Source: a virus
Length of the DNA stretch: 59,107 nt
Virus record (IMG/VR): IMGVR_UViG_3300042934_000561
Span: 1-59,107 of that record
Strand: one strand, 5' to 3'
A program made the translations under genes and the position numbers. The notes under the pieces are model-generated. The model was not told where the DNA came from and searched no databases. It worked only from the letters and a program-made list of their open reading frames with translations. This document shows positions 1-59,107 of this stretch, in pieces (the stretch's first letter is position 1; the number at the start of each line of letters is the position of its first letter).

Positions 1-823
1 ACTGGTTTCCAGAAATAGGGCTAAGCACTTTCCACGCATAGTATGATGAAAATTCTCCGCTTGCAGTTACTTTTATATTATTATTTTCGTATGAATTATG
101 AAGTCGAGTATTAATAGTCGATAAGTCAAAAACTTTTCCTTCGATATATCCAAAAGTATTTAAATTTAACCAAGTAATGGTCGTTTGAACTACTCTATCA
201 CAAATTAATAATCCCTTCGCTACTTTTATCAAATATGCAACTCCATAAGCAGTATTTAAAGGGGCTATTGGTAGTCCAAAGTCATAATACGGATTTCCTA
301 TACTAATAATATAGCCTCCTGCATTTCCAGATGGGGCTAAGTATTGAAATGGAATACAGTCTCCTACTTGCATGGATTTTATATCTGAAACCTGATTTAA
401 ATATGGATGTAATAAATATCCGTCAATATCGATATCCATGGCATCAAAAATAACTTGATTTGTGTCATTCGAGATAACTTCTATAGTATGAACTGATTTT
501 GTTAAGTCTAATACCTCAAACGCTAGCCCCTGAAATACTCCAGAAGCAGAGTATTGCGACATACTATAGAGGTTTCCATCTATTTTAACAGTTATATTAT
601 TTGAAGAACTTGATTGCATTAATGCGATAAATCTAAATCTACTCGTATATACCCTGAAAAATAGTGTACACTGAGATTCAATGGATCTTATATATTTTTG
701 TCCAGAACTGCTAGTATTTGTGAGTGATGTCCAACTTCCTGTGTAAACAAATCTACCATCAATTTCCTCGATCCTTCTCCAGCCAGATTCAGGAGCAGTT
801 AAAGCTTGGCCTACCGTAGCCAT
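1..823 (-). CDS. Partial tail fibre / receptor-binding-region protein
   Basis: The frame is open from an ATG at 823 to the window edge, so the C-terminus is missing (274 codons visible). A GGAGGTG site lies 6 bases upstream of the ATG. The N-terminus begins MATVGQALTAPESGWRRI, a beginning I associate with fibre-like proteins of Gram-positive phages (from memory, not searched). The rest is beta-rich and low in charge. It is the last gene seen in the tail module, where receptor-binding proteins usually lie. Fibre function is inferred from position and style; no enzymatic motif is visible. Confidence 0.6.
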   Translation of the reverse strand, partial: MATVGQALTAPESGWRRIEEIDGRFVYTGSWTSLTNTSSSGQKYIRSIESQCTLFFRVYTSRFRFIALMQSSSSNNITVKIDGNLYSMSQYSASGVFQGLAFEVLDLTKSVHTIEVISNDTNQVIFDAMDIDIDGYLLHPYLNQVSDIKSMQVGDCIPFQYLAPSGNAGGYIISIGNPYYDFGLPIAPLNTAYGVAYLIKVAKGLLICDRVVQTTITWLNLNTFGYIEGKVFDLSTINTRLHNSYENNNIKVTASGEFSSYYAWKVLSPISGNQ

Positions 824-834
824 ATTCTCACCTC

Positions 835-1584
835 CTACATTAAAGTTATTATTCTATTTAAACTAGCAGGCTCATTTGCCGTTAAGTTTACGTCTAAAGT
901 ACTCTGACTATTTCCAAAATATACAGTAAGCTTTCCGGATATATTCTTATTAACAGTTATTAAACAATTTAGCGAGACACACTTTTGCACTATATCGTAT
1001 TTTAACACTAATGACAATTTGAATTCTGTAGTGTTAAAAATGTAGTCTTTAGTGTATCCTATGTGATAAGCTAGTGTCGCATCTATTCTTTTATACGGAT
1101 TATTGTTATTGCGACTTCCTAAAAAGTCTGTAACTGCATCGTTGAATTGAACTACATTATTGTATGGGGGCTGATTTATAAATTTTTCAAGAATTCCGTT
1201 TTGTTCAAATCCAAGATATAGCATCATTCCGTTAATATTAAATTTCCCAGTTTGATCGAAACTAACAAAATTTGATCTTTCTTCGTTTAGTATTAAAGAA
1301 TTTAACATCAACAAAGATTCGTGAGTTAATTTAAACTTCTGCTGATCTGCATCGTATACTAAGTTTAATAGTTCCCCATTTTTAAGTTCAGATATTTTTT
1401 GTAAATCTAAGTTATTCAGATCAAATCCTCCGTTAGAAAGATCCAAATTAACAAATGTATGTAATGAATCAATTATAGAAAATACAGATAATTTATTCTT
1501 ATCAATTGAACTTAGCGCAGTTTCAACTCCGTTATGAGATTGATATATTTCTTTTCCGTCATCCATAATAGCTTTCCAAATCAT
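835..1584 (-). CDS. Unknown tail/baseplate-region protein
   Basis: 249 residues with a good AAGGAGG site before the ATG. The sequence is rich in Asn, Leu and Ile and has no signal peptide, membrane segment or recognised motif. The C-terminal 60 residues look beta-stranded. It sits between fibre-like genes in the same direction, so a minor virion role is likely, but only from context. I do not recognise the family. Confidence 0.6.
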   Translation of the reverse strand: MIWKAIMDDGKEIYQSHNGVETALSSIDKNKLSVFSIIDSLHTFVNLDLSNGGFDLNNLDLQKISELKNGELLNLVYDADQQKFKLTHESLLMLNSLILNEERSNFVSFDQTGKFNINGMMLYLGFEQNGILEKFINQPPYNNVVQFNDAVTDFLGSRNNNNPYKRIDATLAYHIGYTKDYIFNTTEFKLSLVLKYDIVQKCVSLNCLITVNKNISGKLTVYFGNSQSTLDVNLTANEPASLNRIITLM

Positions 1585-1603
1585 TTTAATTCCTCCTTAT
1601 AAC

Positions 1604-1628
1604 AAAAGGGAAAGATTTTATCTCTCCC
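1604..1628 (-). terminator. Weak hairpin terminator or attenuator
   Basis: On the minus strand a 9-bp stem, GGGAGAGAT with ATCTTTCCC (one G-U pair), closes a 3-base loop and is followed by TTTTG. It lies directly after the stop at 1634, before the next ribosome binding site. The short T run suggests partial termination or mRNA end protection. Confidence 0.45.
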
Positions 1629-1633
1629 TAAGT

Positions 1634-2128
1634 TTATGATGTATATTGATAGCTTACTCTAGTTTTCCATGCAATAGGACCTGCAGGTGCAGTTGGAAGA
1701 ACTTTTAATCTGAGCTTTAGTCTTGCATAATTTTTTTTAGTTAGTGCAGTTAAAGCGTTACCGTCGTTTCCAGTTCCCCGGATAAATCCAACTTCTCCAA
1801 AAGAATTGATAACTTGTACAGTACTGGCACTACCTCCAACTTCTGTCCAAGATGACCATATAGACCCATCGTAAGTCTGAACTTCTACAATAGCGTCAGT
1901 TTTAGTTGCAACTGGCCCAGAATCAGTTCCATCAGTATGCTTAGTAGTTATAAACACATTAGTCATATCTGCTACATCAGTTGATGGGGACCCTGCAGAA
2001 GTTCCTTTATTATTCCATAAATAAACCTCGGTTTCAGCAGATGGAGTTCCAGCATCAACGATGCCAGCGTCCCATTGTAGTCTTTGAGATCCATCAGGAT
2101 TTAACCACTTTGGTATTGGTGCTGCCAT
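1634..2128 (-). CDS. Small structural protein of the tail-tip region
   Basis: 164 residues starting MAAPIPKWLNPDGSQ, with AAGGAGG before the ATG. It is rich in Thr, Ser, Gly and Ala, lacks Cys and looks like a single beta-sandwich, as in many fibre or decoration proteins. Its place between fibre-like proteins suggests a tail-tip component. No specific family is recognised. Confidence 0.6.
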   Translation of the reverse strand: MAAPIPKWLNPDGSQRLQWDAGIVDAGTPSAETEVYLWNNKGTSAGSPSTDVADMTNVFITTKHTDGTDSGPVATKTDAIVEVQTYDGSIWSSWTEVGGSASTVQVINSFGEVGFIRGTGNDGNALTALTKKNYARLKLRLKVLPTAPAGPIAWKTRVSYQYTS

Positions 2129-2140
2129 ATTATTACCTCC

Positions 2141-3004
2141 TTATTGTACTACAAAAATTTGAATTGTAAATGTAGATTGAGTTCCTTTATTATCAATTTC
2201 TACATATATACTATCTTGACCAGACTCATCAACAAAGGGGATATCCATTATATCCCAAAGTATTTTATTAACTATTCCAGAATAATATACCCAGTACCCA
2301 TTTACCTTAGTCCATACACTAAAGCTAAAATCTTGTACCCCCTCCGATCCAATAACTTTAATTCCTTTTATAATTCCTCGCTTTACAAATGGAATCCATC
2401 TTGATAATTTAGTATTTGAATATACGATAGCGTCGTACTCTATTTTAACTAGGCTAGTATTAGCTACAGCTTCTCCAAACACTATACCCGTCTCGGATTC
2501 GTTCACCTTAATAAATTTACCACCGTTTCCATAATAGTTTTGTGGAGTATCAGTTAGCTGAGTAAATTTATTTAGAGCATTGTATATATCATCACCAAAG
2601 CTTATATTGCTTTTAGTTCCCGCTAATACTACAGCTACTTCATATCCTGGTTGAAGTATATAATTAAATTTTAGTTGAGAGGCGGAGATTTTTATATAAT
2701 CTTTATCCGGCCCCTCATAAACATCTAATCCCTGAATTGCTACAAATAATTCATCTCTTGCCATGTTAAACTGGAAATTAGTTAACGTTACAGTATCAGT
2801 TTCTTCAGAAACAGGTATTAGTTCCCATTTAACAGACATGTCTCGCTCGCCCATTTCATTAAGAATATCTGATAAATTTTTACCGTCTGCGTCCCTATAT
2901 ATGGATTCTAGCACATGTTGGAGAGGCGCATTCCTATCATTTAGGGAAGTATGTTTGTTTCCTTGGTTGTCGGGCAAATTAAATTTTAAAGAGCTTCCAG
3001 CCAT
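2141..3004 (-). CDS. Tail fibre-like protein
   Basis: 287 residues. Around residues 155-185 it carries a FTQLTDTPQNYYGNGGKFIKV stretch like the F-x-L-x-DTP...G(K)(Y/F)-x-x-V linker common before C-terminal domains of phage tail fibres (family knowledge). The C-terminal 100 residues look like a beta-sandwich. It has a GGAGGG site and short spacing to its neighbours. Fibre or adaptor role is inferred from that motif and the location. Confidence 0.65.
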   Translation of the reverse strand: MAGSSLKFNLPDNQGNKHTSLNDRNAPLQHVLESIYRDADGKNLSDILNEMGERDMSVKWELIPVSEETDTVTLTNFQFNMARDELFVAIQGLDVYEGPDKDYIKISASQLKFNYILQPGYEVAVVLAGTKSNISFGDDIYNALNKFTQLTDTPQNYYGNGGKFIKVNESETGIVFGEAVANTSLVKIEYDAIVYSNTKLSRWIPFVKRGIIKGIKVIGSEGVQDFSFSVWTKVNGYWVYYSGIVNKILWDIMDIPFVDESGQDSIYVEIDNKGTQSTFTIQIFVVQ

Positions 3005-3016
3005 ATACTTTCCCTC

Positions 3017-4108
3017 CTAATAAGTTAATGCTAGATTAAATTTAAACGGAGTTAACTCAGTTTTTATAAGCACTTCCGGATTTCTAACGACTTTGGCAAA
3101 TACTGAGATAGTTTCCCCGCTAGGAATTGATGGAATCGATAAAGTTTGCGTGTATTCTCCGTCTATAGTGTTAGAAAACCAAACACATTGATAACCAGGA
3201 TCATCATCGTATTGTGCAGAATACAATCCGATATTAACAAAATCATTTAAATAGGGATTAGTGAAATTTATAACGAACGAAATTTCGTTGTCAGTAAAAT
3301 AGCCTAAAAAGTATTCAGAATCTTGATAAAGATCTTGACTATCTACTTTAACTAGCGGCACCGCTCCGTAGTAGTACACATCGCCTCCGCATATATCAAA
3401 ATTAGCAGAAGTATGTATTAAATCTCCATCAGCATTAAAAATTTTAAAATATGCAGTGTACGGCGGAATAAAATCATGATTAAATTTTACTCCGGAATAT
3501 GGATTAGTAACTTTCTGAGCTCCAATCGATAAGTCATGTCCAGTTAAAATCTGAACAGTGTAGCCTACCGGAATATTTAATAATTGAATCTCGTGGCTTA
3601 GATACATTCTAAAGTAATCAACATTATAGTCTGATGACCCTTGTACAGCAGGACCCTTAACAATAAATCCAACCTTTCCAGCGCTTCTAAATTCTCCCGA
3701 ACCAACTAATTCCCAGGATGCTTCCTCATTATTTTTTCCATAAGCAGTATATACACTCCCATACTTTTCTAATCTTAAATATTGATATACAATGGAAGAA
3801 TCCTTTAACTCGTCGTAATACTCTAAAATTTCTAACTTTTCTTGAAGTGTTTTAAAAACCACTAAACCTGCCTGAACCTGATCACTATAAGGAACATATT
3901 CATTTCTAATATCAATTATATAATGATCAGGCTCATCTAACAAGACTAGCAAATCTGGGGAATCATGAAACATTTTCAAATACCCAGGTCGTTCTATTAA
4001 AGAATATCTTAGTGCATCATTTGGAATAGTTGTCCAGTTAGAATTTAAGCTTTCTTGACTGAATTCATCAAAAAATAATTTTCCTTGAGTAAGCCTTACT
4101 ATATTCAT
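3017..4108 (-). CDS. Tail protein with N-terminal lectin-like (LamG/DUF1349-type) fold
   Basis: 363 residues. Residues about 12-165 (EFSQESLNSNWTTIPN, then GYLKM, QAGLVVF, EKYGSVYTAYG and KVGFIVKG) follow the pattern of concanavalin-like beta-sandwich domains seen in beta-xylosidase C-termini and DUF1349. The C-terminal half has tail-protein phrases such as PYTAYFKIFNADGDLIHTS. A carbohydrate-binding baseplate or fibre role is plausible but inferred. The ATG is 2 bases past the preceding stop and lacks a clear ribosome binding site, which suggests translational coupling. Confidence 0.55.
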   Translation of the reverse strand: MNIVRLTQGKLFFDEFSQESLNSNWTTIPNDALRYSLIERPGYLKMFHDSPDLLVLLDEPDHYIIDIRNEYVPYSDQVQAGLVVFKTLQEKLEILEYYDELKDSSIVYQYLRLEKYGSVYTAYGKNNEEASWELVGSGEFRSAGKVGFIVKGPAVQGSSDYNVDYFRMYLSHEIQLLNIPVGYTVQILTGHDLSIGAQKVTNPYSGVKFNHDFIPPYTAYFKIFNADGDLIHTSANFDICGGDVYYYGAVPLVKVDSQDLYQDSEYFLGYFTDNEISFVINFTNPYLNDFVNIGLYSAQYDDDPGYQCVWFSNTIDGEYTQTLSIPSIPSGETISVFAKVVRNPEVLIKTELTPFKFNLALTY

Positions 4109-4109
4109 G

Positions 4110-4433
4110 TTAGCTTATTGGATATAGCACTGTGTTTAAGTCGACTAATCTATCTAATTTTACATTATCTAATCCAAGGGTTCCTGCTAAAGCTATTACC
4201 TGTTTCTTAGCTAAATCAAACGATAAGTGAGTTCCCTCAAGCACCCAAGCTTCTCGTGGAAGCGTCGAAAGTACGACGTAGTCTGTTCCACTAGACATTA
4301 AATTTTTCCCATAAGTAGTGTCGCAAAATACCTGTCTAGTTCCCGTTGCGTCAGTAGTTGTATAATGAGCCCGTGAGTACACTTCCCATCTTTTTTCTTT
4401 ACGATTTTTTTGTATAGCGGTATCAAATGCCAT
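4110..4433 (-). CDS. Small virion-region protein, unknown
   Basis: 107 residues with an AAGGAGG site. It reads as a compact alpha/beta protein with a basic N-terminus and no membrane segment. It is probably translated with the next gene, whose ATG follows its stop by one base. Being in the baseplate block suggests a structural or assembly role; the family is not recognised. Confidence 0.55.
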   Translation of the reverse strand: MAFDTAIQKNRKEKRWEVYSRAHYTTTDATGTRQVFCDTTYGKNLMSSGTDYVVLSTLPREAWVLEGTHLSFDLAKKQVIALAGTLGLDNVKLDRLVDLNTVLYPIS

Positions 4434-4445
4434 TATTATACCTCC

Positions 4446-7400
4446 TTATAATAGTTTATTTATATATTTAGATAACCATTTATGGCGAACTCCCTTTACC
4501 TTATCAAATATCTTAGTGCCTGGAACTCCATATACACCATGATGGTCATTAAAATATTTTACTAGATCATTAATTAACTGCTTTACGTATAAATTGCCTG
4601 TCAAACTATTTAAATCTTCGTCTGGAATATTTTGTATAATTGCTTCCGCATACCATCGAATCCAACGATATAGTCTCCAATAATCTTCTCTATAAATATT
4701 TGGATTATCATTAGATTCATACGTAGTTGGATAATACTCTGGAAGTTTATACTCTTTATCTGGAATATACTTATCTAGCCAATCATATATTAAATTTACA
4801 AAGTGTTTGAGCGATTGGGATGGAGTGTATCTTTCATACAAAAAACAGTTTGCGTACCATAATTCGTAACAAAAATCTACTACATTTGCAATAATATGAA
4901 TATCAATCTCAATTTCTAATTTTCCATGATCGCTTCCGTTTGGAATTGGATGCTCAGTAGTTTTCTCTCTAGTTACTCTATCAGTGTATGGATACTTCAG
5001 TTCGTCTTCGATATGATCAATTACTCCTCTGATAGGCTTACGAGCATACGGATAATCCATTGGAAGAATAACTGGATCGTACGGCCCGTCGCTTGGTATA
5101 AAATACCATCTCTTAAACATCTCCTGATAAATAAAGTTATACTCGCTAAAAATTTCTTTTAGTGATTTAACAATGTCCATATTAGTTATGTCATTATTAA
5201 TTATAGCATAACTTGCAGACTTTTCAAAGGTCTCAATGTAATGTATGTCACTAAGTATCAGTTTTTGGAAAGAGAATATGTCCTCCATACTAGTCAAATA
5301 AGTATTTTTAAAATCTAAATCATCAATTATAGCATTATTAAGTATAGTGCTTACTTTGTATGCAAAGTCCAGTGGAAGTTGATAATTTAGATCTATAAGA
5401 ATATCCTGTTTACCCTTAACATACAAATATAAACTGCTAAGGTTACTTTCTTTGCCGGACTTTTTTATTACATAGTTAATAGATTGAATTATTAGTTGAC
5501 GGTTATGTAATTTTTCAAAAACATTAGAACTCATTGTAGTTCCATTTCTTTGAACGGTTTCAAAAAATATGGGATTTTCTGATTTAATCTCGTGGTCTAA
5601 TAATGATTCAAATTCAATTGCCGAAACAGTTATCCAACATTTTTTATTTGGATCCGAAAGTTTATTTGTCTGATCAATAGTTAAATCGTTTAATTTTCTG
5701 TCATGTAGTACTAACGCAGTATCTATGATAGAATCATTATTTACCAAAAAAGTCGATTTAAATCCTCTACAAAACCTTATCTGATTTATTCTCTTACTTG
5801 TCCAAATATTCTGGAATTTAAATAATTCCAAGTTAGTTCTTTCAGCTAACTTGTTTAAATCTGGTTTATAAGATTCTTTAATTATAGACTTACTGTGGCT
5901 TAATAACGAGGAATTTGTTATAAACTGGTTAATGGTATCGACTACCCCAAACATACTTAAAACTGTAGTTAACTCGCTTCGGTTAAAATCCATTGTTAAG
6001 TTTCCATATAACGCAACTTCTTTATGATGATTACGAATTACTTCCTCAATCCCTGTCATCAAAAAATCTTTATACAAGGAAGTAACATTAAAGTTACTAT
6101 CGAAAATATCCACTATTTCGGAGTTTCCAGATCCTAACTTAGTATTAAATAGTTCTAATTCCAATATCGAAGAAAAAGCTGAATCGTAATTAAAATCAAT
6201 TATTCCATTAAGATTAGACTTTGAACTCATAATGGCATGAACATCGGAAAAGGTTATATTGTTTCGTAATATAGCTAAGTCAACGGCTTTTGTAAGATCT
6301 GCTTTCTTAGTCTGCAGAACTGGAAGTAAATTATAGGTATTTGTATGCAATTGCTTTTTTCCCAAGTCTAATAATTTTACCTTGCTATAATCTGTATTAA
6401 TTTCTTTAGAATTCCTATCTGCTATAAAGTCGTTTGCTATATGTATATTAGTGCTACTACTAGTTAGTAGTATTCCAGAATTACTTTCTTGGGCGGCGCT
6501 TTTATAAATAGTCTCAAAAAATAAGTTTCTTTGATAGTTATTATAATTTTCCGAATTTATATTCTGTAACCAATTTAACAAAGAATCGTTAGTATTGTTT
6601 AAAAGATACGGAGTTTTATAGTTAGTTTGAAGTTTAAATAGAAATTCTAGATTTAATCTATTCTTATTCCATAATCTATTTAGATTTAAAATACTTGTGT
6701 CTAAATTAATCTCGGATAGCGAGTTAAGATTTTTATTTATATGCAGAGTTCGAGTATCCAATTTATCCATCTCGATAAGAAATTTACCGATAGTATTGTT
6801 TCCTACATCTTCAGAATAATTTAATTTAATTGGTAATCCATCCTGATTAATCATATACTTGAGCGCGTCCAATAACAGATACTTAAATTCATAAATTTCT
6901 TGAATGATAATAGATTGAAAAGTGTTGCTTAAGATAATTTCATTTTTTGTATCTTTATTATAGTTAACTAACAAATTAGTGCTAGTTAATATATTCCTTT
7001 TAGGAATTACTCCCAAGACAAAAAGATTATTAGCTAAGTATATACTCCAGGCTCTTCCGAAATTTGGAACTAAATGGAGTTTTCCTAATGAATCGTACAG
7101 CTTAATTTCGTGACTAATTAATTCTAGCAGAGTTAAACTATTTTTTAATATAGTATGTTTAGTTTCTAATAAAAACTCGGAATGTTTCAACAACGAAAAC
7201 TTCTCGTCTCCAGTTAAATCATATCCAAAAATTAATTTATTATTCAAATATATTAACTTTTCCGATTCAATATTTAAATTGGATGTAGGGATAAAGGCAT
7301 CGAAGCGATTATTTTTAATGTATGTAATAGGAGGTACACCATTATAAATGTTCTTCACCTTCGATGCCTGTTTTATAACATTGTGTAAGTAATTAAATTT

Positions 7401-7718
7401 TCTGGATTTTCTTTGAGCAGTGCTATGCCTGTTTATGATTCCATATTGATTTGATACAGTACTCCATTGATTTTCAATAATAACATCAACTGCTCTTCTA
7501 ACTCGATCAAATCTAAATAAATCTCCTGATATAATAGCATTTCTTTGTTCAAATCCATAGTACAGAAACAAAGTTTTAAGCTCATCAGATTCGGTTATTG
7601 AATTAAAAGTGATAGGATATAATCCAGCATTAGTAAATATTCCAGATATGGGATATAACAGTAAATCTGAATCTTTATATACGCTATAAAAGTCTAAATA
7701 CTTAGATCGATTAGTCAT
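4446..7718 (-). CDS. Very large unknown tail/baseplate protein
   Basis: 1090 residues, one of the largest in the window. It is very rich in Asn, Leu, Ile and Ser, with many predicted helices and no signal peptide or enzyme motif. A more polar Pro/Tyr-rich part (residues about 870-1010) precedes the C-terminus. Its position between baseplate-like genes and its size suggest a structural tail component. I do not recognise the family, and its composition is typical of fast-evolving phage structural proteins. Confidence 0.6.
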   Translation of the reverse strand: MTNRSKYLDFYSVYKDSDLLLYPISGIFTNAGLYPITFNSITESDELKTLFLYYGFEQRNAIISGDLFRFDRVRRAVDVIIENQWSTVSNQYGIINRHSTAQRKSRKFNYLHNVIKQASKVKNIYNGVPPITYIKNNRFDAFIPTSNLNIESEKLIYLNNKLIFGYDLTGDEKFSLLKHSEFLLETKHTILKNSLTLLELISHEIKLYDSLGKLHLVPNFGRAWSIYLANNLFVLGVIPKRNILTSTNLLVNYNKDTKNEIILSNTFQSIIIQEIYEFKYLLLDALKYMINQDGLPIKLNYSEDVGNNTIGKFLIEMDKLDTRTLHINKNLNSLSEINLDTSILNLNRLWNKNRLNLEFLFKLQTNYKTPYLLNNTNDSLLNWLQNINSENYNNYQRNLFFETIYKSAAQESNSGILLTSSSTNIHIANDFIADRNSKEINTDYSKVKLLDLGKKQLHTNTYNLLPVLQTKKADLTKAVDLAILRNNITFSDVHAIMSSKSNLNGIIDFNYDSAFSSILELELFNTKLGSGNSEIVDIFDSNFNVTSLYKDFLMTGIEEVIRNHHKEVALYGNLTMDFNRSELTTVLSMFGVVDTINQFITNSSLLSHSKSIIKESYKPDLNKLAERTNLELFKFQNIWTSKRINQIRFCRGFKSTFLVNNDSIIDTALVLHDRKLNDLTIDQTNKLSDPNKKCWITVSAIEFESLLDHEIKSENPIFFETVQRNGTTMSSNVFEKLHNRQLIIQSINYVIKKSGKESNLSSLYLYVKGKQDILIDLNYQLPLDFAYKVSTILNNAIIDDLDFKNTYLTSMEDIFSFQKLILSDIHYIETFEKSASYAIINNDITNMDIVKSLKEIFSEYNFIYQEMFKRWYFIPSDGPYDPVILPMDYPYARKPIRGVIDHIEDELKYPYTDRVTREKTTEHPIPNGSDHGKLEIEIDIHIIANVVDFCYELWYANCFLYERYTPSQSLKHFVNLIYDWLDKYIPDKEYKLPEYYPTTYESNDNPNIYREDYWRLYRWIRWYAEAIIQNIPDEDLNSLTGNLYVKQLINDLVKYFNDHHGVYGVPGTKIFDKVKGVRHKWLSKYINKLL

Positions 7719-7735
7719 ATCCTATCGCTTCCTTT

Positions 7736-8785
7736 CTAAATAGTTTTACGATCCTTTAGAATTGCCACTCCGTGCAACACATTAGTCGAATCATTAAATA
7801 TGCTATATGGGGCGTTTACTAGAAATACTTTATAAACATCCTCTGTGTTAGGAGTTCCAACTGGATCTGCATCATTATATTTATGCACCATCTCGTCTAA
7901 ATTAACCACAGTGCTTCTATCAGTTGAAGCAATTCCATATAATTCTCCTCGATAGCCATCAAAACCATGATAAACATAAATTGGAGACATATGATATTTT
8001 TTAGTATAAGCTGATGGCCCTTCTAAATGTTTATTAACAAATTCATCTGGAGTAGTCATCGAAGCCACATGAGCTTGCATTGGAAATCCTGTATAAGTTT
8101 TTAACATACTGATGTCTAGAACTCCAGTTGCAGTTTTATCACTATATTGATTTATTTCTTCATCAGTTAAATAGTTGAATGGGGACTCATCGCTTGAGAA
8201 ACAAACTCCAAAGTTTGTATTTGGATTAGTTCCGACATCCTCTTTAAAAGGCTTTACTGCTCCCATGTACCCAAAAGAAATTAATCTATCATCAAAGTTA
8301 GCTGATGGATCTCCTCCTAGCACAAGAGCAACTTTCTCTGGTTCAACTGATATCCAGTATTGTACTGGTAACCACCCTTTAATGTTAGCCTCAGTATTCG
8401 AAAAAAACCAAGAAAACCTAGCTCTAGCCGAATCTGTATCAACTCCCCAAGTACCTCTAACCTGAGGATCAACTGGAATTGTGTAGTTAGTGCCGTACTT
8501 AACTTCTATACAATAAAAGTTAGACTTCTGAACAGCACTTCCACCAGATTTCGGAATTACTGAAAGTGTAGTTGGTTTGAAAAATTCTATGTATACATCA
8601 GTTGTTCCAACTTGGTGTTTTAATGTAAATACATCAGTTATTAAAGATAATTCAGCTGGATAAAATAACGACCAGTTTAAGTCTTCTAACCCGTCAGTAA
8701 TTTTATCTGCTAAGGTACGTAGTAATCCAGGAGTAGTTACGTCGCCTATAACAGGAGCATAACCCTCTTCCCACCTAATTGTCAT
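7736..8785 (-). CDS. Baseplate/tail-tip protein, unknown family
   Basis: 349 residues starting MTIRWEEGYAPVIGDVTTPG. The N-terminal helix (TPGLLRTLADKITDGLEDLNW) followed by beta-rich sequence resembles baseplate-associated proteins of Gram-positive phages. AAGGAGGAAT precedes the ATG. The phrase YHGFDGYRGELYGIASTDRS near residue 275 looks like a surface loop region. Structural role is inferred from context. Confidence 0.6.
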   Translation of the reverse strand: MTIRWEEGYAPVIGDVTTPGLLRTLADKITDGLEDLNWSLFYPAELSLITDVFTLKHQVGTTDVYIEFFKPTTLSVIPKSGGSAVQKSNFYCIEVKYGTNYTIPVDPQVRGTWGVDTDSARARFSWFFSNTEANIKGWLPVQYWISVEPEKVALVLGGDPSANFDDRLISFGYMGAVKPFKEDVGTNPNTNFGVCFSSDESPFNYLTDEEINQYSDKTATGVLDISMLKTYTGFPMQAHVASMTTPDEFVNKHLEGPSAYTKKYHMSPIYVYHGFDGYRGELYGIASTDRSTVVNLDEMVHKYNDADPVGTPNTEDVYKVFLVNAPYSIFNDSTNVLHGVAILKDRKTI

Positions 8786-8798
8786 TTTTATTCCTCCT

Positions 8799-9227
8799 TT
8801 ATACTTTTATTGGCAATCTGCAAGTTACATCAAAATCTATCCAAATAACTTTGGAAGTTCCAGTAACATTATTGAAAACAAATTTTAACGTATCTTTTCC
8901 TGGAGTTATTTTTAATATTGGACGTATTTCTTTTATATGCCCTAACTCCTTCGTATAAATTTGTTTTAATACATATTGATCGTTTCTAATTAAATTATAA
9001 TTATCTTGGTCCTTATATCCAGTAGCACTAAAGGTGTAGGATTGCAACTCATAATCATTATTTAATGGAAAATTTATTTCGTATTCGTAAGTATGTGAAA
9101 CTCCTAAGGTATCTGGAATTTCGTACCTAAATCCGAATGGACATTGATGCTTATATTTTGGATACAATGGATAAGGAAATTTAAATATATCAGCAACTAC
9201 ACTAACATCAAATCCGATTTGAATCAC
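8799..9227 (-). CDS. Single-domain paralogue of the next protein's N-terminus
   Basis: 142 residues. The full length aligns by eye with the first ~135 residues of the neighbour at 9236-11308: ADIFKFPYPLYPKYKH versus ADIFKFPTPLFPKYKH, NNDYELQSYTFSATGYKD versus NNKYELQYVEYDFSGWKD, and TGTSKVIWIDFDV versus TGTSKVLWLDLGL. The start is doubtful: GTG at 9227 runs into the AAGGGGGTG ribosome binding site, and at the place where the paralogue uses TTG the codon is ATC. It is probably a small tail decoration or adaptor. Confidence 0.7.
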   Translation of the reverse strand: MIQIGFDVSVVADIFKFPYPLYPKYKHQCPFGFRYEIPDTLGVSHTYEYEINFPLNNDYELQSYTFSATGYKDQDNYNLIRNDQYVLKQIYTKELGHIKEIRPILKITPGKDTLKFVFNNVTGTSKVIWIDFDVTCRLPIKV

Positions 9228-9235
9228 CCCCTTTA

Positions 9236-11308
9236 TTATAACACAGTTACAGTTCCATTTCCTAGGTCTAATTTAAATATATCAATGTTTTGTCCAACTT
9301 CACACGAATTAATTATTTTAGAACCTAGTACAGATCCTCCTCTAGTACTTATATCACAAGTTACTTCCATAACAGTAGGTGCTTGATAGTTTTGAACATA
9401 AAATATCACATAATTACCTGGATTATCGAGCACAGTAATAATTTCTGTTCCTCCGAATCTATTATCCAAATCTAACCAAACCGTACCACTTGGACTTGTA
9501 TATGTTGGATTGTTAAATCCAACATCTGATAGTAAAGTTCCATCGCTTAAATAAATTTTACATCTTAAATCATAATCCTTAGACAACCATCTCATTGTTA
9601 CTTTATAGTTGTAATCATGATCAATAACTACAGGAGCTACTACTACGTTTCCATTTGCAGTTAGCTGATTGTACTCTGCGTATACTTCAAAAGTTCCTTC
9701 CGTATCTGGATTACTTACTGAACCTAACTGATTAATAACAATTCCAGTACCTCTATTAATTATATTCCAAACACTCTGTTCAGTTACATCAACCCAATCG
9801 CCCAGTACTCTGTCATAGTATAATGCACTAAATGTACAACTTTCTGCAACTTGAATTTTATTTGTGGGCGGCTCCAATTTATATGGAGGATTTGGAACAT
9901 AAATTGATTGAACTTTTAAAATTCCAGTATCCGAATCTCCATCGTTTGTAGCAGTAATTAAATATTTTCCATGACGACTAGTTTTTACTAATCCATTGTC
10001 TAAAACGTCTAATGGCAGATCCGAACTCCACTGACAAAGTGATGATACATCTTCATACTGTTCCGTCTGGTTATTAAATCTTACTGCATAAAATCTAGCA
10101 ATTTCTTCTTCATCTACAGTCTGGGTATTTGGATCTACTTTAAAGTTTGGAACAATGTAGAGGATGCCTTTAGCCTTGTTTGAGTAGTTATCTGTTGCTT
10201 CGACATTGTAGTTTCCGGGCACTAGATTGTTAGATGTATTTCCAACATTATTTATTATCGAAGGTAAATCTATTTTCCAAGATACTTCAGAAGAAACATT
10301 TTTGTATTCTTCCGTAGTATCCTCAAATTGCATAGCATCAAACTTAAACGTAGATTTAGTTCCAATTATTTTTTGATTGGGAACTAATTTTAAGCCTTCG
10401 ACAACATCTAAATGAGCTATTACAGTATTCCCATTATATGTTCCATATATAGTATGCATTTTTACTTCGCTAGTCCTTGTTACTTTAGCATCTGCGTTTA
10501 TTTGTGCAGGCTCAGTAATTGTTAACGTGACAAGTTGAGGATTTTCCTTATACACCTCAGCTAAATTGTCAAATGTACTAACTTTAAAGGTATATGGATG
10601 ATTCTGACCAACTTTTTTGTAACTAGGTTCAATAAGTACCGCGTTCACTACTTCAAGTATTGCACTCGAAGATTCTTCGTTGTAGCGTGCTAGTACATTG
10701 TATTGCTTACAGTCAACAAGATTAGACGCTAGTCCGTCTTTTACTGTCGCCGGGCTATTTATTTCCCAATTAGCTAAAAAATTTACATCCTCTGCAATTC
10801 CTGGATCTGCGGTTGCAAAAGCAGTAAATTGGTAAGTACTTCCGTATCCAATTTTTTTATATTTTGGAAATATTTCTAGATCTGGAAGTATAGTATCCGG
10901 GTTTAATATAGGATTAGCGCTCACTAATCCAAGATCTAACCAAAGTACTTTTGATGTTCCGGTATCGTTATAAATTTTGAACATAATGTATTCTTCATCA
11001 GGATTTAATCTAACTACTGGACGAACACTTACCCGCTGAGCTAATTCTTTGGTAAATAAATTTTGAAATATAGTTTCGTTATTTCTAAACATTGAAACTT
11101 TATCTCCATCCTTCCAGCCACTAAAATCATATTCGACATACTGAAGCTCGTATTTATTATTTTTTGGAAAAAGAATACGTAAAGTAGTTTCCTTTTTTAG
11201 TGGAGGAACGTCATATCTAACTCCCAAGGAGTAATAATGCTTATATTTAGGAAACAAGGGAGTAGGAAATTTAAAAATATCAGCAAATATCTTTGTAGAA
11301 AATCCCAA
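9236..11308 (-). CDS. Tail protein: ADIFKF domain plus about five Ig-like repeats
   Basis: 690 residues with a TTG start five bases after GGGGGTG. Residues 1-135 are the domain shared with the neighbouring 142-residue protein. About five bacterial Ig-like (BIG) repeats of roughly 80-90 residues follow (about 140-560), each opening with patterns such as LEIFPKYKKIGYGSTYQF or FKVDPNTQTVDEEEIARF and closing with A-x-Y/T-N-x-x. The C-terminal 120 residues form another beta domain. BIG repeats on virions commonly bind cell-surface polymers weakly (family knowledge); adhesion here is inferred. Confidence 0.75.
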   Translation of the reverse strand: MGFSTKIFADIFKFPTPLFPKYKHYYSLGVRYDVPPLKKETTLRILFPKNNKYELQYVEYDFSGWKDGDKVSMFRNNETIFQNLFTKELAQRVSVRPVVRLNPDEEYIMFKIYNDTGTSKVLWLDLGLVSANPILNPDTILPDLEIFPKYKKIGYGSTYQFTAFATADPGIAEDVNFLANWEINSPATVKDGLASNLVDCKQYNVLARYNEESSSAILEVVNAVLIEPSYKKVGQNHPYTFKVSTFDNLAEVYKENPQLVTLTITEPAQINADAKVTRTSEVKMHTIYGTYNGNTVIAHLDVVEGLKLVPNQKIIGTKSTFKFDAMQFEDTTEEYKNVSSEVSWKIDLPSIINNVGNTSNNLVPGNYNVEATDNYSNKAKGILYIVPNFKVDPNTQTVDEEEIARFYAVRFNNQTEQYEDVSSLCQWSSDLPLDVLDNGLVKTSRHGKYLITATNDGDSDTGILKVQSIYVPNPPYKLEPPTNKIQVAESCTFSALYYDRVLGDWVDVTEQSVWNIINRGTGIVINQLGSVSNPDTEGTFEVYAEYNQLTANGNVVVAPVVIDHDYNYKVTMRWLSKDYDLRCKIYLSDGTLLSDVGFNNPTYTSPSGTVWLDLDNRFGGTEIITVLDNPGNYVIFYVQNYQAPTVMEVTCDISTRGGSVLGSKIINSCEVGQNIDIFKLDLGNGTVTVL

Positions 11309-11324
11309 AAGTTCACCCCCTCTA

Positions 11325-13925
11325 TCAAGTTACAACTGCTGACCAAATCTTAAAATATTGATTTGGATCTAATGAAATTCTCTCTATTCCTCTAGTTGGA
11401 CAATCTATGTTTAGCAAAGTTTCTGGTATAATTACTGATTTAGAATCTGATTGAATTCCTCTTACAGAGGCAGTTACCATTCCGGCTCCATACTGAGGTC
11501 CGTAATTTGAATCATAGTACCAATCAATTCCGTTTGAAGTAGCTCCAATTTTAATCGAATTAGTACCCGATTGCAAATTGCATATAACATCATTCCAAGA
11601 TGCAGTTAACTTAAAATCGTCTAAAACTACAATACCGTTAACCCATATAGTAATGCAGTCTCCGTCTAAGTCTGAATTGTCTCTTACTTGTAAAGTTAAA
11701 TTTGTGGAGTGTATATTAAATGTGTATTCTGCAATAACTACTTCAGCATCAGCTACTAATGAAGGAACTGGTCTATATAACGCAGTTACTTTATACACTC
11801 CAATTTGATTAGTATTTCCAATTTGACCCGATTGAGTTATTGTTAATGGAGAATCAATATTCCAGTTACAATCGTTAGTTACATCAATGTCAGCATCTCC
11901 GGAAGATCTTAAATATGCCTTAAAAGTTTTAGTGTCTCCTAAGTTGATAGCGTATGACCCAGGAACAATTACCAGGGATTTCATTTTCACGTTAATTATT
12001 CCTTGTGCAGTTTTACCCTTATACGTGGCAATCATTACTATAGGACCTGATTCGTTAACTGTTACATGCCCATCAAAATTCGGAACTACGTTTCCGTTTC
12101 TTGTCCATACAGAGGACATTGTAACATCAACTCCCTCGGAATAGGCAGTGACTATGGTAGTGCTTCCTAAGTTAACTAATTGATTAGAAGGAGTTACCAG
12201 TAATGATATGTCCTTAACTACTAAAGAAGCAGTATCTATATAAGTCTTTCCACTATTATTGAAAACTACTTTCACTTCATATGTGCCTGGAATATTACAG
12301 TTATAAATCTTTCCTTTTGAAATAATAAATGTTGGAGCATTTATCGACCAAGTTACAATATCAGTAACATCACGCTCTCCGCTACTACTTGTATAATAAA
12401 CTCTGTAGTTAGCTTCGTGCATAAGCTTTATGGTTTGTGTGTCGGGACGAATTTCTAATTTAGGAGCTGATATTTTAATATTGGCAGTGGATTGCTTACC
12501 GTTATAAGTAGCTTCAACTCCGTAAGTTCCAGGAGTGTTAGTATTAGAAACTAATCCGTTTAATATGTTACATGGATTTTCAACTGTCCAAGAACACAGA
12601 TTTGTTACCTCCGACACAAATCCAGAACCATCTTTGTAGTAAGCTTTATATTGGTAAGTTTGTCCTTGATCAATAGACGCAGTAGTTGGCTCTATCCAAA
12701 ACTGAGCATCAAGTATCTTTACCTTGCCAAAAGCAGTTAGAGATAATGATGAATACGTTGCAGTAATTTCGTAAATTCCCTGAGCATTTGCAGTATTAGA
12801 CACGTATCCTTTTTTTGACGAGTTATTAAGATTTGGCCCAGATGGGCTAATACTCCAATTACAATTAGTAGTTACAGTGGCGAGAGTGTTTCCGAGTTTT
12901 AACAGAGCATTAAACTGAACCGTATCACCTTCGCTAATTTCTTTGTAACTTGGATCTATTAATAAACTAGGCCTATTAATAGATAACCCAGCATTTGCAG
13001 TATTTCCATTATAAATGGCGGATACTGTGTATTTTCCACCAGGTTTATTAGTGTTATTAACGAGTCCATTAGAAATTGAAGGAACTGAGCTAACTCCATC
13101 GTCCGAAGTAATACTCCAAGAACAAGAATTCCATGGTAGCTTAGTTTTAGTAGTTCCCTTTAATAAATATGAAGTAAATTGAACAGTCTCGTTTGGATTT
13201 ATAATGGCATTAAGGGGCTCTAGTACTATTGTTATTGGATCGACTTCTAATATAGAAGTAGCTTGCTGACCTTGAGCTGAAACCATTACAGTCCAATTTC
13301 CAGTCTGCGCGTTAGTAATTTTTCCTTTAGATACTTCCATTTCAGTATTATTTAAATAAATTGTCCAATCCGAATCTAACGTAACATCCATTAACGATCC
13401 ATCTTGCAGTGTCATTTGTGCCACAAACTGAACGTTTTCTCCTGGAGCACAAGAGGCTCTATTTGGTATAATATTTAAATCTAAGAATAAAGGACTACCA
13501 TCTAACGCTAATAGAATTACATCAGTTAGTTTTCCTTTATCTTCAATTTCAACGTCTTTTTTTCTAATATCATAATGTTCCCATATTAATGCAATTGAAA
13601 AAGGAACATAAGGGTTTAAAACCCTTATGCGAGTTAAATCTCCATAGGAGTCAGCACATAAACTCCATGTCCATTGTCCATTATTCGAAGTAAAGCTTGT
13701 AAGCACATCTTCGACGTCGTAGTTTAAGTGGTAATCGAAGTTTTCAAGCTTTACTATGTCGTAAGCATTTGTTAAATCGGTATTAGAATCATCATTTCCG
13801 TTATCAGGTTCTACTAAGGTTGGAATAAGTTTGTTGTATTCAAAATTACTAAATCCAGTAGCGCTGTCATACCGTATTTGCTTTAGTATCATTCTAAGTA
13901 TATCATTATATAAATTATTTATCAC
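11325..13925 (-). CDS. Tail protein with about seven Ig-like repeats
   Basis: 866 residues with a GTG start after AAAGGAGG. After a 145-residue N-terminal part come seven BIG-type repeats (about 150-735), with openings such as LLIDPSYKEISEGDTVQF, FWIEPTTASIDQGQTYQY and LVIVPGSYAINLGDTKTF, and a conserved W-x-I in each. Near residue 745 a segment VRDNSDLDGDCITIWVNG matches the IRDSEEQDGDWFYFTLNG segment of the Tal protein, so the two share a C-terminal-type domain. It probably extends the tail tip or helps attachment. Confidence 0.75.
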   Translation of the reverse strand: MINNLYNDILRMILKQIRYDSATGFSNFEYNKLIPTLVEPDNGNDDSNTDLTNAYDIVKLENFDYHLNYDVEDVLTSFTSNNGQWTWSLCADSYGDLTRIRVLNPYVPFSIALIWEHYDIRKKDVEIEDKGKLTDVILLALDGSPLFLDLNIIPNRASCAPGENVQFVAQMTLQDGSLMDVTLDSDWTIYLNNTEMEVSKGKITNAQTGNWTVMVSAQGQQATSILEVDPITIVLEPLNAIINPNETVQFTSYLLKGTTKTKLPWNSCSWSITSDDGVSSVPSISNGLVNNTNKPGGKYTVSAIYNGNTANAGLSINRPSLLIDPSYKEISEGDTVQFNALLKLGNTLATVTTNCNWSISPSGPNLNNSSKKGYVSNTANAQGIYEITATYSSLSLTAFGKVKILDAQFWIEPTTASIDQGQTYQYKAYYKDGSGFVSEVTNLCSWTVENPCNILNGLVSNTNTPGTYGVEATYNGKQSTANIKISAPKLEIRPDTQTIKLMHEANYRVYYTSSSGERDVTDIVTWSINAPTFIISKGKIYNCNIPGTYEVKVVFNNSGKTYIDTASLVVKDISLLVTPSNQLVNLGSTTIVTAYSEGVDVTMSSVWTRNGNVVPNFDGHVTVNESGPIVMIATYKGKTAQGIINVKMKSLVIVPGSYAINLGDTKTFKAYLRSSGDADIDVTNDCNWNIDSPLTITQSGQIGNTNQIGVYKVTALYRPVPSLVADAEVVIAEYTFNIHSTNLTLQVRDNSDLDGDCITIWVNGIVVLDDFKLTASWNDVICNLQSGTNSIKIGATSNGIDWYYDSNYGPQYGAGMVTASVRGIQSDSKSVIIPETLLNIDCPTRGIERISLDPNQYFKIWSAVVT

Positions 13926-13941
13926 TTATTCCATTCCTCCT

Positions 13942-16900
13942 TTATGAAACTATTATATCGTAAGTTAAATCCAAAGTTGTAGGACTTCCATTGGACGAAG
14001 CCCAAGATAATGTAATAACATTATTATCGCTTCCATCGGAGCTTATCCCTACATTATATAGGACACAACCGTCCACGGCACACAATACATTTCCATTATT
14101 TTCACTTGCTTTATTTCGTTCAGCTTGTGTAGCATTTTCCGGAAGATACGTAGTTTTGATAGAATAATGATCTGGAATATCATTGCTAATAGTAGTACTA
14201 CCCTCTGGAAGCGTAACGGTAGAAGTATGTGTGTATACAGCGCTTCCTGACAATCCAGGAAATCTTCCGTAATACGTTAACGACGATCTGATCGGTGGAC
14301 CTGCTTTAGTGACTCCATAATCGCTTCCCATAGCTTCAACATCAACTCCATTCCCTAGATAAGCTACTACGTGCCCCATAGTTCCGTCTGAGTCTCTTCT
14401 AAATATTAAGTCTCCTGGTCTAGCTTCTAACGAACTAATCTCGGAACACATATTCCACAGTCCTTCTGCCGTAGTTCTAAATCCATAAGGCTTTACGCCT
14501 GCTTTGATTAAACCCCAACATATAAATCCAGAGCAATCAAATGAATCTGGACCCTCAGCTCCCCAAACATAAGCACACCCTATTTTACTAATTAAAGCGT
14601 CCAAAAATATTTGAACCTTAGATCCGGAAACATACTCTCCATCTGTAGAAGATGAATTAGTAATAGTAGTTCCTCCATCTCGAATAACTCCGAATTTAGA
14701 CCATACATACACAGTTTGACCGTCATAATCTTTTAATTTATACCAACTACCCTCAGTTCCCAAATATTCTCCAAAGTATCCATAGTTTTCGATTTTCTTG
14801 ATTTCCCCATTTGGAGTCATTCTAACGTTTACTTGATTAGATTCTAAATACACATATTTTTTAGAAACGGTAGTGGTTTCTGTATGAGCTGTTACATCTC
14901 TTGTAATTTCTATTTCTGCTAAATTAGATCCATTTTTCGTAACTCTAATTTTTGCCGAAGCAATTTTAAATCCATATTTGAACTGTAACTTCTTGTTTTC
15001 ATAAGGAGTCATGTATTGACGATAGTTAAATGTGTCTCTAGATGATGGAAATTGATCAGTTAACATAATTAAATCCTCCGGAGAAAGGGTAGCTATATAA
15101 TCTAATTCTAGTTGGGTTATAAATCCTTCCTCACTGAAAGTATGCTTAATTTCTCTAACGCTGAATTTAGAATTAGTTCCAGTTATCAAATCCCTAATTT
15201 CGCAAATCTGATTTATTTCGATTAATGGATTTCCTTTTATAGCAATACTTAATGTTTGATGTCTACTAAGTATTTGTTCGAAGAAATTAGAGGCTGCCAA
15301 TCTTCTTTTTGCCTCAGTATCTCCAAAGGTGCCTATATTAATTGAAGTGGTTCGATTAACTCCTTTTGTAATTTTTTCTGTAATTAAAGGATGTTCGTAC
15401 ATATTCCACCCGTTAGTAGATTGAATTATTACTCTGTTTCTAGTATCTACTGCATCTTTTTTGTACGTTAAACTAGTTAAATCAACATAGTCAGTAATTA
15501 ACCAGTCCGGATTATCTAGCTGGGTTTGACGATGATCTTTTCTAAGCGCAATGTCTCCGTATCTAGTACATCTTAAGCTAACATGTCCTAACAAGTTTAC
15601 TATTTCCATACAAGCGTCAAAATAACTTTCAGTCATTGGAAAGGACTTGCTTGGAATAGTGTAAGCCGCGAGCTCTCCATCAATAGGCACATAATAGTCT
15701 TCAACAATAACGTTACAAATAGATCGATCTAGTAAAGGATGTGTTTCAAAACATTTAATCGTAGTGGCTTCTATAGCTAAATCCATTATCATGTCAGTAG
15801 CCTTCCACTCAACTTTTCGATTATCATCAGTATTCACTAGTCTTGGAATATATACTAATTTTACGTTATCTTTATGAATATAACCTGGGGTTGGATCTCC
15901 AAAAGGATATTTTACTTTTCTCCAATCGCCTTCTATTCCTAATATGTCTAAAGTATCTCCATTATATACACGTATAGTAGTATTCGGAGCGGTTTCGCTT
16001 GGGGCGGTTTTTAAATAATATAAATTAGGTAATTGAATTGCTTGATACTTGGCATCGTTTGCATACCCATCCATATTTTCAGTAGTTTGAGTAGATATTT
16101 CAGATCTAATGTAGCCACTCATTCCATTGTAGTCAACATTGAAAAATGTGCCATTAGCCACTGTTCTAAGATATGCATAGGTTTCGTTTTTTCTAACTAA
16201 TCCTATTTGATTAGATCTTAGTTCTGGCTGAGAATACACTGGCTCAACCTCTACAGAATCTTGTATTTTTACCATCGTTTGAGATGGTCCTATCGGAACT
16301 TCTCCTACAAATTCATTTCCAGAGTTATGAACCGATGTTCTAGATCCATCTACAAAACCACTGGCGCTTCCGTACATAATACAATGCCATCCGTTAGTAG
16401 TTCCTAAATATGTACACCTATCTCCAGGGCTTAACTGTCCTATCATGTTTTCCGTAACTGAAGGACCAGTTCTTACTGATATAGCATCTGGGCCTTCTAC
16501 GGTAACATATTTAGTTCGGTTAACAGTTTTACTTGGATCAATTACACCCTTTACTGTAATATTCGTCTTTGGATAAGATAATTGCTTTCCCCATTTTAAT
16601 GCGTTGATTGTTTGATCAACTAAATATCGTATATTGTCTCTCATAGTAAACGATAAGACGCTTGACTTAGAATCAATATTGATTGTATCAATTGCTCCAG
16701 TTATAACAGGAATTACTACATCCCCGTATCCAAGACACAATTGACAATAATTTTCTGGAATAAACAAATTTTTATAGTGAGATTCGGTATAGTCAGTTAA
16801 CATTTCATCGTCAAAGAAATTAAAATATTTATTTGGATCATCTATGATTACATCAGTAAGTGGATCATTATCAGGATTAGTAACATTAGAATTTCTGTAT

Positions 16901-18078
16901 TCAATTAACCAAGTAACAGTTTGTCTAGGGTTCTCTACTCCATGCATTAAGTCATATAATCCTGCCTGTGGTCCTGCCTGAGATTCATTTGGGTTTAATT
17001 CCCCACTTACTAAATCTATCTTTTTTGGAAGTACATAAATTGATTCCATTTGTAGTGTCCCGTTTGATCCATCTTCCGTATATTTAGGAGTTCTAACAGC
17101 ATCTGGATAGCATAGTTGAGCATTTCCAGTAACGTTTCCTAGGTTCCAAGTATCCTTTCCGCTATCGTAGAATCTTTTTCCGTTCCAGGTAGAAGTAATT
17201 TTTAATTTATTAATTCCAGGTTTTAAATATAACGGAATTTCTGTCCATACTTTTTCAAATTGATTATAATCAAACCCAGGAGGTCTAAATCCATAAACAA
17301 TTGGATCAAGTTCTGGAGCAGATTTTACTTCCACGCCGCTTAAAACTAAATTGGAATCTTCTCCCACAATTCCATATCCGTGATTAGAAACATCTCCCTG
17401 ATTTGAGAATACTAATGGGCTTCCATTTAACGTAAAATAAAACCAATCTCCGTCTTGCTCTTCACTGTCTCGAATCATAAATATTGGATTGGGTACGTCT
17501 ATCATATAAGACTTGTCGTAAACTAATAAACTTCCTGTTACCGTAGATCCTTTGTAAGTAGCTGTAATTTTGCATTCTGCATAATGGGATCCGTTTGAAA
17601 TTGTGGTATTAGTTACTTTACCATTATTTATTTGGAATCCGCTAACATCCCCATAATCCTCAATACTTCCTATTGGAACTATTTTCCAGTCACATTGTTC
17701 TGGATAAAGTACGCCTGGCCCACCTACTAATACATTATTGTACTCAGTAACAACATATGCATAGAATTGAGCTTCCTCGCCGGGTTTAATTGATATTTGA
17801 GCTGGTTTTAAAACCAATTTACCAGTTTTACTTTGAAGAACTTCTGGACTCATAAGCCCAGAAGCATTTGCCACTCTAACATTTGCAGTAGCCGCACCAC
17901 TTTCTCTAGAACTACTAATTTCTAACGACATTGCTCCATTTGGAACGCCATTCCATTCATAAGGATCTAATCCAGATTCTTCAACCCGTTTAATACGCAT
18001 TAAATAGTTTGGAGCTTCGTCTCCTATTTGAAGTGTATTTACAATAGCTTCGAGCATTCTTCGGTTTAATTGTAGCAT
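13942..18078 (-). CDS. Tail-associated lysin / baseplate hub (Tal) with SH3 and NlpC/P60 domains
   Basis: 1378 residues. Order: N-terminal hub fragment; Ig-like insert (about 85-190); DGD domain (about 200-330); hub-like segment (about 420-500); three SH3-like domains (about 520-590, 603-660, 678-745); a second hub segment (about 760-1040); a fourth SH3 (about 1075-1132); an NlpC/P60 peptidase (about 1160-1290); and a beta C-terminus. The peptidase has Cys1182 in FDCSG and His1236 in GHVVAYLG, the expected spacing. It probably caps the tail and cuts peptidoglycan peptides during DNA entry into a Gram-positive cell. It starts one base past the Dit stop. Confidence 0.85.
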   Translation of the reverse strand: MLQLNRRMLEAIVNTLQIGDEAPNYLMRIKRVEESGLDPYEWNGVPNGAMSLEISSSRESGAATANVRVANASGLMSPEVLQSKTGKLVLKPAQISIKPGEEAQFYAYVVTEYNNVLVGGPGVLYPEQCDWKIVPIGSIEDYGDVSGFQINNGKVTNTTISNGSHYAECKITATYKGSTVTGSLLVYDKSYMIDVPNPIFMIRDSEEQDGDWFYFTLNGSPLVFSNQGDVSNHGYGIVGEDSNLVLSGVEVKSAPELDPIVYGFRPPGFDYNQFEKVWTEIPLYLKPGINKLKITSTWNGKRFYDSGKDTWNLGNVTGNAQLCYPDAVRTPKYTEDGSNGTLQMESIYVLPKKIDLVSGELNPNESQAGPQAGLYDLMHGVENPRQTVTWLIEYRNSNVTNPDNDPLTDVIIDDPNKYFNFFDDEMLTDYTESHYKNLFIPENYCQLCLGYGDVVIPVITGAIDTINIDSKSSVLSFTMRDNIRYLVDQTINALKWGKQLSYPKTNITVKGVIDPSKTVNRTKYVTVEGPDAISVRTGPSVTENMIGQLSPGDRCTYLGTTNGWHCIMYGSASGFVDGSRTSVHNSGNEFVGEVPIGPSQTMVKIQDSVEVEPVYSQPELRSNQIGLVRKNETYAYLRTVANGTFFNVDYNGMSGYIRSEISTQTTENMDGYANDAKYQAIQLPNLYYLKTAPSETAPNTTIRVYNGDTLDILGIEGDWRKVKYPFGDPTPGYIHKDNVKLVYIPRLVNTDDNRKVEWKATDMIMDLAIEATTIKCFETHPLLDRSICNVIVEDYYVPIDGELAAYTIPSKSFPMTESYFDACMEIVNLLGHVSLRCTRYGDIALRKDHRQTQLDNPDWLITDYVDLTSLTYKKDAVDTRNRVIIQSTNGWNMYEHPLITEKITKGVNRTTSINIGTFGDTEAKRRLAASNFFEQILSRHQTLSIAIKGNPLIEINQICEIRDLITGTNSKFSVREIKHTFSEEGFITQLELDYIATLSPEDLIMLTDQFPSSRDTFNYRQYMTPYENKKLQFKYGFKIASAKIRVTKNGSNLAEIEITRDVTAHTETTTVSKKYVYLESNQVNVRMTPNGEIKKIENYGYFGEYLGTEGSWYKLKDYDGQTVYVWSKFGVIRDGGTTITNSSSTDGEYVSGSKVQIFLDALISKIGCAYVWGAEGPDSFDCSGFICWGLIKAGVKPYGFRTTAEGLWNMCSEISSLEARPGDLIFRRDSDGTMGHVVAYLGNGVDVEAMGSDYGVTKAGPPIRSSLTYYGRFPGLSGSAVYTHTSTVTLPEGSTTISNDIPDHYSIKTTYLPENATQAERNKASENNGNVLCAVDGCVLYNVGISSDGSDNNVITLSWASSNGSPTTLDLTYDIIVS

Positions 18079-18079
18079 T

Positions 18080-19009
18080 TTATATCCACCCCACTCCTAG
18101 TTTACAATGAGAACTAAATTTTAATCTTTGCTCGTATAACCCACTTCCGTAGTATTCGGCTTTTTCTAACTCTAAAACTCCACGATAAAGTATTCCTTGC
18201 TCGTCGCAAATTACATGAGGCTGATCTATGTTTCTTATAAAATCATTATAGCTCATTGCGTTATCAAATCTTATAGTGATATCAAAATTAGAACTAACTC
18301 TTGTCGTCGTTTGAAATGTATTGTATCCCCTAAGAACTTGTAACTTTTTAAACGGAGTGTCCGGAGAAGCTGGAGTTAGGTGAGCTAAATCGCAATTCAG
18401 CTCGTAATAAGGGTAAATTACAATATTATCTAATTCGCATCTAGGAATTGGATCAGTTTTACCATTATTAGTATATGCAAATTGAACCCATTGTCCTGGA
18501 ATTAATTTATGATAATCACTAACTTGCCAGGAACATGGACCCCAAAACTTTTGAACCATTGTATCTGGATTATCAATTATTGAGTAAGCGGGTCTCCCCT
18601 CTGGAGAAGTTCCGTCTGGAACAACATTTTCGTAATCCGTTACATAAGTTCTAAGCCATCCGCTACCGAACAGTCCAACATCGAATTTAAATTCGTAAAA
18701 TTTAGGAGGAGTATTGTTGTAGTAATCACATTTTTCGTAATGAATTCTTAAATCTACTGCACAAGGTTTATTTGCAAATAAACTCCAATAATAAGTTCCT
18801 GGAGCACCAACAATTTCTTGTCGTCTATCCGTAAATAATGTATCTCCATCCGTCGGATTTTCTCTAAAATCTACGGGCCACACATCTATAAAATTTCTAT
18901 TTATATTCTGTTCCTCGTTTCCAGTAGGATCAAACTCGTCTTTTATCCAAATTGGACCACGACGATATATCTTATAAGGCTGATATGTCTTTTTAGTTGA
19001 AGTTGCCAT
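18080..19009 (-). CDS. Distal tail protein (Dit-like)
   Basis: 309 residues from the ATG at 19009. A GTG at 19018 is possible, but AGGATAGGAG lies 8 bases before the ATG. It follows the tape measure and precedes Tal, the conserved position of Dit in siphophages. It is beta-rich with a proline-rich N-terminus (YQPYKIYRRGPIWIKDEFDP) and a C-terminal segment with a YRGVLELEKAEYYG-like strand pattern. Dit forms a ring joining tube and tip (family knowledge). Assignment rests on order more than on motifs. Confidence 0.6.
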   Translation of the reverse strand: MATSTKKTYQPYKIYRRGPIWIKDEFDPTGNEEQNINRNFIDVWPVDFRENPTDGDTLFTDRRQEIVGAPGTYYWSLFANKPCAVDLRIHYEKCDYYNNTPPKFYEFKFDVGLFGSGWLRTYVTDYENVVPDGTSPEGRPAYSIIDNPDTMVQKFWGPCSWQVSDYHKLIPGQWVQFAYTNNGKTDPIPRCELDNIVIYPYYELNCDLAHLTPASPDTPFKKLQVLRGYNTFQTTTRVSSNFDITIRFDNAMSYNDFIRNIDQPHVICDEQGILYRGVLELEKAEYYGSGLYEQRLKFSSHCKLGVGWI

Positions 19010-19020
19010 AGATTTCACTC

Positions 19021-22000
19021 CTATCCTCTAGTATTTGGATTAACTATTCCCCTTCGATCGCTACTAGTTACATGTTGTCCTAATGATGTTTGAACTAATG
19101 ACAATATGTTTTGAACGTCCTCTTGTGTTTGGGGGGCGTCTATTTTAAATACAAATTCAGCGCTTCCAATCTCAATGGATTTGCTGTCGCTGTCCTGAGT
19201 CATGTAATCATAATAAGTCATTGCCTTAACGAAGCTCGGCTTATTGAATTCTCCAAATTGATCAGTATTCTTTTTAATATCTAATAAAATCTGATTAGCT
19301 TCCTTATTTAAATTAATCATTTGAAGCGTAGCATCTAATTGAGATTTACTGTCTAACTTAGGAATAAGAGATTGAAGTTCTCTAGCCTCAGCTAACAACC
19401 TATCTCTAATACCCATGTTCATACTTTTTTGGTCTTGTATGTACTTAGTAGATTGAGTATCATAGTTGTTTAATTGATTTTCTTGCAACGCCAAATCTCT
19501 TTTTGCTTCCTCTATATTGTTTTGAACATCCCATTTTTCATGAAACGCTCCAAGAGCATCCTTATTTAGTCTATCGTCTATTTCTAAAGCTAGGTTATTA
19601 GCTTCTTTTTGAAGATCGGATATTTGTTTTCTAGCTTGCCAAGTATCTTCATCGCTTAAAACTTGAGAGTTAAGTAATTTATTTAATCCTTCAATTTCAT
19701 CTAAAATGATAGCCCGAACTTGCTTACTTTGATCTGTTCTAGCATTTTTATACGACTGCGACCCTTCGTAATTACCTTGCATCTGCTGTCTTTGTAACTC
19801 GATTTCCTTCTGAGTTTCAGCCATTTGACGCCTACGTTCCCATTCATCATTAAATGATTGAAGAGCGCTTTTTCCATTTTTGGATTCTTCGGTAATGCTA
19901 TCCATTTTAAGTTTTGCTTTATTGATTTCATTTTTAATAGTTTCTTCGTTATTATTAATTCTTTCCATAGTGTCTAACTGGTCTCGATACAAATTAATAT
20001 TGTCCGCAATTCCTCCAAGATCCAATTTAAAGAATTCCCTAATTGACTCTTGATACTCATGCAACTTTCCAGTAATTATAGCGTCCCCATCACTTCTTAA
20101 CTGTTCAACAGCATCTGTAATATCTGAAACTTTTATATCATCATCATTTTTCATAATATCAGTAATTCTTTGAATCTTAGATCCTTCTGCTCTTGCTAAC
20201 GCCGACATTCTCATACTGCTATTACTTGACTGAATGGCCTCAAGTTCATTTAAAACTTGATTTCCAATTTCTCGAACAGCATCGTCTCGTTGTTTAATCA
20301 TGTCTTTATATTCTTCGTTCTCAGTTCCATTATTACGTTTTTTAATTTCATTAAGATTAACCTGATATGCATTTTTAATATTTTCTAGTTCAATATCGCC
20401 ATTTGATTGAATTTCACTAGCTCTAGTAGCTACTCCTTCATCTTCCATTAAGTAATTATTGTTAGTTTTTTCTTCTCGATCTTTTTGCTTTAAAAAGATT
20501 TGCCAATCTACTTGATCAGTTCCTTCTATAAAAAACTTTCTTTGAATTGCCTCGTTTTTTAATGCCTCCAATTTCTGAGAATTTTGAACCGTATCAAATA
20601 ACTTGTTATTGTCTACTTGCATTCCATTTATAGTAATTTGTTTATCGGTTGAATTTTGTGCGGCGAGATTATAAGATTCTTTTATTTTATTAATTCCAAG
20701 AACATCCGAAAGTCCTGCAATATCAGTTATTCCCCCTAATAAGTTAAAGAAAGAAGCTCCTGCTATTCCAACTCCTCTATTAGCATTTGATGCAAATCTT
20801 ATATTACTATTATTCCGAATTATTTGTTGTTCAGATTTAGCTGATTCTGCTCTTGCCGCTTGAATTTCTTTTTCTTTTTGATAGGCAATGTCTAATTTAC
20901 GGGAACGTATGTTATCTTCTATAGCTTTAGTATTTTCATCAAATGCACTTGTGTTATCAGTAATGGATCCTTTCTGATCCATTAAAGTTTTAACAAGTTC
21001 TGGAGCTATATTAAGTAACTGTCTATTAGCCTGAGTTAACTGTTCCTGTGCGGAAGATAATCGATGTACTGCATCTGCACTAGAATGTAATGCATTGTTA
21101 TAAGCATCTAAGGCAGCCTTATCTTTTGGACTGGATTCTGATACTGACTTTGCACTTTCGACCTCAGCTTTAGTCTGTTCTACTGCATTAGTGTAATATT
21201 CTATTTGAGCTCGAGCAGTTTGTCTTTGTAAATTAATTTCTGCTAATCTATTAACTTCGGTACCTCTTTCACTAGCAATACGCTCGTAATCTTCCGAAGT
21301 ATATTTAGATTCCGGACTTTCGACTGCCTGTCGGATGCTTCCTACTAATACATTTACGATCGGCAAGACTAATGCCGCGATTCCTAATGTATTTGTAATT
21401 CCTGCTCCAATTCCTGCAAGGCCCGCTTCCGCTCCAGCTCCGGAAAGAGCGCTTTTTGCTAACTTAACGGAAGTTGCAACTCCAGTAGCCTGAGCTATAT
21501 TACTTGCCTGGTTAGATGCATTAGTATAATTTTTCTGAGCAAATTTAACTCCTCTAGCTTGAATATTACCCGCGGCTACTGCATCAGCAACGGCAGTTTC
21601 ATCTGCATAATGAAGCCCAAGTTTTCTCATCGCTACAACTCTGGATAGTGTGTCGTACAGCCTATTTGACGCGCTATTTTCTAAAATAGTAGCTTCTCCA
21701 GACTGAGCAATTAATTGTTTTTGTATAGTTAGTTGAGTATTTACTTTTTTCCAGTTTGACTGTAGAGTATCGAAGCCTTTAAAAAATGCTTGAGTAATTT
21801 TAATACCAGTTAATAATTTTACATATGTTGCAATTTCCGGTAAAAACTTTGCGAATAACAAAATTACTTCCTTTAATCCGGATCCAAGAGGTGATATAAA
21901 ATCTTTCAAAGTATTAAAAGCCTTATTAAAATTAGAAATAATCTGTTGAAATTCTGGACTATCTCTAAATTCTTGAATTTGTTTTTTCCACTTTTGTAAA

Positions 22001-24741
22001 GCGGCACTAAATTGATTAAATATTCCGCCTCCAAGATCTATTCCAATTTGCTGGAAATAGTCAGTTATTGTCGAAATAGAACCAGCTACAGTGTTTCCTA
22101 ATACCTCAGTCATTCCTCCGTATCGTTGACTAACAATTCTTTGTAATGCCTCAAGCATTTCATCTGTATTTCCAAGATACGTATTATTTTTACTAAATTG
22201 CAACCCCTGAGCTCTAAAGTCTGATAATGATATACCTAACTGTCTAAGTCGTATCATAGCTTTACCAAAGTCTCCAGAGTTTATACGAGTTATAACATCA
22301 ATAACATCATTTAATTCAATTCCTTGAGGCTGTTTAGCCGCGGCTAGATCACCCGCAGTTCTTATCCATTTATCAACATCCATACGATTTGCAGACAATG
22401 TTTCTCCAGCTCTAAAAGTTTCAGTTTCTTGGAAGGCTGTTAATGCCGCGTAGCTTCTTAAACTTTGAATAGATTTTTCAGCCTTTTCTGTGCTGTGCAT
22501 AGTAACTTCCATGGATTTTTGTAAAGTTTCTATTTGAGCGTTAGTTCCAATTAACCAATCGTATACCTTTTTTCCACCCGCTAAAGCCATTACTCCTTCT
22601 AAAGCGTATCTAACTCCATATAGTTTAGATTGAAAACTGGTAAGTTGATTAATTACTCCTTCGCCACCTCTATTAAACGCTGAATAAAATTGATTTGTTG
22701 GGTTAATTAAGTCTTCTTTAATTTTTTGACCAGTGTCGCTAAAAGACTTATCAAACAGCGATTTTCCAGACTCGAACGTAGCATTAGATTTTTGTTTTTC
22801 AATTTCTAAGCTTTCTCTTTGGCTGTTATTTAAAAGATTATATTTACCTAGTAATGCCTCGAGTTCTGAAATTTGTTTTTGAACTAATTTCAGCTTTTCT
22901 TCCATTAAGCCATTGTCTTCTCCATCAATCTTATAAGCTTTTAACTTAACGTTAGATTCCTCTTTTATTAGCGCTATTAACTTGTTATACATAGTATTTA
23001 CATTGCTTAAACCTTCTTGCCCTGCTTTATTTTTTATGTTACTATTAATAGCATCCCATATATTATTAGCACTAGAACGATTGAAATTTGTTGGGGCGGT
23101 TTTTGAATTCCTTAATGAATTTACGAACGAATCGATCTGACTTTTTATTTCTGGAGTATCTAAAAATGAACCATAATTACGTTTCATTTCATTTAATTTA
23201 TTTTGAATACTCACTAAATAATTTTCTATCTCAGAAAGTTTTTTCTTTTCTAATTCTAGCTGACTGTTAGCTAATTTTATATCGTCAGCTTCCTGTCTAT
23301 CCAATGCACGAGCTCCAGCTTCTAAAGGTTTATTACTTATCTCATTTTTAAAGGAATCCAACTCACTTCTCTGATTGATGGATAATTTTAATCTTTGTTT
23401 AGCTAAATCTGAAGATATTGTTTTGTACTCGTCATTGAGCTGAGTTTTTAAATTAGCTCCAGGATTTTTAGCCAGCTCAGTTTCTAAACGAATTAACTCC
23501 TTTACCAAATCAACTGATTTTTTAAACTCAGCGTTCTGTTGCTTTAAATCTTCTGATCTACTTTTGTCGTTACTTACAGAGTCCAATTTGGCTTGTAAGT
23601 CATTCTTATTAGAAAAAGCCTTTGCAACGCTATCAAATCCAACTCCAGAAAGTAGTGCTTTTTCCTGTTCTTCTAATCTAAATATTTTTTCGTTATTATA
23701 CTTTTTGATGTTTTCATCACTATTTAAATTTTGCTCTTTAAGTTTAAAGATTCTGTCTTGTATTTTATAAACCTTTTCTAGCTCCTGCTGTTCCTCTTTA
23801 GCCTGTTGCTTTCGCATGTTGTATCGAATAGTCGACTCCTGCTGTAACACTCTGTCTCGTTCTAATTCATCAGATTTAGTCATAGGAGAGCCGTCATCAG
23901 TTTCCTTTGGAGAAATATCGTCAAACCCAGTCTTGGAATTATTTTGGAATGTAATGGATTCTCCGTCACTGGATAATTTATTAATTGTCTCAGAAAGAAA
24001 CTGATTTTTTAAATTAACCAAATTGACTATATCTTGAAATCCAGTAACAATTTTTCCTACCATATCGTTTTCTGCTGTCAGTAATGCTAGTTCCTGCTGT
24101 AATTCTGGAATAGTTTGATATAGGATTCCTTTTTTTGTATTGCCCGAAGAATTTAATTTTTCTTCTAACATTAAGGAAGACTGCATATCAGCCTGAATGG
24201 ATTGTTGTTTCTTTTTTCGGGACACTTGTTTGATTGCAGTTAATTCTTCGTCAGCCTGTTTATTTTGAAAATCCACAATTTCTTTTTTCTTTTTAGAAGC
24301 TTTAATTTCTTGATTTTCAATTTCAGAAGAAACTTTCTTTAAAGCTTCATTTTCCTTAACCTGTGGAAGAGCATTAGCTAATGATGCTTTTAATAATACT
24401 AGCATATCAGTTAACACCTTGGTATCGAGCTTGATAGCGTTTGAATCGATTGTAACTCCAGAAGTACTGCTTCCGTCTGTAGAAATTTTAGAAATATTTT
24501 TAGCATCTCGGTTTACGTTATTTATTTGAGTAGTTAAATTTTTAATTCCTTTTGAAGAGGAAAGAACAGTATCCAAAGTTTTCGACATATCAATCAATTT
24601 TGAAAATGAGGTAGCTAGATTATCAACTTGAGATTTCAGTTCTGGGATATCTGAATACTTTTCTAAAGAGCTAGAAATCTTTTTAAACTGTTGTTCAATA
24701 TCGCTAAAATCGGTTCTGACTTTAAGGGTCAACTCGTCCAT
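19021..24741 (-). CDS. Tape measure protein
   Basis: 1906 residues, the largest gene. The first ~680 residues are Lys/Glu/Gln-rich coiled coil. Residues about 700-930 resemble the tape-measure N-terminal domain: a YGVRYALEGVMAL segment, then TAFQETETFRAGETL and ITRINSGDFGKAMIRLRQLG. Hydrophobic segments near 1120-1160 and 1290 and more coiled coil follow. Tape measures set tail length at about 1.5 angstrom per residue, giving roughly 285 nm here (my estimate). No peptidase motif is seen in it. Confidence 0.93.
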   Translation of the reverse strand: MDELTLKVRTDFSDIEQQFKKISSSLEKYSDIPELKSQVDNLATSFSKLIDMSKTLDTVLSSSKGIKNLTTQINNVNRDAKNISKISTDGSSTSGVTIDSNAIKLDTKVLTDMLVLLKASLANALPQVKENEALKKVSSEIENQEIKASKKKKEIVDFQNKQADEELTAIKQVSRKKKQQSIQADMQSSLMLEEKLNSSGNTKKGILYQTIPELQQELALLTAENDMVGKIVTGFQDIVNLVNLKNQFLSETINKLSSDGESITFQNNSKTGFDDISPKETDDGSPMTKSDELERDRVLQQESTIRYNMRKQQAKEEQQELEKVYKIQDRIFKLKEQNLNSDENIKKYNNEKIFRLEEQEKALLSGVGFDSVAKAFSNKNDLQAKLDSVSNDKSRSEDLKQQNAEFKKSVDLVKELIRLETELAKNPGANLKTQLNDEYKTISSDLAKQRLKLSINQRSELDSFKNEISNKPLEAGARALDRQEADDIKLANSQLELEKKKLSEIENYLVSIQNKLNEMKRNYGSFLDTPEIKSQIDSFVNSLRNSKTAPTNFNRSSANNIWDAINSNIKNKAGQEGLSNVNTMYNKLIALIKEESNVKLKAYKIDGEDNGLMEEKLKLVQKQISELEALLGKYNLLNNSQRESLEIEKQKSNATFESGKSLFDKSFSDTGQKIKEDLINPTNQFYSAFNRGGEGVINQLTSFQSKLYGVRYALEGVMALAGGKKVYDWLIGTNAQIETLQKSMEVTMHSTEKAEKSIQSLRSYAALTAFQETETFRAGETLSANRMDVDKWIRTAGDLAAAKQPQGIELNDVIDVITRINSGDFGKAMIRLRQLGISLSDFRAQGLQFSKNNTYLGNTDEMLEALQRIVSQRYGGMTEVLGNTVAGSISTITDYFQQIGIDLGGGIFNQFSAALQKWKKQIQEFRDSPEFQQIISNFNKAFNTLKDFISPLGSGLKEVILLFAKFLPEIATYVKLLTGIKITQAFFKGFDTLQSNWKKVNTQLTIQKQLIAQSGEATILENSASNRLYDTLSRVVAMRKLGLHYADETAVADAVAAGNIQARGVKFAQKNYTNASNQASNIAQATGVATSVKLAKSALSGAGAEAGLAGIGAGITNTLGIAALVLPIVNVLVGSIRQAVESPESKYTSEDYERIASERGTEVNRLAEINLQRQTARAQIEYYTNAVEQTKAEVESAKSVSESSPKDKAALDAYNNALHSSADAVHRLSSAQEQLTQANRQLLNIAPELVKTLMDQKGSITDNTSAFDENTKAIEDNIRSRKLDIAYQKEKEIQAARAESAKSEQQIIRNNSNIRFASNANRGVGIAGASFFNLLGGITDIAGLSDVLGINKIKESYNLAAQNSTDKQITINGMQVDNNKLFDTVQNSQKLEALKNEAIQRKFFIEGTDQVDWQIFLKQKDREEKTNNNYLMEDEGVATRASEIQSNGDIELENIKNAYQVNLNEIKKRNNGTENEEYKDMIKQRDDAVREIGNQVLNELEAIQSSNSSMRMSALARAEGSKIQRITDIMKNDDDIKVSDITDAVEQLRSDGDAIITGKLHEYQESIREFFKLDLGGIADNINLYRDQLDTMERINNNEETIKNEINKAKLKMDSITEESKNGKSALQSFNDEWERRRQMAETQKEIELQRQQMQGNYEGSQSYKNARTDQSKQVRAIILDEIEGLNKLLNSQVLSDEDTWQARKQISDLQKEANNLALEIDDRLNKDALGAFHEKWDVQNNIEEAKRDLALQENQLNNYDTQSTKYIQDQKSMNMGIRDRLLAEARELQSLIPKLDSKSQLDATLQMINLNKEANQILLDIKKNTDQFGEFNKPSFVKAMTYYDYMTQDSDSKSIEIGSAEFVFKIDAPQTQEDVQNILSLVQTSLGQHVTSSDRRGIVNPNTRG

Positions 24742-24751
24742 TTATACCACC

Positions 24752-25186
24752 TCACCTTTTATTGTTACTTAAAGCTTGTTTTAATGCGTTAAGCCTAGCA
24801 TAATCTGGAAGATCATCATCAAGCTTAGCGTTATTTATCTGAATTTGAATATTTTGAAGTTTCTCAATAGCAGAGACAAACGAGTCTCTAAGTTTTTCTG
24901 GGTCGCCGTGTTGAATGTGTATTAAATCCACGTGATTTTTATAGTATTCAAGTTTTTTAGATAGTACCTCATCTTTCCTTTCAAATGCCAAGAACTTTAA
25001 CAATATTATAACTTCTTCTGGATACGCTTCGTCTACTTCGTGTTTGCTCCATTTATATTCTTTACACAAAGTATGAATCATATAAGTCAACCACTGATCT
25101 TGTTTTAACTGATGGAACTCGGGATCCTCAATTGAATTATTTTCCTCAAATGAGCCTATTTGCTTATCTGAAGACCCCTCAACATG
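24752..25186 (-). CDS. Tail assembly chaperone T domain, reached by -1 frameshift (GT)
   Basis: This frame has no good start of its own; the first candidate is a TTG at 25090 without a ribosome binding site. It is open upstream to the slippery AAAAAAC at 25186-25192 inside the G gene. A -1 shift there joins 140 G residues to 144 residues of this frame, giving a 284-residue GT protein. The T part is helical and charged. It lies just before the tape measure, as GT does in lambda, where GT coats the tape measure during tail assembly. Confidence 0.85.
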   Translation of the reverse strand, partial: HVEGSSDKQIGSFEENNSIEDPEFHQLKQDQWLTYMIHTLCKEYKWSKHEVDEAYPEEVIILLKFLAFERKDEVLSKKLEYYKNHVDLIHIQHGDPEKLRDSFVSAIEKLQNIQIQINNAKLDDDLPDYARLNALKQALSNNKR

Positions 25187-25605
25187 TTTTTTATTTCTTC
25201 TCCAAATTTTTGAAGCTTATTAACTTCAACCACAGTTTTTAAAATATAGAGAGCGTCATCAAGCCCAACTTCCTCGCATATATACTCATATCCAAGATCT
25301 GGAACACATATATCAATTAGTTTTATAACTTGCATAATATTTTGATCAATCATGTTAGTAAGAGTTTCTGCAATTTTAGCACCTCTTTGGGATATCGGAA
25401 TAGCCTCATTCTTATCTAGTAAGATAACATCCTCTTCCGTTACTAATTGACGAATTAAATCTAATGATGTAGTAATTAACCCTCTAACACTATTAGTCAT
25501 TATAGTATATTTAATCAGCCCTAATTTTTTTACCATGACAGGTTTATCATTAATTGTTATTACTTTTGAATTACCTATTGATGCGCTGTTTGTATTTTGT
25601 TCCAT
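25156..25605 (-). CDS. Tail assembly chaperone G
   Basis: 149 residues from the ATG at 25605. That start has GGAGGG ten bases upstream, whereas the earlier in-frame start at 25656 has no site. It is helical and hydrophilic with a C-terminal region EEIKNMLRGLQISK. It occupies the G position between tail tube and tape measure and contains the slippery heptamer near its 3' end, so most ribosomes make G and a minority make GT. It acts in assembly and is not expected in the mature virion. Confidence 0.85.
   Translation of the reverse strand: MEQNTNSASIGNSKVITINDKPVMVKKLGLIKYTIMTNSVRGLITTSLDLIRQLVTEEDVILLDKNEAIPISQRGAKIAETLTNMIDQNIMQVIKLIDICVPDLGYEYICEEVGLDDALYILKTVVEVNKLQKFGEEIKNMLRGLQISK
25186..25192 (-). 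promoter_or_regulatory. -1 ribosomal slippery site, A AAA AAC
   Basis: On the minus strand the G frame reads ATA AAA AAC, which is the canonical X XXY YYZ heptamer A_AAA_AAC. Sliding back one base enters the T frame, which is open to 24752. The zero-frame stop TAG is at 25156-25158, 27 bases downstream. Confidence 0.9.
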
Positions 25606-25696
25606 AGTGTTTATCCCTCCAATATAAATTAACATATAGACAAGTTGAGTATTCATTAATATTTTACAATTATTTTATTAATTTTAAATATAATAT

Positions 25697-25722
25697 AAAG
25701 GGAGTAGGACTTGCCTACCCCC
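25697..25722 (-). terminator. Terminator or attenuator after the tail tube gene
   Basis: On the minus strand a 9-bp stem (GGGGGTAGG-type arm with CCTACTCCC, one G-U pair) closes a 5-base loop and is followed by TTTATATT. It separates the highly expressed tube gene from the chaperone genes, where partial termination would lower downstream expression. Confidence 0.7.
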
Positions 25723-25730
25723 TCCATTAA

Positions 25731-26708
25731 TTAGACGGTTACTCTTACAGTAATAACATGGTTCCTATTAGCCCAACTAATGCTTATTGCAGTTGTAATA
25801 ATATCTCCTGCTACGATAGCGGAGCCTCCTGCTGTATACGAGGTTAAAACCGCAGTACTTTTTGAAGTAATTAACCCGTTTAAAGCTGAAAGCGCTGAAG
25901 TTGGATTTCCACTGCCATCAATTAAAGTATTTCCATTAATAGCTGAAATTTGTGGAGCATAAGTTGCCTTATTAGTAACATCGTATAACACAGTATTATA
26001 GGTACAATTTAAAGCAACCGAAGTAGTATTGGCATGTGGAGGAGTTTCTGCTGGGTCAGCTGTTCCGTATATCATAGGAATTACTGTAGGCGAAACTACA
26101 AAATCTCCTCCAATGTTTTTAATTAAAGCCTCTAGGTTGGATAAATCCGGAAGTAATACTGTAAGTTGAGTAGAGGAGTCTCCAATCTCGAATAAAAATG
26201 ATCCGTTATTGTTTCCACGTTTAACTAATCCGTTAAATTCACAATTGTACAAAGTTTCGTCTTCAAGCTTATAATTAAGTTGTAGAGCAGATTTATTTAC
26301 TGCCTTGTAAATAGTTACATCCTCCAAAGTACTAGTTCCGTTAGCTATAGGATGTAATCTAAGTTTTCCTCCAGTGTCTCCAAGTCTAAATCCTGGAAAT
26401 CTACCAAAAGTAAGCTTTTTAGTGGCATTGTCCCAAGTAGCAGTATGAGCAAACAATTTAAGCTTAGCCATATCAGTTTCAGCTAGTGGAATTTTAGCTA
26501 AAACAGCCTCTCCTATTAACACAGAATCTACTGGAGTTTTTCCATATTGATCTACTGTTAAATCGTGATACTCAGGAGTATATGTTAATTCTACTCCACC
26601 TTTAGTTAGTCCCAAAAATAGCTCTCCTGGATTTGGAACTGAAGTTGTTGCGGCAGGAGTCCAATAACAATCGCATACACCTATTTTGATTCCATCAAAA
26701 TCACCCAT
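25731..26708 (-). CDS. Major tail tube protein
   Basis: 325 residues starting MGDFDGIKIGVCDCYWTP. Residues about 25-90 (GELFLGLTKGGVELTYTPEYHDLTVDQYGKTPVDSVLIGE, shortened here to the key idea GGVxLTYxPEYxDLxVDQYG) follow the N-terminal pattern of siphophage tube proteins. A C-terminal extension (about 215-325) is Ser/Thr/Ala-rich and looks like an added surface domain. Position before G/GT and the following terminator fit a highly expressed tube subunit. The motif and order are strong; the extension's role is unknown. Confidence 0.85.
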   Translation of the reverse strand: MGDFDGIKIGVCDCYWTPAATTSVPNPGELFLGLTKGGVELTYTPEYHDLTVDQYGKTPVDSVLIGEAVLAKIPLAETDMAKLKLFAHTATWDNATKKLTFGRFPGFRLGDTGGKLRLHPIANGTSTLEDVTIYKAVNKSALQLNYKLEDETLYNCEFNGLVKRGNNNGSFLFEIGDSSTQLTVLLPDLSNLEALIKNIGGDFVVSPTVIPMIYGTADPAETPPHANTTSVALNCTYNTVLYDVTNKATYAPQISAINGNTLIDGSGNPTSALSALNGLITSKSTAVLTSYTAGGSAIVAGDIITTAISISWANRNHVITVRVTV

Positions 26709-26710
26709 AA

Positions 26711-26959
26711 TTATTTACCTCCTTTAGTAAGAGATTCCACTTTTTCTGAAATCTCCTTTCTTTTTTTAGATTCACTTTCCAATTTTTTAGTAACTGTAGA
26801 TAAAGATAAATCAGTATATTCTACAGCATAGCCTCCACTCATAGCAACTAATGCAACATCCACTGGTAATTCAGCTATCATTCCGTCACGATAAACTATT
26901 CCTTCGTGACGAAAATCTGAAGATGGTCCAAGACCATTGAAAACAATCTTAGTAGTCAT
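26711..26959 (-). CDS. Small protein between tail terminator and tube genes
   Basis: 82 residues from the ATG at 26959, which has AAGGAGG nine bases upstream; a longer frame to 27004 overlaps the neighbour and lacks a site. The N-terminus MTTKIVFNGLGPSSDFRHEG reads as a small beta domain and the C-terminus is a charged helix (KKLESESKKRKEISEKVESL). It may be a tail or neck accessory protein; the family is not recognised. Confidence 0.6.
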   Translation of the reverse strand: MTTKIVFNGLGPSSDFRHEGIVYRDGMIAELPVDVALVAMSGGYAVEYTDLSLSTVTKKLESESKKRKEISEKVESLTKGGK

Positions 26960-26972
26960 TTCACAAACCTCC

Positions 26973-27470
26973 TTATTTTTTAGTATTAATGAAGTAAACG
27001 ACATAGTTAATGTCAGTCACTATCACTGGTAATTTTAAATTTTTAAATACTTGATTTTGATCACTATTTATACCAATATGCGGTGTTCTTGTTTCTAGTA
27101 TTCTTCCATCTGGTATAATTATATTCTTTAAAGTTATATCTTCCATAAGAGTATCTGCGATTAATTCAGATTCTTTAATAGAAGATTGCTTAACATCGTA
27201 TTCATATGCTATATCATAATATTTTAAATAAGTTATGGTAAATTCATAAGCGCTTGCGCTTACAGTACTTCCAATATGAACATGATTAAATACATCAGTT
27301 ATATCAACTAAAACAGCTGGCATAAATTCTGGGTATTGTTCAGGAGCTGGTAATAAGCTTAAATCTCCCTTAGTTATAGTTTTTATAAACCCTAAAGATG
27401 GAGTTTGTTCTAGAAGATTTATTATTAAGTCACTTATAGTGTTTGCAAAGATTCTTCTTCTAACAGACAA
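26973..27470 (-). CDS. Tail terminator / tail completion protein (probable)
   Basis: 165 residues with a TTG start seven bases after GGAGGGG. Mixed alpha/beta: an N-terminal helix (ISDLIINLLEQTP), then strands and an ESELIADTLMEDI helix. This layout and the position just upstream of the tube gene match tail terminator proteins of the lambda gpU or SPP1 gp17 type. Assignment is from order and predicted fold. Confidence 0.55.
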   Translation of the reverse strand: MSVRRRIFANTISDLIINLLEQTPSLGFIKTITKGDLSLLPAPEQYPEFMPAVLVDITDVFNHVHIGSTVSASAYEFTITYLKYYDIAYEYDVKQSSIKESELIADTLMEDITLKNIIIPDGRILETRTPHIGINSDQNQVFKNLKLPVIVTDINYVVYFINTKK

Positions 27471-27483
27471 TTAGTTTCCCCTC

Positions 27484-28029
27484 CTATAACTGGGATAGTT
27501 TATACATAAGCTGTTTTAATACTTGATTTTGTATTTGTAGAACGTCTCTGTAATGGCTTCGTACACTTACACGTAGAGCACGGGTTTTATACTTTCTTCC
27601 ATCTAAGGTATATCTAGGATTCGGAACATAATAAGCCCCACCCTCTTCAGATATAATACCTCGTTTTAAACCCCACTCTGCTAATTCTGGATGAGCTTTT
27701 AAAGAAACCCAATGAAGCTTAGTTCCGTATAACCAAAACCTTAAAAAATCATGAACATTTCCAAACTCTGATTTACGAAGTATTCCAGCAGTTAATTCAA
27801 TTCCATGTTTAGATGTAGTAGTGCTATAACGAAAAACTTTGTTCAGCTCTCCAAATCCTAATGACGGAATTTTTTCTGCCAGTAGCTTTTTATACATATC
27901 GCCAGCCTGCTTGTACATATCTCTAACCACTTTTTGCTTAGTTTCTATGTACTTACCAATCTCTTGCTGAACTTGATCATGATTTACTCTTAGCCTGACA
28001 TCTAATCTACCGGAATTGTTAGATGGCAT
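27484..28029 (-). CDS. HK97 gp10-like neck/tail-completion protein
   Basis: 181 residues. N-terminal strand RLDVRLRVNHDQV, then a long amphipathic helix (EIGKYIETKQKVVRDMYKQAGDMYKK, residues about 22-48), then beta sequence with Arg/Lys-rich C-terminus (KYKTRALRVSVRSHYRD). This is the pattern of HK97 gp10-type proteins located between head-tail stopper and tail terminator. The start follows GGTGATATA within the usual spacing. Confidence 0.6.
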   Translation of the reverse strand: MPSNNSGRLDVRLRVNHDQVQQEIGKYIETKQKVVRDMYKQAGDMYKKLLAEKIPSLGFGELNKVFRYSTTTSKHGIELTAGILRKSEFGNVHDFLRFWLYGTKLHWVSLKAHPELAEWGLKRGIISEEGGAYYVPNPRYTLDGRKYKTRALRVSVRSHYRDVLQIQNQVLKQLMYKLSQL

Positions 28030-28030
28030 A

Positions 28031-28351
28031 TTATATCACCTCAGCTAAAGAACATTCTATATGATGCTTGGATCCTCCTGCCCATATTGGATTTTCAGTA
28101 AGCTCGTATACCACATTATGATTTTCGTCAATGATTCTAAATCCACGGGCTAACGGCTTAGGGATCTTATCAAGATGCTTTTTTAAAACATGAAGCTTTA
28201 ACAAAGAACCAGTTGATCCTGTTCTTCCAATATGACAGGGAAAATGTTTTATTAAATCTCCAAATCCAACTGTGGGTTGTTTAGTTCCTGGTTTGTAAGT
28301 AATTCCATTATCCTGTACAGTAACTAAGTGAGTTTCAAACAAACTGGACAT
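28031..28351 (-). CDS. Head-tail stopper (head closure) protein
   Basis: 106 residues, starting at the TAATG overlap with the adaptor gene. Beta-rich, with an ISxxGI-like FxxDNGITYKPGT opening and a C-terminal FRIIDENHNVVYELTENP strand pair. Size and position after the connector match head-closure proteins such as SPP1 gp16. It would seal the portal after packaging. Inference from order and size. Confidence 0.6.
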   Translation of the reverse strand: MSSLFETHLVTVQDNGITYKPGTKQPTVGFGDLIKHFPCHIGRTGSTGSLLKLHVLKKHLDKIPKPLARGFRIIDENHNVVYELTENPIWAGGSKHHIECSLAEVI

Positions 28352-28962
28352 TATATCACTCCTATATCGAAATCGGATATTTTGAAATCATCTAGGATCA
28401 TATCTAACGTAGAATCTCCAGTGCTTTCGATTTTGTTACCAGTAACAAGATTAAACGAAGTTTTTAACTCATAACTATAATCTCCAATGTCTTCTTTCTT
28501 ATATGGACCAGTTATGCGTTTTAAAGCTTCCTCGTCTCCCAAAGTTTCAAAGTTTCTATTACACAAGGATATTAAAACATTTTTAATCTTTTCTGGAACA
28601 GCTTCCCATCCCCAGTCACCAATAATTTGAATATTTTCTATATCTGCGTCAAATATATCATCCCTACAATATATCTCTCGATTGTTAGATTTCAGCTTAG
28701 CTGTAGTATATACAACGTTATTTATAACATCTTTAATCTCGATAAGATTATATAATCTTTTTGGAAGGGGCAGAGTTTTTTTACCTTCCCCATCAACTAT
28801 TTTTGTAACATTAAGATAGCTATAAAAATCAGTTCCCGTATATCCATCAATTATTGCGGAACAGTAATCGATCAAAAATTGAATTCTAACATGGTCATTA
28901 CAATTAAGTATTTCAGAAGTAACTCCACCTTGCTTTAATTCTTCTATGGTTAAATATCCCAT
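28351..28962 (-). CDS. Head-tail connector / adaptor protein
   Basis: 203 residues, mostly helical at the N-terminus (TIEELKQGGVTSEILNCNDH, then IQFLIDYCSAIIDGYTGTDF), with a beta hairpin around IVDGEGKKTLPLPKRLYNLIEIK. This is the helix-hairpin layout of gp6/gp15-type adaptors that dock on the portal. It lies between capsid and stopper genes. Its stop overlaps the next ATG by one base. Confidence 0.7.
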   Translation of the reverse strand: MGYLTIEELKQGGVTSEILNCNDHVRIQFLIDYCSAIIDGYTGTDFYSYLNVTKIVDGEGKKTLPLPKRLYNLIEIKDVINNVVYTTAKLKSNNREIYCRDDIFDADIENIQIIGDWGWEAVPEKIKNVLISLCNRNFETLGDEEALKRITGPYKKEDIGDYSYELKTSFNLVTGNKIESTGDSTLDMILDDFKISDFDIGVI

Positions 28963-28966
28963 AATA

Positions 28967-29323
28967 TCACTCCTTTGGAGCTAAAATCCTATCTATTAAT
29001 TCTTCCTTTTTTCCATCTGTACTTAAACCAGCGTTTTCACACATTTCCTTTAATTGTTCAGCAGTTAACTTCATTAGTTTCTTTCTCTTATCAGCGTTTA
29101 AATCCTCTACAGGTGTTTCTGGAGTTACTTGCTGTACTGGATCTCCTGAACTAACTTTCTCTACAATAAGTTCTTCTTTTATAGGAACCACGTTATAATC
29201 TTTATTATTTAAAAAAGGCTTAACAGATTCGTTATCTAAAATCACTGATCTACGAAGTGTAGTAAACTTCTGTCCATGCTCGTATAAAGTTCCACACGAT
29301 CCAATATAACTTACTAAATTCAT
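28967..29323 (-). CDS. SAP-domain protein downstream of the capsid gene
   Basis: 118 residues from the ATG at 29323 with GGAGAG eight bases upstream; a longer frame to 29359 lacks a site. The last ~35 residues (KLTAEQLKEMCENAGLSTDG, then KKEELIDRIL) match the SAP helix-extended-helix motif, which usually binds DNA. The N-terminus resembles short phage proteins found after the capsid gene. It may be a head protein that contacts packaged DNA; function is inferred. Confidence 0.65.
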   Translation of the reverse strand: MNLVSYIGSCGTLYEHGQKFTTLRRSVILDNESVKPFLNNKDYNVVPIKEELIVEKVSSGDPVQQVTPETPVEDLNADKRKKLMKLTAEQLKEMCENAGLSTDGKKEELIDRILAPKE

Positions 29324-29348
29324 AAAAACTCTCCTTTCTATATTAGTA

Positions 29349-29380
29349 TGGGGTATCAACTATTTTAAGTGGATACCCCA
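29349..29380. terminator. Hairpin after the major capsid gene
   Basis: A perfect 9-bp inverted repeat (TGGGGTATC and GATACCCCA) flanks a 14-base loop just after the capsid gene. There is no T run on either strand, so it is more likely an mRNA-stabilising or processing hairpin than a full terminator. Confidence 0.5.
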
Positions 29381-29399
29381 TTACTGATAGATTATGATA

Positions 29400-30632
29400 T
29401 TATTTTACTTTTAAGTTTTTCAATAATACCATTGAATCCAAGTTTTCTATTTGAGTATCAACTCTTAAAGTCATTATAAAAGAAGTTGATCTTCTTCTAG
29501 CATGACGTTCAGTTTCCCACTTGATATCTCTTTGTATACCAAATATAAGATTTCTATAGTCAGTAAGTAATAGATCGGATCCATTACAAATTACTTCTAC
29601 AACTGGAGTTCCATTGACATGCCCAAATTGCAATGGAGTTGATAACACTATAGTAGCTCCTGCGACACTACTTACTACTACAGTTTCTTCGTATGCAGTT
29701 CCTATTGCTAAAGTTAAAGACTCTCCGTTAGCTATTCCAGTAGCGTCTGCTACGGTTAAAGTAGTAGCTCCAATAACTGCTCCTGTTGTAGTAGTACTAG
29801 CTCCACCTACTTTTACAACCGGTCTATCAGTTGGCATAAGAGATACTGGAGTTAATGGAATATTTGAATATGTAAGATTTCCAACTCCAAGTAAATATGC
29901 ATCAGCAGTAGATACAGTTCTTGCTCCTAAATAATCGTTGTAATCTTGATATAAATCGTCTGGAACTAAAAATCTTAAATTCTGTTTATTTCCTCTATAC
30001 TTATTTGGAAGAGCTTTAACTACTCTAGAAAGTTTTTCTGGTTCTAAGAATCCATCGGTATTTGAAAATAATCCAGAAGTTCTAGCATCAATAACGTGTC
30101 CTTTATCTTTTCTTAAAGATCCGTCGCCACCGCCAGCTAAAGTTAACCATCCATTTACTAACTGATTAATATCAGTAGCACTGCCTATTTCCCCATCTGG
30201 TAGTCTCTTTCCGTACATGCACATAAGATCTAATTCGTTTGAAGCTTGAGCCGCAATCATTTTCATTAAATGATCTGCAAAAGCATCGTGTTCGATATTA
30301 TCCTCAAGTGAATCATCGGATATCTCTGCAATGGCAATTATTTCTTTAGTAGTCAGAGTTAATTGATCAGTATCAAATGATACAGTATTTCCAGGATCTA
30401 CAGCAGATTTAGCAGGTTTTAATATTTTATTTCCAATACCCACTTTAGCTATAGTTTTAGTAGGAGCATTCATTCTCTCTACCCTAGCATTCTTTTTCAT
30501 AAATGACTGATCTACAATATAGTCTATAAATTTATCAGCTTCGTCAATACTAAGCCCAGTTGACTGAGCATTAGCGAAACTTGTAGGAGTAACTACCCCA
30601 GCCTTGTTAACAAATGTTTTATTAAATGACAT
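29400..30632 (-). CDS. Major capsid protein, HK97 fold
   Basis: 410 residues. The N-terminal arm has GLSIDEADKFIDYIVDQS, followed by strand and long-helix regions (DDSLEDNIEHDAFADHLMKM, about 105-125) and the C-terminal RDIKWETERHARRRSTSFIM, as in HK97-type capsid proteins with strong AAGGAGG-type start context. It follows protease and scaffold genes. Residues about 274-348 (Thr/Val/Ala-rich, TTLTVADATGIANGESLTL) look like an inserted beta domain between the last two core strands, probably surface exposed. Confidence 0.85.
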   Translation of the reverse strand: MSFNKTFVNKAGVVTPTSFANAQSTGLSIDEADKFIDYIVDQSFMKKNARVERMNAPTKTIAKVGIGNKILKPAKSAVDPGNTVSFDTDQLTLTTKEIIAIAEISDDSLEDNIEHDAFADHLMKMIAAQASNELDLMCMYGKRLPDGEIGSATDINQLVNGWLTLAGGGDGSLRKDKGHVIDARTSGLFSNTDGFLEPEKLSRVVKALPNKYRGNKQNLRFLVPDDLYQDYNDYLGARTVSTADAYLLGVGNLTYSNIPLTPVSLMPTDRPVVKVGGASTTTTGAVIGATTLTVADATGIANGESLTLAIGTAYEETVVVSSVAGATIVLSTPLQFGHVNGTPVVEVICNGSDLLLTDYRNLIFGIQRDIKWETERHARRRSTSFIMTLRVDTQIENLDSMVLLKNLKVK

Positions 30633-30653
30633 TCACGATTCCTCCTCTTTATA

Positions 30654-31352
30654 TTATTCTTGGGATTGATTTCCAAGAAGAGATTTCCAAAATACAGTTT
30701 TTGTACCCTCTTCAGCTCCCTTGGCAACTCCCTCTTTAACAGCATTTGATGGATTTTCCATCTTTTCAATGTTGTCTAACCTTTTAGAAATTTCTGCTAT
30801 AGACTCGGAAATTTTAGAAATTCCATCAACTGACTCTTTCATTTTAGCCACTGTATTTAGAGCTTCATTAATCTCAGATACAGATTTTGTAACATCTTCT
30901 AAAGATTTTTTAACAGCTCCAACCTCATCAGCTTGAGCTTTCTTTTTCTTCTCTTCCTCAGCTTTAGCCTTTTCATCAGCTTCTGCTTGAGCTGACTTTT
31001 GAATTTCATTAATAGATTTATTAACTTGAGCAAAGTTTTTATTAAACGTTTCGGCTAATTCCCCGACAATGTTTTTAACTATTTCTTTAACTTGATCTTC
31101 ATTCATTGTATTCCCTCCCTTATTTATTTCATGATATCTAGTCATTAAATTTTTCATGACATCGACAAAATCATCTTCGGACATTTTAGATAAAGCTTCG
31201 CAAATTTGAGAAGATTGATAATTTTTTAAGACTGCATTATCTGAATCATCAGGATCTTCCATTTTTATTATGGAAAAAGATTCTCCTATTGCGCCCTTAT
31301 CTACAAAAGATACTTCTCCAATTTCTAAACTAGTAAGCTTGTTCTTAGGCAC
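30654..31352 (-). CDS. Prohead scaffold-type protein (XkdF C-terminal-like)
   Basis: 232 residues from a GTG at 31352 with GGAGGTG five bases upstream. The first part (KNKLTSLEIGEVSFVDKGA) is the phrase found in XkdF-like proteins after the protease. Residues about 85-215 are coiled coil rich in Glu, Lys and Ala, as in scaffolds. A second strong start lies inside the gene (31106), giving a 150-residue coiled-coil product. It probably directs capsid assembly and is removed by the protease encoded just upstream. Confidence 0.7.
   Translation of the reverse strand: MPKNKLTSLEIGEVSFVDKGAIGESFSIIKMEDPDDSDNAVLKNYQSSQICEALSKMSEDDFVDVMKNLMTRYHEINKGGNTMNEDQVKEIVKNIVGELAETFNKNFAQVNKSINEIQKSAQAEADEKAKAEEEKKKKAQADEVGAVKKSLEDVTKSVSEINEALNTVAKMKESVDGISKISESIAEISKRLDNIEKMENPSNAVKEGVAKGAEEGTKTVFWKSLLGNQSQE
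31104..31118 (-). promoter_or_regulatory. Internal ribosome binding site and start in the scaffold gene
   Basis: In frame inside the scaffold gene, GGGAGGG is followed six bases later by ATG AAT GAA GAT at 31106. This is as strong as any gene start nearby. It would give a 150-residue C-terminal product, nested like lambda Nu3 within C. Confidence 0.75.
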
Positions 31353-31365
31353 GATTTCACCTCCT

Positions 31366-31779
31366 TTACTCAACTAATGGAATTCTTACACCCTGACCTC
31401 CAATTGAGTAACCTGTGATTTTACCTTCTTTGATCATTTTCCAAATGCTATCATCGGTAACTTTAGTTCCTAAAACCCAGCTTCCCTCAGGATCAATGTA
31501 AGATTCTATAATATAACCAAATCCTCCAACTCCCTTAAAAAACTTATGCATAAACCCTATTTCGCTGGCTTTAGTTTTACTAATACCATCAGTTAATAGC
31601 TCTTGATAAGCTTTTTGCAAGTTAATAAGAAAATTATGAGCCGCTTCTTCAATGTCCTCTTTGGAGACTATATCTCCCTGAAAATCAATTTTGTCTGGTA
31701 CAAGTGCCTTACCATAAACAATTCGCTTATCTTCATCAACTTTGAAGATATCAACAACTTGTTTAAAGCTATTACTCAT
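31366..31779 (-). CDS. XkdF-like prohead serine protease
   Basis: 137 residues. It has the opening VYGKALVPDKIDFQGDIVS, then GFMHKFF with His78, and the closing TGYSIGGQG with Ser125. These are the conserved blocks of XkdF/S78-type prohead proteases, and the length fits the short forms. It sits directly before scaffold and capsid genes, where it would mature the prohead. Catalytic His and Ser are assigned by motif. Confidence 0.85.
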   Translation of the reverse strand: MSNSFKQVVDIFKVDEDKRIVYGKALVPDKIDFQGDIVSKEDIEEAAHNFLINLQKAYQELLTDGISKTKASEIGFMHKFFKGVGGFGYIIESYIDPEGSWVLGTKVTDDSIWKMIKEGKITGYSIGGQGVRIPLVE

Positions 31780-31811
31780 TAGATCACCTCGATCTTGAAA
31801 ATACTCCTATC

Positions 31812-31826
31812 TATATATAGTACATA
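31812..31826 (-). promoter_or_regulatory. Candidate late promoter motif, copy 1
   Basis: The minus strand reads TATGTACTATATATA about 33 bases before the protease ATG. It matches 13 of 15 bases of the motif before the portal gene. A sigma-A type -10 (TATAAT) with a poor -35 lies just upstream. Confidence 0.4.
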
Positions 31827-31855
31827 TTATAATCAGGTTTACAATACATTTATGA

Positions 31856-32683
31856 CTATTTTCCGAATATCGAATATAGAATATATTGCTCCTTAAACTT
31901 TTTGAAGTATTCTTGCTCATTAGTGGCTATACTCTGTTTTATAGCGTCTTTATAGCTCGGAAAGTTAAATTTACCGTTCTGTACAGTATATATACTCTTT
32001 GTGTCTTTAACTTTTTTAAAATAGCGTATGTAACTATCGCGTAATTCTGTTATTTGATTGTTAGCACGGTTAATTCCAGTCATTTGCATAGTTGGGGCGG
32101 TTTGTTTTTTGTTTGGTTTATCATACACCCATTTTCCACTTCCATCATAATGTCCATGACCTCCATTAGACCCAGCATTATGAATAGAAGTCATTTGTTC
32201 CAGAGAAGTCATTTTAGCTATATCTGCTCGATATAGTCTTTCAAAATATTCCGGAAATTGCATCATCATATCTAATGAATGTAAAAACGGTCTAAATATT
32301 GGTAACCTTAAGCACTCATATAGTCCTAACCAGTTATATTGAGACACCTCTCGTTCCTGTATTTTAATCTCTCCAGTATACTCTTCACATATAAAGCAGT
32401 ATGAGTTCCAAATGATAACTTCTCCATTTTTCTCAGTTTGGGTAAAAGCCATTCCTAAATATTTTGGGCGTGTTATGTCTAATCCAACTTCCTCTTTGAT
32501 CTCACGAATTACTGCATCTACAACAGTTTCTCCTGGGTCAACAGTTCCTCCAGGAGAGCACCATAAGTGATTATCGGATCGCTCAATACAAAGAATCTTA
32601 TTTTCTTTGTTAAGAATAATACAACCAACTCCCCAGTGTTCTTGATCACTCTCGGATTTAATTCTTAATAAAGTATCGCCCAC
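31856..32683 (-). CDS. Nudix hydrolase with C-terminal extension, in the head cluster
   Basis: 275 residues from a GTG at 32683, which has AAGGAGG eight bases upstream and overlaps the preceding TAG by one base; an upstream ATG lacks a site. The Nudix box GX5EX7REUXEEXGU is complete at residues 46-68, so it should hydrolyse a nucleoside diphosphate derivative with Mg. Residues about 140-275 are not Nudix: a Gly/His-rich stretch (GSNGGHGHYDGSGKW) then a Lys/Tyr-rich helix region. The tail may tether it to the head or bind nucleic acid; unknown. Confidence 0.8.
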   Translation of the reverse strand: MGDTLLRIKSESDQEHWGVGCIILNKENKILCIERSDNHLWCSPGGTVDPGETVVDAVIREIKEEVGLDITRPKYLGMAFTQTEKNGEVIIWNSYCFICEEYTGEIKIQEREVSQYNWLGLYECLRLPIFRPFLHSLDMMMQFPEYFERLYRADIAKMTSLEQMTSIHNAGSNGGHGHYDGSGKWVYDKPNKKQTAPTMQMTGINRANNQITELRDSYIRYFKKVKDTKSIYTVQNGKFNFPSYKDAIKQSIATNEQEYFKKFKEQYILYSIFGK

Positions 32684-32907
32684 TATAAAATCCTCCTTAT
32701 TCGATCTTTCATCCATTCCGGATAATGATCTGGAATTTCTTCTCTAGAGGCACGATAACATATAACTCTTGCCGCAGTATAATTAATGTTTGAAACATGA
32801 CAATGAGTTTTTTTGATAGTATTAATCACTGTATAGTACATTCCACGGTTAAAAAAGCTTTTTACTACAATGAAATGCCTTTTTCTATACACGGCATGAC
32901 TTGACAT
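32683..32907 (-). CDS. Small basic protein between HNH and Nudix genes
   Basis: 74 residues from the ATG at 32907 after AGGTGAT. Basic (many Arg, Lys, His) and rich in Tyr and Ile, with a C-terminal EIPDHYPEWMKDRIRRIL helix. Its last codons contain the ribosome binding site of the Nudix gene. No known motif; may be a co-translated partner of the Nudix protein. Confidence 0.5.
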   Translation of the reverse strand: MSSHAVYRKRHFIVVKSFFNRGMYYTVINTIKKTHCHVSNINYTAARVICYRASREEIPDHYPEWMKDRIRRIL

Positions 32908-32916
32908 TAGTATCAC

Positions 32917-33219
32917 CTACTTTCTTTCAGTTTTCTTCTCATGACACGACCAACATAATGTTTGAAGATTAGATGGACTATTGTTATTACGATTTCCATC
33001 CTTATGATGGACCATTAAATTTTTCTTGCTACCACAAGTTTCACAACTGCTTTTTTTATTTTGAGCATAAGTACTTATTCCGTTTTTATAATTGTTATTG
33101 TTTTTGCCGGCCTGATTATAATTTCCTTTTTTCTTTTCGAGGCATTCTTCAAACTGTTTTTCAACAATCTCAAAAACATCAACCATTACACAATTAACTT
33201 CTGTATAATTAAGCTTCAT
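32917..33219 (-). CDS. HNH endonuclease
   Basis: 100 residues with an internal GGAGG before its ATG inside the portal gene end. The C-terminal half has CETCG, then LMVHHKDGNRNNN, then NLQTLCWSCHEKK: the HNH core (HH...N...H) with two CxxC zinc pairs. An Asn-rich NNNNYKNG segment precedes it. HNH nucleases near terminase and portal help DNA packaging in several phages, but free-standing homing forms also exist. It could be either; the catalytic motif itself is clear. Confidence 0.85.
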   Translation of the reverse strand: MKLNYTEVNCVMVDVFEIVEKQFEECLEKKKGNYNQAGKNNNNYKNGISTYAQNKKSSCETCGSKKNLMVHHKDGNRNNNSPSNLQTLCWSCHEKKTERK

Positions 33220-34906
33220 TCTGTAAATCCTCCGAATTAATATTTGAAAGTTTTATGTTTTTTTCAAGTTCCATGTCAAGTTGTTTTAAAACTTTTAGAA
33301 CTACATTTCTTTTCATCGTCAATTCATTCAGCTGAGCATCATTGAATTGAGTGTTTCCTTGAGTTTGCTGTCTACTCTTATCTCCAAATTCGTTTGAAGT
33401 TTCGTTTAAGTTTCCGCTGGCAGTGTTCGCTTGAAGCTCATTAGAAGCCTGAAGTTGTGCTTGACGTATTAGATATATAGGCCTTGGAGTTGATGCCCAT
33501 TCTAGTATATCTTGCTGATCAGCTTCGATGTTATCTTTAGTATACGGCTGTAAATTTAAATCTTGCATTATATCATTAGGAGTCATTGCACCAATTGAAT
33601 AGTATTTTTCATGAGCTCCTGCAATTGTTTTCATTACTTCTGCCTTTTGAGTATCTTCTCCAATATCAAGTTCCTTAAATTCAAGTACTCTATCTTCGAT
33701 TCCAAATCCATAGCGTATAATACGGTTAAACACTGATTGAATTTTTTGTTGAAGTGGTAATACGATAGAGTATTTATAGGTTTTATCTAATTGAAATATA
33801 GTTCCTGGAGAAATAGTACCACTGTTTCCAGAATCTAATACCTGTATCCGATGATGAGGAACTCCGTGTGCAGTGATAATTTCATCTCGATTGTCTTTTC
33901 GATATAATCTAAAACTTCCATCTTTGATATCAGTGGCAAGTGGAATTAATTTAACTTCAACTCCCTTAGGGCTAGTCAGTACTAAAGTTTTGTGGGCGTT
34001 TTTAACTCCTTTTAGATCACTTTTAAAATAATTTTTTATAGAGGTTTTAGTTCCTTCGTCTAATTTACCTCCAGAAACTATTACAGCAAATCTTGGAACT
34101 GCTTCGTTATTAAAAAAATTAATATTATATTCAGCAACTTTATCAGTTCCTACCATAGATTTTACTGCTGGAAACCAATTTGGAATTCCATATTTTCCAC
34201 CATCCACATGATAGTTTCTCATGAAAAGAACCTCTGTCATAACATTCTTAGTATAAGGTTCGATCATAATAGAAAATTTGTCTTTTCCAAAAATCTTAAA
34301 TACTCGTTCATGATTATTAACTATTTGGACCATGAATTTTTCGTCAGTATCCATAATAGCACTTAAGTTTCTAGCAATTCTCATTGTTTCTGTTGGAACA
34401 TGATATAATCCTTTTGGAAGTGCAATCTTATTACGAGTCATTTCTATATTAGTCCATCCAAAAGTCTGATAATCTATTAACATCATTTTACATAGCTCTA
34501 AAAAATCGTCATCTTTAGAACAATGTTCAAAAAAATCATAAAGTATATTATCTTGTTTTTTTCTTTTTCTTTCTATTTTTGGAATTTTGTTCCCAAACTT
34601 ATCTAAAGGAATAATTTCCCAATCCGAACAACAATCAACAGCTATCTGATTAATACATCTTTGATGATACGTATTTTCTCCAGAAAAACTTTTTAAATTT
34701 TTAAATACTAATGTGGGTTTATAAACTAGACCAGACGCATAAGCTTCTCCAAACTGATCTTCGTCAGTATCTAATGCGTTCGATTCGTTCGATTTACTTT
34801 TTCTAGCTTTTTCAAAATAAGAACTGGAAACTACTTCTCCGTCCGATAATAAATAACCTGATACTACAGAATCGTCTTCTTCAATAAGTTCATTTATGTC
34901 AGCCAT
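33209..34906 (-). CDS. Portal protein
   Basis: 565 residues from the ATG at 34906 with GGGAGGG seven bases upstream. Typical portal content: NTYHQRCINQIAVDCCSDW after the N-terminus, VLTSPKGVEVKLIPL and the RDEIITAHGVPHHRI pattern in the middle, and a C-terminal helical region ending in Gln/Asn-rich sequence. It is downstream of the large terminase and a terminator, and begins the head gene block. This matches PBSX/XkdE-type portals. It forms the dodecameric DNA gate of the head. Confidence 0.88.
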   Translation of the reverse strand: MADINELIEEDDSVVSGYLLSDGEVVSSSYFEKARKSKSNESNALDTDEDQFGEAYASGLVYKPTLVFKNLKSFSGENTYHQRCINQIAVDCCSDWEIIPLDKFGNKIPKIERKRKKQDNILYDFFEHCSKDDDFLELCKMMLIDYQTFGWTNIEMTRNKIALPKGLYHVPTETMRIARNLSAIMDTDEKFMVQIVNNHERVFKIFGKDKFSIMIEPYTKNVMTEVLFMRNYHVDGGKYGIPNWFPAVKSMVGTDKVAEYNINFFNNEAVPRFAVIVSGGKLDEGTKTSIKNYFKSDLKGVKNAHKTLVLTSPKGVEVKLIPLATDIKDGSFRLYRKDNRDEIITAHGVPHHRIQVLDSGNSGTISPGTIFQLDKTYKYSIVLPLQQKIQSVFNRIIRYGFGIEDRVLEFKELDIGEDTQKAEVMKTIAGAHEKYYSIGAMTPNDIMQDLNLQPYTKDNIEADQQDILEWASTPRPIYLIRQAQLQASNELQANTASGNLNETSNEFGDKSRQQTQGNTQFNDAQLNELTMKRNVVLKVLKQLDMELEKNIKLSNINSEDLQNEA

Positions 34907-34932
34907 TATGTTCCCTCCCTTCAATCATACTT

Positions 34933-34947
34933 TATATATAGGACGTA
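34933..34947 (-). promoter_or_regulatory. Candidate late promoter motif, copy 2
   Basis: The minus strand reads TACGTCCTATATATA between the terminase terminator and the portal ribosome binding site. Because the terminator blocks upstream transcription, some promoter is needed here; this is the best shared motif with the one before the protease gene. Confidence 0.45.
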
Positions 34948-34971
34948 TTTTTGATGTAATTACAATGTTTT

Positions 34972-35008
34972 TAATAAAAAAAAAGTGTAACCCATCTAGG
35001 CTACACTT
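34972..35008 (-). terminator. Strong terminator after the large terminase gene
   Basis: On the minus strand AAGTGTAGCC pairs with GGTTACACTT (one G-U pair) around a 6-base loop and is followed by nine T residues. The stem includes the TAG stop codon at 35001. This is the strongest intrinsic terminator in the late half. Confidence 0.88.
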
Positions 35009-36596
35009 CTTCCGCTTCTACTTTTGCATCTCCACCAATCTCGTCTAGAGTGTTAAATATATATCGAATAGGATCCATTAAATGATTATCTCGGTCTATT
35101 GGTTTATTTCCACCATTTTCAGGATAACGATATGCATTCAATTCCTTAATAACATTAACACAATTACTTGTAATATATAATCTTACATACCCATCAGCGG
35201 TTCTAAGCCAAGATCTTACTCTATCTATTCCGTTAATTAATTCTTTATTAGCACCAATAACTGGAAGTCCTTCGCTTTCCATTTGAGAAATTGCATCAGC
35301 ATTTTCTGTGTCAGCAATCCAAGCTTCACAGTGGTACTGCCTTTGTTTTGGTAACCAATATTTTTGAATTAAAACTGGAGTTTGAGTTCTTCGTATATAT
35401 AGTTCATCAAATATTACAGCATCGCCATTTGGAAGAAATTGCATAAATATTGTACCCGCAGGATCCTCATATCCAAAATCCTGTGCGGCTATACATTTAT
35501 AGTTTGGATTATATTTGAAACTTTCTTGAGAAATTACATGCACTACTTCATCAAATTCTCCATACACAAGACCAGACTTTCCTGGCTTTTTACACTCCCA
35601 CTGAGCATCCCAAGTTTCTCTATCTAATCCAGTAAATTTATCTATAGTATCCTTTAAATCATAGTATCCATCAGAATGTTTAGCTTTAGTTAAACAAACT
35701 TCTACAAGTGGACAAGCCAAACATCCAGTAAATTTTTCTCTATTTGTTCTAATTATGTCAATTCCATAAGCTTTTCCGTGATCGTCCTTATTATGGGAAT
35801 ATACTGTATGATGATGCAATTGATCGTTTTTACTGTCTGGAATAACCAAAGTTGTAGGAACTACTCCGCTCCTAGCGTCTGAACAAGCTTCAATCGTTTC
35901 CCAAATACACCACATATAAAAATTAAATCCCCTTTTCTCACGTTCATCAATTAATCTTTGCATTGGTCCATGAGAAAATTTTCTAGTAGAAGTTATTCTA
36001 GTAGTGGCAGGAACATCTTTAGTCGACTTTGCCATTGATAAAAACTCCATTAAAATTTTCCATTGAGTTAATTCTACTTCGTCAAAATTAGTTTTTTGAG
36101 GATGTGGACCGTTAACTCCAGCCATAGTTCCAGGAAGTACACTAATTTCGCTGCCATTGTTTAACTCAGTTAAACTGATTCTAGGTTCAGTATCCAATAG
36201 ATGTTTAAAATATGGCTTTTTAATAATATCCGTAGTATATTTATAACATTTCTTAGCTTGATCTTCAATAGCCCCTACTGAAGCAATCTCACATCTTTTT
36301 TTACAAGTTGCGTCTAATCCATTTATAATTCCAAAATTTTGAGTTTTACCTCCGTTACGATTAGCAACTACTAAAAACTTTGACTTTCTATCATAAAAAG
36401 AATCACTTACAAAATCAAACGGGGCAACATGGTCAGGACAAACTTTCTTTCTTGGAATATGATATCCTAATATGTTCTTGCAAAACTTAAACAATAAGTC
36501 GTTATCATTAGATTGATATAAGTTTTCAATATTCCAATCTACGTATTTTTGTAACTGTTGATAAAATAAGGCCGGATCTATTTGATTTTGCTCCAT
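35001..36596 (-). CDS. terL: Terminase large subunit
   Basis: 531 residues. The ATPase has a deviant Walker A at 76-86 (VVANRNGGKTQ) and Walker B NFDEVEL with Asp172-Glu173. The nuclease half has Asp373 (AQDFGYEDP), Asp429 (IADTEN) and Asp508 (HLMDPIRY). A Cys cluster at 292-301 (CLACPLVEVC) between the domains may bind zinc, an uncommon addition. It would pump and cut DNA at the portal. Its ATG overlaps the preceding stop by one base (TAATG). No small terminase is recognised in the window. Confidence 0.92.
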   Translation of the reverse strand: MEQNQIDPALFYQQLQKYVDWNIENLYQSNDNDLLFKFCKNILGYHIPRKKVCPDHVAPFDFVSDSFYDRKSKFLVVANRNGGKTQNFGIINGLDATCKKRCEIASVGAIEDQAKKCYKYTTDIIKKPYFKHLLDTEPRISLTELNNGSEISVLPGTMAGVNGPHPQKTNFDEVELTQWKILMEFLSMAKSTKDVPATTRITSTRKFSHGPMQRLIDEREKRGFNFYMWCIWETIEACSDARSGVVPTTLVIPDSKNDQLHHHTVYSHNKDDHGKAYGIDIIRTNREKFTGCLACPLVEVCLTKAKHSDGYYDLKDTIDKFTGLDRETWDAQWECKKPGKSGLVYGEFDEVVHVISQESFKYNPNYKCIAAQDFGYEDPAGTIFMQFLPNGDAVIFDELYIRRTQTPVLIQKYWLPKQRQYHCEAWIADTENADAISQMESEGLPVIGANKELINGIDRVRSWLRTADGYVRLYITSNCVNVIKELNAYRYPENGGNKPIDRDNHLMDPIRYIFNTLDEIGGDAKVEAEEV

Positions 36597-36868
36597 TATA
36601 TCACCGTCCCATCCTTAATAAAATCTGAAATTAAAAAATTCCCTAGTTCCGTTGCAATTAAAACACTATTATTATCGAAATTTATATCAATATTTGTTAT
36701 GACTTGTATATCCACAGTTTTATTATACGGCAGTATAGTTACAGATATACGAACACCCATTACTGGGTGTTCGTATGTATCTACCTTAAAATATTGTGGA
36801 TAATTAGAAGCTAAGTATTCCGTCACTGATCGCATGTAATCTAGTTCCACCCTCCTAATATCCTTCAT
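36596..36868 (-). CDS. Small protein immediately upstream of terL
   Basis: 90 residues with GAGGAG before the ATG, translationally coupled to terL by TAATG. It is alpha/beta without a helix-turn-helix, so the small-terminase label its position suggests is not supported. Its gene contains a perfect 13-bp inverted repeat (36747-36776). Function unknown. Confidence 0.6.
   Translation of the reverse strand: MKDIRRVELDYMRSVTEYLASNYPQYFKVDTYEHPVMGVRISVTILPYNKTVDIQVITNIDINFDNNSVLIATELGNFLISDFIKDGTVI
36747..36776. repeat. Perfect 13-bp inverted repeat, 4-base loop, inside the gene before terL
   Basis: ATACGAACACCCA and TGGGTGTTCGTAT flank TTAC. It encodes residues around YEHPVMGVRI of the 90-residue protein. 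A stem this long inside a coding region next to terL is a candidate packaging-recognition or RNA regulatory site. Confidence 0.75.
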
Positions 36869-36871
36869 AAT

Positions 36872-37192
36872 TTACTCCTCTCTGTTTATACTCCTACGGG
36901 AGTCAAACCCATCTGGGTATCGTTGTTTTAGCTTTTTTAAATTTTTAAAAAGAATAGTTTCAAAATTTAATTCAAGCGCGTCTATAAGTTCTGCTATGTA
37001 CCATAAAGTATCTCCAAGTTCTAGTTGAACTTTTTCTAAGTCCAACTCATGTCCCTGACATTTCCACTTCTTTATAAGTTCCAACACTTCTGCCGATTCC
37101 CCTGATAAACCCATTCCGCCCTCTAAAATCTTGTCCTCTCCACTTAAATGACATGTAGTTAATGCTTTATTACTATATTCTTGGAAGTTCAT
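36872..37192 (-). CDS. MazG-like nucleotide pyrophosphohydrolase
   Basis: 106 residues from the ATG at 37192, eight bases after AAGGAGG; a longer frame lacks a site. It has the all-alpha MazG signature: GMGLSGESAEVLELIKKW followed by VQLELGDTLWYIAELIDAL, supplying the Glu and Asp residues for Mg binding. The usual reaction is hydrolysis of NTPs or dNTPs to the monophosphate and pyrophosphate. In phages these enzymes adjust nucleotide pools or lower host alarmone response; the substrate here is unknown. Confidence 0.85.
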   Translation of the reverse strand: MNFQEYSNKALTTCHLSGEDKILEGGMGLSGESAEVLELIKKWKCQGHELDLEKVQLELGDTLWYIAELIDALELNFETILFKNLKKLKQRYPDGFDSRRSINREE

Positions 37193-37376
37193 TAGATACC
37201 TCCTTAACAAGTACAAAATGAGCTCCATAATCAAACTCGCATTCATAGTACATAGATAAGTGTTTAACTCTGACTCTTTTTCTAATAGTATCATTAAAAA
37301 TTACCTTGTAGACATTTTTACTCTGTGATATACAATCTCCAATATTAAATTCTTCAATATTTTTTACAACTGCCAT
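37173..37376 (-). CDS. Small unknown protein overlapping mazG-like gene
   Basis: 67 residues with GGAGTGG upstream, overlapping the MazG-like gene by 20 bases. Small beta domain style (FNIGDCISQSKNVYKVIFND, then RVRVKHLSMYYECEFD). No motif recognised; likely co-translated. Confidence 0.5.
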   Translation of the reverse strand: MAVVKNIEEFNIGDCISQSKNVYKVIFNDTIRKRVRVKHLSMYYECEFDYGAHFVLVKEVSNELPRI

Positions 37377-37378
37377 TA

Positions 37379-38107
37379 TTATACCACTCCAAATCCGTCT
37401 AATATAGCTTGCTCTGAGTTAAACTCCTCATCCATATGCATAAAATAAATTTTATTTCGAATCGAAGAATCAAACATACTTAATGCTTTATAATATTGAA
37501 AATGCGGCCAATACTCTTCAGGATTAAAAGCTCTTCCACTAATTTCATGGTAAAACTCATTAATTCTTCCACTTAACAGCATTTGATATATATCTTGTGG
37601 AACTTCGTTAGCATCCCCACTATAGTAAATCGTTTTGTCATTAGTCTGAATTAAATACGCATAGCTAAGTTGTCCCCTATAATGCTCCACCTCTACTGGC
37701 TCTAAGTAGAAATTCAAATTATTATTCTTGTATCCATGCGTTTGACCTTCTCTTAAATCATCAATGTTGTATAAAAGTTTTCTAATTCCCATTTTATACA
37801 ATAAATATTCTAAATCTACTGCATTTGGATATATTATTATTGGAAGAATATCTAAAGCATAATAACAAAAATAAATTAAGTCTCCTAAGGATCCAACATG
37901 ATCTGGATGTAAATGAGTTATAGCCACATGAACACTCGTAACATCCTTTAGTATGAAGTTTCCGCTTTCATCCTGTTCCATTAATTTAGAGAATACAGTT
38001 CCACCGCAGTCTAATAAAAACAAAGAAGTATCAAATTTAATATAAGCTGAATTATTTCCTAATTTAGTGTTAAAAGCTGATCCCTTACCTAAAAAAGTTA
38101 ATTCCAT
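37379..38107 (-). CDS. Metallo-beta-lactamase-fold hydrolase (RNase Z-like)
   Basis: 242 residues starting MELTFLGKGSAFNTKLGNNS, the opening of RNase Z/phosphodiesterase-type MBL proteins. Metal ligands are visible: HLHPDH at 65-70, His142, Asp165 (YYSGDAN) and His224 (FMHMD). It is shorter than true RNase Z and lacks an obvious flexible exosite arm. Likely a phosphodiesterase acting on nucleic acid or a cyclic nucleotide. It is grouped with DHH, MazG and kinase genes, which suggests a nucleotide-processing or anti-signalling set. Confidence 0.82.
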   Translation of the reverse strand: MELTFLGKGSAFNTKLGNNSAYIKFDTSLFLLDCGGTVFSKLMEQDESGNFILKDVTSVHVAITHLHPDHVGSLGDLIYFCYYALDILPIIIYPNAVDLEYLLYKMGIRKLLYNIDDLREGQTHGYKNNNLNFYLEPVEVEHYRGQLSYAYLIQTNDKTIYYSGDANEVPQDIYQMLLSGRINEFYHEISGRAFNPEEYWPHFQYYKALSMFDSSIRNKIYFMHMDEEFNSEQAILDGFGVV

Positions 38108-38119
38108 AAATCATCCCTC

Positions 38120-39166
38120 CTAATCTAATTCGTATCTAGCATTTAAATAATCTTGATAAATCCAGAAAGTTTCCTTAGTTAATGTAAATCCAGCAGACCT
38201 AGGATGACCTCCGCCACTAGCTATATATTTAGCCCACGCACCTAAATTAACTTCATTACTTCTAGTCCTAACACTTACAGTACCGTTACTATAAAACATC
38301 ATTACAAAATCAACACCATCTTCATAAAGCTTTTCTGCCAAATCATTAGGAGCTTCTGCTACACTAACGCATTTTACACGTTTAGTTGTATTTACTTGAG
38401 TTATTCTAATATACGGAAATTCTCCAAATGCTAATTCCTCTTTCGGAGTCATCTCTTCATAAGAATATGTAAAATTTATATCTATGATGGCGGCAGTTTT
38501 TAGTATACCTGGGATAATAAGATATTTTTCCTTATCGGCAAAATCTCTAAGCAATGCTCTATCATAATCGTTAAATACTTCATGTTCATTTTTATATTTA
38601 GTTAGAAAATAATTTATTCCAGTTTTAGTGAAAAGAACTGCATGATCTCTCGGCTCTGTTATTCCCTTCTCAACCCACTGCCAAGTATCCCAATCACTAA
38701 TAACATCAGAAAGCTCCATAAGAAAGTTCCATTCAAATATTGGAAGGGATTCTGTTATAAACTTTTCCATATAGTTAAAGAATAATTTAGTTCCACTTAC
38801 TCCTTTTTCATCAGTAACAACTGCCCAATCAAATTGATTTAACCACAGTGCAGTTCCATGATGATCAAATAGGTATATTTTCTTCTTACTTTCTCTATTA
38901 ATTTTAGTAATGGTATGAGCTAGTTCAGTACTTACAATACTTACATCAGTTATGAATATTACCTGTATATCTTTGTATTCTTGAGAAAATAGTACTAATT
39001 TTACTACCTTATCCACAGCATTATTAGAAACTGTAAAATACTTATAATCCTTAAACAGATGATCTACGATGATAATAGGACCTGCCCCATCATCATCGTT
39101 ATGAGATATTATAGCAATTTTTTTACGACTAAAATCAATTTTACTGAATTCATCCATGTTTAACAT
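38120..39166 (-). CDS. DHH-DHHA1 family phosphoesterase
   Basis: 348 residues. HNDDDG at 22-27, ITD near 73, DHHGT at 101-105 and the C-terminal GGGHPRSAGF give the two-domain DHH-DHHA1 layout of NrnA/oligoribonuclease and cyclic-dinucleotide phosphodiesterases. The substrate could be nanoRNA, pAp or a cyclic dinucleotide. Given its neighbours, degradation of signalling nucleotides or recycling of short nucleic acids is plausible. The start has GGAGG nine bases upstream. Confidence 0.85.
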   Translation of the reverse strand: MLNMDEFSKIDFSRKKIAIISHNDDDGAGPIIIVDHLFKDYKYFTVSNNAVDKVVKLVLFSQEYKDIQVIFITDVSIVSTELAHTITKINRESKKKIYLFDHHGTALWLNQFDWAVVTDEKGVSGTKLFFNYMEKFITESLPIFEWNFLMELSDVISDWDTWQWVEKGITEPRDHAVLFTKTGINYFLTKYKNEHEVFNDYDRALLRDFADKEKYLIIPGILKTAAIIDINFTYSYEEMTPKEELAFGEFPYIRITQVNTTKRVKCVSVAEAPNDLAEKLYEDGVDFVMMFYSNGTVSVRTRSNEVNLGAWAKYIASGGGHPRSAGFTLTKETFWIYQDYLNARYELD

Positions 39167-39396
39167 TTATTTAGTCCTCCTTTAAATATTATAACAGACA
39201 TCATTATTGGATACAATAACATAAATAGTAATATAGATAAAGTTTCAAGTATATTACCTAATATATTATTTTCTTTTATTAAAATCTTAACTTCATCTTT
39301 TAAATCATGATTTACGAAATCGCTGAAGAAATTAAAATTTGTAGCAATACATATAATTATCAATAATAAGTAGGAAACTATTAATCCAGTGAGCAT
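39160..39396 (-). CDS. Small membrane protein with two predicted TM segments
   Basis: 78 residues: TM1 about 3-20 (GLIVSYLLLIIICIA), a charged middle, and TM2 about 52-70 (ILLFMLLYPIMMSVIIF). It overlaps the kinase gene by 16 bases and the DHH gene by 7, so it is part of the same transcript. The ribosome binding site is poor, suggesting coupling. A holin is possible by topology, but no endolysin gene is nearby. Confidence 0.55.
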   Translation of the reverse strand: MLTGLIVSYLLLIIICIATNFNFFSDFVNHDLKDEVKILIKENNILGNILETLSILLFMLLYPIMMSVIIFKGGLNKC

Positions 39397-40019
39397 ACTC
39401 CAAACTCATCCTCTCTAACTTCATTTATTATATCTATAATATCGTTAACTACTTCTTGAATTGGTCTATTAGCGTTAACGTATCCTACGTAAGGAATTTG
39501 TATATGCAAAAGTTTGTATCCATCACATATTCTAGATAAATTCTCAGGAGCTTCAAATATATCTCCAGTTTCACCCTTATTTAATTTTTGACTTTTTAAC
39601 CTAGTAACTAAAACTTCATATGGCGCAGTTAATATAATATGAATATTAGGATTAGCTGATCGAATATCAAAAACTTTAATAGTATTTAAAGTTATTCCAT
39701 CTAAAGCACCATGTACGATTCCAGTAGTATAATATCTATCTACTAGTAGAACTTCTGTTCCAGACTTTCTAATCTCCGATAACTGAGTTTTAGTAAAATC
39801 CAATCTATCAGCACTATAAAGCATTTGTAACACCATTGGATCCATCTTCACTTCACCATTTAAAACTCTTTGTATTAGTTGTCCTACTGGAAATTCTCTT
39901 CTATGAAAATGTATAAAATCTGTTTTTACATTTTCATTTAAGTTATAATGGTTCATAACTAAATTTGTTACAGTACTTTTCCCTACTCCATTAGGACCGT
40001 CTATATTAACTATAATCAT
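39381..40019 (-). CDS. Deoxynucleoside monophosphate / thymidylate kinase-like protein
   Basis: 212 residues. P-loop GPNGVGKST at 8-16 and DR at 94-95 (LLVDRYYTTG) match the dTMP kinase family, with a LID-like Lys/Arg region near 150-170. It would phosphorylate a dNMP (probably dTMP) or a deoxynucleoside for phage DNA synthesis. First gene of the leftward transcription unit, with AAGGAGGAAG upstream. Confidence 0.82.
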   Translation of the reverse strand: MIIVNIDGPNGVGKSTVTNLVMNHYNLNENVKTDFIHFHRREFPVGQLIQRVLNGEVKMDPMVLQMLYSADRLDFTKTQLSEIRKSGTEVLLVDRYYTTGIVHGALDGITLNTIKVFDIRSANPNIHIILTAPYEVLVTRLKSQKLNKGETGDIFEAPENLSRICDGYKLLHIQIPYVGYVNANRPIQEVVNDIIDIINEVREDEFGVCSLD

Positions 40020-40053
40020 GTGTTCTTCCTCCTTGTGTACTTATTACTTACAA

Positions 40054-40067
40054 ATATATATACAGTA
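40054..40067 (-). promoter_or_regulatory. Candidate late-type promoter motif, copy 3
   Basis: The minus strand reads TACTGTATATATAT before the kinase gene, similar to the TAYGTNCTATATATA motif before the portal and protease genes. A TATAAT without a consensus -35 lies about 20 bases upstream (40080-40085), so the true promoter is unresolved. Confidence 0.3.
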
Positions 40068-40249
40068 TTAATTAATGAATTATAAAGTGAATACTGATTA
40101 TTCTTTGTTGGTTTTTTAGCCGGCCATTTTTAAGAGTATATTGCTAGTAATATGAATTATATAGTACATAACTATAGTATGATGGTCGCCAGACCATATC
40201 TTTTATTTTATTTTTATTGTTTTTATTTTTATATTTTTAATTGTTGTAG

Positions 40250-40317
40250 TGCAGAATCTTACGTCGGCCCCATGCAGAATCTTACGTCGGCCCCATGCAG
40301 AATCTTACGTCGGCCCA
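40250..40317. repeat. Tandem repeat cluster A: three 22-23 bp units
   Basis: Two identical 23-bp units (40250-40272, 40273-40295) and one 22-bp unit (40296-40317) share the core CTTACGTCGGCCC. They lie in the ~530-bp divergent region between the leftward late unit and the rightward operon. There are no unique spacers, so this is not a CRISPR array. The period equals two helical turns, as in iterons or operator arrays. Confidence 0.9.
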
Positions 40318-40359
40318 TACGAACGTTAAAGCGTTAAAGTGAAAGTTTATTGAATAACA

Positions 40360-40425
40360 ATAAAAAATTACGTCGGGCCCATGTAAGAAATTACGTCTGC
40401 CCATGTAAGTTCTTACTTCGGCCCG
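40360..40425. repeat. Tandem repeat cluster B: three diverged 22-bp units
   Basis: Units at 40360-40381, 40382-40403 and 40404-40425 carry variants of TTACGTCGGCCCA. They continue cluster A after a 42-bp gap with the same period. Together six sites precede the rightward promoter at 40472. Confidence 0.8.
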
Positions 40426-40471
40426 CAATGGATTTTATTCACAGAACTACGACAAATGTGATGCTCTTAAG

Positions 40472-40500
40472 TTGTTACTCTGCTTAAAATCATGTATAAT
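40472..40500 (+). promoter_or_regulatory. Early-type promoter for the 40.5-42.5 kb operon
   Basis: TTGTTA, 17 bases, TATAAT. It lies 46 bases before the first ATG of the rightward operon and 46 bases after the last repeat unit, so repeats could control it. Confidence 0.85.
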
Positions 40501-40546
40501 TATATTATAGCAGTAAAGCAAATAATATAATTTAGGAGGAACGAGT

Positions 40547-41092
40547 ATGCAGAAAGATAACAGTTTTATAGTAAAGGGAAATCAAATATTTCAAGTTTAT
40601 GGATTTTTATCAGATAGTGTAGTAGTATACGATAGAAAGTCCGAAACTGGGTTAAGCACAATTAAACATAAACAATACGATGATACTATAGTATCTTTTA
40701 GCCAAGATTTTGATAGAAAGTTTAAAGCGTTTTTAAACTTTGTGTTTAATGATCTAAGTTCTATTAATAAAGAAGGTTACGACAATTGGTCATACAAAAA
40801 ATGTGTTCAGTATAATTTTTGTCAAGCTCTAGGATTAGAACCATTTATAACTGACTGTGATGCAGACGATGTTCGTTCTGAAATAACAGTTCGTATGACG
40901 TATGAGTATTTAGCAAATCTTACCGCCCCAAAAGAACTATATCCAGTCAAGTTATACGTAATAGAACAATTACTACAAAAGTCGTATTATCACATTTTAA
41001 ATGACGAGTGGTTGATGGATAAGGCAAAAGATCCTTCAATTGATACTTTAGAATATAGTAGCGTAGAAATTGTTATGCCGGAGGGCGTTTAA
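40547..41092 (+). CDS. Unknown protein, first gene of rightward operon
   Basis: 181 residues with AGGAGGA before the ATG. N-terminal beta part (FIVKGNQIFQVYGFLSDSVVVYD) then a helical region with an acidic patch (FITDCDADDVRSEITVRM). No Zn or nucleotide motif. Being first in an operon controlled by an early-type promoter suggests an early regulatory or host-takeover role, not proven. Confidence 0.65.
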   Translation: MQKDNSFIVKGNQIFQVYGFLSDSVVVYDRKSETGLSTIKHKQYDDTIVSFSQDFDRKFKAFLNFVFNDLSSINKEGYDNWSYKKCVQYNFCQALGLEPFITDCDADDVRSEITVRMTYEYLANLTAPKELYPVKLYVIEQLLQKSYYHILNDEWLMDKAKDPSIDTLEYSSVEIVMPEGV

Positions 41093-41113
41093 TATTTAAT
41101 AGGAGGAATGTAT

Positions 41114-41371
41114 ATGAAGTACAATGAATACAATGGTATTAGAGTAGGACAGAAAGTTTTTGTTATAGAGCAGTATGAAATTCATGACGCTGTTGTCGAA
41201 GAAATATATGACGATGTTGTCGACGATAATTGCGACCATATTTGTAAATGGGCTAAAACTTCTAGAGGATACGATCATTTGTCAGATGTTTTTCTTACGT
41301 ACGATATTGCAAAACGTGCAGTATCGTTAAAGAAATTATCATATGATGAGTATGTTCTTAGAGGTTATTAA
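41114..41371 (+). CDS. Small acidic unknown protein
   Basis: 85 residues from the ATG at 41114, seven bases after GGAGG; the ATG at 41108 is too close to it. The sequence GIRVGQKVFVIEQYEIHDAVVEEIYDD reads as a small beta-barrel with an acidic loop and a C-terminal helix. No family recognised. Confidence 0.6.
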   Translation: MKYNEYNGIRVGQKVFVIEQYEIHDAVVEEIYDDVVDDNCDHICKWAKTSRGYDHLSDVFLTYDIAKRAVSLKKLSYDEYVLRGY

Positions 41372-41372
41372 A

Positions 41373-41621
41373 TTGGGAAACATTTATCTATCCGATAGTC
41401 AGGCTTTACTGATACTCAATATAATAACCGAGTATTGTTCCATAATGGGAGACGGAACAGAAACTTCTGAATACATAAATGAAATTTCAGATGATTTAGA
41501 AGAGATTCGCAGTAAATTAAGAAAATCTAGATGTAAGGTTCGTTCTAAAGACATAGATTCAGTTGTAATAGAAAGAGCTTTAAGTATTGCACAAAAACTT
41601 AAAGAATCAGGAAAAATTTAA
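41373..41621 (+). CDS. Small helical unknown protein, TTG start
   Basis: 82 residues from a TTG at 41373, eight bases after AGAGG; a longer frame overlaps the upstream gene. Helical, with DDLEEIRSKLRKSRCKVRSKD in the middle. It starts one base after the preceding stop, so translation is coupled. Confidence 0.55.
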   Translation: MGNIYLSDSQALLILNIITEYCSIMGDGTETSEYINEISDDLEEIRSKLRKSRCKVRSKDIDSVVIERALSIAQKLKESGKI

Positions 41622-41639
41622 TAAAGGAGTTGAATAGAG

Positions 41640-41921
41640 TTGAAAAAGTTAAAAAACAAGAAAAAAAGAAGATATTTCTGTTCAGATAATAGTATTCATT
41701 CTAAAATTAACCCGAATGAAGACCCTCTTGAATCGTTTGCAGAAAATAAAACCTCCGTCAACTTAGAAAACATATTCAAAGAACCAATTACAGAAAAAGA
41801 CAAACTAGCACAACAACAATTAGCAGTAGTAATTTTAAAGAATAGATTAGGAGGGTCGATGAGATTTAATTTTAACTATAATTTGGAGGCGGGTATTTTT
41901 GAAGAAGGAAAATCTATTTAA
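41640..41921 (+). CDS. Small basic-N-terminus protein, TTG start
   Basis: 93 residues from a TTG eight bases after AAGGAG. The first 13 residues are almost all Lys, Arg and Leu (MKKLKNKKKRRYF), followed by an acidic middle. This could bind nucleic acid. It contains an internal GGAGG that serves the next small frame. Confidence 0.5.
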   Translation: MKKLKNKKKRRYFCSDNSIHSKINPNEDPLESFAENKTSVNLENIFKEPITEKDKLAQQQLAVVILKNRLGGSMRFNFNYNLEAGIFEEGKSI

Positions 41922-42039
41922 AAGAACACTAAACACTAGATACTTCGGAAGGAAAAGTAATTTCTACGATACCTCAAGAAATAGCAAAAATAAGGAGAGT
42001 GAAATAAATGACAAATCTAGAATTAATGATAAAAAATAA
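41899..42039 (+). CDS. Possible small basic ORF overlapping both neighbours
   Basis: 46 residues from a TTG nine bases after GGAGG. Like its neighbour it starts MKK and is basic (KRTLNTRYFGRKSNFYDTSRN). It overlaps the neighbours by 23 and 32 bases in other frames. The ribosome binding site is good but the overlaps leave it uncertain. Confidence 0.4.
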   Translation: MKKENLFKRTLNTRYFGRKSNFYDTSRNSKNKESEINDKSRINDKK

Positions 42040-42532
42040 TCTGATAAAGCCTGTCACAGTCCATACTGCTAAGTTTATAACCGATAGGGTTAGTCTACTT
42101 TACGACGATCACAGAAATTTTATAGACGAAGCGTTGAAGCGTACTCTTGCAATGCAGTTTTATGAGTTAGTAGGATCTAACCCAGATGCGTATATTCCCA
42201 GAGTATCAGATAGATATGTATACAAAGAAACGGAAAATGAAATTGAGTTCCACATGAGAATCGATTATTATGTTTTTAACATAGAAGTGAAAAGAGAATT
42301 GGCCGGCCCATTAACATTCAACTTAAGAGAAACTAATGTATCTCCTCAGCAGGTAGCTTATGAAAGATTGACGATATTTAAACAAGAAATTAAAAATGCA
42401 ACTGATTTAAGTCATGCTGAAATTCAATCGGTAGTAGGATCATTAAGCACGAAGTATGAATTAGATTTATTAAAGGCTGTATTTAATAGATTAGGATTTG
42501 TAGGACTAAAGCAGTTAAGCACGCTAAAGTAG
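42008..42532 (+). CDS. Unknown protein, last gene of rightward operon
   Basis: 174 residues with AAGGAGAG before the ATG. Alpha/beta; the middle has an EFHMRIDYYVFNIEVKREL strand pair and the C-terminus is helical (ELDLLKAVFNRLGFVGLKQL). No motif recognised. The terminator hairpin at 42515 overlaps its end. Confidence 0.65.
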   Translation: MTNLELMIKNNLIKPVTVHTAKFITDRVSLLYDDHRNFIDEALKRTLAMQFYELVGSNPDAYIPRVSDRYVYKETENEIEFHMRIDYYVFNIEVKRELAGPLTFNLRETNVSPQQVAYERLTIFKQEIKNATDLSHAEIQSVVGSLSTKYELDLLKAVFNRLGFVGLKQLSTLK

Positions 42533-42541
42533 CGTGCTTAA
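42515..42541. terminator. 12-bp hairpin at end of rightward operon
   Basis: TTAAGCACGCTA and TAGCGTGCTTAA pair perfectly around AAG, overlapping the stop codon. The T tract after it is short, so it may work with the next hairpin. Confidence 0.7.
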
Positions 42542-42588
42542 ATTCAAATTGTCTTTAGCTTGTAATAATTAAATAGTGTATTTGTATA

Positions 42589-42631
42589 CCCGTAAACTTT
42601 GTCGGAAGACAGCGGTTTGCGGGATTTTTAT
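42589..42631 (+). terminator. Intrinsic terminator with GGAA tetraloop
   Basis: CCCGTAAAC pairs with GTTTGCGGG (one G-U), with an inner TGTC-GGAA-GACA stem-loop, then ATTTTTATT. This is a second, longer terminator 48 bases after the first. Confidence 0.75.
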
Positions 42632-43097
42632 TGAAGTTTAAAAGAATTACTATAAAGGCGAAGCCTACGGGTGATTGGGCGGTTACCCTGTTTCAGTAAA
42701 AGAGTTCCAGATATTGATACTGATATCATCCATAAACTATAAATCCTTTGGAATTAGCACTAAGAACGCATTGGCAGGCAGGGTGGCAGAAACTCTTGCT
42801 TAAGCAATTCATTTGAATCATTGGGTCAATAGATGGCGTGGGCAGGATAGAAATGTATTGTAGGTTTAAATATTAATTATATCATGTATAACTGGGCATG
42901 TGAATACGGGCATATTTTCAAGGGGCATATGATCACAGGGCGCTGGAATCACGGGGCGCTTGGCGAGTGGGCAATTGAAACAAGGGGCGATGGGCTCGTG
43001 AAGATCTGATAATGAGCGAAGAGGCGAGGAGGCACTTGATTTGTAAAAATTTAAATCTTATATTTTTAAGGTCATTGATTTAAGGTTTAAAAGAAGT
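42632..43097. other. Non-coding stretch with small hairpins and a GGGC array
   Basis: No convincing frame with a ribosome binding site is seen. Base composition is richer in G than the flanks. Small hairpins include AGGC-GAA-GCCT (about 42656) and GGGTGA...TTACCC (about 42669-42688). The right part contains the periodic GGGC array. It could hold a structured RNA, a packaging site or a protein-binding region; I cannot decide which. Confidence 0.6.
42894..42996. repeat. GGGC array with about 15-bp period
   Basis: GGGC occurs at 42894, 42908, 42923, 42938, 42954, 42969, 42985 and 42992, mostly as (G)GGGC(A/G). The first seven are spaced 14, 15, 15, 16, 15 and 16 bases apart. Intervening bases are not conserved, so it is a phased short motif and not a simple tandem repeat. 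Confidence 0.8.
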
Positions 43098-43108
43098 GGG
43101 GGGGGGGG
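43098..43108 (+). repeat. Run of eleven G
   Basis: An uninterrupted G11 run in AT-rich DNA, followed by the small hairpin ATGGT-TTCAT-ACCAT. Such a run is rare at this base composition. Confidence 0.85.
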
Positions 43109-43206
43109 ATGGTTTCATACCATCTTGAAAAAAGGTGATTTACACATCCGAAAGGGTCTTCTACCCATAGAGAGGCATGTAAGAATTTGTATTTTATGGA
43201 AAAGTT

Positions 43207-43375
43207 TAGCAATTGACAATTATTGTTAATTACCAGTTATTTGTAAATTGTAATTATTGGAAAATTACAATAATTGTTAATTGTTAAATATTTGCAATTG
43301 TAAATAATTGTTATTTGACAATTAATGTATATTTACAATTATTAATTGTTAACAATTTGTTTACAATTAAATGTA
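43207..43375. repeat. Very AT-rich block of repeated ACAATTATT/AATAATTGT words
   Basis: About 170 bp of almost pure A and T with an occasional G or C, in which ACAATTATT-, TAATTGTTAATTG- and TTGTAATTATT-type words recur on both strands. It ends at a promoter. The look fits a DNA-unwinding element or origin, or an UP-element-like region; no initiator gene is adjacent. Confidence 0.65.
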
Positions 43376-43404
43376 TTGTAATTATAACTTTTATATGTTA
43401 TAAT
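43376..43404 (+). promoter_or_regulatory. Early-type promoter for the 43.6-44.8 kb operon
   Basis: TTGTAA, 17 bases, TATAAT. A GGAGGG about 15 bases downstream is not followed by a start codon; the 43420-43560 leader repeats words of the coding region (for example ACTGGTAATGAC) and may be a gene remnant. Confidence 0.85.
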
Positions 43405-43581
43405 TAGTTATAGGTTGAAAGGAGGGAAACACAGTAAATAGTAAAAAGTTGGTAAATACATATACTGGCAAATGTAATTAACTGGTAATGACACTTGAGC
43501 ATGACACGCGTTATTTGACAAATTAATAATTGTAAAAAGTTGGAACTACTTAAAATTAATTAATTAAGGAGATGTATTATT

Positions 43582-44172
43582 GTGGAAAAAAAGAACATGA
43601 TTAAATTAGTTGGAACTTTAAAGGGTACTGAAAAAGGATATATGGATAGCGAAAAGGAAATTATTGTAAGTCCCGAATTTATGTTTAATGGTGAGGTAGT
43701 TACTGGAAATTTTGAAGTTGTTGGAGGTATAGAGGACGCTAAGAATAACAACATAATATTTAATAGCTTACTCGAAAAAGAGGTAAAAAATGTAAATTTC
43801 TTAAAGACGGTTACTTTTAAGAGTAAGAGCGGCAAAGAGTTTTATTTAACACTGGCAAATAGTTACAAATGGGGAATAAAGGCAAATGAAAAGGAAGGGT
43901 ATATTAAAGAACAAAAAGAAGTGGGTTTTATTTACAGTAAGGAGGTAATTACTGTAAAGGCTACTGAAAAGACTGCTGAAAAGACTACTGAAAAAATTAC
44001 ATTTATTGGAACTTGGCTAAGTGCTAACACTATAATCAATCAATTACTGGTAATGACTGGCAGTAAATACAATAAGTGCAATGCAATATATATGAGCGCT
44101 ACAATTGATAGAATTAGCGTTAATAGCAAGACAGTAACAGAGAAAAAGGAACTTGTTACAAAGGAATGGTAA
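43582..44172 (+). CDS. Unknown protein, GTG start, ending KEW
   Basis: 196 residues from a GTG seven bases after AAGGAGATG. Beta-rich with a Thr/Glu/Lys repeat (KATEKTAEKTTEKITF, about residues 125-140) between two domains. It ends LVTKEW and is followed by a hairpin that recurs after the next gene. Codon use looks somewhat different from the neighbours (more GGC and AGC), which suggests separate origin. Function unknown. Confidence 0.65.
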   Translation: MEKKNMIKLVGTLKGTEKGYMDSEKEIIVSPEFMFNGEVVTGNFEVVGGIEDAKNNNIIFNSLLEKEVKNVNFLKTVTFKSKSGKEFYLTLANSYKWGIKANEKEGYIKEQKEVGFIYSKEVITVKATEKTAEKTTEKITFIGTWLSANTIINQLLVMTGSKYNKCNAIYMSATIDRISVNSKTVTEKKELVTKEW

Positions 44173-44210
44173 AAACTGACAGTGGGGAAATATTCCCCAC
44201 TTGTACATAA
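44161..44210 (+). repeat. KEW-stop-hairpin cassette, copy 1
   Basis: AAGGAATGGTAAAAACTG, then the hairpin AGTGGGGA-AATA-TTCCCCACT, then GTACATAA. The first nine bases encode the last residues KEW and the stop follows. Confidence 0.85.
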
Positions 44211-44229
44211 AATATTGGAGGGTATAAAA

Positions 44230-44523
44230 ATGGAATTAATTGACACTTACAAAAGGCATAATAACTGGACGAGCATTACACGTAACGAGGGTATGTACAA
44301 CGAGAATTTAAAACGGCAGGAACGTATAAACAAGATGGCAGTTGAAAAAATGGAAAAAAGAGTAAGAGAACTTATGAAGCTTGGTGTAACTTATGAAATA
44401 GCTAAAACAATGGGAAATAAGCTACTGTACAGCATTAAGAAAAATATAAAGATTGTAGAGGTAGTTAGGAGCGCAGAACATAGGAAAATGGAACGCAAGG
44501 AAATAACATATAAGGAATGGTAA
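44230..44523 (+). CDS. Small helical protein ending KEW
   Basis: 97 residues from the ATG at 44230, seven bases after GGAGGG. Helical and basic (NLKRQERINKMAVEKMEKRVRELMKLG), possibly nucleic-acid binding. It ends ITYKEW like the upstream protein, although the two are otherwise unrelated by eye. Confidence 0.65.
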   Translation: MELIDTYKRHNNWTSITRNEGMYNENLKRQERINKMAVEKMEKRVRELMKLGVTYEIAKTMGNKLLYSIKKNIKIVEVVRSAEHRKMERKEITYKEW

Positions 44524-44559
44524 AAACTGGCAGTGGGGACTATTCCCCACTGTACATAA
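44512..44559 (+). repeat. KEW-stop-hairpin cassette, copy 2
   Basis: Same arrangement as copy 1: AAGGAATGGTAAAAACTG, a hairpin AGTGGGGA-CTA-TTCCCCACT, and TGTACATAA before the next ribosome binding site. The differences are single-base changes and small indels. Confidence 0.85.
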
Positions 44560-44574
44560 TGGAGGTAATGGAAA

Positions 44575-44727
44575 ATGAAGGAAATAGTAAATAATTTACA
44601 AATAGGGCAAACTATTGTAATAGGTAGACTAGCAATTAAAAAGTATATAGATAATAATGGAATACTACGCGTAAAAGGTATGTTTTTAAACGATAAACAA
44701 TATATAGCAATACATCACGGAGTATAG
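44575..44727 (+). CDS. 50-residue unknown protein
   Basis: MKEIVNNLQIGQTIVIGR onward, with GGAGG nine bases before the ATG. It reads as a small beta-barrel (GQTIVIGRLAIKKYI, then ILRVKGMFL). Third gene of the operon. Too short to assign. Confidence 0.55.
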   Translation: MKEIVNNLQIGQTIVIGRLAIKKYIDNNGILRVKGMFLNDKQYIAIHHGV

Positions 44728-44730
44728 GCT

Positions 44731-44817
44731 ATGAGTGTAATGTTTGCACTACTTAGAATATTTGGCCCAGTATTAATAATAATGTTAATGTACAGCTTGA
44801 AAAAGAGCACTGCTTAG
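44731..44817 (+). CDS. 28-residue single-pass membrane peptide
   Basis: MSVMFALLRIFGPVLIIMLM then YSLKKSTA: one TM segment and a basic tail. It begins three bases after the preceding stop. A similar peptide is encoded at 55072-55167 (FALIRIFSPV). No own ribosome binding site, so coupling is needed. Its stop lies inside the terminator stem. Confidence 0.5.
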   Translation: MSVMFALLRIFGPVLIIMLMYSLKKSTA

Positions 44818-44828
44818 GCAGTGCTTTT
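44806..44828 (+). terminator. Terminator of the second rightward operon
   Basis: AGCACTGC pairs with GCAGTGCT around TTAG and is followed by TTTATT. It includes the stop codon of the 28-residue peptide. Confidence 0.82.
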
Positions 44829-44934
44829 ATTGCGTCTAAAGATCTGGGTTAGACTCTTGGGTCTAGATCCAGATAAGAACTATTGATAAGATGCAGAGCC
44901 TCTGCAAGCTTCTAATATAGAAACAACTCATAAG

Positions 44935-44955
44935 AATTTGGACTCGAATGGACCC
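44935..44955 (+). repeat. Dispersed 20-bp element, copy a
   Basis: Reads ATTTGGACTCGAATGGACCC. Member of the family with consensus ATTYGGACTYGAATGGAYCC found only between genes from 44.9 kb rightwards. Confidence 0.8.
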
Positions 44956-45146
44956 CTACCCGTTACCCTTTCTGGATTGATTGATACCCATACCTATATC
45001 TTTGGATTGAAATAAATTCGCCTGCCCATCACTAATAACCTACCTATCCTATTATAGTTGTTATATCCCTATCTGTTAGTGTTATTAATGGGATTAGAAT
45101 AAGATAAGGTTTTTCCTTGCCGGGCGATCTTTTTAGAAACCAATAG

Positions 45147-45167
45147 AATTCGGACTTGAATGGATCC
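45147..45167 (+). repeat. Dispersed 20-bp element, copy b
   Basis: Reads ATTCGGACTTGAATGGATCC. Same orientation as copy a, 212 bases away in the same gap. Confidence 0.8.
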
Positions 45168-45211
45168 TACCTCTACCTATGGATCGGCATCTGAACCCGT
45201 GTCTTGATCGT

Positions 45212-45239
45212 AAAAAAAAGAGCACCCAAAGGCGCTCTT
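45212..45239 (-). terminator. Terminator of the leftward small-gene operon
   Basis: On the minus strand AAGAGCGCC pairs with GGTGCTCTT (one G-U) and eight T follow. It overlaps the stop at 45238. Confidence 0.88.
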
Positions 45240-45642
45240 ATTCCTCTCTTTCTACTACATTAAATTTATCTTCTGGAATATACATTCTATATTTGCTTTC
45301 GTAACTCAAAAGCTTAATCGGCTCAAATATTATATCCTCCAACTTAGTATGTACGGTATAACTACCCTGTCCAAAAGTAACAGTCCAGTCTTTATGAATT
45401 CTCATCCACTCGACGTAATCAGTACTAAATTCAACAAACACCTTGTATCTGTTTTGAACGTTATCCTCTAATCCATGCTCTTTAAGTTCATCCTTAATTC
45501 TAGTCTCTAGGTCTATTTCTTTTCCTTGATGATAAACTCCATAGATTGCATGTGTATTCCAACAATTGCACTCTAATGCCTTATCCATTATCTCATCTGA
45601 TACCTTTTCTATAATCTCATCAGCTAAATAAAAATTATCCAC
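45238..45642 (-). CDS. Acidic unknown early protein
   Basis: 134 residues from a GTG with AGGAG twelve bases upstream, slightly long spacing. Helical N-terminus (YLADEIIEKVSDEIMDKALEC) followed by beta strands (RYKVFVEFSTDYVEWMRIHKDW). Acidic overall. Second gene of a two-gene operon; no motif recognised. Confidence 0.6.
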   Translation of the reverse strand: MDNFYLADEIIEKVSDEIMDKALECNCWNTHAIYGVYHQGKEIDLETRIKDELKEHGLEDNVQNRYKVFVEFSTDYVEWMRIHKDWTVTFGQGSYTVHTKLEDIIFEPIKLLSYESKYRMYIPEDKFNVVEREE

Positions 45643-45676
45643 TTATTATTCACGCTCCTATTATATTCTATAAAAT

Positions 45677-46030
45677 CTAGTCTTCGTAGTAAAATCTTTC
45701 AGTAACCGCAGTATCAAACTTGTCCGCTATGTACTCTTCTATATCGCATAGTTCTAATTCATCAAGTTCCTCAGTTAAATTGTCTTCATCTGTTTCACTA
45801 GATTTAACTATAAACGTTATCTTATTATTTCCATCGTCTTCGTATCCAAAGATTACCTCGTCACCTTTTACGAACCCAGCTTCTAGCATTTCGCCCACAT
45901 CAGCCTTTACTACATGTTCGCTACCAACGAATCTAATCTTTTCAGTTTCGTCCGTGTAGTCAAAAATTGCCACCCCCAAGTAAAAAGCTGATCCAAAACA
46001 ACATACATCTCTAGTTGCTAAACAATCCAT
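45677..46030 (-). CDS. Acidic unknown early protein
   Basis: 117 residues from the ATG at 46030, nine bases after AAGGAG; the ATG at 46039 directly abuts that site. A strand-rich N-terminal part with DVCCFGSAFYLGVAIFDY is followed by a strongly acidic C-terminus (ETDEDNLTEELDELELCDIEE). Acidic early proteins may mimic DNA or bind host factors; not shown here. Confidence 0.6.
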   Translation of the reverse strand: MDCLATRDVCCFGSAFYLGVAIFDYTDETEKIRFVGSEHVVKADVGEMLEAGFVKGDEVIFGYEDDGNNKITFIVKSSETDEDNLTEELDELELCDIEEYIADKFDTAVTERFYYED

Positions 46031-46072
46031 TTCTAACATCTCCTTAAATTAAAAATTAATACTTACATTACT

Positions 46073-46101
46073 AGTATAACAGAAGTTATATTGAATAACA
46101 A
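46073..46101 (-). promoter_or_regulatory. Early-type promoter
   Basis: TTGTTA, 17 bases, TATACT, 43 bases before the ATG at 46030. A GGGCGG-type element lies about 20 bases upstream of the -35. Confidence 0.82.
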
Positions 46102-46126
46102 GATTAGGTATTTGTGATGGGGCGGT

Positions 46127-46345
46127 TTATTTATACATCGATTCTACCTGAGCTATAAAGTTCTCATACTCCTCCTCTATCTTGCTGTAGAAGTAAGGAT
46201 ACAATCCAGCTCCGTTATTTATATCTTCGTAAAGTGCCATCCACTCTGACATCATCCATTGTTTAAATGTGGAATCATCGTCTAGTTTAAGTTGTAGTCC
46301 AATACACTTTTCTTTATCCTCATTGCTTAAGTTATTCCACGCCAT
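46127..46345 (-). CDS. Small acidic helical protein
   Basis: 72 residues with GAAGGAGAG upstream. Trp- and Glu-rich helices (FKQWMMSEWMALYED, then KIEEEYENFIAQVESMYK). It follows the 158-residue gene by one base. A GGGCGG element overlaps the region just after its stop. Confidence 0.55.
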   Translation of the reverse strand: MAWNNLSNEDKEKCIGLQLKLDDDSTFKQWMMSEWMALYEDINNGAGLYPYFYSKIEEEYENFIAQVESMYK

Positions 46346-46346
46346 T

Positions 46347-46823
46347 TTATGCTCTCCTTCCTAAATGAAGTATTTCAGGTTGACTGATATCTAATATCCA
46401 CCCTTCTCGTTCTAAGTCTTTACCAGTAACATAGCTTAAACAGTCCATGAGGGCTATTTGTGCTATAGCCTTGCCAACTGTTTCTGCACAATCTACAAAA
46501 TCGTCCATAGTTATCGATTCTACTTTCTTAGTAAATACGAACTCTTCTACATGAGCTAATTTCCTAGAAACTTCAGGACGATTAGTAAAGTCCTTCTCAA
46601 TAATTACTTCAACATATAATTGGCTGTGACGTACTGATATGTCAACATAGTAGTGGCTTATTCCTCCAATAACAACATTGTCCTCTCCCTTGCATACCCT
46701 GTTTACAGTAGCCTTCATAGTATTAGTAAAAATATTCTCTGCCGCCACTAAACTAACTTTATGACTTCTATTTAGTTCTCCCATATATAAATGTAAGTCC
46801 TCTTTTGATAAAAATTTTTCCAT
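46347..46823 (-). CDS. Unknown early protein
   Basis: 158 residues from the ATG at 46823, ten bases after AAAGGAG; the TTG at 46832 is less likely. Alpha/beta with SHYYVDISVRHSQLYVEVIIEKDF in the middle and an Ala/Ile helix (AETVGKAIAQIALMDCLSYVTG) near the end. Not recognised. Confidence 0.6.
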   Translation of the reverse strand: MEKFLSKEDLHLYMGELNRSHKVSLVAAENIFTNTMKATVNRVCKGEDNVVIGGISHYYVDISVRHSQLYVEVIIEKDFTNRPEVSRKLAHVEEFVFTKKVESITMDDFVDCAETVGKAIAQIALMDCLSYVTGKDLEREGWILDISQPEILHLGRRA

Positions 46824-46867
46824 GTTATCCAATCTCCTTTTAAATTTAAATTTTTACTACTAATAAC

Positions 46868-46896
46868 ATTATAACAGAATATACATAGAGTTACAA
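46868..46896 (-). promoter_or_regulatory. Early-type promoter
   Basis: TTGTAA, 17 bases, TATAAT, 45 bases before the ATG at 46823. GGGCGG at 46914-46919 and a copy of the dispersed element lie upstream. Confidence 0.88.
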
Positions 46897-46951
46897 GGTA
46901 AGAGTTTTTGTGTGGGCGGCATTTATTTATAGAGGTTCGAAGAATTGATAA

Positions 46952-46972
46952 AGATCCATTCAAGGCCGAAAG
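46952..46972 (-). repeat. Dispersed 20-bp element, copy i
   Basis: The minus strand reads TTTCGGCCTTGAATGGATCT, 56 bases upstream of the -35. One base of the GGACT core is changed to GGCCT. Confidence 0.65.
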
Positions 46973-47029
46973 GCATTGAGCAGAAGCGTTGCGGCTGCCA
47001 GGCCGGTTGGCAACGAAAACGAAACCAAG

Positions 47030-47050
47030 GATTCGGACTCGAATGGACCC
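47030..47050 (+). repeat. Dispersed 20-bp element, copy c
   Basis: Reads ATTCGGACTCGAATGGACCC, inverted relative to copy i in the same intergenic region, 57 bases away. Contains ATTCG-GACT-CGAAT, a perfect short inverted repeat. Confidence 0.8.
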
Positions 47051-47101
47051 GCACCCACACCTGTGGTATTGACACTCTAATACTCTGTGCAGATTGATCA
47101 C

Positions 47102-47124
47102 AAAAAAAGCACCCTTAGGCGCTC
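47102..47124 (-). terminator. Terminator after the 92-residue gene
   Basis: On the minus strand AGCGCC pairs with GGGTGCT around TAA and seven T follow. Five bases after the stop at 47130. Confidence 0.82.
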
Positions 47125-47129
47125 TGTAT

Positions 47130-47408
47130 CTATTCATAATGTGGTGTCGGCTCTTTCATATTATCCTGCCTGCCAATCTCATTCTTACTCTCTATGGCAC
47201 AGTGATACCTCTCCTCCCAACTATATCTATCATTCAGATTGTATTCATTACGTAGTCTATCAGCTACCTTTCTAGCAGTTCTATTAGAACTATATTTCTT
47301 AGTCTGTACAAACTCTGTAGAGTAATAGTACCATCCTCCCTCTTCCGGGCCTCCATATTGTTGTGTAGTCACATACTCTGATACAAATCTTTTACCTTTA
47401 CTTGCCAT
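47130..47408 (-). CDS. Small unknown early protein
   Basis: 92 residues; GGAG eleven bases before the ATG. GGPEEGGWYYYSTEFVQTKKY followed by a basic helix (RTARKVADRLRNEYNLNDR). I recall similar small proteins in other phages, without a known function. Monocistronic unit with its own promoter and terminator. Confidence 0.6.
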   Translation of the reverse strand: MASKGKRFVSEYVTTQQYGGPEEGGWYYYSTEFVQTKKYSSNRTARKVADRLRNEYNLNDRYSWEERYHCAIESKNEIGRQDNMKEPTPHYE

Positions 47409-47446
47409 GCTTTCAACATCTCCTTTAATTTGAAGCTTTTTATTTT

Positions 47447-47475
47447 ATTATACATGGAAACAGTTGGATCTGCAA
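47447..47475 (-). promoter_or_regulatory. Early-type promoter
   Basis: TTGCAG, 17 bases, TATAAT, 39 bases before the ATG at 47408. A GGGGCAG element lies about 30 bases upstream. Confidence 0.8.
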
Positions 47476-47519
47476 ATGTTGAGTTAAAATATACGGTTTT
47501 TATAAGGGGCAGATTTTTT

Positions 47520-47966
47520 ATCTTAATCGATCAAAATGAGTCTAAATCTGGTCTAAACCAGTCAAAAAGGTTATAAAACGCCGCCCCAAATAAAAATATC
47601 AACCAATCTTCTGTACTAATAGCCAATTTCCGCTAGTTGCTAGGGGTCGTATAAAGGAATTAGATGGTGTTAAGGTGTTAAGGTATGCAGATGTGAGCAC
47701 CTTTAGGTGAAAGAAGATAGCGAAACGACACGATAGTGGCGCGAAGCGTCCTCTAATCAAGGAATTCGGACTCGAATGGGTTGGACCAGGCTCCTTGACG
47801 TTGACTAATGGTACTCGACGGCAATCAAGTGACGGAAGTGACCATGGACGGTACTTCAGAGGGGATCCGGTAAAGCGTTGATATTGCTAGGGTTCTGACA
47901 AATAGACGGAATTGGGCTCAGATAGTGCGACTATAAAATTTTGTAAAAATCAGAGGGACAGGTGAG
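47520..47966 (+). ncRNA. Candidate structured RNA region on the plus strand
   Basis: No gene is visible, yet this stretch is GC-richer than its surroundings, contains many local helices (CTGGT-CTAA-ACCAG, CACCT-TT-AGGTG, a TCAAGGA...TCCTTGA closing helix around copy d of the dispersed element) and runs into a plus-strand terminator at 47967, in a block where all genes are on minus. A promoter of the usual class is not seen on plus. RNA identity is a hypothesis. Confidence 0.35.
47763..47783 (+). repeat. Dispersed 20-bp element, copy d
   Basis: Reads ATTCGGACTCGAATGGGTTG; the last bases depart from consensus. It sits in the loop of a possible TCAAGGA/TCCTTGA helix. Confidence 0.7.
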
Positions 47967-47992
47967 GAGGGGCCATCGAATCCCCTCTTTTT
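47967..47992 (+). terminator. Plus-strand intrinsic terminator
   Basis: GAGGGG pairs with CCCCTC around a 9-base loop and TTTTT follows on the plus strand. No plus-strand gene ends here. On the minus strand there is no T run. Confidence 0.7.
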
Positions 47993-48046
47993 GCAGTTCT
48001 TCTGTTCTTTTTGCAGTTCTTCTGTACTTTTTGCAGTTCTTCTGAC
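47987..48046. repeat. Three tandem 20-bp repeats
   Basis: CTTTTTGCAGTTCTTCTGT plus one variable base, three times in a row at 47987, 48007 and 48027. The first copy includes the T run of the plus-strand terminator. Confidence 0.9.
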
Positions 48047-48368
48047 TATAATTATATCTACTATTACAAGTCTAATATCTTATAGTTCCCATATTCATAC
48101 CTAAGTGTTCTACTCTTTACTTAGTCCTTCTGTACTTACTCTATTATTATTAGTATGAATTGTTATCATAAGCAACTCTACAATCTCAAGCATTATTATC
48201 CTCTATTTACTAGCCGGGCGATTTTTTATTTTCAGCTTCCTAATAATACGCAAGATGGTAACCCATTGATATTCCTAGCTTTAACCATTCGTGGCCAAAA
48301 AGAAAGCCCATGGATTACTTCCACGAGCCTTGTCTATTATCGGGTAATATAATTAGAGCGTATTTGGT
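48047..48368. other. Non-coding stretch, no gene seen
   Basis: One plus-strand frame (48155-48352) lacks a ribosome binding site. A GCCGGGCGATTTTTTATT element lies at about 48207. No clear terminator for the minus gene ending at 48369 is visible, so its transcript may extend here. Confidence 0.5.
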
Positions 48369-48722
48369 CTAACCTTTAATCAACACTGCATGAAATGCAT
48401 TGCAAAAATCATATCGCTCACTCTGTACAAACCCACACGAAGTGGAATCTATTCTATATCCCTGAGCTATTAAACTATGTACTTCCTTTTCAAATTTAGC
48501 TTCGTCACTCTCATGTACAACTTTTATAAGCTGAGTAATAATTCCTGATTCTGATTTATTCTCAAGTTTACTTACTATAAATTCCTCACTATATGCAGCC
48601 TTCATAGCATATCTGCTTCCATCCTCGAATGTGTAATGTAGTTCATCTCCAGTAGTTAAATAACACTCTGTTACTCTTTGTGTGACTGTCTTATCTAAAT
48701 ATTCTTTCAATAATGTACTCAT
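48369..48722 (-). CDS. Unknown early protein with DUF1737/Cse60-like C-terminus
   Basis: 117 residues after GGAGGG. The C-terminal 50 residues (FEKEVHSLIAQGYRIDS, then CNAFHAVLIKG) resemble the short domain seen in Cse60/DUF1737-type proteins, in which a helix with L-x-x-GY/W is followed by a strand ending in AVLI. The N-terminal part is a separate small beta domain. Function unknown. Confidence 0.55.
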   Translation of the reverse strand: MSTLLKEYLDKTVTQRVTECYLTTGDELHYTFEDGSRYAMKAAYSEEFIVSKLENKSESGIITQLIKVVHESDEAKFEKEVHSLIAQGYRIDSTSCGFVQSERYDFCNAFHAVLIKG

Positions 48723-48743
48723 TTATACTTCCCTCCGCTTTAT

Positions 48744-48762
48744 TGTATTTAGCAACTGATTA
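48744..48762 (-). repeat. Duplicated leader segment, copy 1
   Basis: The minus strand reads TAATCAGTTGCTAAATACA, 22 bases before the ATG at 48722, identical to 48971-48989. Both copies sit between a CCCGGCAA element and a CGGAGGGAA ribosome binding site. Confidence 0.85.
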
Positions 48763-48949
48763 TACTAGATGTTTCTTCCTCTTTGCCGGGCGGCGTTTTA
48801 TTAACAAACTCAGCTTCCATATCTTGGATCTGCTTATTTAGCAATTTATATAATTCACTGGTAGCGTCGAAGTCGCTTGTTAACTTATACAGATATCTCA
48901 TCTGTTTTAGCTTCAATAGATCTTGTTTTAGTTGTCTCCAGGCATCCAT
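48749..48949 (-). CDS. Small helical early protein
   Basis: 66 residues with CGGAGGG before the ATG. Leu/Lys coiled-coil-like helix (LKQDLLKLKQMRYLYKL, then LYKLLNKQIQDMEAEF). Its 3' end encodes KTPPGKE across a GGGCGG element and then runs into the leader of the next gene. Confidence 0.55.
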   Translation of the reverse strand: MDAWRQLKQDLLKLKQMRYLYKLTSDFDATSELYKLLNKQIQDMEAEFVNKTPPGKEEETSSIISC

Positions 48950-48970
48950 TTGCTATTCCCTCCGTAGTGC

Positions 48971-48989
48971 TGTATTTAGCAACTGATTA
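48971..48989 (-). repeat. Duplicated leader segment, copy 2
   Basis: Exact 19-base match to 48744-48762, in the same position relative to the next start (ATG at 48949). Confidence 0.85.
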
Positions 48990-49021
48990 TCTATTATGGT
49001 ATCCTTTTCATTGCCGGGCAG

Positions 49022-49108
49022 TTATATTCCCCCTTGTGACATTGCCGCCAAGTATCCTTCTAGCATCTCATGAAGTTCCTTACTGTATAATTTCACAAAG
49101 TTTACCAT
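49022..49108 (-). CDS. 28-residue ORF overlapping the next small ORF
   Basis: MVNFVKLYSKELHEMLEGYL then AAMSQGGI. It starts within the upstream 24-residue ORF, in the +1-type overlapping frame, without its own clear ribosome binding site. The two could be remnants of one frameshifted gene or an overlapping pair. Confidence 0.35.
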   Translation of the reverse strand: MVNFVKLYSKELHEMLEGYLAAMSQGGI

Positions 49109-49154
49109 CGCTAGTCTTGTATGAGGTTATCTCCTTAATCTCCTTATCGCCCAT
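49080..49154 (-). CDS. 24-residue ORF with strong ribosome binding site
   Basis: MGDKEIKEITSYKTSDGKLC then EIIQ, with GGAAGGA before the ATG. The phrase TSYKTSDGK is typical of the beginning of longer small phage proteins, so this may be a truncated gene continued in another frame by the 28-residue ORF. Confidence 0.45.
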   Translation of the reverse strand: MGDKEIKEITSYKTSDGKLCEIIQ

Positions 49155-49192
49155 TTTATCATTCCTTCCGTTAAAATTGAGTTAAAACCCAA

Positions 49193-49217
49193 CTGGTATG
49201 CTGGGTTTTTAATTTGT
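49193..49217. terminator. Bidirectional-looking hairpin after the 275-residue gene
   Basis: AAACCCA and TGGGTTT pair around a 10-base loop with A and T runs on both sides, so it could act on either strand. It ends the minus gene with stop at 49220. Confidence 0.7.
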
Positions 49218-49219
49218 TT

Positions 49220-50047
49220 CTACATATTAGAGCATATCCAATAGTTCCTATTTTTGTCTCTAAATATTGCCTTGTCTGTAAACTCTATTCCACTAGTCTG
49301 TGCAAACGCCACTCTTCTTGTTGCAAAGTAAGTTAGAGTATCTGCATCTGGAACTCTAGTTGATATTCCATAGCATACTACATCCAAATCCTCTTTTAAT
49401 ACATTTTTTAATTCTAATTCCTCGTAGCTACTATAACCCAAACTAACTGCCCACTCGTGTAATTCCTCTGAATCTTTATCTGAGTTTCTAACAAACGCTA
49501 CTTGAGCAAGCTTGTCTGTAGTAAACTCTTCAAAACTTTCATGATGTATTCTCTCTTCTGTTATCTCAGTATTTAAAACTATCAGAGGCTCTATTTCGTT
49601 ATGCTTTTCATTATCCCCAATAAATCCGTCCTCTCTAACTCTATATATAGTTGTCAAATTAAAATCTTCTATTATAAGTATTCCGTTAGCTTTAACTCCA
49701 ACTCTAACTCTGGCAATATCCTCGTCATAGTTTTCTAACAAAACGTTTGTATCTATTTCTAGGTCTCTAAAGTTACAGCTAACTGCAAAATCTCCTTGTC
49801 CCCACCTAACAGTCTGTCTAATATCATCTACTATAATCCAGTTCACATAATCAGTATCTTCAATTTCCTCTGGGCGTGTGTACCCACCATCCTCTATTTC
49901 ATCTTCATCTAATTTGTTATACCCTTTCCAAGGTGCCTTCTGAGCATTACAATTCTGTAATGCTTCTGCAATCTCTAATGCTCTAGCACTAAAACCTCCT
50001 ATGTTTTCTGTTAGCAACTCTACATTTCCAATCTCTTTACTTAGCAT
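49220..50047 (-). CDS. Unknown 275-residue early protein
   Basis: GGAAGGAG precedes the ATG. Acidic in the middle (DEDEIEDGGYTRPEEIEDTDY), mixed fold, with a C-terminal HEWAVSLGYSSYEELELKNV helix pair. No nucleotide or metal motif. It has its own promoter and an 18-bp palindrome in its leader, so expression is probably controlled. Confidence 0.65.
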   Translation of the reverse strand: MLSKEIGNVELLTENIGGFSARALEIAEALQNCNAQKAPWKGYNKLDEDEIEDGGYTRPEEIEDTDYVNWIIVDDIRQTVRWGQGDFAVSCNFRDLEIDTNVLLENYDEDIARVRVGVKANGILIIEDFNLTTIYRVREDGFIGDNEKHNEIEPLIVLNTEITEERIHHESFEEFTTDKLAQVAFVRNSDKDSEELHEWAVSLGYSSYEELELKNVLKEDLDVVCYGISTRVPDADTLTYFATRRVAFAQTSGIEFTDKAIFRDKNRNYWICSNM

Positions 50048-50078
50048 GTTATTAATCTCCTTCCGAACTCCATATTTT

Positions 50079-50096
50079 GTGCAAAATATTTTGCAC
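50079..50096. promoter_or_regulatory. Perfect 18-bp palindrome in the leader
   Basis: GTGCAAAATATTTTGCAC lies 8 bases after the -10, overlapping the expected start point. A typical position for a dimeric repressor site. Confidence 0.75.
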
Positions 50097-50103
50097 TACT
50101 TTA

Positions 50104-50132
50104 ATTATACTAGGTTTTGTTATAGATTACAA
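50104..50132 (-). promoter_or_regulatory. Early-type promoter
   Basis: TTGTAA, 17 bases, TATAAT. Upstream reads AGGTTTGATCTGTTA, similar to the sequence upstream of two other promoters of the set. Confidence 0.88.
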
Positions 50133-50204
50133 TAACAGATCAAACCTAATTCTAATAAGTTAAAGTATGCTTTCCCGCTTTACTATATTTATTGGCGTAA
50201 TACT

Positions 50205-50450
50205 CTAATAGAGTTCATTTTCTATGACAGGCGGGTTTTTATTTTCTTGTTCTGCTAATATCTCTATAACTTCATTCTGTTTGCCATTAAGAATGTCTAT
50301 AGCCTGCATATCAGTTAATCCAAACGTATCCCTTAGATCTCTGCCAAGCAACTTAAAATTGTTGGCAGTAAATTTTCCAGTATTTTTCATTTCTTGAATC
50401 TTTCCCTGATAATATTTTACATCGTTTGCAGTTAATTTGTTCATGCTCAT
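50205..50450 (-). CDS. Small helical early protein
   Basis: 81 residues with GGGAG before the ATG. Helical (LTANDVKYYQGKIQEMKNTG, then LLGRDLRDTFGLTDMQAIDI), ending KNPPVIENELY across a GGCGGG element. Last gene of the operon from 51682. Not recognised. Confidence 0.55.
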   Translation of the reverse strand: MSMNKLTANDVKYYQGKIQEMKNTGKFTANNFKLLGRDLRDTFGLTDMQAIDILNGKQNEVIEILAEQENKNPPVIENELY

Positions 50451-50476
50451 TCATATACTCCCAAAATCTAATTTCT

Positions 50477-50734
50477 CTATTTCACCCAGTACAAGTAGGA
50501 AATACCTAATTGAGTAAATATCTCTACAAGTTTAGCTAATTCGACAGTCTGAACGTCTACACAATTAAAATGATTCATTATCTTTTCTTTATGTAGATAC
50601 CAGCTACATCCACATATTACGAAGGTATCTACAAATCCAGTTTCATCGAAAACTGGCATACTTATCATGATAAGGTCAGTGTCTACAAAATTATCGTTCG
50701 TTATAGATACTCCGTTATTTAATATTTTAGTCAT
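50477..50734 (-). CDS. Small unknown early protein
   Basis: 85 residues with GGAGTGAT upstream. Alpha/beta with CGCSWYLHKEKIMNHFNC in the middle; the three Cys and His might bind metal, but spacing fits no known motif. Confidence 0.55.
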   Translation of the reverse strand: MTKILNNGVSITNDNFVDTDLIMISMPVFDETGFVDTFVICGCSWYLHKEKIMNHFNCVDVQTVELAKLVEIFTQLGISYLYWVK

Positions 50735-50757
50735 ATAATATCACTCCTATAATTTAA

Positions 50758-50970
50758 TCAGAAACAACACCATCCTCCACATTTAACGCATACCACGCCT
50801 CCTCCACGAGCACTTCTTATTTTATGTCTACAACTTAAATTAGCATCCCACAACTCTGATCCATTTTTAGATTTCCAAGTACCCCGTTTAATTAATTTAA
50901 CTTCCGGACCCAAACTATTTTTTTCTTTATTATCGGACGAGTTAATGTTCTTATCCGCCAGAGCTTTCAC
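50758..50970 (-). CDS. Small protein with C-terminal Cys-rich motif
   Basis: 70 residues from a GTG after GGAGG. The C-terminus has SCRHKIRSARGGGVVCVKCGGWCCF: a C-x-H...C-x-x-C-GGW-C-C arrangement likely to bind zinc. I associate a similar GGGVxCxxCGGW ending with other phage proteins. May be a small regulatory or nucleic-acid-binding protein. Confidence 0.6.
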   Translation of the reverse strand: MKALADKNINSSDNKEKNSLGPEVKLIKRGTWKSKNGSELWDANLSCRHKIRSARGGGVVCVKCGGWCCF

Positions 50971-50982
50971 TAATATATCCTC

Positions 50983-51324
50983 CTAATCCAGATTCTGTTT
51001 ATTAGATGCTACAATCCGTTCCATAGTACATAAATTTCTAGTCCTGTTAGTTTCATAGGCTTGGGTAATATCTCTAGCCTTAACCCAAAAACTTCCTTCA
51101 CGATCCACATACAAATCAGTGCATAATTTTATCTGATTATCCTTACCTTTATTTATTATTAGGTAAACGTCATTTTTAAAACAACGCAAATCATGACACG
51201 CTTTTATATAATTCAAATTTGATGATTCCCCGACGCCATAATTTACAAATACAATTTCATTGAATTCATTTACTGACTGACCCTCTACAATATCTACCTC
51301 AATAACTAATTCTCTTCCATCCAT
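50983..51324 (-). CDS. Unknown early protein
   Basis: 113 residues; its ATG overlaps the preceding stop (TAATG), so it is translationally coupled. Beta-rich (ELVIEVDIVEGQSVNEFNEIVFV, then DVYLIINKGKDNQIKLCTDLYV). A long open frame extends 9 bases further upstream without a better start. Confidence 0.55.
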   Translation of the reverse strand: MDGRELVIEVDIVEGQSVNEFNEIVFVNYGVGESSNLNYIKACHDLRCFKNDVYLIINKGKDNQIKLCTDLYVDREGSFWVKARDITQAYETNRTRNLCTMERIVASNKQNLD

Positions 51325-51563
51325 TAACAACAATCCCCCATCTCATTAAATAATTGTTCTGAATCAACCCATCTTTTTCTGTCTAGGTATATAGAGCAAC
51401 AAATACAATCTTCTCCTCCACAAGAAGCACAAGTATTAGAATCCTCTTCTTCTATCTTAGCAAGAGTACTAATGATTTCTTTTTGCAACATAGTATAGGT
51501 AGTTCCTAACGTAACCCTTATCACTATAATCTTGCCTCCCCATTCAAATAATCTCTTTCCCAT
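51324..51563 (-). CDS. Small Cys-rich early protein
   Basis: 79 residues. CASCGGEDCICC at about 44-55 gives a cluster of five Cys, likely metal-binding, plus a final GDCC. The ATG lies inside the 3' end of the upstream small ORF and lacks a ribosome binding site, consistent with coupling. Confidence 0.55.
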   Translation of the reverse strand: MGKRLFEWGGKIIVIRVTLGTTYTMLQKEIISTLAKIEEEDSNTCASCGGEDCICCSIYLDRKRWVDSEQLFNEMGDCC

Positions 51564-51682
51564 TCTAAACTAATAATTCTTCCCTTATATTCTTCTAAGC
51601 TTGCATATTCATCCTCTGTTAAACCTACAGTAGATTTCCTTTCCTCTAGCTCGTTTATGTACTTCTGTATTTCGTATTCCAA
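51524..51682 (-). CDS. 52-residue early protein, TTG start
   Basis: MEYEIQKYINELEERKSTVG onward, with AAGGAGG eight bases before the TTG. Helical and acidic. It overlaps the next gene by 40 bases. First gene of the operon; a -10 (TATAAT, 51723-51728) without a consensus -35 lies upstream, next to a TTTCTAT-A-ATAGAAA palindrome. Confidence 0.6.
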   Translation of the reverse strand: MEYEIQKYINELEERKSTVGLTEDEYASLEEYKGRIISLEWERDYLNGEARL

Positions 51683-51767
51683 AATATTACCTCCTTAACA
51701 TTAAAAATATGTTTACAATTTAATTATAACAGAATGATAAACAATTTTCTATTATAGAAAGAAATAC

Positions 51768-51788
51768 GATTTGGACCGGAATGGACCC
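51768..51788 (+). repeat. Dispersed 20-bp element, copy e
   Basis: Reads ATTTGGACCGGAATGGACCC, lying between the operon promoter region near 51723 and the stop of the gene at 51803. Confidence 0.75.
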
Positions 51789-51802
51789 GGCCCATAAATA
51801 AT

Positions 51803-52195
51803 CTAATACTCAACAATGAAGTATAATTCCTTTAATTTGTCTAATGCGTCATCCGATAATGAGCTTAAGACATCATAGTTTTTCACATGTGATGTTACTA
51901 AGACAACTTTGTCTCTAGCTATATACAAGTATCGCAACACATAAAGCTCTTCGTCAATATAAACTGTAAACCTATCTGAGTCGATCTGACAGTAATTTCC
52001 ACTCCAATAAGTTAAATCTATGTCATCCTCTAATGTAGTATTAGCTCCGTCTACCTCCTGATTTTTATTATTGTTTAAATCATGTACTACAGCGTCCACT
52101 GCTAACTTATCTATTGAGTTCAAGTCTTTCAAGGACTTTGGAGTTAATACCCATTTATTTTCTTTTTCATCAACTCGATAATATTTGCAAATCAT
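51803..52195 (-). CDS. Unknown early protein
   Basis: 130 residues with GGAGGG before the ATG. Mixed fold; DRFTVYIDEELYVLRYLYIARDKVVLVTSH forms a strand-rich centre and the C-terminus is a Leu/Asp helix. Last gene of a three-gene operon. Confidence 0.58.
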   Translation of the reverse strand: MICKYYRVDEKENKWVLTPKSLKDLNSIDKLAVDAVVHDLNNNKNQEVDGANTTLEDDIDLTYWSGNYCQIDSDRFTVYIDEELYVLRYLYIARDKVVLVTSHVKNYDVLSSLSDDALDKLKELYFIVEY

Positions 52196-52224
52196 TTCCT
52201 AACCCTCCAATTAAAAATCTTCCA

Positions 52225-52443
52225 TTAATTACATTCGTATTTCTCGTTGTAGTCTTCAAATCCATTATAAACATTCTCGACTAGAACGTTTAAATCTGAA
52301 TCTACAATTAGGCAAGCCGCTCCATCTCCATATTGTTCGCTTTCTAATAAATATATTGTACCATGTAATTCAGTTTCCCTTGTATCAATTGAGTACCAGG
52401 ATCCTTTATGACCCTCAATTTTAATTTGAGATAGTTCGTTCAT
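52225..52443 (-). CDS. Small early protein of a common phage type
   Basis: 72 residues after GGAGGGAG. KGSWYSIDTRETELHGTIYLLESEQYGDGAACLIVD is a phrase (W-Y-x-I-D...YLLE-x-E-x-YG-D-x-A-x-LIVD) I associate with small domains found widely in phages and mobile elements, of unknown function. It overlaps the upstream gene by 23 bases. Confidence 0.6.
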   Translation of the reverse strand: MNELSQIKIEGHKGSWYSIDTRETELHGTIYLLESEQYGDGAACLIVDSDLNVLVENVYNGFEDYNEKYECN

Positions 52444-52813
52444 AATTAGTTTCTCCCTCCTCTAACATTACATTTTTTATACTGAGAATATTAAACTTTA
52501 GAAACCTGCAATGATTCCCTGCCACTAATAAGTTTCCAACTTCAACTTCGTCCATGTCCAACAGTTCAGAATCGTTGTAAAGTAGCTTTTCGTCCAATTC
52601 AGTTCCCTCAATAGTGTCTACAAGTAAATCAACTGCTTCAACTTCGTTTACTGCTGACACACAAAAGGTATCTAAATTCTCAAACGTAATCAAGTATAAA
52701 GGATAATCATAGTTAATACAATCCGATATACCAATTACGTCTAAACTTTTTTTGTTCATCTCCCTTCTTATTATCTTAATTGCGTTCACTGCTTGTAAAA
52801 TTGAAGTTTTCAT
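52421..52813 (-). CDS. Unknown early protein
   Basis: 130 residues from the ATG at 52813; GGAG is eleven bases upstream, and the GTG at 52822 is too close to it. Basic N-terminal helix (ILQAVNAIKIIRREMNKK) then an acidic middle with VEAVDLLVDTIEGTELDEK. First gene of the operon. Confidence 0.58.
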   Translation of the reverse strand: MKTSILQAVNAIKIIRREMNKKSLDVIGISDCINYDYPLYLITFENLDTFCVSAVNEVEAVDLLVDTIEGTELDEKLLYNDSELLDMDEVEVGNLLVAGNHCRFLKFNILSIKNVMLEEGETNYERTISN

Positions 52814-52868
52814 TATGTACACATCTCCTCGGTAATAAACTTATAATAATATTTGCGCTTACAATATA

Positions 52869-52897
52869 ATTATAACTGATTTTGTGCGAAGTTACAA
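52869..52897 (-). promoter_or_regulatory. Early-type promoter
   Basis: TTGTAA, 17 bases, TATAAT. Preceded by AGGTTTATCTGCTA, which recurs with small changes before the promoters at 50104 and 54877. Confidence 0.88.
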
Positions 52898-53000
52898 TAG
52901 CAGATAAACCTTGAAACTATAATTTGCCGATATTTATAGACTTGTGTAACTATTAAAATACAAAAACAGAGTAAAGACAACTTGAAATAACGTCCACAAA

Positions 53001-53022
53001 ATATCCATTACAGTCCAAATTT
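53001..53022 (-). repeat. Dispersed 20-bp element, copy h
   Basis: The minus strand reads ATTTGGACTGTAATGGATAT, between the terminator at 53029 and the promoter at 52869. Confidence 0.7.
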
Positions 53023-53028
53023 GCACGT

Positions 53029-53062
53029 AATAAAGGAGCCCCACTACGGAGCTCCTTTATTA
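53029..53062 (-). terminator. Strong terminator at the end of the AbrB operon
   Basis: On the minus strand AATAAAGGAGCTCC pairs with GGGGCTCCTTTATT (one mismatch-like G-U) around a short loop. The stem overlaps the stop at 53060. Confidence 0.82.
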
Positions 53063-53185
53063 TTTTCTACAGTCTTGTATATCTTTAATTATATCTTGAG
53101 TAAACGACTGCATTCTTGGATCGTATGCATTATGCGCCATTAATAACTTAGTCAAGCATGATACTAGATACAGCATAAACCTCAA
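53060..53185 (-). CDS. 41-residue ORF at operon end
   Basis: TTG start nine bases after GGAG (MRFMLYLVSCLTKLLMAHNA onward); an internal ATG at 53176 would give 38 residues. Hydrophobic N-terminus then a polar helix. Its stop lies in the terminator, which supports its being the last cistron. Confidence 0.45.
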   Translation of the reverse strand: MRFMLYLVSCLTKLLMAHNAYDPRMQSFTQDIIKDIQDCRK

Positions 53186-53213
53186 TTTTAACTTCTCCAA
53201 AACCCTTTCCCCC

Positions 53214-53381
53214 TTAATCCCTAATTATAACCTCCCCGATAACGTTTCCCTCTAAGTCGTAAACCTCTCTATCAGTTATTGGGTTGAATGTTAACTGTTC
53301 TAAAACTCTCCTAACTTCTCTGTCTGCGTCGTCCTTAAAGGCATTTCCAGTGGTGTTAAGTATTATAGTTACCTGTCTCAT
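53214..53381 (-). CDS. 55-residue protein of a common phage type
   Basis: MRQVTIILNTTGNAFKDDAD then REVRRVLEQL... and ...VYDLEGNVIGEVIIRD, with AAAGGAG upstream. I recall the pattern 'ILNTTGNAF...R-x-L...D-x-x-G-N-x-x-G' in small phage proteins of unknown function. Clear start and stop; good conservation-like signature. Confidence 0.65.
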   Translation of the reverse strand: MRQVTIILNTTGNAFKDDADREVRRVLEQLTFNPITDREVYDLEGNVIGEVIIRD

Positions 53382-53409
53382 GCTTATCTATCTCCTTTTA
53401 AATATTATA

Positions 53410-53604
53410 TTAAACACTTCCGTCTGTAGTATTATGTATGTTAACAGTTGAATTTTTTGTGCCCGAGATTTTTTCTATTTCTGAATTTAAAATTGATACA
53501 AAACTTATCTCAGGCAAACTAAGTTCTTTACCTCGCTTAGAATTAATAGTGCCTTCGTGATTTCCACGATCCAAAGAAGTTTTAGTTTCTGTTAACTTTA
53601 TCAT
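53410..53604 (-). CDS. Small unknown protein coupled to the AbrB-like gene
   Basis: 64 residues, beginning in the ATGA-type overlap with the AbrB-like stop. Polar, Ser/Thr/Asn-rich, with one central amphipathic helix. No motif. Confidence 0.5.
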   Translation of the reverse strand: MIKLTETKTSLDRGNHEGTINSKRGKELSLPEISFVSILNSEIEKISGTKNSTVNIHNTTDGSV

Positions 53605-53876
53605 TCATTCACCTCGCTTAAAGATTGTTCTACTAGATCTAGTATCTCCTCTCTGCTTAGCCTAAAAGAAGTATATAAGGTAGCTACTAAGTTCTTAATT
53701 TCTTTTATTGGCCTATTATCAGTATCAATATACTTTCTTAATAAAACATCGTCATCATTCGTAAGATAAAACTCAAATTTCTGACCTTCGTGAGCATTAA
53801 TCGCTCTTCTAACTTCTTGGGGAATCACTACTCGACCCATCGAATCTAATGCTCTAATTGCTCCAACACTTTTCAT
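53601..53876 (-). CDS. AbrB/SpoVT-type transcription regulator
   Basis: 91 residues from the ATG at 53876 (TAATG overlap with the upstream gene). Residues 1-45 (SVGAIRALDSMGRVVIPQEV, RRAINAHEGQKFEFYL) match the swapped-hairpin DNA-binding domain of AbrB and SpoVT. The C-terminal part is helical. It probably binds DNA as a dimer or tetramer; the palindromes at nearby promoters are candidate targets, which is inference. Confidence 0.88.
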   Translation of the reverse strand: MKSVGAIRALDSMGRVVIPQEVRRAINAHEGQKFEFYLTNDDDVLLRKYIDTDNRPIKEIKNLVATLYTSFRLSREEILDLVEQSLSEVNE

Positions 53877-54103
53877 TATAGCACCCACTTTGTTTTATTT
53901 TGTTTTCGAGCCCATATAGAGATCTCTTCTGCCGCCGCACTATGTATGTTCTCTAGCAAATTTTCTGCTTCTTTCTCACTTAGCCGAATATTAAAGTCAA
54001 ATTCCAGCGTATCTACAAAAGTATCTATGTCCTCTGGAAGTTTTTGTACAATAATCTCGGCAATATCAATATTATTGTTCATTAGACTCTCATACTTATT
54101 CAT
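53876..54103 (-). CDS. Small acidic protein upstream of the AbrB-like gene
   Basis: 75 residues with AAAGGAGG before the ATG. Acidic helices (IAEIIVQKLPEDIDTFVDTL, then LSE KEAENLLENIHSAA). It overlaps its neighbours by 8 and 1 bases. Could be a partner of the regulator; unknown. Confidence 0.55.
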   Translation of the reverse strand: MNKYESLMNNNIDIAEIIVQKLPEDIDTFVDTLEFDFNIRLSEKEAENLLENIHSAAAEEISIWARKQNKTKWVL

Positions 54104-54707
54104 TAATATCCTCCTTTATAATAGATTCATTTAGTATGCGATTATTAATATCTATATTCCGAACAGTATATATCACATTACCCGAAACCGAGTTTAAATA
54201 CTCGATAAACTCATTTGTTTTCTTATTATCAATTAAATCTACTACAACAGAATTAAATACTTTTGGATCAATTAACGCATCGATATGAATTTCTTTTGTG
54301 TATATTTTAGCTACCATTATAATCTTGTTACAGCTTTTAAACACCTCCATAAACCGGTCTTTATTAGTGTCGTCTATGTACTCAGAGACCTTGGCATGAT
54401 AGTGATAACCTACATCCCAATACTCAGGAAGAGATTCAAGTATATTTAGGGTTGTTTCATTTTCAACTTCTCCATGTTCGTTTAAATAAATGGCCACATT
54501 TACAAAAACAAAATCTCCGTATGTACTCTTAGTCCTTCTTATTCCAAAGTACATATTAGGTTCTAAGCTTTGCTGAAATTGTTCGACTAGCTGTTTTCTG
54601 AACATTCTAGCCTCTCGTAACATTTCTGTTAAATATGGAAAACTAGAACTAATTTCAACACACTCCTCTAACGCAGGAGAAGTTCCCAAGGATACAAAAT
54701 GAATCAT
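54096..54707 (-). CDS. Unknown early protein
   Basis: 203 residues from the ATG at 54707 with AAAGGAG upstream; a longer frame to 54743 covers another small ORF. Alpha/beta: LTEMLREARMFRKQLVEQFQ helix, a VGYHYHAKVSEYIDDT region, then a strand-helix C-terminus. No catalytic motif recognised. Confidence 0.62.
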   Translation of the reverse strand: MIHFVSLGTSPALEECVEISSSFPYLTEMLREARMFRKQLVEQFQQSLEPNMYFGIRRTKSTYGDFVFVNVAIYLNEHGEVENETTLNILESLPEYWDVGYHYHAKVSEYIDDTNKDRFMEVFKSCNKIIMVAKIYTKEIHIDALIDPKVFNSVVVDLIDNKKTNEFIEYLNSVSGNVIYTVRNIDINNRILNESIIKEDINE

Positions 54708-54708
54708 T

Positions 54709-54819
54709 TTAATTAACTCCTTTCTTAAAATACTCGATTGCACAAATAACTATTACAATCCACACTCCAAGAGTAGTTAGTGCAAATAACTTCAAGTAAT
54801 TTTTTAATTTTTCCAACAC
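54709..54819 (-). CDS. 36-residue single-pass membrane peptide
   Basis: GTG start eight bases after GGAG (MLEKLKNYLKLFALTTLGVW then IVIVICAIEYFKKGVN). One TM segment (about 12-28) between basic ends. First cistron of the AbrB operon, ending one base before the next start. Confidence 0.5.
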   Translation of the reverse strand: MLEKLKNYLKLFALTTLGVWIVIVICAIEYFKKGVN

Positions 54820-54846
54820 AATACATCTCCTCTAAGTTACAATCTG

Positions 54847-54870
54847 AGTAGTAATTATATAATTGCTACT
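54847..54870. promoter_or_regulatory. 24-bp near-palindrome downstream of promoter
   Basis: AGTAGTAATTAT and ATAATTGCTACT pair with one mismatch. It starts 6 bases after the -10, covering the likely start point: a candidate operator. Confidence 0.65.
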
Positions 54871-54876
54871 ACTTTA

Positions 54877-54905
54877 ATTATATAAGAGTTTTACTAACTT
54901 TACAA
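54877..54905 (-). promoter_or_regulatory. Early-type promoter of the AbrB operon
   Basis: TTGTAA, 17 bases, TATAAT. Preceded by AGGTTTATCAACTA as at the other members. Confidence 0.88.
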
Positions 54906-55029
54906 TAGTTGATAAACCTTAGACTGACAAGTTTGTTAGTTATTAACGGCATATGTTTGCTCGGGATTATAATTTGACCCCAAAGACAATTTGAATAAAT
55001 TTAACAAAATTTACAGTTAGTGTAGATTT

Positions 55030-55070
55030 GCATACACTGAAAGCTTCGTCTAAGCGAAGCCTACAAGTGT
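55030..55070 (-). terminator. Hairpin after the 31-residue peptide
   Basis: On the minus strand GGCTTCG pairs with CGAAGCT inside a wider ACACT...AGTGT helix. T run is short, so strength is uncertain. Confidence 0.5.
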
Positions 55071-55071
55071 C

Positions 55072-55167
55072 TTACTTTTTCGAGTTTCTTTTTTCCAGTA
55101 ATAAATGTATCACTATTATAAAAACTACGGGACTAAATATTCTAATTAGTGCAAAGAATGTATTCAA
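55072..55167 (-). CDS. 31-residue single-pass membrane peptide, paralogue
   Basis: TTG start eight bases after GGAGG: MNTFFALIRIFSPVVFIIVI then HLLLEKRNSKK. FALIRIFSPV aligns with FALLRIFGPV of the peptide at 44731. One TM segment and a basic tail. Related tiny peptides in two operons argue that they are real genes. Confidence 0.5.
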   Translation of the reverse strand: MNTFFALIRIFSPVVFIIVIHLLLEKRNSKK

Positions 55168-55275
55168 CTCTAAGTTCCTCCGATAGACGAATTAGGTACA
55201 GGACATGACCCCTGTACCCACTATATAAAAGGAGATTGTATATGTATAACAAGCGGTTGGAACGCCTGCTAACAA

Positions 55276-55662
55276 CTAATTATTATAGGATAAAGCTAAC
55301 ATTCTATCGAACATGCTTAATCCCCCTCCAAGAAACTTCATTGCGTACATTTTCATGTAATCTTTTGCAATAAGTAAGTCTCTTTCGTGTAAAGTTACTG
55401 GTTTAAATATATTATTATCATCTAATGCCTTAGCCTCTGCTGTTATAGCATCACATGTAGTCTGCTCAATTATCAAGGTTTCAAGTGCTTCAATATAAAA
55501 CAAATAAACATTCTTGAAATAACTTGCCGGTAATAATTCTAGTTTTCTCGCGCTGTTATCGAGTTTGTACTCAATATCTCCATGATATATTCCCAAGTCA
55601 AGATCGGTTATTCTTTCAGTTACATACCGAATCTCCTTAGCGATCTCAGATACAGTTCGCAT
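55276..55662 (-). CDS. Unknown early protein
   Basis: 128 residues from the ATG at 55662 after GAGGTG; a longer frame lacks a site. Mostly helical (SEIAKEIRYVTERITDLDLG, then FYIEALETLIIEQTTCDAIT). A GGTACAGG/CCTGTACC hairpin (55191-55214) lies after it, before the next small gene. Not recognised. Confidence 0.6.
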   Translation of the reverse strand: MRTVSEIAKEIRYVTERITDLDLGIYHGDIEYKLDNSARKLELLPASYFKNVYLFYIEALETLIIEQTTCDAITAEAKALDDNNIFKPVTLHERDLLIAKDYMKMYAMKFLGGGLSMFDRMLALSYNN

Positions 55663-55680
55663 TTTTATACACCTCACATT

Positions 55681-55712
55681 AATAGTATATGTAATTGCTT
55701 ACATATACTATT
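55681..55712. promoter_or_regulatory. Perfect 14-bp inverted repeat at the start point
   Basis: AATAGTATATGTAA and TTACATATACTATT flank four bases and overlap the -10 by three bases. It could be a DNA operator or an RNA hairpin at the 5' end. Confidence 0.82.
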
Positions 55713-55738
55713 ATACATGATTTTAACTGGATTAACAA
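55710..55738 (-). promoter_or_regulatory. Early-type promoter overlapping the upstream stop codon
   Basis: TTGTTA, 17 bases, TATAAT. The TAA stop of the preceding gene is part of the -35 (TGTTAA). Confidence 0.85.
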
Positions 55739-56019
55739 CTTGCGATAGCTACTTCTATCATATTATCAACGTAGTTTTCATTAAGTTTATCATCTTGTTC
55801 GTATAAAGTTTTTAAACTCATTTGAGTGTTATATGGAGAACTTTCTTTAGTGTATCTGGCCACTGTCATATTAGTGCTTCTTTGAATGACTTTGTAAGAA
55901 ACCATATCCTTGTCATTGTGACAAAGTTCGCAAGCGCCTTCCATCGTCGGCCCCATGTAAAATCTCTTTTTTCCGTTATAAAGAACAACTTCTCCAGAGT
56001 ATCTATTGACTTCTTTCAT
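55732..56019 (-). CDS. Small early protein containing the repeat-like MGPT segment
   Basis: 95 residues from the ATG at 56019 after GGAGGGG. Small alpha/beta with GACELCHNDKDMVSYKVIQR; the two Cys and His could bind metal. At 55942-55964 its DNA matches the repeat unit of the divergent region at 40.3 kb (18 of 20 bases), coding for the MGPTMEGA segment. Confidence 0.6.
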   Translation of the reverse strand: MKEVNRYSGEVVLYNGKKRFYMGPTMEGACELCHNDKDMVSYKVIQRSTNMTVARYTKESSPYNTQMSLKTLYEQDDKLNENYVDNMIEVAIASC

Positions 56020-56064
56020 ATTAAACCCCTCCAAATAATTATACTATTTATTGCTTATGTTATA

Positions 56065-56093
56065 ATTATAGCAGAATTATGTAAGACTAACAA
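56065..56093 (-). promoter_or_regulatory. Early-type promoter
   Basis: TTGTTA, 17 bases, TATAAT, preceded by CCCGCCCAACACAAAT and by copy f of the dispersed element. Confidence 0.9.
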
Positions 56094-56123
56094 TATTAGA
56101 TTTGTGTTGGGCGGGCTTTTTAC

Positions 56124-56144
56124 AGATCCATTCAGGTCCAAATT
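56124..56144 (-). repeat. Dispersed 20-bp element, copy f
   Basis: The minus strand reads ATTTGGACCTGAATGGATCT, directly between the terminator at 56151 and the promoter at 56065. Confidence 0.8.
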
Positions 56145-56150
56145 GGATAA

Positions 56151-56178
56151 AAAAATACAACCCATTGGGTTGTATTTT
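56151..56178 (-). terminator. Strong terminator after the repeat-rich gene
   Basis: On the minus strand AAAATACAACCCA pairs with TGGGTTGTATTTT; the T run continues past the stem. It follows the stop at 56179 directly. Confidence 0.88.
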
Positions 56179-57471
56179 CTATTGAGCTACTGCTTCTTTC
56201 TCCGACTCTACATTAGGTGTAGTGGTTTCAGGAGAACTAATTTCAGTTGATGCCGCAACTTCTGTAGTAGTAACTTCTCCTCCACGTTTTCTTGAAGGCT
56301 CATCATCTACATTTAAACTTTTTACTCTAGATTTAAGGCCTCTTTTATGCTTAATTATCTGATCTATGGTCCCCCAACTAATGGTACACTCTTGCCCAGG
56401 ATTTAATTCATCCTGTAGAACATCTATTATAGTTGCTAAGGATACGTATTCCAGCATACATATTCCATCTGGATCATGTAATGTACACACAGCGCTATTT
56501 CCATATTTATTTATATGTAAAGTATATTCCTTAAAGCTTATAGATTCAGATGTTGGTTTAGTGTCTTCTTTTGGAAATTTTGCAGTAATAATTCTATTTG
56601 TACCATCTGCGACGCTTAAATTTGGAAATCTATATTTGTGCTTAAGTCCTACCGAGTAATCTACTTTCTTTCCCATAAACGTGATTACATTGATTAAACT
56701 ATTACCATCGTTGCTAACTCTTTGCCAAGCTTTAGCAATAAGTTCCTTATTAGTTTTCTTATTAGTGTTCGGTTCGATTTGAGCTTTGTCTTTATTTCCA
56801 GCTTCGTTATCCTGCTTAAACTGCTCTATAAGTTTATCATCTTCTGAAAGTTCCATCTTTACTTCTTCTGTCTTAACTTCTTCTGTCTTAACTTCTTCTG
56901 TCTTAACTTCTTCTGCCGTTACTTCTTCCTGCTTTACTTCTTCCTGCTTTACTTCTTCCTGCTTTACTTCTTCCTGCTTTACTTCTTCCTGCTTTACTTC
57001 TTCTGTCTTTACTTCGTTTATCTCGTTCGCAACTTTTACAGCTTCTTCTTCTACAACAGCCTCATTCATTGCTTGTTTAACTTCTTCCGAAGTAGCAGTT
57101 CCGTCCACAATTAATTCTGAAGCTACAGCATTTTTAATTTCTGTTGAAGTAACATTTTCTGAGATGACTGAATTAACTGTGTTATTATCGACATTCAATT
57201 CTGTTTTTAACTTCTTATCTGAATTTTCCGAGTCGTTTTTAGCTTTTTCAGCAAGTGCTAAAGCTTTTTCAATTCTTTCTGGATCTCCACTTTCCATGGC
57301 TAGTTCAAGTTCCTTATTAACTGCTTCTAAGTTATTTATTATAGCATCAGTTTTCTTTTCAAGTTCCTGAGTGTCCACTTTCTTAATAGTTTCAAGTTTT
57401 TTCTTTAAGTCGTTACCTCCAGGTTGATTTGAGTTTTTAGTGTTACTGTTTTTAGTGTTTAGTGTTTTCAT
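56179..57471 (-). CDS. 430-residue unknown protein with EEVK repeats
   Basis: Starts at the ATG at 57471 eight bases after GGGAGG. The N-terminal third is Lys/Glu coiled coil. About ten pentapeptide EEVK(Q/T) repeats (residues about 152-203) form a charged linker. Residues about 245-390 look folded (TFMGKKVDYSVGLKHKYRF, then PDGICMLEYVSLATIIDVLQ). The C-terminus is Ser/Thr/Glu-rich. Function unknown; the folded part may be a nucleic-acid-binding core. Confidence 0.7.
   Translation of the reverse strand: MKTLNTKNSNTKNSNQPGGNDLKKKLETIKKVDTQELEKKTDAIINNLEAVNKELELAMESGDPERIEKALALAEKAKNDSENSDKKLKTELNVDNNTVNSVISENVTSTEIKNAVASELIVDGTATSEEVKQAMNEAVVEEEAVKVANEINEVKTEEVKQEEVKQEEVKQEEVKQEEVKQEEVTAEEVKTEEVKTEEVKTEEVKMELSEDDKLIEQFKQDNEAGNKDKAQIEPNTNKKTNKELIAKAWQRVSNDGNSLINVITFMGKKVDYSVGLKHKYRFPNLSVADGTNRIITAKFPKEDTKPTSESISFKEYTLHINKYGNSAVCTLHDPDGICMLEYVSLATIIDVLQDELNPGQECTISWGTIDQIIKHKRGLKSRVKSLNVDDEPSRKRGGEVTTTEVAASTEISSPETTTPNVESEKEAVAQ
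56861..57015. repeat. 15-bp tandem repeats within the coding region
   Basis: Units of the ACTTCTTCCTGCTTT and ACTTCTTCTGTCTTA types repeat about ten times, encoding the EEVKQ/EEVKT pentapeptides. Two homogeneous blocks indicate recent slippage or recombination. Confidence 0.88.
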
Positions 57472-57523
57472 TTTACTTTCCTCCCTGTTTTTGTTAAAAT
57501 TTGTTATTTGCTTTACAATTATA

Positions 57524-57552
57524 ATTATACATGGTTTACATTGGAATTGCAA
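57524..57552 (-). promoter_or_regulatory. Early-type promoter
   Basis: TTGCAA, 17 bases, TATAAT, 53 bases before the ATG at 57471. Confidence 0.82.
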
Positions 57553-57642
57553 TATAAGAATTAAGAGTTATCTGTCTTATCTAATAAGTTTATCAGCGAA
57601 GTCTTAGTATTGTTAATTCCTTCATGAACTGCTTATATTTAT

Positions 57643-57671
57643 ATTATACAGGAAAATTAGTGGAGTCACAA
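57643..57671 (-). promoter_or_regulatory. Early-type promoter, upstream second copy
   Basis: TTGTGA, 17 bases, TATAAT, directly after the terminator at 57693. It gives the EEVK gene a second, longer leader that holds a ten-codon ORF without a ribosome binding site. Confidence 0.72.
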
Positions 57672-57692
57672 AATCAGAGTTAATAAATTCAA

Positions 57693-57725
57693 AATAAAAA
57701 GTTGTCAAACAATCATGACAACTTT
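57693..57725 (-). terminator. Terminator after the 114-residue gene
   Basis: On the minus strand AAAGTTGTCA pairs perfectly with TGACAACTTT, followed by TTATTTTG. It overlaps the stop at 57705. Confidence 0.82.
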
Positions 57726-58049
57726 CAGCGCATCAGTTAAATATATCGATACTATTTTTTCATAATATTCAATTAATTTATCATAATTAATAACATCATT
57801 TCCTCTTAGATTAAGATGCATACAACTATCGTTTAATTCGTTAGCTACTACATCTTTAGGTATAACCAGTTCGTCAATAAGTTCTATGTCTACTAGATCT
57901 TTTACCACGTGCGGTTTATGACATAAATCATTCCATACGGATTCTTCTACTTTAGTTAGCCCAAACGGAACCGGCCCCTTATAAACTACTCCCTCTCGCA
58001 TTATAAATTCGCTGTCCCGATACATAGCGGATACCCATTGTCCATACAT
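57705..58049 (-). CDS. Unknown early protein
   Basis: 114 residues after AAAGGAGG. PVPFGLTKVEESVWNDLCHK then an acidic segment with repeated Val/Leu/Asp and a C-terminal helix. Last gene of the four-gene operon from 58788. Not recognised. Confidence 0.6.
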   Translation of the reverse strand: MYGQWVSAMYRDSEFIMREGVVYKGPVPFGLTKVEESVWNDLCHKPHVVKDLVDIELIDELVIPKDVVANELNDSCMHLNLRGNDVINYDKLIEYYEKIVSIYLTDALKVVMIV

Positions 58050-58066
58050 ATGTTTAGCCTCCTTTA

Positions 58067-58303
58067 TTATTTAGTTTTAAGTTGAGTAAGTGACATAGTA
58101 CCACTTAAGTTTGATATTTCTGACAAATAAAGATTTTCAATCATAATAATTGATTCTGTTATGAATACTTTACTTTCGGATGATAATTTACTCGAAACTA
58201 TTTCTTCGCATACAGATTTTCCAACTTTGATCTTGGATCTTAAATCTTCTATTCTGTCTAATTTTCTTGAATCGTTCAATAACTTACGAACGGATGTATT
58301 CAT
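58067..58303 (-). CDS. Small helical early protein
   Basis: 78 residues after AAAGGGGG. Entirely helical (VRKLLNDSRKLDRIEDLRSK, then SKVFITESIIMIENLYLSEI), Ser- and Lys-rich. Not recognised. Confidence 0.58.
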   Translation of the reverse strand: MNTSVRKLLNDSRKLDRIEDLRSKIKVGKSVCEEIVSSKLSSESKVFITESIIMIENLYLSEISNLSGTMSLTQLKTK

Positions 58304-58319
58304 GTTAACGCCCCCTTTC

Positions 58320-58595
58320 TTAATTATCGACTATGTATATCAATAGCCAATTAATAAATCTTATTTTAAATGTGTTTACATGTCGCTTCCAATGTTTATT
58401 TCCAGTAAGTTTAAAATACACAAACTTTTTTCCTGCAACTGGTTCGTATCCAGAATGAATTAATCCTAAAGCTAATTGTTCGTTTAGCTTATTTATCAAG
58501 TACTTATTTAAGCTAATTCGAATTCTAACTTTTAATGGCTTACTCCGATGAGTAGCCCCACTACTGTTATCTACAATTTTAGGCTCAGCTTTCAT
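58320..58595 (-). CDS. Small basic early protein
   Basis: 91 residues, strongly basic, with KPLKVRIRISLNKYLINKLN then GYEPVAGKKFVYFKLTGNKH. Ends in a hydrophobic FINWLLIYIV stretch. It overlaps the preceding gene by 11 bases. May bind nucleic acid; unknown. Confidence 0.57.
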   Translation of the reverse strand: MKAEPKIVDNSSGATHRSKPLKVRIRISLNKYLINKLNEQLALGLIHSGYEPVAGKKFVYFKLTGNKHWKRHVNTFKIRFINWLLIYIVDN

Positions 58596-58788
58596 TAGAC
58601 TCTAGCTTCCTATTAAGCACATAAGTTTCAGATGATTTTGATTCTAGACTTAATATCCAATTCATTCCATCTACTTTAGCTATTAGGTAATCATCGCCCC
58701 CCAAAGAAACACTTTTAGGCACTCTATAAATTATCTTTCGATTAGCTAATCTAATTCTAACATTATTCTTAATACGAAACTTATCCAT
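58585..58788 (-). CDS. Small basic early protein, first in operon
   Basis: 67 residues with AAGGAGG before the ATG. Basic beta-rich (FRIKNNVRIRLANRKIIYRV) with a C-terminal Ser/Glu end. It shares the R-I-R style with the next protein but no clear homology. Confidence 0.57.
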   Translation of the reverse strand: MDKFRIKNNVRIRLANRKIIYRVPKSVSLGGDDYLIAKVDGMNWILSLESKSSETYVLNRKLESNES

Positions 58789-58841
58789 TTGGATTCCTCC
58801 TTGATTAAATACGCATGTACAATAATTGCACTTACAATATA

Positions 58842-58870
58842 ATTATACGTGATATAATAGGAAATAACAA
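58842..58870 (-). promoter_or_regulatory. Early-type promoter
   Basis: TTGTTA, 17 bases, TATAAT, with copy g of the dispersed element upstream. Confidence 0.88.
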
Positions 58871-58901
58871 TACTGGAAAATGACAGATTAGAAAATATAC
58901 C

Positions 58902-58922
58902 AGATCCATTAGAGTCCAAATC
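58902..58922 (-). repeat. Dispersed 20-bp element, copy g
   Basis: The minus strand reads ATTTGGACTCTAATGGATCT, between the terminator at 58931 and the promoter at 58842, the same layout as copy f. Confidence 0.78.
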
Positions 58923-58930
58923 TGGATAAA

Positions 58931-58954
58931 GGAAAAGCGAGCCTAGCTCGCTTT
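58931..58954 (-). terminator. Terminator after the right-edge gene
   Basis: On the minus strand AAAGCGAGC pairs perfectly with GCTCGCTTT around TAG and TCCTTT follows. Confidence 0.85.
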
Positions 58955-59107
58955 CTACTTAACCTTAATTACCTTTCCATCCTTAGTCTCAACTTCTGCG
59001 TACCATTTATGCATCTCAGGATAATGAGGTCCTTCGACGCAGTTAGTTCCATTTTGATTTGGATTTCCAAGGCCCGGTGCAAAAACAGTTACAGTCTCTC
59101 CCCTAGC
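58955..59107 (-). CDS. Partial gene at the right edge (C-terminal 50 residues)
   Basis: The frame is open to the window edge. GLGNPNQNGTNCVEGPHYPE then MHKWYAEVETKDGKVIKVK resembles the C-terminal part of small phage proteins of unknown function (G-T-N-C-V-x-GPHYPE-x-HKWYA, from memory). The start lies outside the window. Confidence 0.7.
   Translation of the reverse strand, partial: ARGETVTVFAPGLGNPNQNGTNCVEGPHYPEMHKWYAEVETKDGKVIKVK

Follow-up and report, generated by a model that had tools for sequence, protein, structure and literature searches.

What keeps a short GGGC motif in regular phase within the intergenic DNA of an AT-rich phage? The locus lies in a 59,107-bp virus record, the whole stretch of DNA analysed here (the window), which has a GC content of 33% and carries portal, capsid and terminase genes; no end repeat was found in the record. 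A Firmicutes-type host is only a guess, made from an AbrB/MazE-like protein encoded at 53601-53888. On the + strand GGGC occurs 54 times in the window, and 8 of the 54 copies are inside the array. The starts at 42894, 42908, 42923, 42938, 42954, 42969 and 42985, in steps of 14-16 bp, and the additional one at 42992 were found exactly where the original prediction had placed them. A chain of seven motifs at 14-16 bp was never obtained in 1000 first-order Markov simulations of 42640-43150 (511 bp, any period of 8-40 allowed). Dinucleotide-preserving shuffles of 42884-43010 likewise gave no chain of seven in 20,000 trials, and no chain of five (0/20,000). When 8 GGGC blocks were placed randomly in an equal length, array-like evenness had a probability of ~7e-5. 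The phasing of GGGC in the array is thus real and significant, well above chance.

Nearly all genes of the window are on the minus strand, except in a block at 40.5-44.8 kb, and the array is inside this block. It is contained in the 1 kb between 42533 and 43559, the window's longest stretch without an ORF of at least 60 aa, and by ORF criteria its assignment to non-coding DNA was borne out. Alternative genetic codes gave no long ORF across the array; the longest frame between stops had 82 residues and required the reassignment of two stop codons. At the upstream edge of the gap, after the gene at 42008-42532, sequence and fold indicate a terminator-like stem-loop with a T tract (42585-42635, +). 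Downstream of the array, the run of 11 G reported nearby was confirmed at 43098-43108 (+), and a predicted GATGG...CCATC hairpin follows it. The very AT-rich block at 43197-43370 is operator- or origin-like, with long imperfect inverted repeats and an AATTGT/ACAAT repeat of 17-bp period that includes ACAAT-N-ATTGT palindromes. A promoter-like TTGTAA-17-TATAAT with an extended -10 (43376-43404, +) precedes the gene at 43582-44172. The 8.4-kb region has its best sigma-70-like match at 42876-42904 (minus strand), TTCACA-17-TATAAT with an extended -10; this is a consensus match only and overlaps the left end of the array. The sequence CATGTATAA(T) was seen at 40491 and 42883 on the + strand and at 57533, 55719 and 47456 on the minus strand, mostly upstream of genes. 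It is probably an extended -10 promoter element, of which the copy at 42883 immediately precedes the array.

The nature of the array was addressed through its spacers. Divided into exact 15-bp steps that begin at 42893, the array (42893-42997, +) comprises the seven units TGGGCATGTGAATAC, GGGCATATTTTCAAG, GGGCATATGATCACA, GGGCGCTGGAATCAC, GGGGCGCTTGGCGAG, TGGGCAATTGAAACA and AGGGGCGATGGGCTC, with a consensus of roughly GGGC-AT-N-TGAA-N-CAAG. GG are the sole invariant columns in this strict register, the rest giving p=0.17 against shuffles. When the spacers were aligned on GGGC with gaps, their similarity was 76 as compared to 60.4 +/- 4.3 for shuffled spacers (p=0.0005), and left alignment gave p=0.0024. 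Spacer identity was ~39-47% (gapped mean 47%), with GGGC unchanged in 7/7 units. Between the neighbouring unit boundaries ATCACAGGGCGCT and ATCACGGGGCGCT only one of 13 bases differs. On average, neighbouring spacers were as alike (0.48) as distant pairs (0.47), and TRF detected only 2.3 units in the array at a low threshold. Because the spacers exceed shuffles in likeness and the unit boundaries match at 12/13 bases, the array is best read as an old, degenerate 15-bp tandem repeat that would have arisen by tandem duplication. The original prediction had held that the bases between the motifs are not conserved; this is incorrect, as the spacers resemble one another beyond the level of shuffles. 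Its exclusion of slippage conflicts with the similarity that the spacers retain and with a 13-base stretch nearly repeated between neighbouring units.

A minisatellite in decay within an intergenic patch of higher GC content, neutral and functionless today, is a possible but somewhat doubtful explanation, under which the conservation of GGGC would reflect recent duplication, homogenisation or post hoc choice of the motif. The residual spacer similarity fits it, as do the further short tandem arrays of the genome (40250-40424, 47986-48044 and 56857-57015) and a distant collinear relative, G007, that has no such array; GGGC, however, is fixed in 7/7 units despite strongly diverged spacers. In a neutral-decay simulation at 44-52% identity, four adjacent columns remained invariant in seven copies with a probability of 3e-5 to 5e-4, an estimate that comes from a simple star model of one sequence and is partly post hoc. 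Since neutral decay seldom leaves GGGC fixed in all seven units with spacers this diverged, the model points to constraint or selection on the GGGC core. As to the other arrays, 47986-48044 holds three 20-bp tandem repeats, TCTTTTTGCAGTTCTTCTGT, right after a terminator-like stem, and 56857-57015 holds ten 15-bp repeats encoding an EEVKQ/EEVKT stretch in the gene at 56179-57552 (minus strand). At 40250-40424, between the divergent genes 39381-40019 (minus) and 40547-41092 (+), two operator-like arrays each contain three near-identical 22-23-bp repeats with a TTACGTCGGCCCCATG core, and every repeat copy holds GCCC, the complement of the GGGC motif.

Our preferred reading, held tentatively and at less than even confidence, is an iteron-like or operator-like row of putative binding sites in which the old 15-bp repeat has retained its GGGC core. 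The phage would have, in its principal intergenic regulatory stretch, a minisatellite that kept this core while the remainder of each unit decayed. Contact of each core with a nucleic-acid-binding protein would be the most likely cause of the retention, and the array could act as a multi-site loading platform controlling the flanking genes or replication. The setting was counted for this reading, namely the longest ORF-free gap, the terminator-like stem upstream, the promoter-like sites and the AT-rich palindromic block of 17-bp period alongside. No known protein binding a GGGC core was identified. The cooperative protein binding proposed earlier survives in part: a row of binding sites is the functional reading favoured here, but binding on the same face of double-stranded DNA is disfavoured. 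The helical angles of the seven sites are scattered (0, 120, 274, 69, 257, 51 and 240 degrees), and the sites are on different faces of the double helix because 15 bp amounts to 1.43 turns. Single-stranded recognition or wrapping would be indifferent to this pitch. A phage protein or RNA might recognise bare GGGC where it recurs every 15 nt along single-stranded RNA or melted DNA, with selection acting on this pitch and not on the intervening sequence, unlike in iterons; we regard this variant as a long shot. The suggested role in packaging or as an origin gained no direct support. No DnaA-like boxes occur near the array, their only positions being 36803, 39009 and 40435, and no replication initiator was matched among the neighbouring proteins.

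The exact 15-nt period could also reflect codons. A 41-aa ORF (MYNWACEYGHIFKGHMITGRWNHGALGEWAIETRGDGLVKI; 42884-43009, +) spans the array with an exact five-codon period, and its translation as a small coding repeat of five residues would account for the 14/15/16 jitter of GGGC by codon register. GGGC phased at 15 nt was moreover typical of pentapeptide-repeat genes in an IMG/VR scan (L118, L069 and L079). The residues of the ORF, however, do not fit the A(D/N)LXX pattern of pentapeptide repeats, and no Pfam, PHROG or tblastn match was obtained; a Shine-Dalgarno sequence is lacking, whereas neighbouring genes have clear ones, and the codons are GC-rich for this genome. As it has GC-rich codons and neither a Shine-Dalgarno nor a family, the ORF is probably not translated, and a coding origin of the period is very unlikely.

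Transcription of the + strand offers another explanation. The array could be part of a phage non-coding RNA (~42640-43140, +) in which the repeated GGGC segments stay single-stranded and are bound by a protein or by a GCCC-bearing RNA through base pairing. This is consistent with the GC content of 41% at 42640-43140 and 53% at 42890-43045 against 33% for the genome, with a closing helix in the predicted fold (42862-42871/43048-43057) and with the GCCC array at 40250-40424 of the same phage, yet no + strand promoter match was found between 42540 and 42890. Nor did the structured RNA of the original prediction find backing, as folding of the + strand was equal to that of shuffles (z of 0.02 for 42640-43200, 0.15 for 42640-42870 and -0.55 for 42860-43060). 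Rfam gave no match above the gathering score; a permissive threshold added a single hit, insignificant and located upstream of the array. We consider such an RNA unlikely. Other GC-richer non-coding islands are present at 44815-45215, 46900-47105 and 47570-47995. They carry a (G/A)ATTCGGACTCGAATGG motif (44934-44955, 45146-45166, 47029-47050 and 47762-47779, and also inverted at 46953-46970), which may mark a small RNA family. In IMG/VR ATTCGGACTCGAATGG was found in 5 stretches, about the chance level, none of them tRNA, and ARAGORN detected no tRNA in the islands of the window.

On the minus strand, the C-rich complement of the array could activate the promoter at 42904-42876 from upstream, or could load Rho as a rut-like stretch and so halt antisense transcription. 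The best promoter match of the region does overlap the array, and few 100-nt stretches of 40-48 kb show a greater excess of C over G than the minus strand does here; against this, promoter matches in the region are at shuffle level (42 vs 37.5) and no minus-strand gene lies just downstream. A minus-strand control element is thus improbable in our estimate. Less probable still, to the point of being hardly credible, is a G-quadruplex built from the GGG runs of the array. Eight such runs are present and fit a relaxed pattern if loops may reach 12, but no set of four G3 runs joined by loops of 1-7 exists, so of the four-stranded G structures thought conceivable earlier only the long-loop form is left. 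Loops of 11-13 nt give weak quadruplexes.

Within the extent of the searches, phages, plasmids and IMG/VR yielded no relative with the array region. No homologues were detected by blastn (42000-44000 against phages; 42590-43480 against plasmids), and the flanking proteins encoded at 42008-42532 and 43582-44172 had no relatives in IMG/VR or phages. The terminase relatives L006, L007, L008 and L035 (71, 68, 69 and 68% identity) are short contigs that stop before the array region, and a match to the DHH protein (L005) was at 27%. A DNA search of nine related records yielded chance-level matches only. G007, of 80 kb, has a terminase of 46% identity and collinear structural genes; it contains no GGGC-type chain, no copies of the flanking genes and no syntenic copy of the array region. 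The absence of the array from G007 tells little, because the flanking genes are missing there too. In a different part of the window, 37379-38107 encodes a metallo-beta-lactamase-fold protein whose match to the anti-Pycsar Apyc1 family PF23023 is sub-threshold (42.9 bits against a cut-off of 50); the gene is a candidate anti-defence gene.

The IMG/VR pattern scan for five GGGC at the array pitch returned 55 stretches; most were simple tandem repeats, genes of high GC content or genes for pentapeptide repeats. Its only AT-rich group (L085, L094, L099, L106 and L108; GGGC period of 8 nt) was considered as a conserved non-coding analogue and rejected, since L099 has a single open frame if TAG is read as Q. 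In these phage contigs the GGGC array is just past a TAG, and the L099 frame stays open for 395 aa with TAG=Q, which suggests stop-codon recoding in the group. Nothing was found in the literature on GGGC-phased phage arrays. Selection on core and pitch, if real, would make the array a site of regulation or replication in a phage group that has been little sampled, and would suggest that a binding protein not yet described recognises a very short site. As a decaying repeat, the array would instead caution that phased intergenic motifs can be the remnant of tandem duplication.

Among known systems, the pentapeptide-repeat genes (L118, L069 and L079/L103) share the 15-nt period and GGGC with the array, whose own frame differs in having 41 aa and in lacking both a ribosome site and the A(D/N)LXX pattern. 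The phage-associated RNAs GOLLD and ROOL (PMC12286853) resemble the array region as large, GC-richer non-coding islands in AT-rich phage; unlike them, the array region has no Rfam match, no folding above shuffles and no detected relatives. Degenerate intergenic minisatellites or VNTR have the same fixed-length, head-to-tail units of partial similarity, whereas the array keeps one tetranucleotide invariant with the remainder strongly diverged. With the iterons of plasmid and phage origins (RepA, pi and lambda O sites) the array has in common short direct repeats, an intergenic position and a nearby AT-rich block. Iterons are ~17-22 bp long, have most bases conserved and are usually near helical phase; in contrast, the array is spaced at 15 bp and has only 4 fixed bases, GGGC, with spacers ~47% identical in place of highly conserved direct repeats. 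The AT-rich melting region that adjoins iterons has its counterpart here in 43197-43470, of 20% GC, ~200 bp downstream of the array.
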